Source: Halanaerobium saccharolyticum
Lineage (GTDB): Bacteria; Bacillota; Halanaerobiia; Halanaerobiales; Halanaerobiaceae
Direction: 5' to 3'
Assembly: GCF_004362045.1 (NCBI RefSeq)
Contig: NZ_SNWX01000026.1
Location: 1-44,568, forward strand
DNA: 44,568 bases
Part shown: positions 1 to 44,568 of the stretch, one piece after another
Layout of the letters: each line of letters opens with the position of its first letter
Numbering within the stretch: the first letter of the stretch is position 1
Translations under genes and position numbers: made by a program
The notes under the pieces: model-generated
The model's input: the letters and a program-made list of their open reading frames with translations, nothing else
Database searches by the model: none
Told to the model about the DNA's origin: nothing

Positions 1-14
1 AGGGGGAGGGATTC

Positions 15-29
15 CTGCATTTAATGCAG
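15..29. promoter_or_regulatory. 15-nt perfect palindrome upstream of the TRAP operon
   Basis: CTGCATTTAATGCAG is a 7+1+7 palindrome about 90 bases upstream of the first TRAP gene. It has no T-run after it, so it is not a typical terminator. It could be an operator for a uronate-responsive regulator or the tail of an upstream transcript; the sequence alone does not decide. Confidence 0.3.
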
Positions 30-84
30 ATTTCTAACCTGACAACCATGATAACTATTAATATTTTTAAAAAAACTATTAGAT

Positions 85-96
85 TTGACGTAACGT
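85..96. promoter_or_regulatory. Putative operator box TTGACGTAACGT before the TRAP operon
   Basis: The box contains ACGTAACGT, a palindrome about one central base, and lies 23-24 bases before the dctP start. The 11-base string TTGACGTAACG recurs at 26130-26140, in the same position relative to the D-glycerate dehydrogenase start. Shared sequence and spacing suggest a common regulator or leader function. This is inference; no cognate regulator gene is identified in the window. Confidence 0.4.
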
Positions 97-118
97 AATA
101 AAACCTAGGAGGAATAAA

Positions 119-1111
119 ATGAAATTTAAGAAATTAATTTTGATCAGTATTTTTGTTTTTGTCCTATTAATGGCTAACACTGTGATGACTTTTGCTGCAA
201 CTTATGAGTGGTCTCTAGCATCAGTTTTACCGGAATCTCATCCAGTTCATAGTTCTTTAGAATTTTTTGCAGAAAGAGTAAATCAGAATACAGATGGAGA
301 AGTAGAAATTACAATTTTTGCCGGTGGTCAGCTGGGAGAAGAGCAGGATTATATTGAAGGGTTACAGCTGGGAACTGTTGATATGGCAAAAGTTTCTTCT
401 GCTCCTCTGGGACAATTTTCCGAAAGCCTGCAGGTTTTAAGTCTACCATTTATATTTAGAGATATCGACCATCAGCATGCTGTAGTAAGAGGTCCTATTG
501 GTAAAAATCTAATGGCCGACTTAGAGGATCATGGTTTTAAAGGCTTAAGTTTCTTTGACGCTGGGTTTAGAAGTGTTACTAATACTGTTCGTCCGATTAG
601 AAAGCCGGAAGATTTAGAAGGATTACAGATTAGAGTTATGGGAAGTCAGCCTTTAATTGAAACCATCAATGCTTTTGGAGCAACAGCAGTGCCAATGGGT
701 CAGGGCGAAGTTTATGTAGCTTTACAGCAGGGAGTAATCGACGGCTGGGAAAATAATATACCTACAGTTCTAACCTTTAACATGCAGGAAGTAGCCGAAT
801 ATTATTCTTATACCCGTCATGTTTCTATACCCGATATTTTAATCATGAGAAATGATCTTTTTGCAGACTTAGATGAAGAAACAAAAGCGGCGATAATGGA
901 TGCTGCAGAAGCAACTGCAATTTATCAATCAAGTATCTGGGGAGATTATGTGGGTCAGGCTAAGAAGAAATTAAAAGAAGAAGGCATGATCTTTAATGAA
1001 GTAGACAATATTAAGGATTTCCAGAAAGTAGTAACTCCAATTTATGAAAAATACGGCCAGCAGATTCCTAATGGAGAACAGTTAATCGAATCAATCGTAA
1101 ATTATGAATAA
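119..1111 (+). CDS. dctP: TRAP transporter solute-binding protein (DctP family)
   Basis: Extracytoplasmic substrate-binding subunit of a tripartite ATP-independent periplasmic (TRAP) transporter. It captures an organic acid outside the membrane and hands it to the DctQ/DctM permease. The 330-residue length is typical. Residues 1-27 form a signal peptide with a basic start, a hydrophobic core and TFA before ATYEW. The family signature is clear in the region LEGLQIRVMGSQ followed by GATAVPMGQGEVYVALQQG and VDGWEN-like residues (VIDGWEN), including the conserved Arg that binds the substrate carboxylate. The ATG is preceded by AGGAGG. With kduI and kduD downstream, the substrate is probably a uronate or an unsaturated uronate oligosaccharide product; this is inferred from context, since the DctP family also binds C4-dicarboxylates and other acids. 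Confidence 0.93.
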   Translation: MKFKKLILISIFVFVLLMANTVMTFAATYEWSLASVLPESHPVHSSLEFFAERVNQNTDGEVEITIFAGGQLGEEQDYIEGLQLGTVDMAKVSSAPLGQFSESLQVLSLPFIFRDIDHQHAVVRGPIGKNLMADLEDHGFKGLSFFDAGFRSVTNTVRPIRKPEDLEGLQIRVMGSQPLIETINAFGATAVPMGQGEVYVALQQGVIDGWENNIPTVLTFNMQEVAEYYSYTRHVSIPDILIMRNDLFADLDEETKAAIMDAAEATAIYQSSIWGDYVGQAKKKLKEEGMIFNEVDNIKDFQKVVTPIYEKYGQQIPNGEQLIESIVNYE

Positions 1112-1127
1112 TAATCTTAAAATTAAT

Positions 1128-1157
1128 CCGGTTATGATCCAGGTGGGTCATAATCGG
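1128..1157 (+). other. Intercistronic hairpin after dctP
   Basis: A 13-bp stem (CCGGTTATGATCC paired with GGGTCATAATCGG, two G:U pairs) with loop AGGTG sits between dctP and dctQ. No T-run follows, so it is more likely an mRNA 3'-end stabiliser or attenuating element that lets the binding protein be made in excess over the permease. A similar hairpin follows the ABC binding-protein gene at 18980-19011. Confidence 0.65.
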
Positions 1158-1183
1158 ATTCTTAAAAAGGAAGGATTATTAAA

Positions 1184-1669
1184 ATGGATAGATTAATTTT
1201 AGTGATAGATAAAATTGAAAGGTATCTTACTTATCTTACTTCAGTAATGATTATTTTATTAACAACTGTAATTAGTGCTCAGATATTTTTTAGATATGTT
1301 TTAAACACAGGAGTATTCTGGCTGCAGGAATTATCAGTTATTATGATGATGTGGATAGTATTTTTAGGAGCAAGTGGAGCTGTCTGGGATAATCGACATA
1401 TCGGCTTAAATTTTGTAGTAGATAGTTTACCTGCAGGTGTAACAATCTGGGTTAGAGTATTAAGTGATTTGATTATTGCTATTTTCTCTATTCTGTTTTT
1501 TAACTATGGTTTAACTATGACACTTAAAACTGGGGGAACTCTGTCCGCTCTCAGAATTCCGATTGGTTTTACATATGCAATTATACCTGTGACAGCAGTA
1601 CTGATGGCTTTATTTGCTATTATAAATTTAATAAATCGAATTAGACTTTATTATTTAAATGAAGACTAG
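1184..1669 (+). CDS. dctQ: TRAP transporter small permease (DctQ family)
   Basis: Small membrane subunit that pairs with DctM to form the TRAP permease. The 161 residues hold four hydrophobic segments (about 15-35, 48-68, 86-108 and 128-149), the usual DctQ topology. The segment FFRYVLNTGVFWLQELSVIMMMW matches the family pattern of an FRY motif followed by W.EE/QE in the second helix, quoted here only as key residues F-R-Y and W-L-Q-E. It starts with ATG behind AAGGAAGG and lies between dctP and dctM. Confidence 0.92.
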   Translation: MDRLILVIDKIERYLTYLTSVMIILLTTVISAQIFFRYVLNTGVFWLQELSVIMMMWIVFLGASGAVWDNRHIGLNFVVDSLPAGVTIWVRVLSDLIIAIFSILFFNYGLTMTLKTGGTLSALRIPIGFTYAIIPVTAVLMALFAIINLINRIRLYYLNED

Positions 1670-1682
1670 GAGGTAGTAATTT

Positions 1683-2963
1683 ATGGAACCAATCTGGGTT
1701 TTAGTTTCTACATTCTCATTTTTTCTGGTAATTGGACTTCCTATAGCTTTTTGCCTGGCTACATCATCTTTATTAACAGCGATGGCTATGGGGATTCCAC
1801 CCTTAATCGTAGCCCAGAGAATTGCACGAGGAGTTCAATCTGTTCCTTTAATCGCAATCCCCTTGTTTGTCTTAGCCGGTTCAATAATGGCTAAAGGGGG
1901 AATAGCAAAAAGAATAGTTGATTTTGCTTATATTTTAGTTGGTCCTTTTAAAGGGGGACTGGCTATGGTAAATTGTGTACAGTCAATGTTTTTTGGTGGA
2001 GTTTCTGGATCTGCAATTGCAGATATTTCTTCCACCGGTCCAATTATGATTCCTATGATGGTAGAAAAAGGCTATGATCGCGAATTTGCTACTGCGATTA
2101 CTGTTGCCTCTTCAACTCAGGGTATTATTATACCACCCAGTCATAATATGATAATTTTTGCAATGGCAGCTGGGGGAGTTTCGATTGCAGATTTGTTTTT
2201 AGCTGGCTACATACCAGGGATTATGGTTGGTTTATCCCTGATGATCACCAGTTATTTTATTGCTATCAAAAGAGGTTATCCGCGTGAGCAGAGACCATCA
2301 TTTAAGGAGTCTGTCCAGATTACAAAAGATGGTTTGCTGAGTTTACTGGCTGCTGTCATAATTGTGGGAGGAATTGCCTTTGGTATTTTTACTGCAACTG
2401 AGGCCTCAGCAATTGCGGTCTTATATGCTGCATTTTTAGGGATTTTCATTTATAAAGAAATTACTTTTAAAGATCTATTCCCAATAGTTGTAGAAAGTGT
2501 AAAAACTATCTGTACTGTCTTATTTCTGATTGGTGCTGCTTCTGCTTTTGGCTGGATTATTACCTATCTGCAGGTGCCGGCTCTGGTAACAAATTTCTTT
2601 TTATCACTGACTACAAATAGAATAATTATTTTTCTTTTAATTAATGTCTTACTTATTTTACTGGGAATGGTAATGGATGTTGCACCTTTGATAGTTATTG
2701 TGACCCCGGTTTTATTACCTGTTGTTCAGTCTTTAGGCATGAGTTCTATAACCTTTGCTGTGGTTTTATTACTTAATTTAGGAATCGGTTTAACCACACC
2801 CCCGGTTGGAACAGGATTGTTTGTCGGCTGTTCGGTAGGTAAAACTACAATGGAAAAAACGGCTAAATCAACCATGATTTTATGGCCGGGTATGATTTTA
2901 GTAGTGCTTTTAGTAACTTTTATTCCAACATTAACTACTTTTTTACCAAATTTGTTTAATTAA
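1683..2963 (+). CDS. dctM: TRAP transporter large permease (DctM family)
   Basis: Large integral membrane subunit of the TRAP transporter, which drives uptake with an ion gradient (usually Na+). The 426 residues are almost wholly hydrophobic, with about twelve membrane segments. Family hallmarks include the N-terminal PIAFCLA segment, FFGGVSGSAIADISSTGPIMIP near residues 100-120 (key residues G-G-x-S-G-S-A-x-A-D) and the C-terminal GLTTPPVGTGLFV motif. An AGGAGGT ribosome site precedes the ATG. It completes the three-gene transporter and is probably co-transcribed with kduI-kduD downstream (27-base gap). Confidence 0.95.
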   Translation: MEPIWVLVSTFSFFLVIGLPIAFCLATSSLLTAMAMGIPPLIVAQRIARGVQSVPLIAIPLFVLAGSIMAKGGIAKRIVDFAYILVGPFKGGLAMVNCVQSMFFGGVSGSAIADISSTGPIMIPMMVEKGYDREFATAITVASSTQGIIIPPSHNMIIFAMAAGGVSIADLFLAGYIPGIMVGLSLMITSYFIAIKRGYPREQRPSFKESVQITKDGLLSLLAAVIIVGGIAFGIFTATEASAIAVLYAAFLGIFIYKEITFKDLFPIVVESVKTICTVLFLIGAASAFGWIITYLQVPALVTNFFLSLTTNRIIIFLLINVLLILLGMVMDVAPLIVIVTPVLLPVVQSLGMSSITFAVVLLLNLGIGLTTPPVGTGLFVGCSVGKTTMEKTAKSTMILWPGMILVVLLVTFIPTLTTFLPNLFN

Positions 2964-2990
2964 ATCTCAAAAAAACATAGGAGGAATATT

Positions 2991-3821
2991 ATGGACGTTA
3001 GATATCCGGTACATGCAAGAAATTTTAAGAGGATGACCACAGATGAACTCAGAAATGATTTTTTGGTTGATGATCTTTTTAAGGAAGATGAAATTAAACT
3101 TATTTACAGCCATATTGATAGAATAGTAATTGGTTCTGCAGTTCCTGAAACTAAAGAACTTAAGATCGAGGTAGATAAAGAGATTGGAGCTAATTACTTT
3201 CTGGAAAGAAGAGAAATGGGAATAATCAACATTGGCGGCCCAGGTCAGGTAATAGTTGATGGAGAAAAATACAGCCTCGATTCTGGAGAAGGTCTATATT
3301 TAGGTAAGGGGAGTAAAGAAATTTCTTTTATAAGTGAAAACGGGGAAAAAGCAGCTAATTTTTATTTTAACAGCACTCCGGCTCACAAAAAATATCCAGA
3401 TAAGAAAATAGCTTTAAGCGACATTCAGGCTGAGCATTTAGGAGAAAAAGAAAAATGTAATTTAAGAGATCTTTATAAATATATTCATCCCGGAGGAGTT
3501 CAGAGCTGTCAGTTAGTAATGGGGATGACCAAAATAAAAGAAAATAACAACTGGAATACCATGCCCTGCCATACTCATGACCGCAGAATGGAAGTTTACT
3601 TTTATTTCGATATTGAAGCTGATAATGTTTTATTCCATTTATTTGGCGAACCAGATGAAACCCGGCATATTGTAGTTAGAAATAAGCAGGCCGTAATCAG
3701 TCCCAGCTATTCGATTCACTCCGGAGTAGGTACCAAAAATTACAGCTTTATCTGGGGTATGGCTGGAGAAAATCAGACATTTACTGATATGGACCATGTT
3801 CCGATGGATGTTTTAAAGTAA
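2991..3821 (+). CDS. kduI: 5-keto-4-deoxyuronate isomerase KduI
   Basis: Cupin-fold, zinc-dependent isomerase converting 4-deoxy-L-threo-5-hexosulose uronate to 3-deoxy-D-glycero-2,5-hexodiulosonate, the step before KduD in pectin and other polyuronate breakdown. The 276-residue length is standard. The metal-binding set is visible: His194 and His196 in CHTHDRRMEVYFYF, Glu201 in the same stretch, and His243 in SYSIHSG. This matches the spacing of H196/H198/E203/H245 in the E. coli enzyme as remembered. AGGAGG precedes the ATG. Its place directly after the TRAP genes supports a role in handling imported unsaturated uronates. Confidence 0.96.
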   Translation: MDVRYPVHARNFKRMTTDELRNDFLVDDLFKEDEIKLIYSHIDRIVIGSAVPETKELKIEVDKEIGANYFLERREMGIINIGGPGQVIVDGEKYSLDSGEGLYLGKGSKEISFISENGEKAANFYFNSTPAHKKYPDKKIALSDIQAEHLGEKEKCNLRDLYKYIHPGGVQSCQLVMGMTKIKENNNWNTMPCHTHDRRMEVYFYFDIEADNVLFHLFGEPDETRHIVVRNKQAVISPSYSIHSGVGTKNYSFIWGMAGENQTFTDMDHVPMDVLK

Positions 3822-3913
3822 GAGTATTAGAATAAAAGTATAAGTTATTTTATGCTTAAAATATTTTTGATCAGGCAAGATTAATAATCATAAAATTTCG
3901 AGGGAGAGATAAT

Positions 3914-4678
3914 ATGGATTTATTCAACTTAGAAGGAAAAGTTGCTATTGTTACAGGCTGCTCTAGTAAAAAGGGAATCGGTTATGCAGTTGCAGAAGGT
4001 CTGGCAGAAGCAGGTGCCGATATAGCGGGAGTTGCCCGCAGTGATTTAAGTGAGATAAAAACAGCTATAGAAAGCAAAACAGGTCAGAAGTTTCTGGGAA
4101 TTCAGGCTGATTTAATGGAAGAAGAGAATTTAGATAAAATAATCGAAGCAGCTCTCAGTGAGTATGGCAGAATTGATATCCTGGTTAACAATGCCGGGAT
4201 TATTAGACGCGATCCTATTCTAGAATTTTCAGCTGCCGACTGGGATGCTGTAATGACAGTTAATTTAAGAAATCTATTTTTATTAACTCAAAAAACAGCA
4301 AATTATTTTGTGGAAAATGAGATTAAAGGTAAGGTAATTAATACAGCTTCTATGTTATCTTACCAGGGAGGTAAATTTGTTCCTGCCTATACTGCCAGCA
4401 AACATGCAGTAGCGGGGATTACAAAATCATTCTGTAATGAGCTGGCGGCAAAAGGAATTAATGTAAATGCTATTGCTCCCGGGTATATAGCTACTAATAA
4501 TACTGCTCCCTTAAGAGAGGACGAAGAAAGGAATGCGAGTATTTTAAGCAGAATTCCGGCCGGACGCTGGGGACAGAATGATGATTTAAAAGGAGCAGCT
4601 ATTTTCCTGGCTTCTAAAGCTTCTGATTATGTGCATGGAAGTATGATTCCGGTTGATGGGGGCTGGCTGTCCAGTTAA
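3914..4678 (+). CDS. kduD: 2-dehydro-3-deoxy-D-gluconate 5-dehydrogenase KduD (SDR)
   Basis: Cytosolic NAD(P)-dependent short-chain dehydrogenase that reduces the KduI product to 2-keto-3-deoxygluconate (KDG). The 254 residues show the SDR elements: NNAG near residue 92, a catalytic Ser in NTASML, and YTASK with Tyr159 and Lys163. The C-terminal MIPVDGGW is typical. The glycine-rich cofactor loop reads TGCSSKKGIG (residues 14-23), two residues longer than the usual TGxxxGxG; loops of this length do occur in SDR subgroups. Pairing with kduI makes KduD the best reading, although other SDR sugar dehydrogenases look similar. A terminator follows. Confidence 0.9.
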   Translation: MDLFNLEGKVAIVTGCSSKKGIGYAVAEGLAEAGADIAGVARSDLSEIKTAIESKTGQKFLGIQADLMEEENLDKIIEAALSEYGRIDILVNNAGIIRRDPILEFSAADWDAVMTVNLRNLFLLTQKTANYFVENEIKGKVINTASMLSYQGGKFVPAYTASKHAVAGITKSFCNELAAKGINVNAIAPGYIATNNTAPLREDEERNASILSRIPAGRWGQNDDLKGAAIFLASKASDYVHGSMIPVDGGWLSS

Positions 4679-4718
4679 AACTTAAAATCAATTGCAGTAT
4701 AAAAATATTTAACGAAAG

Positions 4719-4750
4719 GAAGGGGAGTTATTAATATCTCCTTCTTTTTT
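4719..4750 (+). terminator. Rho-independent terminator after kduD
   Basis: GAAGGGGA pairs with TCTCCTTC (one G:U pair) around an AT-rich loop and is followed at once by six T. It ends the TRAP-kduI-kduD unit and separates it from the lyase/reductase pair downstream. Confidence 0.8.
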
Positions 4751-4831
4751 ATGTTATAATAACTTTATAGTAAGGTTATAAGACTTGAGTGAATTATTTT
4801 TTAAACAAAAAATGCAGAGGGAAGTGTTAGA

Positions 4832-5725
4832 ATGGAGAGATTAAAAGGAATTGTCCCAGCTTTAATGACCCCATTTAAAAAAGAGGGAACAGCTGATTAT
4901 GAATTTTTAAAGGAACATCTTGATTTTTTGATTGAGGCAGAAGTTGATTCACTTTACATACTGGGGACAGCCGCCGAAGTGTTTTTAATGGACTTAGAAG
5001 AGAGAAAAAAGGTGGCCAAAACTGTTGTTGAACATACTGCCGGTCGGATTCCGATTTTCATGCATGTCGGAGATTTGAGAATGGATCAGGCTGCAGAGAT
5101 GATTGATTTTGCAAAAAATATAGATATTGCCGGCCTGGGAGCGGTAACACCTTTTTATTACCATTTTTCTCAGCAGCAGATGATAGATTATTATCAGCAG
5201 CTTGCTGAGCTGGCAGCTCCGGAATTGAATTTGTATCTCTATAATTTACCTTCCTATACTACTAATGATCTGCTGCCGGATTCTGTGGCAGAATTGAGTC
5301 AGACAAAAAATATTATCGGAATCAAAAACAGTATGGCTGATCTGGAAAGGCTTTATACTTTGATTGATCAGAGCCAGGATGATTTCGATATTATAATGGG
5401 TAATGATTTACTTGCCTACCCGGCCTTTTTATATGGTGCTAAAGCTGTAGTTTCCGGCCATTCCAATGTTTTCCCCGAGATTTTTGTTAAACTTTATCAG
5501 GCGCTGGAAGCGGGAGATTTAAAAACAGCCCGTAAAATGCAGCAGGCTACTACTGTCATCGGCAGGGTCTTAAAAGGAGGCAGCAACCTGGCTTATTATA
5601 AGAAAGCTATGGAGTTTAGAGGTTTTAAGCCGGCTTACAGCCGGGAGCCGATAGGAAGTTTAACTGATAATCAAGTTAAGAAATTGAAATCAGATCTGAA
5701 GCAAATCGAGAAAAAATATTTATAA
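4832..5725 (+). CDS. Dihydrodipicolinate synthase/KDG-aldolase family lyase
   Basis: Class I (Schiff-base) lyase of the DHDPS/N-acetylneuraminate lyase superfamily, 297 residues with a TIM barrel. Key residues are visible: GTAAEV near residues 45-50 (the GTTGE position), Tyr137 in LYLYNLPSY, and the Schiff-base Lys165 in GIKNSM. In a polyuronate locus the most sensible role is cleavage of 2-keto-3-deoxygluconate or a related keto-deoxy sugar acid to pyruvate plus an aldehyde, as YagE/YjhH-type relatives do. True DapA is less likely because of the neighbours and the altered GTTGE motif. Substrate is inferred. It lies 27 bases before the YiaK-like gene and is probably co-transcribed with it. 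Confidence 0.8.
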   Translation: MERLKGIVPALMTPFKKEGTADYEFLKEHLDFLIEAEVDSLYILGTAAEVFLMDLEERKKVAKTVVEHTAGRIPIFMHVGDLRMDQAAEMIDFAKNIDIAGLGAVTPFYYHFSQQQMIDYYQQLAELAAPELNLYLYNLPSYTTNDLLPDSVAELSQTKNIIGIKNSMADLERLYTLIDQSQDDFDIIMGNDLLAYPAFLYGAKAVVSGHSNVFPEIFVKLYQALEAGDLKTARKMQQATTVIGRVLKGGSNLAYYKKAMEFRGFKPAYSREPIGSLTDNQVKKLKSDLKQIEKKYL

Positions 5726-5751
5726 AGAGCTCAGGAAAGGGATGATCGGAA

Positions 5752-6738
5752 ATGAGAATTAAGTATCAAAAATTATATGATAAATTTTTAGAAGTTCTGC
5801 TGGATCGAGGTTTTGAGCATAAAAAAGCAGAACTTGCTGCTAAAATTTTTGCAGACAGCAGTCTGGACGGTTTTCAGTCACATGGAATTAACAGGTTTCC
5901 CGAGTTTATAATGATGATTGACGAGGGCTATGTAGATATTGAAGCAGAGCCCGAAAAAGTTGAGGCTAATGGGAATATTGAAATTTATGATGGCAATCTG
6001 GGGCCAGGAGCTTTAAATGCTCATCAGATAATGGAAAAAGCAGTTGCTAAAGCCAAAAAAGAAGGTGTAGCAGTGATGGCTCTGCGCAATACAAATCACT
6101 GGATGCGGGGCGGCACCTACGGCTGGCAGGCAGCAGAAGCAGGCTGTGGTGCAATCTGTTTTACCAATACTCTACCCAATTTACCACCCTGGGGAGCTAA
6201 GGAGTCAAAACTGGGGAATAATCCACTGGTGATGGCGATTCCGCGCCAGGAAAAACATATTGTTCTGGATATGGCGGTTTCTCAGTATGCCTATGGAACT
6301 CTGGGCGAATATGAGATGAAAAATAAGGATTTACCCTATCCCGGTGGTTATAACAAAGCAGGAGAATTGACCACTGATCCGGGCGAAATTTTAGAAACAA
6401 TGCGGCCGCTTCCTGCCGGCTACTGGAAGGGTTCCGGACTTTCGATGATGCTTGATCTATTTTCCGCCCTACTTTCTGGAGGTTTAAATACTTTTTTAAT
6501 TGGAAAAAAAGAAAAAGAGCATGCGGTTTCTCAGCTTTTTCTGGTTTTTGATATGGAGGATAAAATCAACGAAGAAACAACTGAACAGACTGTTGATTCT
6601 ATTCATTCGGCAGAGAGAGTTGATCCCGAACAAAAACCGACTTATCCAGGAGAAGGAACTTATCTGCGGCGGCAGGAAAATCTTGAAAAGGGAATTCCAG
6701 TTCAAAAAGAAGCCTGGGAAAAACTCAATAATTTATAA
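5752..6738 (+). CDS. yiaK: 2,3-diketo-L-gulonate reductase-like dehydrogenase (YiaK/LDH2 family)
   Basis: NAD(P)H-dependent keto-acid reductase of the malate/L-lactate dehydrogenase 2 (LDH2/MDH2) family. It resembles E. coli YiaK along its whole length: SHGINRFPEF with the proposed catalytic His44, LRNTNHWMRGG(T)YGWQAAE, PPWGAKE with a following NPL, and PxGYWKGSGLSMMLD (key residues given). The 328-residue length agrees with YiaK (332). The likely reaction is reduction of a 2-keto or 2,3-diketo sugar acid such as 2,3-diketo-L-gulonate, and the uronate context fits. The exact substrate is not provable here. ATG follows a GAAAGGGATGATCGG leader. A terminator follows at 6751. Confidence 0.85.
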   Translation: MRIKYQKLYDKFLEVLLDRGFEHKKAELAAKIFADSSLDGFQSHGINRFPEFIMMIDEGYVDIEAEPEKVEANGNIEIYDGNLGPGALNAHQIMEKAVAKAKKEGVAVMALRNTNHWMRGGTYGWQAAEAGCGAICFTNTLPNLPPWGAKESKLGNNPLVMAIPRQEKHIVLDMAVSQYAYGTLGEYEMKNKDLPYPGGYNKAGELTTDPGEILETMRPLPAGYWKGSGLSMMLDLFSALLSGGLNTFLIGKKEKEHAVSQLFLVFDMEDKINEETTEQTVDSIHSAERVDPEQKPTYPGEGTYLRRQENLEKGIPVQKEAWEKLNNL

Positions 6739-6750
6739 TTAAAAAACAAA

Positions 6751-6785
6751 CAGCTTTCTTAATTGAGAGCTGGTTTTCTTTTTAA
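6751..6785 (+). terminator. Terminator, left copy of a repeated hairpin
   Basis: CAGCTTTC pairs with GAGAGCTG (one G:U pair) around loop TTAATT, followed by a T-rich tail. The same stem occurs at 7635-7656 on the other side of the mntA-hepT pair. The two copies differ mainly in the loop (TTAATT versus TTAAGC). Confidence 0.8.
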
Positions 6786-6801
6786 ATTACTTTAAATGAT
6801 G

Positions 6802-6807
6802 TATAAT
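6802..6807 (+). promoter_or_regulatory. Candidate -10 element TATAAT for mntA-hepT
   Basis: A consensus TATAAT lies 20 bases before the mntA start, downstream of the first terminator. No good TTGACA-like -35 box sits at the right distance, so the promoter is only tentative. Confidence 0.4.
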
Positions 6808-6827
6808 TTAATAAATGGGGTGATGCT

Positions 6828-7217
6828 ATGGATTTAGAAGTGCCAGCAGCTATTATTGAAAAGTATAATATAGAATTATTTATTGTTTTTGGATCCTATG
6901 CTGAAAATGTGAACAAGCCGGAAAGTGACCTGGACCTGGCTTATAAAAGCTCTAAGATTTTGGCAGAAGAAAAGGAGTTAGAGCTTTTAAAAAAATTATC
7001 TCAATTTTATCAGCGTGGTGATCTTGATTTAGTTAATTTAGCCAAAGCTGAACCAGTTTTAAAGGTAGAGGTGGCTAAAAAGGGAAGATTATTATATGGC
7101 AGTGAGAAAAAATTTGAAGAGTTCAGCATTTATGCTGCTGCTATTTATGCTGATACAAAGTTTCTGCGTGATGATCGCAGAAAAACTCTGGAGAAAAAGC
7201 TTGAGGTGAGGCGTTAA
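6828..7217 (+). CDS. mntA: MntA-type nucleotidyltransferase antitoxin
   Basis: Minimal nucleotidyltransferase of the type VII toxin-antitoxin family, 129 residues. The hallmark GSX10DXD motif is intact: Gly22-Ser23, ten residues, then Asp34-Leu35-Asp36 (GSYAENVNKPESDLDL). Characterised homologues transfer AMP to the conserved Tyr of the HepT partner and so silence it. The start codon is preceded by GGGGTGAT. The TAA stop overlaps the hepT ATG by one base (TAATG), which indicates translational coupling. The gene lies just upstream of the Wadjet operon, in keeping with a defence role, but it has its own terminator. Confidence 0.93.
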   Translation: MDLEVPAAIIEKYNIELFIVFGSYAENVNKPESDLDLAYKSSKILAEEKELELLKKLSQFYQRGDLDLVNLAKAEPVLKVEVAKKGRLLYGSEKKFEEFSIYAAAIYADTKFLRDDRRKTLEKKLEVRR

Positions 7218-7624
7218 TGAGCGAAATAATAGTAAATAAACTGATTAAAATGGAAGAATACATTAGTGAATTAGAAGAATTTAAACCTGAAACATATAAG
7301 GAATATAAAAATGATCAGCTTAAGCGGTATGCGATTGAGCGTTTAATTCAGCTAATTATTGATTTAGCTCTGGATATTAATAATGTTTTAATAAAAAAAT
7401 CAGATCACTATCCCGCCCAGGATTATTATTCTTCATTTCTGGAATTAGTTGAACTGGAGATTTTACCAGAAGAATTTGCCAGAGATATTGCCCCCAGTAC
7501 CGGAATTAGAAACCGACTGGTTCATGAATACGAGAAGGTTAATGATAAAGTTGTTTATCAAAATCTTGATAAGTTAGTTAAATATTATCTTGATTATATT
7601 AAATATGTAAATCAGAATATCTAA
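7217..7624 (+). CDS. hepT: HepT-like HEPN ribonuclease toxin (DUF86)
   Basis: HEPN-domain toxin of the MntA/HepT pair, 135 residues, predicted all-helical. The catalytic RX4HXY signature is complete: Arg98, His103, Tyr105 in GIRNRLVHEY. Known HepT proteins are RNases whose Tyr is adenylylated by MntA. An ATG overlapping the mntA stop (TAATG) starts the gene. A hairpin terminator follows eleven bases after the stop codon, so the pair forms a compact, self-contained cassette. Confidence 0.93.
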   Translation: MSEIIVNKLIKMEEYISELEEFKPETYKEYKNDQLKRYAIERLIQLIIDLALDINNVLIKKSDHYPAQDYYSSFLELVELEILPEEFARDIAPSTGIRNRLVHEYEKVNDKVVYQNLDKLVKYYLDYIKYVNQNI

Positions 7625-7634
7625 GTTTTAGAAG

Positions 7635-7663
7635 CAGCTTTCTTAAGCGAGAGCTGTTTTTTT
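7635..7663 (+). terminator. Terminator, right copy of the repeated hairpin
   Basis: CAGCTTTC and GAGAGCTG form an 8-bp stem with loop TTAAGC, followed by seven T. The stem is identical to that at 6751-6772, so the mntA-hepT pair is bracketed by twin terminators. Confidence 0.88.
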
Positions 7664-7748
7664 GAGTAATTTTGCTTTAAAAGCAGGAAGAAGCCAGTCA
7701 AAATAGAATAAATATTAATGAAAGATTATTATTCTGGAGTTGATTTTT

Positions 7749-9239
7749 ATGGATAGAGCCAATACAGGTTTACATGAGCGTTTAAAAAAGACAACTGCGA
7801 TTTCACAGCTGGGGCGGGGAATGGATGTGGGAGCTTTAAATGATTATTCCCACCAGATTGCCCTATATCTGCTGCTTAAGGTTTTTAAGCGGGAAATTAA
7901 TAATAACGGTCAGCGGCAGAGACGTGATCTGATTTCAATGACTACAGAAGTGGTTAAAGAGATGAAATTGCCGCTTAATCTGGAAGAAATTGAGAGGCTG
8001 GTGGATGGAGTTCTCTATTCCGGGGATCCAAAACAGCAGTCTTATTTTACTGCCCGGATTTATGATGAAAAGGCCGGGAAAATCAGAGAATTTAAATACC
8101 GCTATTTAATTCCCGACCGCGAAGCCTCTAACTGGCAGGAAGGTGGGAGCACAGTCTATATGCTCTCCGAAACTGCTCAGGAAATTATTTTTATCACCAG
8201 AGAAATTTTAGAGGAATTTGGTTTTGACCTGGAGCAGTTTTATACCCTGCAGCTGATCAAAAATGGCAACTTTACCGAAGCCAAAAGCAGTGTCAGCAAC
8301 CTAATTGCCCGGGTTCGTAATTTAATCAAAAAGGAAAAGGACTGGCGGGAGGATATTCTGCGCAATCCGGGTCTCATATTTTCAGCCTATAAAGAGCGCA
8401 AACGGCGAACGGAAGCCGAGGTTAGAGAACAGTTTAAAGATGAAAAAAAAGTTTTTAATGATATTTTTGTCTGGCGGGACAGGCTCGATACCTTTGAGAA
8501 TGTAAATCGAAAAGAAGGGGAACTGCTTTTTGAAGAGCTGGAGCGAGCTCGATCCCTACACGATCGGCTGGCCGAGCTTACAATTTCTAATCTTTCCCTT
8601 GAACTGCAGATTCGTAGGGATAACCCTGATATTTTCTGGAAGACTTCCCGCCTCAGTTTCAAAAAAGACTTCTGGCAGAATACCATCTTACAGGAAGGAC
8701 TGCCCCGGATGGAGCTGCTGGAAGAAATGCTCAACCCCCTATTTTCACCGGCCCAGGACTTTATTTTTCCTTTAGCCTGGGCCTGGTCAGAACAGCAGCT
8801 CTACAGTTATTTAGAAGAATCTGAGGCAGAACTGGAAGAATTTGAGGTCGAAGCAGCACCAAAACGGGAATTTGACTGGGAGCTGATTTTAGATCTCTGG
8901 CAGGATGTTTTTAAGGAATTAAAAGAAAAGGGCGAGTTTAATTTAAATCAGCTCAATCAGCTGCCCCTGGCGGAAAAGGAGCGCTGGCTGAGTCAGGAAA
9001 TTAATCTGGAATTATTTATGATGTTTATTATCACCGATATCAAATTAAGACTGGTTGAGGAATACCCGGGACTTGATGAGCGGCTGCTCTTATTTAAACG
9101 TCTGACAGAGAAAAACGAAGATTTCGCAGAGCTGGCAGGTAAAAGAGTTAAAGCAGAACTAGATGCCGGGGCAGAAAAATTAAAGCTTCTGGATCAGTTT
9201 ATCATTTCACCCTATAAAATTTATCTGGAGGAAGAATAA
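7749..9239 (+). CDS. jetA: Wadjet subunit JetA (MksF/MukF-like kleisin)
   Basis: First gene of a four-gene Wadjet plasmid/phage-defence operon. JetA is the kleisin-like (MksF/MukF) subunit that bridges the heads of the JetC SMC dimer. The 496-residue protein has an N-terminal winged-helix-like part (LHERLKKTTAISQLGRG...) and charged helical segments with a likely coiled coil at about 180-290. Assignment rests on length, the order JetA-B-C-D and the certainty of JetC/JetD. It looks more like the DUF5716-type JetA of type II systems than the DUF3375-type of type I, but this is from memory. A TTG at 7740 is also in frame, but the GGAG at 7736-7739 is correctly placed only for ATG 7749. The jetB ATG follows the stop after one base. 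Confidence 0.85.
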   Translation: MDRANTGLHERLKKTTAISQLGRGMDVGALNDYSHQIALYLLLKVFKREINNNGQRQRRDLISMTTEVVKEMKLPLNLEEIERLVDGVLYSGDPKQQSYFTARIYDEKAGKIREFKYRYLIPDREASNWQEGGSTVYMLSETAQEIIFITREILEEFGFDLEQFYTLQLIKNGNFTEAKSSVSNLIARVRNLIKKEKDWREDILRNPGLIFSAYKERKRRTEAEVREQFKDEKKVFNDIFVWRDRLDTFENVNRKEGELLFEELERARSLHDRLAELTISNLSLELQIRRDNPDIFWKTSRLSFKKDFWQNTILQEGLPRMELLEEMLNPLFSPAQDFIFPLAWAWSEQQLYSYLEESEAELEEFEVEAAPKREFDWELILDLWQDVFKELKEKGEFNLNQLNQLPLAEKERWLSQEINLELFMMFIITDIKLRLVEEYPGLDERLLLFKRLTEKNEDFAELAGKRVKAELDAGAEKLKLLDQFIISPYKIYLEEE

Positions 9240-9240
9240 A

Positions 9241-10020
9241 ATGGCTTTTAATCAGGAACAGTTAGAAAAAGGAGCAGCTTTGTTTTTTAAACTACTGGAT
9301 GAGCAGATAATTTCTGCTTCTGAGCCGCTGGCGGAAAAGTATCGCAGTGACAGTGAAGTACATAATATTGTTAATACGATGGCAGCTGAGGCCGGGCTCA
9401 AGGTTTTTGCTACAGCCAGAAATGTACACTTGATCTCAAAGGCCAGGGGTTCAAGTTTTGCCAACTCCTATACTCAGATGAAAAGTAAGTATTCGGGCTT
9501 AAAGCGCAAAAGATATTTTTACCTGGCCAATATCATTATTTCAATTTTTCTGGCAGAGGTAGATAAAGAAAGCCATGTCCGGATTCGCTGGGAAGAGGAA
9601 GGTGTAAGCTACCACCGTCTTTCTGATCTGGTAACCTCGACTCTGGAGAGCTGGCAGCAGCGCAAAAAGGAAGATCACAGTTTTGCCGAGGAATGGTCAA
9701 TTGCAGTTGAAGAGGTGGCAGAGCTCTGGCTGACCGAGTTTAACGAATATAAGTTGAGTCAGGTAGATGAGACTATAGATGTGACCAGGACCAGAGGTAA
9801 CCGCCTTTCCTTTATTAACACCGCCTTAAAACCCTTAACTGAACAGGGATTGATCATTGATCAGAGTGATGAACTTAAAATCATTCCCCGGCCTCAACTT
9901 TATGAACGCCTGGATGAGATTTACCATGATCAGAAAAGATACAACCAATTTATGGATTTAATCAGAGAAACCCGCAGTAAAATTGAGCAGGAGGAAAATA
10001 AAGATGCCCAGACTGAGTAA
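9241..10020 (+). CDS. jetB: Wadjet subunit JetB (MksE/MukE-like KITE protein)
   Basis: Second Wadjet gene, 259 residues, corresponding to the KITE (tandem winged-helix, MksE/MukE) subunit that binds the kleisin. The C-terminal region TRGNRLSFINTALKPLTEQGLI (key features: helix, then a strand-forming LKIIPRPQ) reads as a winged helix. A stretch around residues 90-110 (KRKRYFYLANIIISIFL) is hydrophobic and probably packs inside the domain rather than crossing the membrane. GGAGG precedes the ATG. The 3' end overlaps jetC by 17 bases, so the complex subunits are translationally coupled. Family naming depends mostly on operon position. Confidence 0.82.
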   Translation: MAFNQEQLEKGAALFFKLLDEQIISASEPLAEKYRSDSEVHNIVNTMAAEAGLKVFATARNVHLISKARGSSFANSYTQMKSKYSGLKRKRYFYLANIIISIFLAEVDKESHVRIRWEEEGVSYHRLSDLVTSTLESWQQRKKEDHSFAEEWSIAVEEVAELWLTEFNEYKLSQVDETIDVTRTRGNRLSFINTALKPLTEQGLIIDQSDELKIIPRPQLYERLDEIYHDQKRYNQFMDLIRETRSKIEQEENKDAQTE

Positions 10021-13000
10021 AATAAGGATTACCGGAAATAAATATGATGGATTTCAGAAACAGCACCGCAACTCAATCTTTGATCTGGAGGCTGACCATA
10101 CTCTTTTTACCCTCCAGAATGGGAGTGGGAAAGGAGTTATGCTCCAGCTGATTTCACAGCTGATGCTGCCCGGAACCGCCTGGGGTAAGCGGAATGGTAA
10201 TAAGCTGGAGGGAATGTTTTATGACCGCTACCAGGTTTTTCAGCCCTATAGCTTCCACGTAGTTTTGGAGTGGAGACTTGATGGGAAAGAGGATAAAAAA
10301 CTGCTGGCCGGGATCTGTGTTTCAGCCCACAAGCAGCAGAGCACCTCTGACCAGGAGGGAAAGGTCGGTTTAAAATATTTTCTCTATACTCATCAGTATC
10401 AGGGTCAGAGCCGTTTTGGCCTGGAAAATCTACCTCTGTATACTAAAAGCAGTGATCAGGTTTTAGAATATGATAAACTGGAAGAATTTATCGATCAGAA
10501 CCGCAGTGACTTTATGAAGTTTTCGAAAACAGCTGTTTCCAGCCTCAACTCCGAATACTATCAGTACTTAAGCAGCCACGGAATTTACCGCTCCGAGTGG
10601 GAGATCATGAAAAACATCAACCGCAGTGAGGGTGGGTTGGAAAAATATTTTTCTCAGGCCAGGGATAATAAGGCACTTTTTGAACAGCTGATTATTCCGG
10701 CAGTCAGTGAGAGTATTTCCTATCGGGGAGAATCAGAACAGAATTCTCTGATCAATATTTTTGTTGATAATATCAAGATTGCAGAAAACCTGCCGGAATT
10801 GATTTCCCGGACCGAAGATCTGCAGAATTTAGATCAGATGGTGGAACCGCTGTTAAGTGATGCCGAACAGGGTCTGCGGCTGAAGAAAACGAAGACCATG
10901 ATTAGAGAAAGAGGTAACAATTATCTGCGGGGAATTGCAGACCGCAGGACTTTTCTGGAAAATGAGCTGCGCCGCAGTGAGAGTGATTTACAAGCAGCGG
11001 AAAAGGAAATTAGGGATTTAAATTTTGCCCGGGAAAACTTAAAATATGTGGATAAAGCCAGAGAATTAAAAGAACTAAAGGATCTGCAGCAGCAGCAGCA
11101 AAAACAGCTGGAAGAGCTGAAAGCAAGAGAAGCCGCCTTAGAAGAGAACAGGCTCCAGTATCAGCTCAATCTGGAATATCTCAAATATCAAAAGCTGCAG
11201 CAGGAAGCAGCAGAGACCCAGCAGAAAATTTCTAACTTAAAGGAACGCAGTGAGTTTAAAGAAGTGGAAGCGGAGATTGAAAAAATAAAATCCAGACTGC
11301 AGGAAAATTATCAGCAGCTAAAAAACAAGCTGCAGAGAAGTGCAGCCGATTATTATTCCCATCAGAAGTATTTAAAATCAGAAACTAAAACTCTGATCCA
11401 GCGGGAAAAAGATCTTAAAAATCTGCTCCGGGATCAGGAAAGAATTATTGCTGACTATGAATTTAAAAAAGAAAAATTTGAGACAGAGCAGAAGAGGCTG
11501 GCCCAATTTTTTAATCCTCTGCAGCTGGAGACTCCGCGCTATCTGCTAGAGGAATTGAAAAAGAAAAAAGATGAGCTGGAGAAAAAGCTGGCCGAACTCA
11601 ACGAAAACTTAAAAACGGAAATGGATAAAGAGAAAGAATTAAAAAACAAACAGCAGGAGCTGGAAGTTAAGCTGGCAGAAGCAAAAAAAGATCGAGACAA
11701 CCTGGCTGAGCTTTATCAGCAGCAGAAGCAGGAGGAAGAAAAGGTTTTTTCCCTGTTAGTTAAGAATCTGGAGCTGGATAAATTCGATAATTTTTACAGC
11801 AAAAAATGGCTGCAGCAGCAGAAAAATGAGCTTTTAAAGTTAATTACTGAGAAAAAAGAACGGCTAAAGGAACTAAACAACCAGAGTTTTGAACTCCAGC
11901 TTGATCTAAATTTAAATGACCAGGAGTACTGGGTGGCCAATCATGAGCAGCAGAAATTATATCAGAAAATTAAAGCCTTAAATATTAGAGTTTACTATGG
12001 CAGTGAATTCCTATTTGAACTGAGAGATGACAGGGAAGACCTGTTAAAGAAATATCCGCAGCTGCCCTATGGGCTGGTTGTAGTTTATCAGTCAGACTGG
12101 GAGAAAATAGAGCAGAATCTCTCCTTAGAAGAGCTGATGCATTATGCAGTTCCAATTTTTATCAATCATCAGCTGGATCAGGAAGAAATAAAACTTCCCT
12201 TTAAGGTGCTGGGCGGAACTGAGTTAAAATTTATTGAGGATAATCAGAATTTCAGCAGCTGGTACAGCGGTCTGAAGCAGAAAGAGGCAGAAATAAGCGA
12301 AACGACTTCGATTCTGGAGACAAAGATAAATAAGCTGGAGGAACTCAACTATCAGGCAGCCGGGATGCTGCAGAAAAAGGAAGCTTCAGAGCTGAAAACT
12401 GAGCTGGATAATCTAGAGGCTGAGCTGGAAGAACTGCAGAAGTCGCTGCAGAAAAATGAGCACAGGCTGAGTAATACTGCTCAAAATATTAATTCTATCA
12501 GGGGCAGGATAGAGAAAAAAGAAGAGCAGCTTAAAGAAAATGCTACCAATCTGGAACAGATAGAAGAGTTTATAGAAGCTAAAGAAAATTTAGAGCAGAA
12601 AAAGTCCCGTTATCAGCAGGCAGAAGCGGAAATTGAAAAACTTGAATCCAGGCTGGAGGAAAACTCAGATAAACAGCGTCAGAATGATAAATTACTGCTG
12701 CAGCTGGATAATGATTTTGAAAACTGGCAGCAGAAGCTAAAGAATTTTCAAAATCAGCTGCGAGAAGTTTTAACTGAGGTAGAGACTCTAAAAATAACTG
12801 AGTCAGCCGGCCAGGACTACAAAGCTTCTAAAAATTATCCAGAGTTTATTAAAATAGAGGAAACTGAGGCCTATCAGGATTTTCAAAAGATAACTGACCT
12901 GCAGAAAAAAGAAGCAGAGATAGAAAGTGAATTAAAATATCTGCGCAAAGATCTGCAGAAAACTCTGGCTGCTTTAAATGAATCAGAGGCAGAATTAAAT

Positions 13001-14482
13001 AATCTGGCAGCTGACTGGGAAACAAGAGACTATGATTTTCGCTCCCGGGAAAAACTTAAAATCAGCCTGGAAGAAGTAGAAACCCAGCTGCAGAGTCTGG
13101 AAGCTGAGATTAAAGAATTAGAGGCTGAAATTAATATTAGAACCGGAGAAATTAATAATCAGAGCCGGGTTTTAAGCGAAAAAGCAGCAGAAATCAAGGA
13201 GAGATTTCAGCGCTCGGTTCAGAGCTGGGAAGATGTGGACTTAAAGGTTAAAGAGCTGGAAATCAAAAAAGAGCTGAGTGAAGCCAGAGATTTTCAGTCA
13301 AAATTAAAGGAAATGATCATTAATTATAAAGATAAAATTTCTCATTACAGCAATTTGAGCAATAAACTCGAATACTATCAGCTGGAGGCGGCAAAGGGTG
13401 AGCTTAATGCCGGAATCAAAGAGGAACTTAAGGAAGATCCGGCGGCTGTGGTTGACAGCTGGACTGCTGATTATGAAAATATTCGTTCCAAACTGCAGAA
13501 GTTAAGAGAAAGAACAGAAGAAAATTATTACCGTTTTAAAAATGAAGTGGCAGAGATTGTGGAAAATAAAACTCTGCGCAGTAGAATTAACGAAAAACTG
13601 CTCAACAATTTCCGGATGAATGATTATCAGTATAATTTCGAAATGCTGAGCAGCTTTAAGGAATATTTAAACAATGAACTGAATCGAATTGATGAAGATA
13701 AATCGGAGGCAGAAAGAGCCCGCAGTCAGTGGGCTGAGCGTTCGGCCCTGCATGTGATGCGCCTAATTACTTCGATGCAGGAAATGATCAACAATATGGT
13801 TTATCACAATCAGCGGGGTTATGCTTTTCCTTTAGTCCGTCTGCGCCGCAGCGATCTGCTGCCTGAGACTGAGGAAGAGATTACGGCTGAACTGAAGGAA
13901 TACTTTCTGGAACTGCTGCAGAAGTTTAAAGAACAGGAGATTGAGGTTGAGCGTTTAAGTGATTATCAGCTCAAAGAATACTGTGGAGATGCGGCACTTT
14001 TCTCCCGGGCCCTGCGCGGCCGTTATCCCGTACTCCAGGTTTATAAGATGACAGAGAAAAACGAATTTCTGCATGCTAAACCCGAGGATTATTTCTATTC
14101 TGACTGGGAAGCTGTAATTCAGGGTAAGGGTAATGCACCTGAGGGCAGTGGTGGTCAGTCATTATCAATCAATGCCTTTATGATGATGATGCTTTTAAAT
14201 TACAAAAAGCAGCGTTTTGACCGCACAAATCCCTGGACAGTACTTTTTCTGGATAATCCCTTTGGTAAGGCTTCGGCCGCCCATGTGCTGGATCCGATCT
14301 TTAAAATTGCCGATAAGCTTAATTTTCAGCTGGTAGCCTTTGCGGCTCCGGAGATTATTAAAACAGAAATATCAGAGCGGTTTCCCGTATTCTGGGCTTT
14401 AGAGATTGCCGATGATCAGAAAAACAGAGGTGTAGTTAAAGGACAGGTGGTTTCCGGTGAAAGAAGAAGAAAAATGGAATAA
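10004..14482 (+). CDS. jetC: Wadjet SMC-like ATPase JetC (MksB/MukB-like)
   Basis: SMC-family motor of the Wadjet complex, which extrudes DNA loops and recognises small circular DNA. At 1,492 residues it has the full SMC layout: N-terminal ATPase half, coiled coil (about 290-650), a globular hinge-like centre (about 655-760, starting IRVYYGSEF), a second coiled coil (about 760-1200) and a C-terminal ATPase half. The signature GSGGQS (1381-1386) is present. Two motifs are unusual. Walker A reads NGSGKGV (39-45), with Gly44 where Ser/Thr is expected. Walker B reads LFLDNPFGK (1414-1422), with Asn1418 in place of the usual catalytic Glu. These may be family features of this Wadjet subtype. Start ATG 10004 has AGGAGG upstream; TTG 9983 does not. 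The end overlaps jetD by 26 bases. Confidence 0.93.
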   Translation: MPRLSKIRITGNKYDGFQKQHRNSIFDLEADHTLFTLQNGSGKGVMLQLISQLMLPGTAWGKRNGNKLEGMFYDRYQVFQPYSFHVVLEWRLDGKEDKKLLAGICVSAHKQQSTSDQEGKVGLKYFLYTHQYQGQSRFGLENLPLYTKSSDQVLEYDKLEEFIDQNRSDFMKFSKTAVSSLNSEYYQYLSSHGIYRSEWEIMKNINRSEGGLEKYFSQARDNKALFEQLIIPAVSESISYRGESEQNSLINIFVDNIKIAENLPELISRTEDLQNLDQMVEPLLSDAEQGLRLKKTKTMIRERGNNYLRGIADRRTFLENELRRSESDLQAAEKEIRDLNFARENLKYVDKARELKELKDLQQQQQKQLEELKAREAALEENRLQYQLNLEYLKYQKLQQEAAETQQKISNLKERSEFKEVEAEIEKIKSRLQENYQQLKNKLQRSAADYYSHQKYLKSETKTLIQREKDLKNLLRDQERIIADYEFKKEKFETEQKRLAQFFNPLQLETPRYLLEELKKKKDELEKKLAELNENLKTEMDKEKELKNKQQELEVKLAEAKKDRDNLAELYQQQKQEEEKVFSLLVKNLELDKFDNFYSKKWLQQQKNELLKLITEKKERLKELNNQSFELQLDLNLNDQEYWVANHEQQKLYQKIKALNIRVYYGSEFLFELRDDREDLLKKYPQLPYGLVVVYQSDWEKIEQNLSLEELMHYAVPIFINHQLDQEEIKLPFKVLGGTELKFIEDNQNFSSWYSGLKQKEAEISETTSILETKINKLEELNYQAAGMLQKKEASELKTELDNLEAELEELQKSLQKNEHRLSNTAQNINSIRGRIEKKEEQLKENATNLEQIEEFIEAKENLEQKKSRYQQAEAEIEKLESRLEENSDKQRQNDKLLLQLDNDFENWQQKLKNFQNQLREVLTEVETLKITESAGQDYKASKNYPEFIKIEETEAYQDFQKITDLQKKEAEIESELKYLRKDLQKTLAALNESEAELNNLAADWETRDYDFRSREKLKISLEEVETQLQSLEAEIKELEAEINIRTGEINNQSRVLSEKAAEIKERFQRSVQSWEDVDLKVKELEIKKELSEARDFQSKLKEMIINYKDKISHYSNLSNKLEYYQLEAAKGELNAGIKEELKEDPAAVVDSWTADYENIRSKLQKLRERTEENYYRFKNEVAEIVENKTLRSRINEKLLNNFRMNDYQYNFEMLSSFKEYLNNELNRIDEDKSEAERARSQWAERSALHVMRLITSMQEMINNMVYHNQRGYAFPLVRLRRSDLLPETEEEITAELKEYFLELLQKFKEQEIEVERLSDYQLKEYCGDAALFSRALRGRYPVLQVYKMTEKNEFLHAKPEDYFYSDWEAVIQGKGNAPEGSGGQSLSINAFMMMMLLNYKKQRFDRTNPWTVLFLDNPFGKASAAHVLDPIFKIADKLNFQLVAFAAPEIIKTEISERFPVFWALEIADDQKNRGVVKGQVVSGERRRKME

Positions 14483-15593
14483 GTTGTTTAAAAAATTTAG
14501 AAAAGAAGAGCTGGCCCATAGAAAGCGTTTTGAGCTGGCAGAACTGGAGGATTATTTTAAAACAAAACTGGGTGGAGTTTCTGCCTATCAGGCTGCCGGT
14601 GGTTATCAAAAACTTTATCAGCTGCTGCAGAAGCTGGAAGCCAACCATAAAATTAGTACAATTAAAAGTTCGGATTTCAATCAGCGGCAGCCTCAGCTTA
14701 AAAAGCGCTGGCGTCTGGTAAAAAAAGAGCATCAACACTGGTCAGATAAGGATATTTTGCGGCTTTCCCGGCATCTTAATTTGAACTATTATTTAAAAAG
14801 ACCGGAGCAGCAGACGGAAGAGTTAAAACAGAAACTTTTTAGTCTCTGTAACTTTTTAAACAGTAAAGCTGAGCGGGAGTGGGCCAGCCGGGAAGAGCGT
14901 TCTCTGGAATTATTTGCTGACGAGAAATTTTTGAGCAGAGCAGAAGGAAAAAAACTTTTAAATAATTTAAAGTTAAGTCTGGCTGATTTGAAGGCCCAGC
15001 AGTACAACCATTTATTTGTTTACTGGACTCAGGACCCGACTCAGATCAAAAATATTTTGATCATGGAAAACCATTCGGCCTTTATTGGTGCCAAAAAAGC
15101 CCTGGCAGCAGGATTTAATATTTTCGCTAAAAATTTTGATACAGTAATTTACGGTCAGGGTAAAAAGATTGTCAGCAGTTTTTCCTTTTTAGAAGAACTG
15201 CTGGGAGTTAATTTGCTGGCCAATGAGCGGAAAAAAAGAAATAAAATTGAGGAGCTGAATATTTATTATGCCGGTGATCTGGATCCGGAAGGATTTGCAA
15301 TTTATAAAACATTGAAAGAAAAATATCTGCAGTATGAGATTGAACTGCTGGAAGAATACTATCAGCTGCTTGTAGAAGAGTCCAATAAGTTTTATCCCTC
15401 ACAGAAGCGGCAGAATAAAAATAAAAATGTTTTAGCTGTGGTGGCAGCCGAATTTCAAGCTCAGGATTTTGCTGAACTAGCGGCCAGCCTGGAAAAGGCC
15501 TGGGAGAAAGATTTGAGGCTGCCCCAGGAGCTTATAACTTTTGAAGTGCTGAAAAAATATTTTTTTGAGGAGGCAAAGAGTGGAAGCAGGTAA
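14457..15593 (+). CDS. jetD: Wadjet nuclease subunit JetD (Toprim domain)
   Basis: DNA-cleaving subunit of Wadjet, 378 residues. The N-terminal half is basic and probably binds DNA (DUF3322-like). The C-terminal half is a Toprim-type (DUF2220/DUF2399-like) domain, with the catalytic Glu204 in LIMENHSAF and the DxD-type acidic pair in YYAGDLDPEG (about 271-279). All of the expected acidic residues are present, so the nuclease looks active. The gene starts with GTG at 14457, behind AGGTGG, inside the end of jetC. Its last 14 bases overlap the following flavoprotein gene. Confidence 0.9.
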   Translation: MKEEEKWNKLFKKFRKEELAHRKRFELAELEDYFKTKLGGVSAYQAAGGYQKLYQLLQKLEANHKISTIKSSDFNQRQPQLKKRWRLVKKEHQHWSDKDILRLSRHLNLNYYLKRPEQQTEELKQKLFSLCNFLNSKAEREWASREERSLELFADEKFLSRAEGKKLLNNLKLSLADLKAQQYNHLFVYWTQDPTQIKNILIMENHSAFIGAKKALAAGFNIFAKNFDTVIYGQGKKIVSSFSFLEELLGVNLLANERKKRNKIEELNIYYAGDLDPEGFAIYKTLKEKYLQYEIELLEEYYQLLVEESNKFYPSQKRQNKNKNVLAVVAAEFQAQDFAELAASLEKAWEKDLRLPQELITFEVLKKYFFEEAKSGSR

Positions 15594-16239
15594 GTGGATT
15601 GGAATAAGTGCAGGTAGAGAAAATAAAGTGACCGAAAAGGCTGTCAAGACTATACTCAAAGCCAGCGGAGAGGATTATGATTTTTATTCACTCTCCAGCT
15701 TTGAAATACTCAGCTGTGATGGCTGTAATGGATGTGTTGAATCTCATCAATGTGTTAAAGATGACCAGCTCAACCAGATGTCAGAAGCTATGCAGCAGGC
15801 TGCAGGAATTGTTTTTGGAGCCCCGGAATACTGGGATGGAATGAATGCTAAGGGGAGAGCTTTCTGGGAAAGAATCTGTTTTAGTACCCGCCATAATGAA
15901 TATTTTCCCCTGGCAGATAAGCCGGCTGTATTAATTGGAATCAGTGGTGATGGTAATTCTGCTGGAGTTATAGAAGATGGAATCGAATTTATGCAGGACG
16001 CCCGCCTGGAAATTATAGAAAAGATTGAAATTAAAGGAGAATATGCCTGCTTTGACTGCGGTTATGGCCACCTCTGCCAGGTAGGAGGCCTCAAAAATTT
16101 TTATGATCTGCCCGTAAAAGCAGAAGAAATTGAGCGGCCCAGACTAGCAGAAGGACAGTTGGAAGAAGAGATAGATTATGCTGGAATCAGAGCTGTCTGT
16201 GCGCGGTTTCGTGAAGTAGAGGCTGAAGTCTGCAGATAA
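15580..16239 (+). CDS. Iron-sulfur flavoprotein / NADPH-dependent FMN reductase family
   Basis: Flavodoxin-fold protein of 219 residues with a cysteine cluster CDGCNGCVESHQC (CX2CX2CX5C, about 46-58), the pattern of archaeal and clostridial iron-sulfur flavoproteins. The C-terminal CFDCGYGHLC adds a second group of cysteines. GAPEYWDGM matches the flavin-binding loop (GxPxYW). Such proteins bind FMN and usually one [4Fe-4S] cluster, and act in electron transfer or detoxification of oxygen species. GTG at 15580 is the best start: GAGGAGG (15567-15573) lies 6-7 bases before it, whereas the in-frame TTG at 15565 would lie within this site. It overlaps jetD by 14 bases and so is coupled to the Wadjet operon. 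Whether this is functional is unknown. Confidence 0.85.
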   Translation: MEAGKWIGISAGRENKVTEKAVKTILKASGEDYDFYSLSSFEILSCDGCNGCVESHQCVKDDQLNQMSEAMQQAAGIVFGAPEYWDGMNAKGRAFWERICFSTRHNEYFPLADKPAVLIGISGDGNSAGVIEDGIEFMQDARLEIIEKIEIKGEYACFDCGYGHLCQVGGLKNFYDLPVKAEEIERPRLAEGQLEEEIDYAGIRAVCARFREVEAEVCR

Positions 16240-16300
16240 AATTCAAGCCAGCAGTTGATAGTTAAATTTAAATTTATAAAAAACATTAATCATTTTTAAA

Positions 16301-16336
16301 CAAACGCTTGACTAATCACAAAAATAGTATTATGAT
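16301..16336 (+). promoter_or_regulatory. Promoter with overlapping LacI operator for the glucosylglycerate regulator
   Basis: TTGACT (16308-16313), a 17-base spacer and TATGAT (16331-16336) make a good vegetative promoter. The -35 box overlaps CAAACGCTTG (16301-16310), a LacI-family palindrome centred on CG. The related site at 17513-17528 shares the core CAAACGnTTGAC. The arrangement suggests that the regulator represses its own gene. Confidence 0.75.
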
Positions 16337-16427
16337 AAAAACAAATCAAAATAGTATGACAATTAAACGAATTATTTGATGATGATGATTAAATAAATAT
16401 AAATTTTAAATAAATGGGGTATTGAAA

Positions 16428-17429
16428 ATGGCTGTCACACTAAAAGATATAGCAGAAAAAGTGGGAGTAACTGAATCAACAGTTTCTAGAGTTTTAAATG
16501 GTATCCCAAAGGCAAGTAAAGAAACCAGAAAGGAAATCTTTCAGGTTGCAGCAGATTTAGGTTATAAGCCAAATCAAATTGCCCGCAGCCTGGTAACTAA
16601 AAAAACACATACTATAGGGTTAATTATCAGTGATCTTGCTAACACTTATTTTGCCAGGGTGGCCAGTGGAATTGAAAATATAGCCAGTAAATATGATTAC
16701 AGCCTGATTATTTCCACTACCGGGGGTCAGGAAAAAGAAGAGTTAAAATATATTAACTTACTCAAAGAAAAACAGGTGGATGGGTTGCTTTTTGCCAGCG
16801 GTCGGATGCCTTTTAGCTGCAAAAAATTATTAAGAGAGACCGAAATACCGACAGTTGTTGTAGCCAGAGAGGTAGATGAGGATCTGCCGTCTGTTCATAT
16901 TAATAATGTTAAAGAATCTTATCGGGCAGTAAAATATCTGATTAATAATGGTCATCAAAAGATTGCCATGATAAGTGGTAATGCAGATGACAAAGAGTCA
17001 GGTCTATATAGAATTCAGGGATATAAGCAGGCCCTTAATGATAATAAGCTTGAAGTTCGCGAAGAACTAATTGTGGAGGGAGACTTTAAACTGCAGAGTG
17101 GTATCAAAGCAGTGGAAGAAATATTAAAAAGAGATAGCTCTATTACGGCTGTTTTTGCTGCCAGTGATGAAATGGGAGTTGGGGCTATTAAGGCAATTAA
17201 AAAGGCCGGACTTAAAGTTCCTAATGATATTTCAGTTATCGGTTTTGATAATAATATAATTTCTTTAGCCAGTGATCCCGAGTTAGCTACAATTTCTCAA
17301 CCGGAAGAAGAATTGGGCTGGCGGTCAATGGAAATGTTATATAAAGTAATTAAGGGAGAAGAGTTAGAAGAGAAAAAAATATATTTACCCTGTGAATTGA
17401 AAAAAAGGGGTTCTGTCAGAAAGATTTAA
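16428..17429 (+). CDS. LacI-family transcriptional regulator of the glucosylglycerate operon
   Basis: DNA-binding repressor of 333 residues. The N-terminal helix-turn-helix reads VTLKDIAEKVGVTESTVSRVLNG, with the hinge helix segment KPNQIARSLVTKKT at about 47-60. The rest is a periplasmic-binding-protein-like sugar sensor (TIGLIISDLANTYFA onwards). The in-frame TTG at 16422 lies only two bases after GGGGT, so ATG 16428 is the better start. Sites centred on CAAACGnTTGAC lie upstream of this gene and upstream of the ABC transporter. It probably controls the transporter/phosphorylase operon, in the position of YcjW in the E. coli ycj cluster. The inducer is unknown. Confidence 0.92.
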   Translation: MAVTLKDIAEKVGVTESTVSRVLNGIPKASKETRKEIFQVAADLGYKPNQIARSLVTKKTHTIGLIISDLANTYFARVASGIENIASKYDYSLIISTTGGQEKEELKYINLLKEKQVDGLLFASGRMPFSCKKLLRETEIPTVVVAREVDEDLPSVHINNVKESYRAVKYLINNGHQKIAMISGNADDKESGLYRIQGYKQALNDNKLEVREELIVEGDFKLQSGIKAVEEILKRDSSITAVFAASDEMGVGAIKAIKKAGLKVPNDISVIGFDNNIISLASDPELATISQPEEELGWRSMEMLYKVIKGEELEEKKIYLPCELKKRGSVRKI

Positions 17430-17437
17430 TTTAAGAT

Positions 17438-17475
17438 AATTTAGGCTGCTTATTAACTCTAATCAGCCTGAAATT
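17438..17475 (+). terminator. Weak hairpin after the LacI gene
   Basis: AATTTAGGCTG pairs with CAGCCTGAAATT, with one bulged G, but there is no T-run directly after it. It could be a weak terminator or a processing site between the regulator and the transporter operon. Confidence 0.45.
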
Positions 17476-17510
17476 ATAAATGAAAGAGTAAAGGCGGTTT
17501 TTTTACCATT

Positions 17511-17530
17511 TTAGTCAAACGATTGACCAA
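17511..17530. promoter_or_regulatory. LacI-family operator before the ABC transporter operon
   Basis: TTAGTCAAACGATTGACCAA is a near-perfect palindrome (GTCAAnCGnTTGAC) centred on CG, the hallmark of LacI-family operators. It lies about 110 bases upstream of the binding-protein gene and shares its core with the site in front of the regulator gene. No convincing -10/-35 pair was found next to it. Confidence 0.8.
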
Positions 17531-17638
17531 TAAATTTTGTTATTAATTTTGGAGGTGGTAAAAGATTATAAAAATTGTAAGGATAAAGGGGAGTTGTGTC
17601 TGAGTTAAATTTTTCAAAAATTATTAGGAGGGCTAAAA

Positions 17639-18958
17639 TTGAGAAAAAATAGAATTTTAACACTAATCTTATTAACTGTTCTGATGCTGGCTTTAACCAC
17701 TGGTGTTTTTGCAAAGACAACAGTTGAGTACTGGACCACTCAGACTGAAGAAAATCGAGTTGAAGTTATTAACTCTCTAATCAAAGAATTTGAAGCAAAT
17801 CATCCTGCTTTTGAGATTGAATTAGTTACTGTGCAGGAAAATGATATTCCTACAAAACTGGTAGCTGGAATGGCCGCTGGTCGTTTACCCGAAATTGTAG
17901 AAATGGGTTCTGAGGTTATTATGAAAATGGGTGCAGAAGGAATGGTTGCCAGTGATGAGGTAAGTACAGTAATTAATAAAATTGGCAAAGATGACTTTTT
18001 TAAAGGAAGTTTAACAATGCTTTCCCGTCCTGAGGAAGGTTATTTTGGAGTTCCTTTCCACGGCTGGGTTCAGGGAATCTGGTATCGTCAGGATTTATTT
18101 GAAGAAAAAGGTCTAGAACCCCCAACAACCTGGGACAATATAATCAAAGCAGCAGAAGCATTTTACAAACCTGATCAGCAGCAGTATGGAATTGTAATTG
18201 GAACAGACAAAGATGCTTATGCCAGACAGACTTTCACTCAGTATGCTCTGTCTAATAATGCCAGAATTTTTGATGAAAATGGAAATATAGTCTTTAATTC
18301 ACCGGAAATGGTAGAAACTCTTGATTATTACAGCAGACTGGCTGAGTTTACTCCTCCTGGGCCAGATGGCTGGAGAGATGCACGAGATCTTTATTTAGCA
18401 GGTAGAGTACCAATGATGATGTATTCAACTTATATTATGGATGATATTGGTCTGGAAGCAACTGGATATAAAGGTGAAAAAGGAAGTATTATTCCAAATT
18501 TAGTTGATAAAACAGCATTTGCCAACAAAATGCATAAAACAAGAGATGCAGTTTTTGGTCAGATTAATGGTCTAACCTTTATAAAAGGTAATGAAGATAC
18601 TCAAATGGATGGAGCCAAGATGTTTGCCGAATTTCTGTTAACTGGAGATAACTATATTAAATTTCTCCATATGGCGCCTGGAGGAATGAACCCTGTCAGA
18701 GCATCAATAGCTTCTGATCCACAGTATCAGAATAATAAAGTTCTGGAAGTTTGGGGAGAGAAAGCAGGAGAAATCGCAGCTGGACTTAATAGTATTGGCA
18801 AATTTGGTTATGTAGGTGGAAAAGTATTCCCTAAAATCGGGGATATAACAAGTCAGTTTATTGTAGGACAAACAATAATGAAAATGACCGAAAGCGGCTG
18901 GACTGCAGAAGAGGCAGCCGAATGGGGTCAGAAAGAAATGGAAGATGCAGTCGAGTAA
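17639..18958 (+). CDS. ABC sugar transporter substrate-binding protein (YcjN-like)
   Basis: Extracellular solute-binding protein of the CUT1 carbohydrate ABC importers (family 1 SBP), 439 residues. Residues 1-25 form a signal peptide (RKNR, hydrophobic core, VFA before KTTVEYWTT). There is no lipobox Cys, so anchoring is unclear. TTG is the start: TAGGAGGG lies seven bases before it and the next Met is inside the signal peptide core. Typical SBP features are KTTVEYWT at the mature N-terminus, VEMGSEVIMKM, and YRQDLFEEKGLEPPTTWD. Given the phosphorylase downstream, the ligand is probably glucosylglycerate or a related glucoside; that is inferred. Confidence 0.9.
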   Translation: MRKNRILTLILLTVLMLALTTGVFAKTTVEYWTTQTEENRVEVINSLIKEFEANHPAFEIELVTVQENDIPTKLVAGMAAGRLPEIVEMGSEVIMKMGAEGMVASDEVSTVINKIGKDDFFKGSLTMLSRPEEGYFGVPFHGWVQGIWYRQDLFEEKGLEPPTTWDNIIKAAEAFYKPDQQQYGIVIGTDKDAYARQTFTQYALSNNARIFDENGNIVFNSPEMVETLDYYSRLAEFTPPGPDGWRDARDLYLAGRVPMMMYSTYIMDDIGLEATGYKGEKGSIIPNLVDKTAFANKMHKTRDAVFGQINGLTFIKGNEDTQMDGAKMFAEFLLTGDNYIKFLHMAPGGMNPVRASIASDPQYQNNKVLEVWGEKAGEIAAGLNSIGKFGYVGGKVFPKIGDITSQFIVGQTIMKMTESGWTAEEAAEWGQKEMEDAVE

Positions 18959-18979
18959 TTTAAAAAAATAAATAGATTT

Positions 18980-19011
18980 AAATCCCGTCAGATTTATTTC
19001 TGGCGGGATTT
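18980..19011 (+). other. Intercistronic hairpin after the binding-protein gene
   Basis: AAATCCCGTCAG pairs with CTGGCGGGATTT (12 bp, one G:U) around loop ATTTATTT. No T-run follows. As with the hairpin after dctP, it probably stabilises the upstream message so that binding protein exceeds permease. Confidence 0.65.
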
Positions 19012-19053
19012 AATTCAATATTGACAGGAGACACAATTTAAAGGAGGAAAAAA

Positions 19054-19920
19054 ATGCAGATCAAAACTGATAGAGATGCTCGCCTGGGATACTGGCTGAT
19101 TTTACCAACAGTAATCGCAGTAAGTGGCCTTATCTTTTATCCAATAGTTTATAATCTCTGGTTGAGTTTGCAGGAAGTTAATATGAATCCGGTACAGCCG
19201 AATACCTTTGTTGGACTTAAACATTTTACTGATGTTTTAACTGATAGTGATTTCTGGAGATCATTTAAAACCTCACTTATTTTTACTTCTACAACTGTAG
19301 TTGGAACAACCCTACTTGGACTGGGAACAGCATTATTATTGAACAGGGATTTCCCTGGACGTTCAGTAATTAGAGGTGTTATTTTGTTACCCTATGTTAC
19401 CCCGGTAATCTCAGCTGTATTTGGCTGGAAATATCTTTTTGATCCGGTTTTTGGAATGGCCAATTACTTTCTGGTAGATATTATACATTTACTGCCCCAG
19501 CATATTAACTGGATAGAGTCGCCGGCGTATGCAATTTATGCGGTTATTATATTCAATGTATGGAAAAACTTTCCTTTTGCGTTTTTAATGATCCTGGCAG
19601 AGCTGCAGTCAATTTCTGCAAATTTATATGAGGCAGCAGAGGTTGATGGTGCTTCTATCTGGCAGCAGTTTAGATATATTACCCTACCAGAATTAAAATT
19701 TGTAATTGGAGCCCTGGTAATTTTAAGAACAATCTGGAATTTTTATAAATTTTCCGAAGTTTACTTACTTTCATCATCTGTAGAAGTGTTACCGGTCTAT
19801 ATTTATGAAAAAGCATTTGCCAGTTATGACTTTGGTCAGGCTGCTGCTATTTCGGCAATTTTATTTGTTTTTGTTTTAGGTTTTATTATGTTCTATGTGA
19901 GGAAGGTGCTAGAATGGTAA
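19054..19920 (+). CDS. ABC sugar transporter permease 1 (YcjO/MalF-like)
   Basis: First CUT1 permease, 288 residues with six membrane segments. The cytoplasmic EAA loop that contacts the ATPase reads YEAAEVDGASIWQQFRYITLP (key residues E-A-A...D-G-A...F...I-x-L-P), at about residues 190-210. AAAGGAGG precedes the ATG. The stop overlaps the ATG of the second permease (ATGGTAA), so the pair is translationally coupled. No ATPase gene is present in this operon. Confidence 0.93.
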   Translation: MQIKTDRDARLGYWLILPTVIAVSGLIFYPIVYNLWLSLQEVNMNPVQPNTFVGLKHFTDVLTDSDFWRSFKTSLIFTSTTVVGTTLLGLGTALLLNRDFPGRSVIRGVILLPYVTPVISAVFGWKYLFDPVFGMANYFLVDIIHLLPQHINWIESPAYAIYAVIIFNVWKNFPFAFLMILAELQSISANLYEAAEVDGASIWQQFRYITLPELKFVIGALVILRTIWNFYKFSEVYLLSSSVEVLPVYIYEKAFASYDFGQAAAISAILFVFVLGFIMFYVRKVLEW

Positions 19921-20756
19921 AACAAAATACTATCCTAAAAAAAGTAATTTTTATTATTTTATTATTTCTGCTTTTAAGCTTTGTTTTAATGCCCTTTATT
20001 ACTATGCTCAGTTCATCCTTTAAACCGGATAGGGAGCAGGGAGCTTTTCCGCCAACTATTTTACCGGATGATCCAACTATAGCTCATTATAAGGGGGTTT
20101 TAAATCCTGAAATTTTTCCTTTTTTAATGTATTTTAAAAACAGTTTAATTGTAGCATTTTTATCAGCTGGTATTGGGGTTGTGATTTCGATTTTTGGTTC
20201 TTATAGCTTTGCTCGTTTAGAATATACCGGAAGAGCTGTTATTCAAAGAGGAGTACTTTTAGTTTATATGTTTGGTGGAGTCTTACTGGTAATTCCTCTG
20301 TTTCAGATGGTAACTAAGTTAGGGCTTTTTGACACAAGAACTTCGCTGATAATTACTTATATCGTTCAGACCCTGCCAGTTTCTCTTTATATGCTTGGTA
20401 ACTATTTTAGAACAATACCGGAAAGTATAGAAGAAGCAGCGATTATTGACGGCTGCAGCAGATTGGAGGTCATTTATCGAATAGTTATTCCTCTCTCAAC
20501 TCCAGCCATAGTTTCAGTTTTTATTTATGCATTTATGATTGCCTGGAATGAATATTTATTTGCTTCAGTATTTATTAACTCCAGCAGTCTGCGTACACTG
20601 CCCATAGGATTAAATCAGCTTTTCTATACCCAGCACTATATCTGGGGTAGAATGATGGCAGCATCTATTTTGACAGCTATTCCAGTAATTATCTTATTCC
20701 TTTCCATAGAAAGATTTATTACAAGTGGTTTAACCTTTGGTGGAGTCAAGGAATAG
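19914..20756 (+). CDS. ABC sugar transporter permease 2 (YcjP/MalG-like)
   Basis: Second CUT1 permease, 280 residues, six membrane segments starting with residues 10-30. The EAA loop reads EEAAIIDGCSRLEVIYRIVIPL (key residues E-E-A-A...D-G...I-x-P-L). The C-terminus TSGLTFGGVKE is the usual MalG-type tail. It overlaps permease 1 by seven bases. The ATP-binding subunit must come from elsewhere in the genome, for example an MsmX/UgpC-like shared ATPase. Confidence 0.94.
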   Translation: MVKQNTILKKVIFIILLFLLLSFVLMPFITMLSSSFKPDREQGAFPPTILPDDPTIAHYKGVLNPEIFPFLMYFKNSLIVAFLSAGIGVVISIFGSYSFARLEYTGRAVIQRGVLLVYMFGGVLLVIPLFQMVTKLGLFDTRTSLIITYIVQTLPVSLYMLGNYFRTIPESIEEAAIIDGCSRLEVIYRIVIPLSTPAIVSVFIYAFMIAWNEYLFASVFINSSSLRTLPIGLNQLFYTQHYIWGRMMAASILTAIPVIILFLSIERFITSGLTFGGVKE

Positions 20757-20810
20757 ATTTGATAAATTAAATTTTCGCAAACTTAAATAATCATCAGGGG
20801 AGGTTTGATA

Positions 20811-22133
20811 ATGAAAATTGCTCTGGCACATTTTCGTACCGGTCAGACTGATGGGGTTTCCCTGGAAATGGATAAATGGCGTTTTGTTCTAGAAAAAATG
20901 GGACATCAGGTAGTCTATATTTCGGGAACTCCTGAAGCAGAAATTCAGATTGAAGAAATGTATTATCAAAATGAAAAAAATCTTAAATTTGTTGATAATG
21001 CCTACCGCTGTCTGGAGGATTACAGCTCCGAAGCAGAACTTCAGGCTGAGATTGAGGCTGAAGCAGTTCAAATTGCTCAGAAGCTGGAAAAAGAAGTGAA
21101 AAATGCGGAAATTGAACTTTTAATTCCCAATAATATTTTTTCCCTGGGCTGGAATCTGCCGGCAGCGATAGCCTTTAAACGAGTTATAGAAAAACTAAAT
21201 TTGAAAACAGTAGCCCATCATCACGATTTTTACTGGGAGCGGGAACTTTACAGCAATCCAGTCTGTTCCTTTGTTGAAGAAATACTGGCAGAATATTTTC
21301 CACCACAGCTGGAAGAAATTGAACAGGTAGTGATTAACAGGATTGCTCAAAAAGAACTAAAAATGAGAAAGGGACTTGATTCTATGGTAGTTCCCAATGT
21401 TTTTGATTTTAAACAGCCTTTATGGCAGCAGGATCAGTATAATCAGGATTTGAGAGCCAGACTGGGGATTAAAAAAGATGATATCGTCATCTTACATGCA
21501 ACCCGAATTGCTGAGCGAAAGGCAATAGAGCTGGCGATAGAGTTTACAGCCCGACTGCAGCAGCATAATTTACAGGGAAAACTTTATGATGGACGAGAAT
21601 TCAGCAGTGAGAACAGGATTGTTTTTCTGCTGCCGGGATTGACTGAGGGGAATGAGGATTATATTCAGTTTTTAAAGCAGCAGGCTTCAGAAAATAAGGT
21701 AGAGGTTATCTGGGCCAGTGATTACTTTGCCCATCAGCGTTCAGCCAGAGGAGAAAGGAAAATTTATTCTCTCTGGGACAGCTATGTAATCTCTGATTTA
21801 ATTACCTATACCAGTATCAAAGAAGGCTGGGGTAATCAGCTTCTGGAAGCATTATTTGCAAAAAAACCGGTAGTAGTTTTTGAATATCCGGTTTTTAAGA
21901 GTGATATTAAGGAATATAATCTAAATCTTGCTTCTCTGGGATCAGAATATCAAAAAAGAGAAGACGGCTATATTAAGATAGCGGAAGAGCAATTCGAGCC
22001 TGCCTTAAAAGAGGCAGAAAAATATTTAAAAGATCAGGATTACCGCCAGCAGGCTGTAGAAGAAAATTATAAAATTGCCGCAGAAAATTTTTCTTATCAG
22101 CGTCTAAAAGAATTACTGGAAAAATTAATTTAG
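20811..22133 (+). CDS. Retaining glycosyltransferase, GT4-like, possibly (mannosyl)glucosylglycerate-related
   Basis: GT-B glycosyltransferase of 440 residues. The N-terminal MKIALAHFRTGQTDGVSLEM has the donor/acceptor loop type of GT4 enzymes. The C-terminal domain holds the EX7E motif in IKEGWGNQLLEALFAKKPVVVFEYP (Glu-Gly-Trp-Gly...Glu). Proteins of this look are sometimes annotated as mannosylglucosylglycerate synthase, the Petrotoga compatible-solute enzyme; that link is from memory and is tentative. Finding a synthase-type enzyme between an importer and a phosphorylase is unusual for a pure catabolic operon. AGGGGAGG lies seven bases before ATG 20811, so the in-frame TTG at 20805 is rejected. 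Confidence 0.75.
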   Translation: MKIALAHFRTGQTDGVSLEMDKWRFVLEKMGHQVVYISGTPEAEIQIEEMYYQNEKNLKFVDNAYRCLEDYSSEAELQAEIEAEAVQIAQKLEKEVKNAEIELLIPNNIFSLGWNLPAAIAFKRVIEKLNLKTVAHHHDFYWERELYSNPVCSFVEEILAEYFPPQLEEIEQVVINRIAQKELKMRKGLDSMVVPNVFDFKQPLWQQDQYNQDLRARLGIKKDDIVILHATRIAERKAIELAIEFTARLQQHNLQGKLYDGREFSSENRIVFLLPGLTEGNEDYIQFLKQQASENKVEVIWASDYFAHQRSARGERKIYSLWDSYVISDLITYTSIKEGWGNQLLEALFAKKPVVVFEYPVFKSDIKEYNLNLASLGSEYQKREDGYIKIAEEQFEPALKEAEKYLKDQDYRQQAVEENYKIAAENFSYQRLKELLEKLI

Positions 22134-22190
22134 GATCAGAATTTGTTTGAGTATCAGAAAATAAGAATAAAAATAACTGGAGTGATATTT

Positions 22191-23951
22191 ATGGATTTTA
22201 AAATTCCATATTCAGCCCAAAAAAAATTAAAAGAGAAGTTAAATTTCATTTATGGAGAGCAGAAAACTGCAGAATTTTATCCTGTACTGAAGGATTTTAT
22301 TCTGGAATTTGCAGAAAAGCATCCCGAGTTGAGAAAGCGAGATCAAAATTCAGCCAGATTAAGCGAAAAAGACAGTGTGGTAATCTGTTATGGAGATCAT
22401 ATACAAACTGAGGGAGAAGCACCACTGCAGACTTTAAACAACTTTTTTAAAAACCATTTAGAGCAAAGTATCAGCACCATTCATCTTCTGCCCTTTTTCC
22501 CTTATTCTTCAGATGATGGTTTTGCAGTAATTGATTATAAGGAGGTTAACTCTGATTTTGGTAACTGGTCAGATATTGAGGCGATTAGAGAAAACTTTTC
22601 GCTGATGTTTGATGCAGTGATCAATCATATTTCTGCAGAAAGTAAATGGTTTAAAAAGTATAAAAAACAGGAAGGCAAATATGCAAATTATTTTATTGAG
22701 GCCGATCCGGAAAAAGATTATTCTAAAGTAACAAGACCGCGGGCCAAACCTCTGCTGACTGAAGTTGAAACTGCAGCCGGCAAAAAACATGTCTGGACAA
22801 CCTTTAGTCCGGATCAGATTGATTTAAATTTTAAAGAAACTGAAGTTCTGCTGGAAATTATAGATGTGCTTCTCTTTTATGCAGCCCAGGGGGCAGAAAT
22901 AATTCGTCTGGATGCGATTGCCTATCTCTGGAAGGAAATTGGCACCAGCTGTATTCATCTGCCGGAAACTCATAAGGTGATTCAGCTCTTTAAAGAAATA
23001 TTTAAGCTGGTGGCTCCAGAGACCTTAATTTTAACAGAAACCAATGTACCACATGAGGAAAATATTAGCTATTTTGGTCAGGGAGTGGATGAGGCAGATA
23101 TGGTCTATAATTTCACCCTGCCACCACTTGTTTTATACAGTTTTTTAGAGGAGGATGCCTCTAAATTGACTGAGTGGGCTGCTTCTTTAGAGGAACTGGA
23201 AGCAGGTAACTATTATTTTAACTTTTTAGCCTCTCATGATGGGGTTGGACTGAGACCTGTAGAAGGAATATTAGCTGAAAATCAGATTGAAAATGTGGTT
23301 AAAAAAGTTAAAGCGAAAGGGGGCTTGGTTTCCTATAAGACCAATTCTGATGGTTCAAAAAGTCCTTACGAAATAAATGTCAGTTATGTAGATGCAGTTA
23401 GAGATCAGGATAAAAAAATTGAATTACAGGTTAAACAGTTTATGGCTTCTCAGGCAATTATGCTGGCCCTCCAGGGAGTACCAGGGATCTATCTTCATTC
23501 TTTACTTGGTTCAGAAAATTACCAGCAGGGTGTAGAAGAAAGTGGAGAAAACAGAAGAATTAACAGAGAAAAATTGGATCGAGACAGGCTTTTAGCCGAG
23601 TTAAATGAAGAAAATTCATTCAGACAGCAGGTCTTTGACAGCTACAGAGAATTATTAAAATTAAGAAAGGAAAATGCGGCTTTTGCGCCTGATAGTCTTC
23701 AAAAAATATTAGAGCTTGATCGGAGAGTATTTGCAGTTCAGCGGGGTGAGGGTGAGCAAAAAATCATCGCTCTCTGTAACGTTTCTGCTTCACCTGTTGA
23801 ATTGGAAATTGCAGCCGATATAATTCAAAGTAAAGCCCAAAATTATTTTGAAGATATTATTGAATCTAGAGATTATAAAATTGAAGCTAAAAGCTTAAAG
23901 CTAAAACTAGCTCCATACCAAAGCAGATGGTTAAAAGCCAGGGAGGAATAA
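22191..23951 (+). CDS. ycjM: GH13_18 phosphorylase, probable glucosylglycerate phosphorylase (YcjM-like)
   Basis: Sucrose-phosphorylase-family (GH13 subfamily 18) enzyme of 586 residues, predicted to split 2-O-alpha-D-glucosyl-D-glycerate with phosphate into glucose-1-phosphate and D-glycerate. The catalytic triad is complete: nucleophile Asp241 in IIRLDAIAYLWKE, acid/base Glu283 in ILTETNVPHEEN, transition-state Asp350 in LASHDGVGLRP. The E. coli ycj cluster has the same neighbours (LacI, ABC importer, YcjQ, YcjS). D-glycerate dehydrogenase and kinase lie just downstream. Together these favour glucosylglycerate over sucrose. A sucrose- or sucrose-6-phosphate-type activity is not excluded. 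GGAGTGAT precedes ATG 22191; the TTG at 22143 has no ribosome site. Confidence 0.85.
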   Translation: MDFKIPYSAQKKLKEKLNFIYGEQKTAEFYPVLKDFILEFAEKHPELRKRDQNSARLSEKDSVVICYGDHIQTEGEAPLQTLNNFFKNHLEQSISTIHLLPFFPYSSDDGFAVIDYKEVNSDFGNWSDIEAIRENFSLMFDAVINHISAESKWFKKYKKQEGKYANYFIEADPEKDYSKVTRPRAKPLLTEVETAAGKKHVWTTFSPDQIDLNFKETEVLLEIIDVLLFYAAQGAEIIRLDAIAYLWKEIGTSCIHLPETHKVIQLFKEIFKLVAPETLILTETNVPHEENISYFGQGVDEADMVYNFTLPPLVLYSFLEEDASKLTEWAASLEELEAGNYYFNFLASHDGVGLRPVEGILAENQIENVVKKVKAKGGLVSYKTNSDGSKSPYEINVSYVDAVRDQDKKIELQVKQFMASQAIMLALQGVPGIYLHSLLGSENYQQGVEESGENRRINREKLDRDRLLAELNEENSFRQQVFDSYRELLKLRKENAAFAPDSLQKILELDRRVFAVQRGEGEQKIIALCNVSASPVELEIAADIIQSKAQNYFEDIIESRDYKIEAKSLKLKLAPYQSRWLKAREE

Positions 23952-23954
23952 GCA

Positions 23955-24995
23955 GTGGGAAAAGTATTAGCTCTAATTAAACCGGGGAAAATTGAAATTA
24001 TGGATTATGAGGAAAAAGCTCTGCAGCCAGATGAAGTGAGAGTTAAAACTCTGTACTCGGGAATCAGTGCCGGTACAGAGCTGACCTCTTATAGAGGAGA
24101 CAATCCACATTTAAATAAAAGCTGGAATTCAGACTTAAGAATTTTTGAAGACAAAGAAGAAAAGAAAGACAGTTATCCGATTACAAACTGGGGTTATGAA
24201 GAAGTGGGAGAGATTATTGAAATCGGCTCTGCGGTAGAAAAAATTAAACTGGGTGATACTGTCTACGGTACCTGGGGTCACAGAACTAAAGCTGTTCTGA
24301 CAGAAGACTTTGCTGCCGACCACCGACTGCCTGAGGACGCTGACCCGATCTATGGAATATTTTCGCATATCGGATCAATTGCCTTAAATGCAATTTTAGA
24401 TGCCGATATCCATGTTGGAGAAACAGCAGCAGTTTTTGGTCAGGGGGTACCGGGCCAGATTGTGACTCAGCTTGCTAAATTAAATGGAGCCCGGGTAATA
24501 GCACTTGATTTAAATCCGAAGCGATTAGAGACAGCCAGAAGAATGGGTGCAGACATAGTTTTTAATCCGGCTCAATCTAAGGCTGCAAAAGAAATTAAAA
24601 AGCTGACAGGAGGCAGAGGAGCGGATGTAAGTATTGAAATTTCTGGTTCTCTAAAAGCACTCCACCAGGCAGTAAAATCCACTGCCTATTCTGGCAGGAC
24701 AATTGCTTCCGGTTTTTTTGCCGGCAGCAGTCAGGGTTTAAATTTAGGAGAAGAATTTCATCATAATCGAATTCAGCTGATCTGTTCTCAGATTTCAGGA
24801 GTCAGACCGGAATTGAGCTATCGCTGGAACCGGCTGCGGTTAAATCAGACAATTATGGATTTACAGCAGTCTAAAAAAATAGATTTAAAAGGACTGATTA
24901 CCAACATAGAAGATTTTAATGATGCAGAAAAATTGTTTAAAAAGCTGAATCAGGAGCCAGAAGAAACTCTGCAGACAGTACTTAAATTTGATTAA
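23955..24995 (+). CDS. ycjQ: Medium-chain dehydrogenase, YcjQ-like
   Basis: NAD(P)-dependent medium-chain dehydrogenase/reductase, 346 residues, GroES-like domain followed by a Rossmann fold (VFGQGVPGQIVTQLAKLNGARVIALD, glycine-rich core G-x-G-x-x-G at about 155-160). It resembles E. coli YcjQ (350 residues), reported to interconvert 3-keto-gulosides and gulosides. The usual zinc-ligand positions differ: the CGxCGTD site reads SGISAGTEL, without Cys, and the GHE site reads GYE. YcjQ has a similar loss as remembered, so this may be a zinc-free subgroup. It starts with GTG behind GGGAGGAA, three bases after the phosphorylase stop. Confidence 0.82.
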   Translation: MGKVLALIKPGKIEIMDYEEKALQPDEVRVKTLYSGISAGTELTSYRGDNPHLNKSWNSDLRIFEDKEEKKDSYPITNWGYEEVGEIIEIGSAVEKIKLGDTVYGTWGHRTKAVLTEDFAADHRLPEDADPIYGIFSHIGSIALNAILDADIHVGETAAVFGQGVPGQIVTQLAKLNGARVIALDLNPKRLETARRMGADIVFNPAQSKAAKEIKKLTGGRGADVSIEISGSLKALHQAVKSTAYSGRTIASGFFAGSSQGLNLGEEFHHNRIQLICSQISGVRPELSYRWNRLRLNQTIMDLQQSKKIDLKGLITNIEDFNDAEKLFKKLNQEPEETLQTVLKFD

Positions 24996-25016
24996 ACTGG
25001 GAGGCTGAAAACTATT

Positions 25017-26006
25017 ATGCAGAAATTAAATGTAGGATTTTTAGGTGCAGGAGAAATGGCCCGAATTCATGCTGGAATTTTGCGGGACATGGCGGAAGTT
25101 GAAATTACTGCTGTTACTTCCCGCCATCAAAGTTCAGCAGCTGATTTGATAAATAGTCTTGGCTTTGAAAATGCAGCAGCTTATACTGATTTTGATCAGA
25201 TGCTGGCAGAAAAAGATTTAGACCTGCTCTATATCTGCTTACCACCGGCTGCCCATCAGGGCCAGCTGGAAAAGGCAGCTCGTAAAGGAATACATATTTT
25301 TATTGAAAAACCAATAGCAATTAACGAGAAAAAAGCAGAAGAGATGTTAAAAGCTGTGCAGGAAACTGGTGTTGTTTCTCAGGTCGGCTACCACTACCGT
25401 TTTGCAAAAGGAATTCAGAAACTAAAAAAATTAATAGATAGTGGTCAGGCGGGGAGAACAGCACTGCTGCAGGGTTATTATTTCTGCAATTCTCTCCATT
25501 CCAATTGGTGGCGTCAGCTTGAAAAATCTGGAGGTCAGATCTATGAACAGGTTATTCATCTTTATGATCTGGCTCTGCATTTGTTTGGAGATTATCAGAG
25601 TGCAGAAGGAATGCTGGCCAATCTATGCCATCAGGAAACAGAAGGTTATACGATTGAGGACAACAGTCTTTCTTTAATTCAGTTTAAGTCAGGAGCGATG
25701 GGTAGTATTGCCGGTTCCAACTGTGCTGTACCCGGCAGCTGGAAGAAAGCACTGACAGTAATCTGTGAGAATTTGACCGTGGAATTTGAAAATATAGAAA
25801 AGGCAGTATTTCAATATCATCAGGAAGAAGAAGTTGAAACAGAAGTTTTTGAAGGCAGGGAAGATCTCTATTATCGAGAAAACAGAGATTTTATCGATGC
25901 CGTAATAGAAAAAAGAGAAGCCCGGGTTCCAATCAGTGAGGGGTTAAAAGCAATAAAATTAATTACTGAGATTAAGGAAAATAATAAAAAGCGTGGAAAT
26001 TATTAA
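25017..26006 (+). CDS. Gfo/Idh/MocA-family dehydrogenase, YcjS-like
   Basis: NAD-dependent sugar dehydrogenase of the Gfo/Idh/MocA family, 329 residues. The N-terminal Rossmann motif is GFLGAGEMARIHAG (G-x-G-x-x-A). The catalytic Lys lies in FIEKPIAINE (EKP motif, about residues 95-100), and a His-containing YEQVIHLYDLALHLFG segment follows at about 180. In the ycj cluster the equivalent enzyme YcjS oxidises glucosides at C3. Here it is the last gene of the operon, 21 bases after the YcjQ-like gene and before a strong terminator. No YcjR-type epimerase lies next to it. Confidence 0.85.
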   Translation: MQKLNVGFLGAGEMARIHAGILRDMAEVEITAVTSRHQSSAADLINSLGFENAAAYTDFDQMLAEKDLDLLYICLPPAAHQGQLEKAARKGIHIFIEKPIAINEKKAEEMLKAVQETGVVSQVGYHYRFAKGIQKLKKLIDSGQAGRTALLQGYYFCNSLHSNWWRQLEKSGGQIYEQVIHLYDLALHLFGDYQSAEGMLANLCHQETEGYTIEDNSLSLIQFKSGAMGSIAGSNCAVPGSWKKALTVICENLTVEFENIEKAVFQYHQEEEVETEVFEGREDLYYRENRDFIDAVIEKREARVPISEGLKAIKLITEIKENNKKRGNY

Positions 26007-26050
26007 TTCTTTCTTACTCCTCTATTATTTTTAAATAATATAGAAAATTT

Positions 26051-26101
26051 GGCTTCTATTTGTTATCATTAATGTAATGATTAAGAATAGAAGCCTTTTT
26101 A
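26051..26101 (+). terminator. Strong terminator after the ABC/phosphorylase operon
   Basis: GGCTTCTATT pairs perfectly with AATAGAAGCC, followed by TTTTT. An inner hairpin (TCATTA/TAATGA) lies in the loop. It separates the glucosylglycerate operon from the glycerate genes. Confidence 0.92.
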
Positions 26102-26129
26102 GTTAAATTTGAATTAATTAAATATTTTA

Positions 26130-26140
26130 TTGACGTAACG
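26130..26140. promoter_or_regulatory. Box TTGACGTAACG before D-glycerate dehydrogenase
   Basis: The 11-base string equals that at 85-95 upstream of the TRAP operon. Both lie 23-24 bases before the start codon. A shared operator or leader element is the likely reading; neither copy has a good -10 box at promoter distance from TTGACG. Confidence 0.4.
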
Positions 26141-26164
26141 AATTTTTAAACGGGAGGTATAAAG

Positions 26165-27136
26165 ATGAAAATTGTAGTTTTAGATGGCTATGCTTTAAAT
26201 CCCGGTGATTTAAGCTGGGAGGGCATCAGAGAGCTGGGAGAAGTTGAAATCTATGAGCGGACACCGGAGGCTAAAATTCTGGAGAGAGCTCAGGGGGCAG
26301 AGGTGCTTTTGACCAATAAGACACCTTTAGACCGGGAAACTATTGAATCTCTGACGGAATTAGAGTATATAGGAGTGCTGGCCACCGGTTATAATGTGAT
26401 CGATACTGAGGCAGCAGCTGAGAATGAAGTAGTGGTCACCAATGTACCTACCTATGGCACAAATGCAGTGGCTCAATTTGTGATGGCCCTGCTGTTAGAG
26501 ACCGCCCATCATGTGGGTGAACATAATCGAGCAGTTAAAAATGGTGACTGGACTGAGGCAGCTGATTTCTGTTTCTGGAATTACCCTTTAATAGAACTGC
26601 AGGGTAAAATTCTGGGACTTATTGGTTTTGGCAGTATCGGTCAGCAGACAGCTGAGCTGGCTTTAGCCTTTGGCATGGAGGTTATAGTTTATGACCGTTC
26701 TCCTGAGAAGAAAATTGAGAATCCAGAAACTAAAACGGAAAATGTAGAATTTGTTGATTTGCTGGATCTTTATAGAAGATCTGAGGTGATCAGCCTCCAC
26801 TGTCCCCTGACTGAGAGAACCGAAGGGATGATCAATAAGGCAACAATTGCTCAGATGCAGGAAGGGGTAATTATCATTAATACAGCCCGGGGTGGCTTAA
26901 TTGTGGAGCCGGATCTGGCAGCTGCTCTGGAGGCAGGCAAGGTCAAGACTGCTGCTGTTGATGTTTTATCAACCGAACCCCCGGCAGCATCAAATCCGCT
27001 TTTAAATTCCGATAAAACAATTGTTACCCCCCATATAGCCTGGGCGTCCCGGGAAGCAAGACAGCGCTTAATGGAGACTGTTGTTGATAATCTTAAAGGT
27101 TATTTAGCTGGCAGTGCAGTTAATCAGGTAAATTAA
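26165..27136 (+). CDS. D-glycerate dehydrogenase / hydroxypyruvate reductase
   Basis: D-isomer 2-hydroxyacid dehydrogenase of 323 residues that interconverts D-glycerate and hydroxypyruvate with NAD(P)H. The NAD-binding motif GLIGFGSIGQQTAEL (G-x-G-x-x-G, about 157-165) and the catalytic Arg/Glu/His trio are visible (NTARGGLI, STEPPAASNP, PHIAWAS). The N-terminal MKIVVLDGYALNPGDLSW is typical of HprA-type enzymes rather than lactate or phosphoglycerate dehydrogenases. GGGAGG precedes the ATG. With the kinase 28 bases after its stop, it would feed hydroxypyruvate or balance D-glycerate released by the phosphorylase upstream. Confidence 0.92.
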   Translation: MKIVVLDGYALNPGDLSWEGIRELGEVEIYERTPEAKILERAQGAEVLLTNKTPLDRETIESLTELEYIGVLATGYNVIDTEAAAENEVVVTNVPTYGTNAVAQFVMALLLETAHHVGEHNRAVKNGDWTEAADFCFWNYPLIELQGKILGLIGFGSIGQQTAELALAFGMEVIVYDRSPEKKIENPETKTENVEFVDLLDLYRRSEVISLHCPLTERTEGMINKATIAQMQEGVIIINTARGGLIVEPDLAAALEAGKVKTAAVDVLSTEPPAASNPLLNSDKTIVTPHIAWASREARQRLMETVVDNLKGYLAGSAVNQVN

Positions 27137-27164
27137 ATAAATTTTAATATTGGAGGCGATAATT

Positions 27165-28292
27165 TTGAAAATATTAGTAGCTCCTGACTCATTTAAAGGG
27201 TCATTAACTGCAATGGAAACTGCAGAGAATATAGGAAATGGAATACATAGAGCTGATTCTGAGATTGAAGTTGATTTACTCCCGATGGCTGATGGAGGTG
27301 AGGGTACAGTACAATCTTTAGTTGATGCTACAGATGGAGAAATTATAGAAACAGAAGTAACCGGACCTCTGGGTGATCCAGTTGAAGCCTTTTATGGACT
27401 GCTGGGTGATGGAAAAACGGCTGTGATTGAAATGGCAGCTGCTTCGGGCCTGCCTTTAGTATCTGATGAAAAAAAGAACCCTCTAAAAACAACTACCTAT
27501 GGAACAGGAGAGCTGATAGCTTCGGCTCTGGAGCAGGGAGTGGAGCAGATTATTATTGGGATTGGTGGCAGTGCGACTAATGATGCCGGGGTGGGGATGG
27601 CCCAGGCCCTGGGAGCAGAAATACTTGATGTTGAGGGAAATCAAGTAGATTTTGGTGGAGGCAGTTTAGATCAAATTGAAGAAATTAATTTAAATAATTT
27701 AGATTCCAGATTAAATGATGTAGAAATCTTGGTTGCCTGTGATGTAGATAATCCTCTTTATGGAGAAGATGGTGCTGCTTATGTTTATGCTCCTCAAAAA
27801 GGAGCAGATACAAAGATGGTAGAAATACTTGATCAGAATCTGCGGCACTTCAATCAAATTACCATCAAAGAACTGGATAAAGATACAAATCAGATTCCGG
27901 GAGCAGGTGCAGCAGGGGGCCTGGGAGCTGGCTTGGTGGCTTTTTTGAATGCAGAATTGAAGGCTGGAGTAGATATTGTACTGGAGATTATTGATTTTGA
28001 GAGTCGCTTAATAAATGTTGATTTAGTTATTACAGGGGAAGGAATGCTCGATGGACAGAGTATTTTCGGTAAAACTCCGATTGGAGTATCTCGCAGTGCA
28101 GCTAAAAAAGATATTCCGGTTATTGCTGTTGCTGGAACCTTAGGCAGAGGGGTAGAAAAAGTTTTGGATCACGGGATTAATGCTTATTTTTCTATTATAG
28201 ATCGCCCGGCGGAATTGAAAGAGATAAAAGAAAAAAGTCCGGAACTCTTAGCTCAATTAAGTGAGCAAATCATCAGGACAATTCAAATTTAA
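27165..28292 (+). CDS. Glycerate kinase (GarK/GlxK family, 2-phosphoglycerate forming)
   Basis: ATP-dependent kinase turning D-glycerate into 2-phosphoglycerate, which enters lower glycolysis. The 375-residue protein starts with the family signature KILVAPDSFKGSL, followed by PMADGGEGT, a glycine-rich GIGGSATNDAG region (about residues 125-140), GAGAAGGLGAG and GEGMLDGQS. The start is TTG 27165, because GGAGGCG lies six bases before it and because the family begins exactly here; an in-frame TTG at 27150 would add five residues without a ribosome site. Together with the dehydrogenase it forms a glycerate-use unit. Confidence 0.95.
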   Translation: MKILVAPDSFKGSLTAMETAENIGNGIHRADSEIEVDLLPMADGGEGTVQSLVDATDGEIIETEVTGPLGDPVEAFYGLLGDGKTAVIEMAAASGLPLVSDEKKNPLKTTTYGTGELIASALEQGVEQIIIGIGGSATNDAGVGMAQALGAEILDVEGNQVDFGGGSLDQIEEINLNNLDSRLNDVEILVACDVDNPLYGEDGAAYVYAPQKGADTKMVEILDQNLRHFNQITIKELDKDTNQIPGAGAAGGLGAGLVAFLNAELKAGVDIVLEIIDFESRLINVDLVITGEGMLDGQSIFGKTPIGVSRSAAKKDIPVIAVAGTLGRGVEKVLDHGINAYFSIIDRPAELKEIKEKSPELLAQLSEQIIRTIQI

Positions 28293-28589
28293 AAAGCAGG
28301 TTAAGAAAAACAATATTATTAGTCCTGATCATATAAAATAAAAGGAAATAATAAAAATGGTACAGGGTCCAACATTGTTGGGTATTTTAACTGCATAACT
28401 GTTTTCTGAAATTGAGCTTTAAAAAACTGGATTAGTATAAGCTTTCAGGGTGACTGGCGGCCCGATCTTTTTTAAAGAGAAATTGTTTTAAGCTGAGATC
28501 AAGATTTAATCAAATGTTAACCTAAATGATAAGTAACTGTAACATTTGAGATATATAATCTAATTAATAAATACGAGGAGGTAAATTGA
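28293..28589. other. Gene-free stretch upstream of the PAP2 remnant
   Basis: This 297-base stretch has no convincing gene. It includes a 13-codon ORF at 28357-28398, a small perfect hairpin CCAACAtTGTTGG (28369-28381) and a GC-richer patch TTCAGGGTGACTGGCGGCCC followed by TTTTTT. The patch recalls the GTGACTGGCG start of the ZTP riboswitch, but the rest of that motif was not found. Confidence 0.4.
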
Positions 28590-28964
28590 ATGCAGAAGTT
28601 TTCGAATAAACTAATTGCTGTCGATAATTTGCTTTTTTATTATTTAAACAGCCTGACCAGGAATGATATAATCGATAAATTTTTTCTGTTAATCACTCAT
28701 AACACGAGGCTTGCTGATGTGAAACACTTAGTTGTGCCCTTTGAATCTTATTCCTTTCCCTCTGGCCATACAACAGCCAGTTTTGCAGCAGCTTTTATTT
28801 TGTCATTTGCTTTACCTCAGCTGAGCATTTTATTTATATTTACCGCCTCATTAGTAGGAGCTGCCAGAATTTATCTGGGAGTCCATTACCCTTCCGATAT
28901 TTTGATCGGAATAATCACTGCCATAATATTTTCTTTTGCTGTTCATAATCTATTTATTTTGTAA
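28590..28964 (+). pseudogene. PAP2 phosphatase with an apparent in-frame internal deletion
   Basis: Type 2 phosphatidic-acid phosphatase (undecaprenyl-diphosphatase/lipid phosphatase) of 124 residues, well below the usual 170-220. Motif 2 (YSFPSGHTTASF, about 53-64) and motif 3 (ARIYLGVHYPSD, Arg-x5-His-x3-Asp) are intact. Motif 1 (KxxxxxxRP) and the membrane helices that normally lie between the first helix and motif 2 are missing: LITHNTRLADVKHLVVPFES joins the N-terminal part straight to the segment before motif 2. The frame is kept. Without motif 1 the enzyme is probably dead, so it is called a pseudogene. A GAGGAGG site precedes the ATG. It lies before a GT4 gene, a common envelope pairing. 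Confidence 0.65.
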
Positions 28965-28984
28965 GTAACGGAGGAATAATTATA

Positions 28985-30154
28985 ATGAAGATTGCTATAT
29001 TTACTGATACTTTTGCCCCTCAAATTAATGGTGTAACCAAAAACTTAAATCGGCTGCTTAATTATTTTTCAGTCCAGGGAATTGAATATCTGCTCTTTGC
29101 TCCGGAATCTGAATCCAGAACTGAAAGTATCTTTGAAAAAAATGTTGTCAGATTAAAGAGTATGAATTTTTTTCTTTATCCGGAGCTGAAATTTACCCTG
29201 CCAAATTATTTAAAGATTAGATCAAAACTGATAAAATTTAACCCTGATTTATTTCATTTAATTACGCCTTTTAATATAGGTTTAACAGGTCTTTATGCCG
29301 CCCGTCAGTCTGACAGTCCAATAGTAGCTTCTTATCATACCAATTTTAATCAGTATCTTGACTACTATAATATTAATTTCTTAGAAAAAGCAGCCTGGAA
29401 ATATCTGCGCTGGTTTCATGATCAGGCACTGCGGAATTACTGTCCCTCCGAAGAAACCAGAAAAGAACTTGCAGAAAAAAATTTCATTAATCTTGATATC
29501 TGGGGCAGAGGTATAGATTCTAATTTGTTTTCTCCAGAGCACAGAGACAGTAAGTTGATTAAGAAACACGGGCTGGAAGATAAGATTTCAATTTTATATG
29601 TGGGAAGAATTGCGCGGGAGAAAAACCTATCTCTGCTGATGGACAGCTTTAAGAGTTTAAATCAAAAATATAGCCGTAAAATTAAGCTGATTATAACTGG
29701 TGATGGACCTGAGCTGAAAAGTTTAAAAAAAGAGGCACCAGATAATGTAATTTTTACCGGCTTTAAGAAGGGGCGGGATCTTTCTCAAATTTATGCTTCA
29801 GCTGATATTTTTGCTTTCCCCTCAGTTACAGAGACCTATGGTAATGTCATAATTGAAGCAATGGCTTCCGGGCTCCCAGTTGTTGCTATAACGGCTGGTG
29901 GGGTTAAAGAAAATTTACTGAACAGATATAATGGGCTTGCCGTTAAGGAAAATGATTCAGCCGAATTTAGCTCACAGTTAGAGCAGCTAATTATTAATGA
30001 TCACCTGCGAGATGCACTGGCTCATAATGCAAGACGTTATGCTTTAGAACAGAGCTGGGATCATGTTTTTGAGAGCTTAGATAAAAGTTATCAGCAGGTA
30101 ATTGATGATTATACACGAGTTTACGGACGAGCTGTTTCTAAAAATATAATTTAA
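28985..30154 (+). CDS. GT4 glycosyltransferase (MgtA-like)
   Basis: GT-B retaining glycosyltransferase of 389 residues. The N-terminus MKIAIFTDTFAPQINGVTKNL has the GxT acceptor loop, and the C-terminal domain has LYVGRIAREKNLSLL and the EX7E motif in ETYGNVIIEAMASGLPVVA (Glu...Glu). Relatives transfer hexose to lipids or to cell-wall precursors (MgtA/SqdX group). It lies 20 bases after the PAP2 remnant and may share its transcript, suggesting a glycolipid role that is inferred. A terminator follows. Confidence 0.88.
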   Translation: MKIAIFTDTFAPQINGVTKNLNRLLNYFSVQGIEYLLFAPESESRTESIFEKNVVRLKSMNFFLYPELKFTLPNYLKIRSKLIKFNPDLFHLITPFNIGLTGLYAARQSDSPIVASYHTNFNQYLDYYNINFLEKAAWKYLRWFHDQALRNYCPSEETRKELAEKNFINLDIWGRGIDSNLFSPEHRDSKLIKKHGLEDKISILYVGRIAREKNLSLLMDSFKSLNQKYSRKIKLIITGDGPELKSLKKEAPDNVIFTGFKKGRDLSQIYASADIFAFPSVTETYGNVIIEAMASGLPVVAITAGGVKENLLNRYNGLAVKENDSAEFSSQLEQLIINDHLRDALAHNARRYALEQSWDHVFESLDKSYQQVIDDYTRVYGRAVSKNII

Positions 30155-30211
30155 AGGATAAATGGATTAGTTTAAGATACTGATTTTAATAAAAGAATAT
30201 TAATTTTAACT

Positions 30212-30244
30212 GCTCGATATCATAATATTGATATCGGGCTTTTT
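30212..30244 (+). terminator. Terminator after the GT4 gene
   Basis: GCTCGATATCA pairs with TGATATCGGGC (11 bp, one G:U pair) around a short AT loop, followed by TTTTT. Confidence 0.9.
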
Positions 30245-30431
30245 ACTGTTAGTATATTAACTAATTTAACCCCCTGTTATTATTTTTAAACTATAACTAA
30301 TTTAATTTATAATTATTTTCGATTTATTAAAGGTATTTAATCAATTCTCCAGTATTATATATATAAGGATAATTAATTAAAATCAGAAATTAATTCTGGG
30401 AAGGAGCTCACGGGTTTTTACATAATTTTCT

Positions 30432-30450
30432 AAGTACCCGGTACCAAATT
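30432..30450. repeat. AAGTACCCGGTACCAAATT repeat, copy 1
   Basis: This 19-base sequence is identical to 42047-42065. Its core AGTACCnGGTACC is nearly palindromic. The TTG start of the MFS gene (30449-30451) uses the last two T of the repeat. Upstream, CGGGT (30411-30415) can pair with ACCCG (30436-30440), giving a hairpin. It lies between a good ribosome site (AAGGAG, 30401-30406) and the start, separated by 42 bases. Confidence 0.8.
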
Positions 30451-31747
30451 GAATTTAATCAAAAAAATCAAAACAAAAGAATCATATAAAATAATAACTG
30501 AATTTTCATTTTTACAGTTTTTCTTCTGGAGCACCTGGGCTATCTATGGTGCTTATTTAGTTTATTACCTGACTGATTTAGGCTACAGCAATATGCGGAT
30601 TGGAACTTTGATGTCGATCCGAACTTTTATGGGGCTGCTGGGACCACCAATTGTCGGCTATATTTGTGATCGACTGGAAAGCAGAAAAATAATTTTTATA
30701 ATCTCAATGGTTTTAATGGCGATTTTTGTCGCCCCTTTAACTTTTTATGGAGATTTAATGCTGGCAATTTCAATTGGAGTTGTCGGTTTTTTATGGGAAC
30801 CACAGCAGTCAGTTTTAGACAGCTGGATTTTAGAGACTTCGGCTCATACTGCCCACAATTATGGTTTTATGCGGGCCTGGGGTTCAATTGGTTTTGCAAT
30901 TATCGTTACGATTTTTGGTCAGGTGATAGAAAGATTTGGCTGGCGAGTTCACTTTATGGCTTATGGAATAATTGCTTTTATTGTGGTCATCATTGCTTTT
31001 AACATTAAAGATAACAGCTACAGTGAGCAGCGCCAGGTAGAATCGTCAACAGAGACAAAAAATATTAGTCAGAATAAGAAGCAGAATCAAAATATTTCTC
31101 CGGAAGAGGTTGAGCTGGCAGCAGCAAAGGATGTCGAAGTTGAATTAGAAGATAAAAATATTATGCGCCTTTTTAAAAATCCGGACTATATTTTTATTCT
31201 TTTTATTACCCTTTTGATTTTTATTCCCAATCAGATGCTTTTTGTTTATCTGGCACCGATTATTCGCTCTGTTGGTGGTAATTCAACTGATCTGGGTTAC
31301 ACTCTATTTTTTAATGCTTTAAGTGAGGCACCGATCTTTTTTGTAGCAAAATACTTTCTGGAAAAATATAAAACTAACTCCCTGCTTTTGTTTTCAGCCT
31401 TTTTTTATCTATTAAGATTTATCATTGCCGCTGCAGCTACTTCGCCTGTTTATTTTTTATTTTTCGGGATGCTGCAGTCGCTTTCGTTTGGTGTTTTTCT
31501 GGTAACAGTTCGCTACTATGTTAAACTGGTTGCCCCGGCAGGACTGAAGACTACAGCTCAGAGTATAGCGATGATGTCGGCCTTTGGAGCTGCAGGAATT
31601 ATTGGCAGTCTTCTGGGGGGTTATTTAATTGATAATTACGGAATGTCGGTGATGTTCAGGGTCGGCATCACTTTAGCCTCAATAGCGGTACTGGTTCTTG
31701 CCTATGTAGTTATCAGGGAGCGAATGAATTTAGAAAAAGCTGATTAA
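30449..31747 (+). CDS. MFS transporter (MFS_1-like, nucleoside/sugar:H+ symporter type)
   Basis: Major facilitator with about twelve membrane segments, 432 residues, split by a charged cytoplasmic loop (about 195-235, rich in Gln, Glu and Lys). The N-terminal FLQFFFWSTWAIYGAYLVYYL and the RxGxL-type loop YSNMRIGTLMSI after helix 1 are typical of the LacY/nucleoside-symporter-like group. The substrate is unknown. The start is uncertain. TTG 30449 is the only codon that keeps the whole first helix, but it has no close ribosome site; AAGGAG lies 42 bases away, beyond the repeat. Insertion of the repeat may have displaced the original start. Confidence 0.82.
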   Translation: MNLIKKIKTKESYKIITEFSFLQFFFWSTWAIYGAYLVYYLTDLGYSNMRIGTLMSIRTFMGLLGPPIVGYICDRLESRKIIFIISMVLMAIFVAPLTFYGDLMLAISIGVVGFLWEPQQSVLDSWILETSAHTAHNYGFMRAWGSIGFAIIVTIFGQVIERFGWRVHFMAYGIIAFIVVIIAFNIKDNSYSEQRQVESSTETKNISQNKKQNQNISPEEVELAAAKDVEVELEDKNIMRLFKNPDYIFILFITLLIFIPNQMLFVYLAPIIRSVGGNSTDLGYTLFFNALSEAPIFFVAKYFLEKYKTNSLLLFSAFFYLLRFIIAAAATSPVYFLFFGMLQSLSFGVFLVTVRYYVKLVAPAGLKTTAQSIAMMSAFGAAGIIGSLLGGYLIDNYGMSVMFRVGITLASIAVLVLAYVVIRERMNLEKAD

Positions 31748-31795
31748 AGAATATAAAGATGATTAATTAATTTTGCTAATAATTAGGTGATTAAA

Positions 31796-33175
31796 TTGAA
31801 AAAAATCAAGCAGAATAAAAATATCAATAATCGAGAAGCAATTTTAAATGATTCAATACCAAAAACCCTGTTTAGACTCTCCTGGCCAATTATGGTCGGG
31901 AATACAATGCAGGTTTTATATAATCTGGCCGATACTTTCTGGGTCGGGAAACTGGGTGCAGATTCTGTAGCAGCAATTTCAGTTGGTTTTCCACTTGTTT
32001 TTTTATTGATTTCTATAGGTGGTGGAATGACCATTGCCGGGACAACTCTGGTTGCTCAGTATACCGGCTCTGATAACAAAAAGATGGCTGATCATGTAGC
32101 AGGGCAGATTTTCACACTGGTTATTTTTCTCTCCCTGATTTTTGGGACTACCGGCTTTATTTTTGACCGCAAAATTTTAGGCTGGATAGGAGCACCGGCA
32201 AATATCATGGAAGAGGCGGTGGCTTACCTGGATATTATCTTTGCCGGGGTAGCGTTTATGTTTATCTTTTTTGTCTTTACAGCTCTGTTAAGAGGAGTTG
32301 GAGATACCAAAACCCCGATGAAGATGATGGTTTTTTCAACGATATTTAATATTATCATTGATCCATTTTTAATTTTTGGCTGGGGCTTTTTTCCCCAGCT
32401 GGGGGTCAGAGGGGCAGCCATAGCTACAGTTTTTTCCAGAGCTCTTGCCGGTCTTTATGGAGTTTATCTCTTATTTGAAGGAAAAAAAGGAATTAAGCTG
32501 AAAGCTAAAAATTTAGTTCCTGATTTTAAAGTACAGAAAAATATAATTAAGCTGGGAACTCCTTCAGCAGCAGAACAGTCAATTATTGCGCTGGGGTTGA
32601 CTTTTATGATGGGAATTGTTTCCGAATTTGGAACTCTGGCAGTAGCTGCTTATGGAATCGGAAATAGAATTTTGTCTGTAGTCATGATGCCGATGCGCGG
32701 CCTATCAATGGCAACTACAACTATGGTTGGACAGACTATGGGAGCTGATGATCCTGATCGGGCTGAAAAAATCGCCTGGACAGCAGTTGGGCTGACATTT
32801 AGTCTGATGATGGCTTTAATTTTAATTACTCAGATTTTTCCGGCCCAGATTATTTCTGTTTTTAATGCTAATTCGGAGGTAGTTGCAATAGGGGTTGATT
32901 TTCTGAAGATTGTTGGTTTATCCTTTGGCTTTTTAGGAATCAGAATCGTAATTGGTGGTTCATTTAGAGGAGCGGGAAATACAGTTGCCGCTATGGTGCT
33001 GGCAGTTATTGCTCTCTGGGGATTTCGAGTTCCTTTAGCCAGACTTTTATCCGAATATTTTCAGCTGGGAACCACCGGGGTCTGGTGGGGAATGTTTATG
33101 TCCAATTTGCTGAGTGCAATTATTGGAGCAGTCTGGTTTAAAAAAGGAAGCTGGAAAGAGGAAAAGGCAATTTAG
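31796..33175 (+). CDS. MATE family efflux transporter
   Basis: Multidrug and toxic compound extrusion protein, 459 residues with twelve membrane segments. Markers are FRLSWPIMVGNTMQVLYNLADTFWVGKLG near the N-terminus (key residues P, N-x-x-D-x-F-W-V-G) and the matching second-half segment around KLGTPSAAEQSI. It exports cationic drugs or metabolites in exchange for Na+ or H+. AGGTGA (31784-31789) is five to six bases before TTG 31796, so this is the start. GTG 31787 lies inside that site and has no ribosome site of its own. Confidence 0.92.
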   Translation: MKKIKQNKNINNREAILNDSIPKTLFRLSWPIMVGNTMQVLYNLADTFWVGKLGADSVAAISVGFPLVFLLISIGGGMTIAGTTLVAQYTGSDNKKMADHVAGQIFTLVIFLSLIFGTTGFIFDRKILGWIGAPANIMEEAVAYLDIIFAGVAFMFIFFVFTALLRGVGDTKTPMKMMVFSTIFNIIIDPFLIFGWGFFPQLGVRGAAIATVFSRALAGLYGVYLLFEGKKGIKLKAKNLVPDFKVQKNIIKLGTPSAAEQSIIALGLTFMMGIVSEFGTLAVAAYGIGNRILSVVMMPMRGLSMATTTMVGQTMGADDPDRAEKIAWTAVGLTFSLMMALILITQIFPAQIISVFNANSEVVAIGVDFLKIVGLSFGFLGIRIVIGGSFRGAGNTVAAMVLAVIALWGFRVPLARLLSEYFQLGTTGVWWGMFMSNLLSAIIGAVWFKKGSWKEEKAI

Positions 33176-33257
33176 GAGCTCTGGCAGGAAAAAAATGATT
33201 TATCTAGAATTAAATATAAGAATAGTATAAAATTATGAGCAGCGGGGAGTAGTTATT

Positions 33258-34337
33258 ATGCAGAGCAGAGACAGGACCGGAGAGAATTTAGAAAATAGAA
33301 TATTTAAGATTATTTTATTTTTTGGAATTATAATTTCTATAGTGAATATTATAGTCAATTATCTGGTCGGATTTAGCTGGGATATTAATTCTAAATGGAT
33401 TTTGCTGGCAGTTTTATCAGCTGGAATTTTATATTCCATCAAAAAAGATTTATTTGATTTTTTTCAGCTTAAGTTGAGCTATTATTTATTTTTAATTTTT
33501 ATTTTTCTCCCTTTTGCCTGGTTTCAGTCAGGGGGAAGTAATAATAACAGCCTCTCTTATATATTTTTAATTTTAATTTCTCTTACTTTTTTATTCAAAA
33601 AATCAAAGCCCAGAAGTCTGCTGCTTTTAAGCCTGATTGCAGTTTTTATGATTCTCTTTTCACTGGAATATTTTTATCCGGAGATAATGGTTGCCCACAG
33701 TCAGCAGACTCAATTTTATGATAAATTAATCCAGACTCCACTTGTCCTGACAGCATCTTATCTGCTTTTGCTTCAGTTTGCTAATGCCTATAATCAGGAG
33801 AAAAGTAAACTTGGATTGTCAACTAAAAAGCTGCAGCTGGCCAATCAAAAATTACAAAAACTGGCCAATCGGGACAGCCTGACTCAAAAGTTTAACCGGA
33901 GGGCTTTTGATCAGGAAATCAAAAATATATTTAAAGATCAGCTTCATTTTAAAAAGGATATTACGCTGATTTTATTCGATATCGATAATTTTAAAGAAAT
34001 AAATGATAATTATGGTCATGATATTGGAGATCAGGTTTTAATTGAACTGGCAGATGAACTGGAGAGAACTATGCCTCCAGATACTCTGATTTCTCGCTGG
34101 GGTGGAGATGAATTTGCAATTATTTGTTACAAAAGTGAGATTGAAACCCAGAAGTATCTTGATGATTATTATCGAAATGTTGAAAACTTAAGTGAGAATC
34201 TGAATATTCCGATTACAGTTAGTGCCGGTTTGAGCAGACTTAAACAGGATGATCAGCTGCAGGAATTGTTTAAACGAGTAGATGACATCTTATATAAATC
34301 AAAAGAAGAAGGCAAAGCAAGATATACAGTTGCTTAA
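33258..34337 (+). CDS. Membrane-bound diguanylate cyclase (GGDEF)
   Basis: Predicted c-di-GMP synthase of 359 residues. The first 180 residues hold five to six membrane segments. A short coiled linker (about 180-205) leads into a GGDEF domain with NRDSLTQKFNRRAFD at its start and the intact active site RWGGDEF (280-286). The usual RxxD inhibitory site upstream of GGDEF reads MPPDT, so it is absent and product inhibition may be lost. GGGGAG precedes the ATG. It stands apart from its neighbours in function. Confidence 0.92.
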   Translation: MQSRDRTGENLENRIFKIILFFGIIISIVNIIVNYLVGFSWDINSKWILLAVLSAGILYSIKKDLFDFFQLKLSYYLFLIFIFLPFAWFQSGGSNNNSLSYIFLILISLTFLFKKSKPRSLLLLSLIAVFMILFSLEYFYPEIMVAHSQQTQFYDKLIQTPLVLTASYLLLLQFANAYNQEKSKLGLSTKKLQLANQKLQKLANRDSLTQKFNRRAFDQEIKNIFKDQLHFKKDITLILFDIDNFKEINDNYGHDIGDQVLIELADELERTMPPDTLISRWGGDEFAIICYKSEIETQKYLDDYYRNVENLSENLNIPITVSAGLSRLKQDDQLQELFKRVDDILYKSKEEGKARYTVA

Positions 34338-34412
34338 AATTATTTTTGAAAAAATACCGGGCAATTTTATTGAAAAGAGCAGAATATTATTTTAAATTTT
34401 TTGAAAATTACC

Positions 34413-34441
34413 TTGACAAAGAAAAATAGATATACTATACT
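34413..34441 (+). promoter_or_regulatory. Near-consensus sigma-70/SigA promoter for the GH94 regulator
   Basis: TTGACA (34413-34418), a 17-base spacer and TATACT (34436-34441). This is the best promoter in the window. The operator at 34455-34466 lies just downstream of the expected start point. Confidence 0.9.
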
Positions 34442-34454
34442 AATTTTAATTATT

Positions 34455-34466
34455 GGGACCGCTCCC
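34455..34466. promoter_or_regulatory. LacI-type operator GGGACCGCTCCC
   Basis: Near-palindrome at about +7 to +18 of the promoter, so a bound repressor would block transcription. It matches the core GGGAGCGCTCCC of the actinobacterial CebR/CelR cellobiose regulators at all but one position. A second copy (GGGAGCACTCCC) lies at 35596-35607. Confidence 0.8.
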
Positions 34467-34508
34467 TAGAATGAACTAAATCCTTTTAGTTAAAAAGTGA
34501 GGCAGATA

Positions 34509-35537
34509 ATGAAAAATAAAAATATTGATATTTATCAGATTGCTGAGGAGGCAGGAGTTTCAAAAAGTACTGTTTCTAGAGTAATTAATAATAAAGCTGG
34601 TGTTAAAGATTCAACCCGGAATAAAGTTTTAAAAGTAATTAAAGATTTAAACTATAAACCAAACAGCTCAGCTAAAGGACTGGCCAGTAAAAAAACGAAT
34701 ACGATTGGGCTGGCAATTTCGGATATCACGGATCCTTTTTTTGCCCTGTTTGTTAAAGGAGCCGAAACAAAGGCCATGGAAGCTAACTATAATATGATGC
34801 TGGCCAACAGTCACTGGGTGGTCGAAGAAGAATTAAAATGTATTCAGATGTTTGAAGAAGGAAGAGTTGATGGGATTTTAATGATCAGTGGTGGTAGTGA
34901 AAAAAGACTGAATAATTATTTAAACAATCTGGCCAGTCATAATTTGCAGATTGTAGTTGTTGACAGAAAAATTGACAATGATAAGATTCCAAAACTTAAA
35001 GCAGATAATTTAGATGCCGGTTACCGGGCAGCAAAGTACTTGATAGATCTGGGACATAATAAAATTGCCCATATTAAAGGTGAAGATGTAGCTTCCTCCG
35101 ATGCTTCCAGAGATAGAGTCAGGGGTTACAAAAAAGCACTTGCTGAAGCAGGAATTAAAGAAAAAATTATTTATCCCGGCTATTTTTCCCGCATAGAAGC
35201 AGAAAGGGCAACCAAAAAACTGCTGCAGGAGCATCCAGAAGTTACAGCTATTTTTTACTCCTCAGATATGATGGCGATCGGGGGGCTTAAAGCCATTAAA
35301 AATATGGGGCTTAAAATCCCGGAGGATATTTCTATCATTGGAGTTGACGGTATTGAAATGGCAGCTTTAATGGATCCCCCAATTACAACTATGGCCCAAC
35401 CTTCTTTTGAAATGGGCTATCAGGGAATGGAAAAGTTGATAAAAAAATTGGAGGCTGAAGCAGTTAATTCCCATAATCAAGATATTATTTTCAAGATGAA
35501 ACTGATAGAAAGGGCTTCTACCAGCAGCTTAAGTTAA
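34509..35537 (+). CDS. LacI-family regulator of the GH94 phosphorylase genes
   Basis: Repressor of 342 residues with an N-terminal helix-turn-helix (IDIYQIAEEAGVSKSTVSRVINN) and hinge (KPNSSAKGLASKKT), then a ligand-binding core (TIGLAISDITDPFFA, YRAAKYLIDLGHNKIAHI). ATG 34509 has GAGG six bases upstream; the in-frame GTG 34497 does not. Two GGGAnCnCTCCC sites flank the gene, one in its own promoter and one before the GH94 genes. It is probably autoregulated and controls the phosphorylases, with a beta-glucoside oligosaccharide as a likely inducer (inferred). Confidence 0.92.
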   Translation: MKNKNIDIYQIAEEAGVSKSTVSRVINNKAGVKDSTRNKVLKVIKDLNYKPNSSAKGLASKKTNTIGLAISDITDPFFALFVKGAETKAMEANYNMMLANSHWVVEEELKCIQMFEEGRVDGILMISGGSEKRLNNYLNNLASHNLQIVVVDRKIDNDKIPKLKADNLDAGYRAAKYLIDLGHNKIAHIKGEDVASSDASRDRVRGYKKALAEAGIKEKIIYPGYFSRIEAERATKKLLQEHPEVTAIFYSSDMMAIGGLKAIKNMGLKIPEDISIIGVDGIEMAALMDPPITTMAQPSFEMGYQGMEKLIKKLEAEAVNSHNQDIIFKMKLIERASTSSLS

Positions 35538-35549
35538 ATCAGTTTAATA

Positions 35550-35586
35550 TATAATTTTACTACTGCAAAGTAAAATTATATTTTTT
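35550..35586 (+). terminator. Terminator after the second LacI gene
   Basis: TATAATTTTACT pairs perfectly with AGTAAAATTATA around loop ACTGCAA, followed by six T. Confidence 0.9.
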
Positions 35587-35595
35587 AATAAATTT

Positions 35596-35607
35596 GGGAG
35601 CACTCCC
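35596..35607. promoter_or_regulatory. LacI-type operator GGGAGCACTCCC before the GH94 genes
   Basis: Near-palindrome just after the terminator and about 170 bases before the first phosphorylase gene. It differs from the CebR/CelR core GGGAGCGCTCCC at one position. The rest of the leader (35608-35774) has a small hairpin, TTCCAG/CTGGAA at about 35688-35703, but no clear promoter. Confidence 0.8.
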
Positions 35608-35774
35608 GAAAAGCTTTTAGTGAATTTTAATTAAGACAACGGATCAATAATTTTGTCAGGGCCTGAAACTCTACCAAGTTTGAGCTTTCCAGCCTGCTGG
35701 AATTACTGAAGCTTTAATAAAAGGTTGAATCACAAATTTAATAGAAGAATATTTTATAAAGGTAGGTAATTAAT

Positions 35775-38450
35775 ATGAAAAAACTAGATAGATGGAAATT
35801 TACCGGTAAAAATGGAGAATTTAAAGTAGAAAATGTTGATCAGAGCACATATCTGTATTTTCCACTGGCCAATGAAGCAGAAATGATGTCTGCAATTACA
35901 CCGCGTCTGCACGGAGATATAAAAACCGGACAGAATACATTTGCCATGAGACCGGTATCTTTAGAAGATCTGCACAATACAAAGTCAGCCAGAAATTTCT
36001 GGCTAAAAGTTAATGACCGGGAAGTCTGGTCAGCCACAGGCAATTCGGCAGCTCAGTTTGCGAAAAAGTTTAGTGATCAGACGGAAACTGTTGAGCTTAA
36101 TGCAGGTCTGCTCTGGCACAAAATTACCAGAACAAATGAAAAATTAAGTTTAAAATCAGAAGTCACAAATTTTGTCCCGACTAATTCAGATACAGTGGAA
36201 TTAATGCAGGTTAAAATTAAAAATACTGGTCCTGAGGATTTGAAAATTGAGCCAACAGCAGCAGTCCCAATTTACGGCCGTTCGGCTGATAACTTAAGAG
36301 ATCACCGCCATGTAACTTCACTTTTACACAGAACTAAAACTATAGAAAAAGGTGTTGTTGTTAAACCGACTCTCTCCTTTGATGAAAGAGGACACAAGCC
36401 GAACGAGGTAAGTTATGCCGTTCTGGGAGCAGAGGCAGATGGGAAGGCACCAGTTGGATTTTTCCCGGTGCTGGAAGATTATATTGGTGATGGTGGAAAC
36501 TTAGAGTGGCCGGAAGCAGTAGTTTTAAGTTCGGATGACTATCTAAAAGCCGGTGCCGAAATCGATGGTTATGAAACAATGGGGGCCCTGAAATTTGAGG
36601 AGATAACCCTCAGGGGTGGTGCAGAGGCAGCTTATATTATTGCTATTTCTACAGCAGAAGAAGAAGTTGATTTTGAAAAACTGGCAGCTAAATACTGCAG
36701 TCAGGAAGCTTTCGAAAAACATCTGGCAGAAAACAAAAAATTCTGGCAGCAGAAACTTAATGTAGTTGATATTGACTCTGCTGATCAAGAATTTAATCAG
36801 TGGATGAAGTGGGTAAGCCTGCAGCCAATTTTAAGAAGGATTTACGGCTGTTCATTTTTGCCAAGTCATGATTATGGACGCGGAGGTCGCGGCTGGAGAG
36901 ATCTCTGGCAGGACTGTCTGGCCTTACTCTTAATGGAACCGGAACCGGTAAGAGATTTACTTTATAATAATTTTTCCGGAGTTCGGATTGACGGCAGTAA
37001 TGCAACGATTATTGGCTCAGAGCCGGGGGAATTTAAGGCTGACCGGAATAATATCAAAAGAGTCTGGATGGACCATGGAGCCTGGCCTTTAATGACAACC
37101 AAACTATATATCGATCAGAGCGGAGATTTAGACTTTTTACTAAAAGAGCAGAGCTATTTTGAAAATGGTAGTGAGCTTAAAGCTCAAAATGGCGAAATTT
37201 ATCAGGGAAGTATAATTGAACATCTTCTGGTCCAGCATTTAACTCACTTTTTTGATGTAGGAGAACACAATAACTGTCTGCTTAAAAATGGTGACTGGAA
37301 TGATGGTCTTGATATGGCAGAAAACAGAGGTGAGAGTGTAGCCTTTACCGCCCTTTACGGCAGCAACTTACTTGATCTGGCTGAGCTTTTAAAAGCTTTA
37401 GCAGCAGAGAAATCAATTAAAAAAATAGAACTGGCAGCAGAACTCAGTATTTTACTGGATACAGTTGAGGAAGATTTTGATTATCAATCAGTTGAATACA
37501 AAAGAGAAGTTTTAAGTGATTACCGAAGCCGCTGTGAGTCAGGAATTTCAGGTCAGAAAATAGATTTTAACTTAAAAGAATTGACTGCTGATTTGGAAGC
37601 CAAAGGTGAGTCAATTTTTGAACACTTAAACCAGAATGAGTGGATTGAAACAAAAGCGGGAGATAAATTTTACAACGGCTATTATGATGATGACGGCCAG
37701 CGCCTGGAGGGAGATCATCCTAAAGGAGTTAGAATGACTCTGACCGGACAGGTTTTCCCGATTATGGCAGGTGCAGCTGATCAGGACCAAATTAAGCAGG
37801 TTGTGGATTCTGCTGATAAGTATCTCAAAGATTTAAGTGTTGGCGGCTATCGTTTGAATACTGATTTTAAAGAATTAAAAACAAATCTGGGCCGCTTATT
37901 TGGTTTTGCCTATGGTCATAAAGAAAATGGGGCTATGTTCAGTCATATGGCAGTAATGTACAGTAATGCTCTCTATAAGCAGGGTTTTGCTGAGGCCGGA
38001 GATAAGGTAATAGATTATATTTATCAGCACTGTAAGGATTTTGATACCAGCCGAACTTACCCCGGAATTCCGGAATATATTAATCAGCGGGGACGCGGTA
38101 TGTACCCTTATCTGACCGGAAGTGCAAGCTGGCTGCTCTTAACGGTGGTCACTCAGATTTTTGGTGTCAGAGGTGAGCTGGGTAATCTGGTTTTAGATCC
38201 AAAATTACTTAAAAAACACTTTGATCCAGCGGCTAAAGCAGCAGTTAAAACTATCTTTGCTGATAAGCTATTAAACATTAGTTATTTTAACAAAAATCAG
38301 CTCGGGGTAAAAGACTATCAGGTTCAGGAAGTTAAAATTAATGGTCAGTCAGTAAACTTTGAGAATAAAGCTGGAGCGGCAGTAGTTGAGCGCAGTTTAA
38401 TTAGCAAGCAGCATGATCAAGAAGTAAATATAGAAGTAATTTTAAATTAA
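35775..38450 (+). CDS. GH94 disaccharide phosphorylase (laminaribiose/cellobiose type)
   Basis: Inverting glycoside phosphorylase of 891 residues, predicted to split a beta-linked glucobiose with phosphate into alpha-glucose-1-phosphate and glucose. The N-terminal beta-sandwich begins TYLYFPLANEAEMMSAITP, followed by an (alpha/alpha)6 barrel with GGRGWRDLWQDCLALL and the catalytic-acid motif NGDWNDGLD (Gly506 to Asp510). TGSASWLL near the C-terminus is part of the phosphate site in GH94. From memory the N-terminal pattern and length are closest to laminaribiose phosphorylases (about 910 residues), but cellobiose or another linkage is possible. There is no signal peptide, so it acts in the cytosol. 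It probably forms an operon with the next gene (112-base gap). Confidence 0.85.
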   Translation: MKKLDRWKFTGKNGEFKVENVDQSTYLYFPLANEAEMMSAITPRLHGDIKTGQNTFAMRPVSLEDLHNTKSARNFWLKVNDREVWSATGNSAAQFAKKFSDQTETVELNAGLLWHKITRTNEKLSLKSEVTNFVPTNSDTVELMQVKIKNTGPEDLKIEPTAAVPIYGRSADNLRDHRHVTSLLHRTKTIEKGVVVKPTLSFDERGHKPNEVSYAVLGAEADGKAPVGFFPVLEDYIGDGGNLEWPEAVVLSSDDYLKAGAEIDGYETMGALKFEEITLRGGAEAAYIIAISTAEEEVDFEKLAAKYCSQEAFEKHLAENKKFWQQKLNVVDIDSADQEFNQWMKWVSLQPILRRIYGCSFLPSHDYGRGGRGWRDLWQDCLALLLMEPEPVRDLLYNNFSGVRIDGSNATIIGSEPGEFKADRNNIKRVWMDHGAWPLMTTKLYIDQSGDLDFLLKEQSYFENGSELKAQNGEIYQGSIIEHLLVQHLTHFFDVGEHNNCLLKNGDWNDGLDMAENRGESVAFTALYGSNLLDLAELLKALAAEKSIKKIELAAELSILLDTVEEDFDYQSVEYKREVLSDYRSRCESGISGQKIDFNLKELTADLEAKGESIFEHLNQNEWIETKAGDKFYNGYYDDDGQRLEGDHPKGVRMTLTGQVFPIMAGAADQDQIKQVVDSADKYLKDLSVGGYRLNTDFKELKTNLGRLFGFAYGHKENGAMFSHMAVMYSNALYKQGFAEAGDKVIDYIYQHCKDFDTSRTYPGIPEYINQRGRGMYPYLTGSASWLLLTVVTQIFGVRGELGNLVLDPKLLKKHFDPAAKAAVKTIFADKLLNISYFNKNQLGVKDYQVQEVKINGQSVNFENKAGAAVVERSLISKQHDQEVNIEVILN

Positions 38451-38562
38451 AATCAATTCAGGAGAAAAGTGATATTAAGAAAACAGAGAAAGAATTAATT
38501 GAGATCAAAAGCAGTGTCAGCAGTTAATTAAACTGCAGCAAATTATTGAGGAGGGTTAGCAA

Positions 38563-41500
38563 ATGAAAGATGTTTATTCGTTAAATGATCAGGGTCAATT
38601 TATTATCAAAAACTATCAAAAACAGAAAACATTTGCCAGTTTTCTGCCGGGGATTGCCGGTAAATTTGGAATTCCAATCTGGGCCTTTTATGTAAATCGC
38701 GGTCAGGGAATTGCAAGTTTTGGTTCCCGGAATAAGGATAATGCAATCATGGAGTTTTATCCGGCCAATAAATCCTATCAGAATGTGGCAACTAAGGGTT
38801 TTAGAACTTTTATAAAACTGAAAGATCAAAATACTGTTTACGAAGCGTTTAGAAATTTAAACGATAAGATTGAAAGCAAAATGACAATTGATACTCAGTC
38901 TTTAATAATTGAAGAAAACAATAGGGAGCTGGGTTTAAAGACCACAGTCAGTTATTATATACTGCCCAACGAAGATTTTGGAGCCCTGATCAGAGAAGTA
39001 GAGGTCGAAAATACTTCCGACCAAACAAGAGAGCTGGAAATTTTAGATGGAATGCCAATTCTAATTCCTTTTGGAATTGAAAATGGAGCCTTAAAGGAGA
39101 TCAGTCAGACAATTTCTGCCTGGGCCAGAGTTGATTCTTTTGCAACCAAAATACCATTTTATAAACTGAGAGCCTCAGCTGAAGATGAGGCTGAGGTTAA
39201 GCAGATGACAGCAGGCAACTTTTTTATTTCTTTTGAAAAAACTGCTGATTCTGAAGCCAACAGCTTGCTGACACCCCTGGTTGATCCGGATGTTATTTTT
39301 GCCGAAAAGACCAGTCTGGAAACAGCACCCGGTTTTGAGCGCAAAGAACTGGCTGAATATCAGGGTGAGCAGATTTTAGAAAACCGCTTTCCATCTGCAA
39401 TGGCTGCGGCCAAAACAAAATTAAAAGCAGGTCAAAAATTAGAGCTTGCTTCAGTTTTTGGTAATCTGGCCGATGAAGATAGATTGGGGGAAATAAAGGA
39501 TAAAGTATTGCAACCTGATTATCTAGAGCAGAAGAGAAATGAGTCAAAGAAGATTCATAACTATTATGCAGACCATATCTTTACAGTCAGCGGTAAGCAG
39601 GAACTCGATGCCTACAGCCGTCAGACCTTTATGGATAACCTGCTCCGGGGAGGTTTTCCCTTAAGTCTGGGACAGGAAAATAAAAAAACCTATCATATTT
39701 TTTCCCGCAAACACGGAGACTTAGAGAGAGATTATAATGAATTTTTATTAGAGCCAACATATTATTCCCAGGGTAACGGTAATTTTAGAGATGTAAATCA
39801 AAATCGACGCTCTGATCTTTATTTTAATCCAGAAATTAAAAGAGATAATCTAAAGCTGTTTGCTGATTTAATTCAGACCGATGGCTATAATCCACTGATA
39901 ATTGAAGGCAGCAAATTTATTTTAACTGAGAATACTGCGATCGAAAAAGTGATGGCTGAGTTGAGTGGAAAAGCAGAAGCTGAATTTAGAAAACTTCTTA
40001 CAAAGCCATTTACACCGGGCGAAATTGCTCTTTTCATCGACAGTCACAATCTGGAACTTAAATCTTCACTGACAGACTTTATTGACCTTGTAGTTGAAGC
40101 AGCAGACAGCTGGACAGAGGCTAAATTTGGTGAGGGTTACTGGATTGATCACTGGACCTATAATCTTGATTTAATCGAAAACTATCTCGCCGTATATCCG
40201 GAAAAGAAAAAAGAGCTGCTTTTTGAAGCTGCTGATTATACTTTCTATGATTCTCAGGTTCGAGTTAAACCCCGCCGGGAAAAGTATTTCTTAACTGAAA
40301 ATGGAGTTCGCCAGTACAATGCAGTTATTACAGATGAGAATAAAGAGCAGGAAATTACTGAGCGGAGTCAGTTCCCCTACTATCTGAGGACTGAAAAAGG
40401 AGAAATTTATACTACCAGCCTTTTCAATAAATTACTGACTCTGGTGCTTAACAAAGCAGCCAGCCTTGATCCCTGTGGAATGGGAATCGAGATGGAAGCA
40501 AATAAACCGGGCTGGTATGATGCCTTAAATGGACTGCCGGGAATTTTTGGTTCCTCAATTGCCGAAACAATGGAGCTTTTAAGATTGGTCAGGTTTATGA
40601 GCAGAGCTATCTCAGAAGCAGATCTGGATAGTGAAATTGAGCTGGCAGCAGAAATAGTTGATTTCCTGGCAGAGTTTGATCAGCTGCTAACTGAAGTAAA
40701 ATCAGATCAGGATTTCCTTTACTGGCAGCAGGCCGGTCAGATTAAGGAAGAATATCGGGAGCAGGTATTCACCGATTTAACAGGCAGAGAAGCAGCAGTC
40801 TCGATTCGAAAAATTGAAGGATTTTTAAATAAGCTTAAGGCTAAACTTGAGCGAGCAGTTGAGCTGGCCCAGGAAGAAAATGGCCTTTATACAATGTACT
40901 GCAGCTATCAGGTAGAAGAATACGAAAAGCTGGGTCAGAGCTCAGAAAATGGACTGGAAAAAGTTGCTGTTAAGAGCTTTAAACAGCACCGACTGCCTCC
41001 GTTTCTGGAAGCACAGGTCAGGGCAATGAAAATTATGGAAGATGAAACTAGAGCCCGGAAACTTGCTCAGGCAGTTAAAGATAGTGAGCTCTATGATCAG
41101 AAATTAGGAATGTACAGAGTTAATGGTGATTTAAGTGCAGAAAGTTATGAGATAGGTAGAGCGCGAGCTTTTTCTCCCGGCTGGCTGGAAAATGGATCAA
41201 TCTGGCTGCATATGGAATATAAATATCTGCTGGAACTTTTAAAGAGTGGACTTTACGAAGAATACTACCAGGCAGTCAATGATGCTCTGGTACCATTTCA
41301 GGATCCAGAAAGATATGGACGCAGTATTTTGGAGAATTCTTCCTTTATTCTGAGCAGTTTAAATGGAGACACTAAAAATCACGGCCGCGGTTATATAGCG
41401 AGACTCAGCGGTTCAACTGCAGAATATATTGATATGTGGTCTAAGATGGCTTTTGGTAGACAGCCCTTTAAATATCAGGCTGGAGAATTAGTTTATAGAC

Positions 41501-41823
41501 CAGAGCCAGTGCTGACAGCAGAATTATTTACTGAGGAAAAAAGAAATGAAAAGCTGCAGCTCAGTCAAAACAAATCAGTCGAAGTAGAAATACCAGCTGC
41601 TGCTTTTGCCTACAGGTTCCTCGGCAGCACCCTGGTTGTTTACCACAACCCAGCCCGCAGAAATACTTTTGGTGAAGATAAGGCAGTAATTTCGAAGTTT
41701 AAATTAACTGCCGCTGGGGAAGAATTTGAGATCGAAGCTGCTGAACTGAAAGGTGAGCTGGCTCAAAAATTAAGAAACGGTGAAATCGAAAGATTGGACA
41801 TCTTTTTAGTACCAGGTACCTAA
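38563..41823 (+). CDS. GH94 1,2-beta-oligoglucan phosphorylase-like enzyme
   Basis: Very long GH94 enzyme of 1,086 residues, the size typical of 1,2-beta-oligoglucan (sophoro-oligosaccharide) phosphorylases (about 1,090-1,115). Characteristic segments are FSRKHGDLERDYNEFLLEP, GNFRDVNQNRR (407-416) and the barrel motif KPGWYDALNGLPG, in which Asp653 is at the place of the GH94 general acid. It would shorten beta-1,2-glucans, releasing glucose-1-phosphate. No signal peptide is present. GAGGAGGG precedes the ATG. The last residues (LVPGT) and the stop are encoded by a degenerate copy of the GTACCnGGTACC repeat, so the C-terminus may be altered. The specificity is a recognition-based call. Confidence 0.85.
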   Translation: MKDVYSLNDQGQFIIKNYQKQKTFASFLPGIAGKFGIPIWAFYVNRGQGIASFGSRNKDNAIMEFYPANKSYQNVATKGFRTFIKLKDQNTVYEAFRNLNDKIESKMTIDTQSLIIEENNRELGLKTTVSYYILPNEDFGALIREVEVENTSDQTRELEILDGMPILIPFGIENGALKEISQTISAWARVDSFATKIPFYKLRASAEDEAEVKQMTAGNFFISFEKTADSEANSLLTPLVDPDVIFAEKTSLETAPGFERKELAEYQGEQILENRFPSAMAAAKTKLKAGQKLELASVFGNLADEDRLGEIKDKVLQPDYLEQKRNESKKIHNYYADHIFTVSGKQELDAYSRQTFMDNLLRGGFPLSLGQENKKTYHIFSRKHGDLERDYNEFLLEPTYYSQGNGNFRDVNQNRRSDLYFNPEIKRDNLKLFADLIQTDGYNPLIIEGSKFILTENTAIEKVMAELSGKAEAEFRKLLTKPFTPGEIALFIDSHNLELKSSLTDFIDLVVEAADSWTEAKFGEGYWIDHWTYNLDLIENYLAVYPEKKKELLFEAADYTFYDSQVRVKPRREKYFLTENGVRQYNAVITDENKEQEITERSQFPYYLRTEKGEIYTTSLFNKLLTLVLNKAASLDPCGMGIEMEANKPGWYDALNGLPGIFGSSIAETMELLRLVRFMSRAISEADLDSEIELAAEIVDFLAEFDQLLTEVKSDQDFLYWQQAGQIKEEYREQVFTDLTGREAAVSIRKIEGFLNKLKAKLERAVELAQEENGLYTMYCSYQVEEYEKLGQSSENGLEKVAVKSFKQHRLPPFLEAQVRAMKIMEDETRARKLAQAVKDSELYDQKLGMYRVNGDLSAESYEIGRARAFSPGWLENGSIWLHMEYKYLLELLKSGLYEEYYQAVNDALVPFQDPERYGRSILENSSFILSSLNGDTKNHGRGYIARLSGSTAEYIDMWSKMAFGRQPFKYQAGELVYRPEPVLTAELFTEEKRNEKLQLSQNKSVEVEIPAAAFAYRFLGSTLVVYHNPARRNTFGEDKAVISKFKLTAAGEEFEIEAAELKGELAQKLRNGEIERLDIFLVPGT
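41808..41820. repeat. AGTACCAGGTACC repeat, copy 3 (degenerate)
   Basis: Matches the core of the repeats at 30432 and 42047 except for one base (A for C at the centre), with a similar AAAT tail. It overlaps the last codons of the GH94 gene. With the copy at 42047-42065 it bounds about 258 bases, which may be a decayed small mobile element. Confidence 0.6.
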
Positions 41824-41994
41824 ATCGTTTTTTGGGGTCAGGTTAAAAAGAAATTATTCACTTATGGTATTGATATTTTCCGCCTGGTATTCTGAGCCTG
41901 AAGACTAAAACAATTTCTTAAAAAGTGATGCAAAATTCTGGGTATCCAGGCTGGAAGATATTTAATATAGATTAAAGCTAAAACTAAAAACAAA
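41824..41994. other. Gene-free spacer between convergent genes
   Basis: No coding region was found between the GH94 stop and the terminator of the - strand reductase. It begins TTTTTTGGGGTCAGG, right after the degenerate repeat. It may be the inside of a small palindrome-bounded element; no transposase remnant is visible. Confidence 0.35.
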
Positions 41995-42026
41995 AAAGGC
42001 TAAAGCCCCTGAGGGTTTTAGCCTTT
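41995..42026 (-). terminator. Terminator of the aldo/keto reductase gene
   Basis: AAAGGCTAAAGCCC pairs with GGGTTTTAGCCTTT (one G:U pair) around loop CTGA. On the - strand it is followed by a long T-rich run (complement of AAAAACAAAAA). On the + strand the tail AATAATTTCC is weak, although it may serve both directions. Confidence 0.88.
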
Positions 42027-42046
42027 AATAATTTCCAAATATTCTC

Positions 42047-42065
42047 AAGTACCCGGTACCAAATT
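42047..42065. repeat. AAGTACCCGGTACCAAATT repeat, copy 2
   Basis: Identical over 19 bases to 30432-30450. Its final TT forms part of the stop codon (TAA on the - strand, 42064-42066) of the aldo/keto reductase gene. Confidence 0.8.
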
Positions 42066-43056
42066 AATCAGCTGCAATTGCTTCAATAGCTGCCAGTTCT
42101 TCGTTGGTAAAACCGGTATTATTTAAGGTGCCAACATTTTCAATAACCTGTTCAACTTTGCTGGTTCCAACCAGAACAGATGTAACTCCCTGTTCTAAAA
42201 TCCAGGCTAAAGCCATTTGAGATAGGCTCTGACCTCTGTCAGCAGCAATTTCATTTAGCTGTCTTACTTTTTCCAGTTTTTCTTTGGTAATACTGTCTTT
42301 TTTGAGGAAGCCGCTTTCTTTAGCAGCCCGCGAATCTTCCGGGATTCCACCCAGATATTTATCAGTTAATAATCCCTGAGCCAGAGGTGAATAAATAATT
42401 GAACCCATTCCTGAATTTTCAAGAGTTTCTAAGAGAACATCTTCTTCTGACCAGCGATCAAAAATAGAATAGTTGTACTGGTTTAAGAGTAAGTTAACTC
42501 CCATTCGCTCAGCAACTTCTGCTGCCTTTTTGGTCTGAGCAGCATTATAGTTTGAAATACCAACATATAAGGCTTTTCCCTGATCCTGAAGCTGTTTTAA
42601 GGCTCCAATTGTTTCTTCTAAAGGAGTGTCCGGATCCGGACGGTGGTGATAAAAGATATCCACATAGTCAAGGCCCATCCGCTGCAGGCTCTGGTCCAGA
42701 CTAGAAATTAAGTATTTACGGGATCCCCATTCTCCATATGGTCCCGGCCACATGTAATAACCAGCTTTGGAGGAAATGATTAACTCATCTCTATAGGGTC
42801 CAAAGTCTTTTTCCAGTAAAATCCCCATTGTTTCTTCGGCAGAACCGGCTGGTGGACCATAATTATTGGCAAGGTCAAAGTGGGTAATTCCTAAATCAAA
42901 AGCTCTGCGCAGCATTTTACGTGCATTTTCTAAAGTGTCTACGCCCCCAAAATTGTGCCATAAGCCTAAAGAAATTGCCGGCAGCTTAAGACCACTGTTT
43001 CCTGTGTAATTGTATTCCATCTTCTCATAACGATTTTCGTCAGCTAAATAAGGCAT
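42064..43056 (-). CDS. yghZ: Aldo/keto reductase, YghZ-like (L-glyceraldehyde-3-phosphate reductase type), C-terminus cut short
   Basis: NADPH-dependent aldo/keto reductase of the AKR14/YghZ group, 330 residues. It follows E. coli YghZ closely: LPAISLGLWHNFG, DLGITHFDLANNYGPPAGSAEE with the catalytic Asp/Tyr, SSKAGYYMWPGPYG with the catalytic Lys, VDIFYHHRPDPDTP with the His. YghZ reduces L-glyceraldehyde-3-phosphate and methylglyoxal. The protein stops after IEAIAAD, where YghZ goes on about a dozen residues (IADGELNLWQ... by memory). The stop codon lies in the palindromic repeat, so loss of the tail by insertion is plausible. ATG 43056 follows GAGGGGG; TTG 43059 is less likely. Confidence 0.9.
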   Translation of the reverse strand: MPYLADENRYEKMEYNYTGNSGLKLPAISLGLWHNFGGVDTLENARKMLRRAFDLGITHFDLANNYGPPAGSAEETMGILLEKDFGPYRDELIISSKAGYYMWPGPYGEWGSRKYLISSLDQSLQRMGLDYVDIFYHHRPDPDTPLEETIGALKQLQDQGKALYVGISNYNAAQTKKAAEVAERMGVNLLLNQYNYSIFDRWSEEDVLLETLENSGMGSIIYSPLAQGLLTDKYLGGIPEDSRAAKESGFLKKDSITKEKLEKVRQLNEIAADRGQSLSQMALAWILEQGVTSVLVGTSKVEQVIENVGTLNNTGFTNEELAAIEAIAAD

Positions 43057-43111
43057 CAAAAAACCCCCTCTTATTATTTTTTATCTTAATTTTTTCTCAT
43101 TTCTAAAATTT

Positions 43112-43117
43112 ATTATA
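43112..43117 (-). promoter_or_regulatory. Candidate -10 element TATAAT for the aldo/keto reductase
   Basis: TATAAT on the - strand, about 55 bases upstream of the ATG. The -35 region 17 bases further upstream is poor (TTTAAT), so this is only a candidate. Confidence 0.35.
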
Positions 43118-43298
43118 TCAGAATTATCAGAGTAATTAAATGTAAATCGACTACAATTAGCAGAATAAGTTGGAAGTAAGATTAAGGGAGAATTTTCTAA
43201 TTACTTGTTATCCAGAATTAGCTTCGAAAAATGAAGGATTATTTAGTCTGAGGTTGAATTTAAATTATAAGTCATAAAATAGTAGGGAGGCTGATCTA

Positions 43299-44423
43299 AT
43301 GTATATAAATTATGCTCTAAGTGGTTTAGGTGGAATTGCTAAAACTCACCTGATGGGACTTAGAAATTTAGCCATGCTGGAACTGGGATTAGATTTTAAG
43401 ATAAACTTAAGTACTCTGGCAACAGGCCATCCTCAGGAAAAAGGGGAGCTGGCCCGGGAAATTGGTTTTGACAGGGTTGTAGATGATTTCGATAAATTAT
43501 TGAAAACTGAGGTGGATCTGGTTGATTTATGTACACCAAACTTTTTGCACAGGGAAGAAATACTAAAGGCTGCAGCAGCTGATAAACATATTTACTGTGA
43601 AAAACCGCTGGCCTTAAATCTTGAGGAAGCAGAGAAGATTATGGAGCAGCTGGAAGGAAAAGATATCAAAAATCAAATAGCATTTGTCTACCGCTTTGCT
43701 CCAGCAGCAGCTTATGCTCATGCCTTATTGAAAAACAAAATAATTGGAGAAGTCCAGTTTGCCCAAATAGAGTATTATCATTCTCGCTATTTAAATCCGG
43801 AGGTGCCGATCAGCTGGAGACTGGAGAAGGATAAATCTGGTGGAGGAGCCTTAGTTGATCTGGGCAGCCATATGGTTGATTTGAGCAGATTTCTGCTGGG
43901 TGAGGTGGAGAGTCTGAGTGCCTGGACCAGAACTTTTGTTGATTCGAGAAAAATAGCAGCAGGCAGCCTAAAAAAGGTTGATGTAGACGACTGGGCAATG
44001 CTGATGCTTAATTTTGCTTCAGGTGCCAGAGGGACTATCGAAGCATCAAGGGTTTCTCCTGGTAATGAAGGTTTTAGAGTTCACATTTTCGGTGATCAGG
44101 GAGCAATTCACATTGATTCTGACCAGATAGATAAGGTTCAGTTATATGATCAGACTCCGGAGGAGATCAGGGTGAGTGAAGAGATGGTGGCCGGAGACCA
44201 ATTTTTAAAGAGGCTGTTAGAATTATATCCGGGCTCAAAATCAACTCAGGGAATGATGATCGATCTGCACCTGGTCAGTCTAATTTTCTTTTTTGAGTCT
44301 ATTGCTAAGGGAAAGGCCAATCCAGGTGTGCCAACCTTTGAAGATGGTTATGAAACCCAGAAGATAATTGAGGCTGCCTACCAGTCTGCTGAGGCTGATG
44401 CTAAAAAAATCGAGATTAAATAA
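43299..44423 (+). CDS. Gfo/Idh/MocA-family sugar dehydrogenase
   Basis: NAD(P)-dependent oxidoreductase of 374 residues. The N-terminal Rossmann motif is GLGGIAKTHLMG (G-x-G-x-x-x). The catalytic Lys lies in YCEKPLALNLEEAE (EKP, about 98-100). GGGALVDLGSHMVDLSRFLLGEVES contains the D-x-G-x-H signature of the family at about 185-205. The substrate is unknown; inositol, glucose, galactose or keto-sugar roles all exist in this family. It is divergent from the aldo/keto reductase and has a TAGGGAGG site before the ATG. No terminator was seen after it before the window ends. Confidence 0.88.
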   Translation: MYINYALSGLGGIAKTHLMGLRNLAMLELGLDFKINLSTLATGHPQEKGELAREIGFDRVVDDFDKLLKTEVDLVDLCTPNFLHREEILKAAAADKHIYCEKPLALNLEEAEKIMEQLEGKDIKNQIAFVYRFAPAAAYAHALLKNKIIGEVQFAQIEYYHSRYLNPEVPISWRLEKDKSGGGALVDLGSHMVDLSRFLLGEVESLSAWTRTFVDSRKIAAGSLKKVDVDDWAMLMLNFASGARGTIEASRVSPGNEGFRVHIFGDQGAIHIDSDQIDKVQLYDQTPEEIRVSEEMVAGDQFLKRLLELYPGSKSTQGMMIDLHLVSLIFFFESIAKGKANPGVPTFEDGYETQKIIEAAYQSAEADAKKIEIK

Positions 44424-44568
44424 AAAAGAATAATTATCTATTAAAGAACAGTGCATATTATTATATAATGAAGGATAACGTCAAATAAAATATGATAGTT
44501 ACCATAAAATGTAAGTAAATAGTAATAGATCACCACTAATTTTAATTATAATAAAAATATTCAAAATG

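What the first reader, a model, noticed from the sequence alone, without database searches (positions are those of the whole stretch)
10118..14265. JetC has non-standard Walker A (GKG) and Walker B (DN) residues
Walker A is NGSGKGV with Gly at the Ser/Thr position that binds Mg2+. Walker B is LFLDNPFGK with Asn at the place of the catalytic Glu that activates water. The signature GSGGQS is intact. If not a family trait, this ATPase would bind but hardly hydrolyse ATP. If it is a family trait, this Wadjet branch uses a different hydrolysis mechanism from classic SMC motors.
Basis: partly seen in the sequence, partly recalled or inferred. Interest (0 to 1): 0.62.

Follow-up and report, generated by a model that had tools for sequence, protein, structure and literature searches.

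The report
Type III Wadjet motor lacks catalytic glutamate
The motor protein of one major type of bacterial plasmid-defence machine has lost, across the whole type, the residue that normally lets such motors burn ATP, and it carries a fixed acidic residue at another spot in the ATP pocket that may have taken over the job.

Summary
JetC (10004-14482) has G44 in Walker A (NGSGKGV) and N1418 in Walker B (LFLDNPFG), with an intact SGGQ signature. All four operon genes score as Wadjet type III. The two oddities differ in extent. (1) Asn at the catalytic-Glu position is type III-wide: 64 of 65 type III JetC have D-N (one D-H), against D-E in 24/24 type I and 20/20 type II proteins, in gap-free register. 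(2) Gly at the Mg-binding Ser/Thr is limited to a sub-branch (19/65); other type III proteins keep GKS/T. It is not error or decay: varied synonymous codons encode both residues, and the heads have dN/dS 0-0.02 against the nearest relative. Beyond the finding, type III also lacks the D-loop Asp (mostly Ser) and has a strictly invariant Glu (E209, 65/65) at the probable Q-loop Gln position. I propose a rewired ATP site that still binds ATP and engages heads, with E209 supplying the carboxylate for slow hydrolysis; the main rival is a nearly non-hydrolysing ATP-gated clamp. I found no solved type III structure and no ATPase study of type III. New variant of a known kind.

The parts
7749..9239 (+). 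JetA (kleisin), type III
   Evidence: PADLOC JetA3 PDLC00565, E 3.8e-183
9241..10020 (+). JetB (KITE), type III, DUF6063
   Evidence: PADLOC JetB3 E 4.4e-93; PF19539
10004..14482 (+). JetC (SMC ATPase), type III, 1492 aa
   Evidence: PADLOC JetC3 PDLC00586 E 5.5e-174 over the full length
10118..10138 (+). JetC Walker A NGSGKGV, residues 39-45; G44 at 10133-10135 replaces the Mg-binding Ser/Thr
   Evidence: sequence; aligned to GKS(T) of types I and II
10619..10651 (+). JetC NxxEGGxxxxF motif, residues 206-216; E209 at 10628-10630, probable Q-loop position
   Evidence: N206, E209, F216 invariant 65/65; register from structure comparison, probable only
14144..14161 (+). JetC ABC signature GSGGQS, residues 1381-1386
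   Evidence: sequence; S1382 65/65
14243..14266 (+). JetC Walker B LFLDNPFG, residues 1414-1421; N1418 at 14255-14257 replaces the catalytic Glu
   Evidence: register
14273..14275 (+). JetC S1424 at the D-loop Asp position
   Evidence: register; Ser 54/65, never Asp
14457..15593 (+). JetD (toprim nuclease), type III, with E204 and D274/D276 (MENH, GDLDPEG) kept
   Evidence: PADLOC JetD3 E 1.4e-89; PF09983; motif positions

Best explanation
This is a Wadjet type III JetABCD operon whose SMC subunit, like all type III JetC examined, has a rewired ATP site. Shown: Walker A Lys, Walker B Asp and signature Ser are kept; the catalytic Glu is Asn; the D-loop Asp is usually Ser; a strictly invariant Glu (E209) lies at the probable Q-loop position; in this sub-branch the Walker A Ser/Thr is also Gly. 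Inferred: JetC binds ATP and its heads engage around two identical sites; hydrolysis is slow and uses E209, directly or through Mg2+ and water, in place of the Walker B Glu; in the GKG branch E209 may also stand in for the lost Ser/Thr magnesium ligand. The cycle would load circular DNA and hand it to JetD for cutting, as in type I.
For: D-N 64/65 in type III, D-E in 24/24 type I and 20/20 type II. Heads are the most constrained part of JetC, dN/dS 0-0.02 against L004, against 0.09 in the coil. K43, S1382, D1417 invariant, so ATP binding and engagement look selected. E209 is one of only three acidic positions conserved in at least 97% of the proteins, and the only one of them without a clear counterpart in types I and II. 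The N-lobe model matches MukB and JetC heads at Z 11-13 and pairs residue 217 with Rad50 148, which puts E209 on Q-loop Q140 if ungapped. JetD keeps its acidic residues.
Against: Replacing the Walker B Glu usually stops hydrolysis in ABC/SMC proteins (PMC7756269; PMC6591010). The change arose once, so compensation by E209 has no statistical test. The Q-loop register is uncertain by one or two residues against some templates. The lobes were modelled separately and without ATP.
Confidence: 0.43

Rival explanations
1. ATP-gated clamp: type III JetC binds ATP and engages its heads but hardly hydrolyses. ATP acts as a long-lived switch that traps DNA and licenses JetD, with little or no processive loop extrusion.
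For: Asn for Glu and Ser for Asp in the D-loop are both changes expected to slow hydrolysis, and GKG adds loss of a Mg ligand, while binding and engagement residues are invariant. Vibrio LmuB of Lamassu carries Glu to Gln in Walker B and is thought to hydrolyse little or no ATP (PMC10586767).
Against: Strict invariance of E209 is not explained. Current type I models need ATP-driven loop extrusion to sense circular DNA (PMC12287153).
Confidence: 0.34
2. The catalytic carboxylate is supplied in trans by another subunit, for example JetA.
For: JetA3 is otherwise variable but R11 and E152 are invariant (61/61) and E156 nearly so (59/61).
Against: From my knowledge of MukF and type I structures these kleisin regions are not at the ATP pocket; R11 with E152/E156 may simply be an internal salt bridge. 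Not modelled here.
Confidence: 0.08
3. The site is decaying or contains a sequencing error.
For: None found.
Against: Same residues in independent genomes with varied synonymous codons, gap-free register to types I and II, very low dN/dS in the heads, intact neighbouring genes.
Confidence: 0.01

Closest known systems
Wadjet type I JetC (E. coli 8q72/9qxx/8as8, P. aeruginosa PA14 8dk1-8dk3)
   Same: SMC head fold, Walker A Lys, Walker B Asp, signature, E89 strand, operon partners; structure matches at Z 10-13 for the N-lobe and 6.5-7.7 for the C-lobe
   Different: Type I has GKS/T and D-E and no Glu at the loop aligned with E209
Wadjet type II JetC (Neobacillus vireti 9qe0)
   Same: Closest Walker A surroundings (NGSGKSVTMQS against NGGGKSVLVQL); N-lobe Z 12.4
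   Different: GKS and DEAFAGVD in 20/20
Lamassu LmuB
   Same: Defence SMC/Rad50-like ATPase with a changed Walker B Glu (Gln in Vibrio; PMC10586767)
   Different: Different operon and effectors; two readable LmuB here have D-D in Walker B and a Gln-containing loop motif, not Glu
Degenerate sites of heterodimeric ABC exporters
   Same: Catalytic Glu replaced, ATP thought to be held as glue (PMC7756269)
   Different: Those pair one degenerate with one canonical site; JetC would have two identical non-canonical sites, and the genome shows only one Wadjet JetC match and one JetD match

Membership tests
Wadjet type III (JetABCD) | Four-gene operon jetA, jetB, jetC, jetD | tested here: met
   Contiguous genes 7749-15593, order A-B-C-D
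Wadjet type III (JetABCD) | All four proteins match type III profiles best | tested here: met
   JetA3, JetB3, JetC3, JetD3
Wadjet type III (JetABCD) | JetD toprim acidic residues | tested here: met
   MENH and GDLDPEG motifs
Wadjet type III (JetABCD) | Restricts plasmid establishment | not testable with these tools
   Needs a transformation assay
Canonical hydrolysing SMC/ABC ATPase | Walker A GK[S/T] | tested here: not met
   GKG; 46/65 type III do meet it
Canonical hydrolysing SMC/ABC ATPase | Walker B D-E | tested here: not met
   D-N here and in 64/65 type III
Canonical hydrolysing SMC/ABC ATPase | Signature SGG[QE] | tested here: met
   SGGQ, residues 1382-1385
Canonical hydrolysing SMC/ABC ATPase | D-loop Asp | tested here: not met
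   S1424
Canonical hydrolysing SMC/ABC ATPase | Q-loop Gln | tested here: inconclusive
   Glu (E209) at the probable position; register not proven
Canonical hydrolysing SMC/ABC ATPase | ATP hydrolysis activity | not testable with these tools
   Needs purified protein

The most novel reading that the evidence does not exclude
Type III Wadjet JetC is an SMC motor whose catalytic carboxylate has moved from Walker B to the Q-loop (E209), and the GKG branch has further dropped the usual magnesium ligand: a re-engineered ABC/SMC hydrolysis site in a homodimer.
Probability: 0.35. Interest if true: 0.82.

Novelty: new variant of a known kind. Interest (0 to 1): 0.58.

Why it matters
The Wadjet mechanism work I found rests on types I and II, which have the standard ATP site. 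A whole third type lacks the standard catalytic residue in both of its identical sites, so either SMC hydrolysis can be rewired or plasmid sensing does not need fast hydrolysis. A handful of point mutants can tell the two apart.

Tried and rejected
Sequencing error, decay and shifted motifs were rejected. Loss of the switch His as a special feature of this branch was dropped: type I proteins lack it too, and type III is mixed (His 27/46 in GKS/T, 0/19 in GKG). hhalign of the N-lobe to SMC and SbcC aligned convincingly only around Walker A, so it neither supports nor excludes the Q-loop register. LmuB as an independent test of a Walker B/Q-loop swap gave too few readable sequences. The plasmid collection held only two type III relatives and the phage collection none. 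PDB sequence searches with type III queries found no true relative. Paper searches found no ATPase or Walker-motif study of type III, but the library is open-access only.

Full report
What is there. The window is contig 26 of a genome whose nearest named relative in JetC is Halanaerobium saccharolyticum MSL 17.2 (93% identical). Genes 7749-15593 on the + strand are JetA, JetB, JetC, JetD. PADLOC assigns all four to Wadjet type III, and the JetD_C and DUF6063 Pfam models agree. The genome shows one JetC match and one JetD match, so there is no sign of a second, canonical Wadjet SMC to pair with.

The observation. Reading from the ATG at 10004, residues 39-45 are NGSGKGV (codon 44 GGA) and residues 1414-1421 are LFLDNPFG (codon 1418 AAT); SGGQ is 1382-1385.

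Which family shares it. I collected type III JetC from genomes across Bacillota and from two plasmids. In the first set, 33 of 33 scanned members match PADLOC JetC3 profiles; later members were found with a C-lobe profile of that set and were not typed again. In the alignment of 65 (near-duplicates included; the first 40 have an effective number of about 29 at 62% identity) the counts are: K43 65, S1382 65, D1417 65, N1418 64 with one His (Priestia plasmid, L037), D-loop position Ser 54 and never Asp, position 44 Thr 31, Gly 19, Ser 15. Type I JetC from the same sampling, 24/24 confirmed by PADLOC, have an invariant D-E. Type II JetC have GKS and DEAFAGVD in 20/20. Profile alignment puts LDNPFGKAS on FDEAFNKMD of type I without a gap, and the D-N on the D-E of type II (the type II C-lobe match is weaker, probability 74). 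So the Walker B Asn is a type III trait and the Walker A Gly is a sub-branch trait.

The sub-branch. In the tree of 40 type III heads, 13 GKG rows form one group with 100/100 support and one long-branch row (L098) lies apart; long branches make exact placing unsure. GKG proteins share SGGQ (19/19, against 8/46 in the others) and a two-residue insertion at 1449-1450 (PE in 16/19, absent in all 46 others). They all keep E209, and all but the Priestia protein keep N1418.

Not error, not decay. Codon 44 uses all four Gly codons and codon 1418 both Asn codons across relatives. Against L004, dN/dS is 0.016 for the N-head, 0 for the C-head and 0.094 for the coil. These are pairwise Nei-Gojobori estimates, and dS is saturated for the more distant pairs. 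The ATP-site region is the most constrained part of the protein.

What else changed. Across 65 proteins only three acidic positions reach 97% conservation: E89, E209 and D1417. E89 has a counterpart in types I and II. E209 lies in NxxEGGxxxxF. AlphaFold of the N-lobe (pLDDT 79.6) gives a loop at 208-210 followed by a short helix, another helix and then the coiled coil, the order found around the SMC Q-loop. VIA-align pairs model residues 2-217 with Pf Rad50 1-148 (1f2u), and the Q of YIRQG is Rad50 Q140, so E209 falls on Q140 if the last stretch is ungapped. Other templates differ: 1us8 is off by one residue, and in PA14 JetC (8dk1) the end of the range falls near a Lys-Gln pair, which leaves one or two residues of doubt. 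The register is probable, not proven. In SMC heads the Q-loop Gln contacts Mg2+ and the gamma-phosphate (PMC6591010).

How it most likely works. Shown by sequence: ATP-binding and head-engagement residues kept; catalytic Glu and D-loop Asp replaced; E209 invariant; JetD acidic residues kept. Inferred: ATP binds, heads engage, and hydrolysis is slow with E209 as the acting carboxylate or Mg2+ ligand (0.43). Main rival: an ATP-gated clamp with little hydrolysis (0.34). The loop-extrusion model for Wadjet (PMC12287153) argues against a dead ATPase, but I found no test of it for type III.

Limits. Sampling is almost wholly Bacillota. The lobes were modelled apart, without ATP. The swap appears to have occurred once, so it gives no statistical test of compensation. 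The literature search covers open-access papers only; the 2025 type II structure paper is cited in PMC12647877 but was not read. PMC12647877 notes that Wadjet-III lacks a hinge channel; the passages found do not discuss its ATP site.

Noticed in passing
L092, L093, L243, L249, L250 (genomes G219, G022, G516, G466, G477): Five of six sampled genomes of one genus (g31, family f28) carry GKG-branch type III JetC but give no convincing JetD3 match in the genome; in L092, JetA3 and JetB3 sit beside it. A sixth genome, G587, keeps JetD3 beside its JetC. Possible nuclease-free, chromosome-type reuse of the motor.
   Followed up: partly
window 7749-15593; L089, L090, L094 and others: Gene order: Halanaerobiaceae loci have JetD after JetC, while in most other type III loci where JetD was recognised it lies upstream.
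   Followed up: partly
JetA3 residues R11, E152, E156 (window 7749-9239): JetA3 is variable except for invariant R11 and E152 (61/61) and E156 (59/61); role unknown.
   Followed up: partly
window 6828-7624: A nucleotidyltransferase and HepT-like pair (Polbeta PF18765, HepT-like PF01934), likely a MntA-HepT toxin-antitoxin module, directly upstream of the Wadjet operon.
   Followed up: no
L037 3881-8461: Priestia megaterium megaplasmid pFDU301A encodes a type III JetC with D-H in Walker B and GKG in Walker A, beside JetA3, JetB3 and JetD3: a Wadjet system carried on a plasmid.
   Followed up: partly
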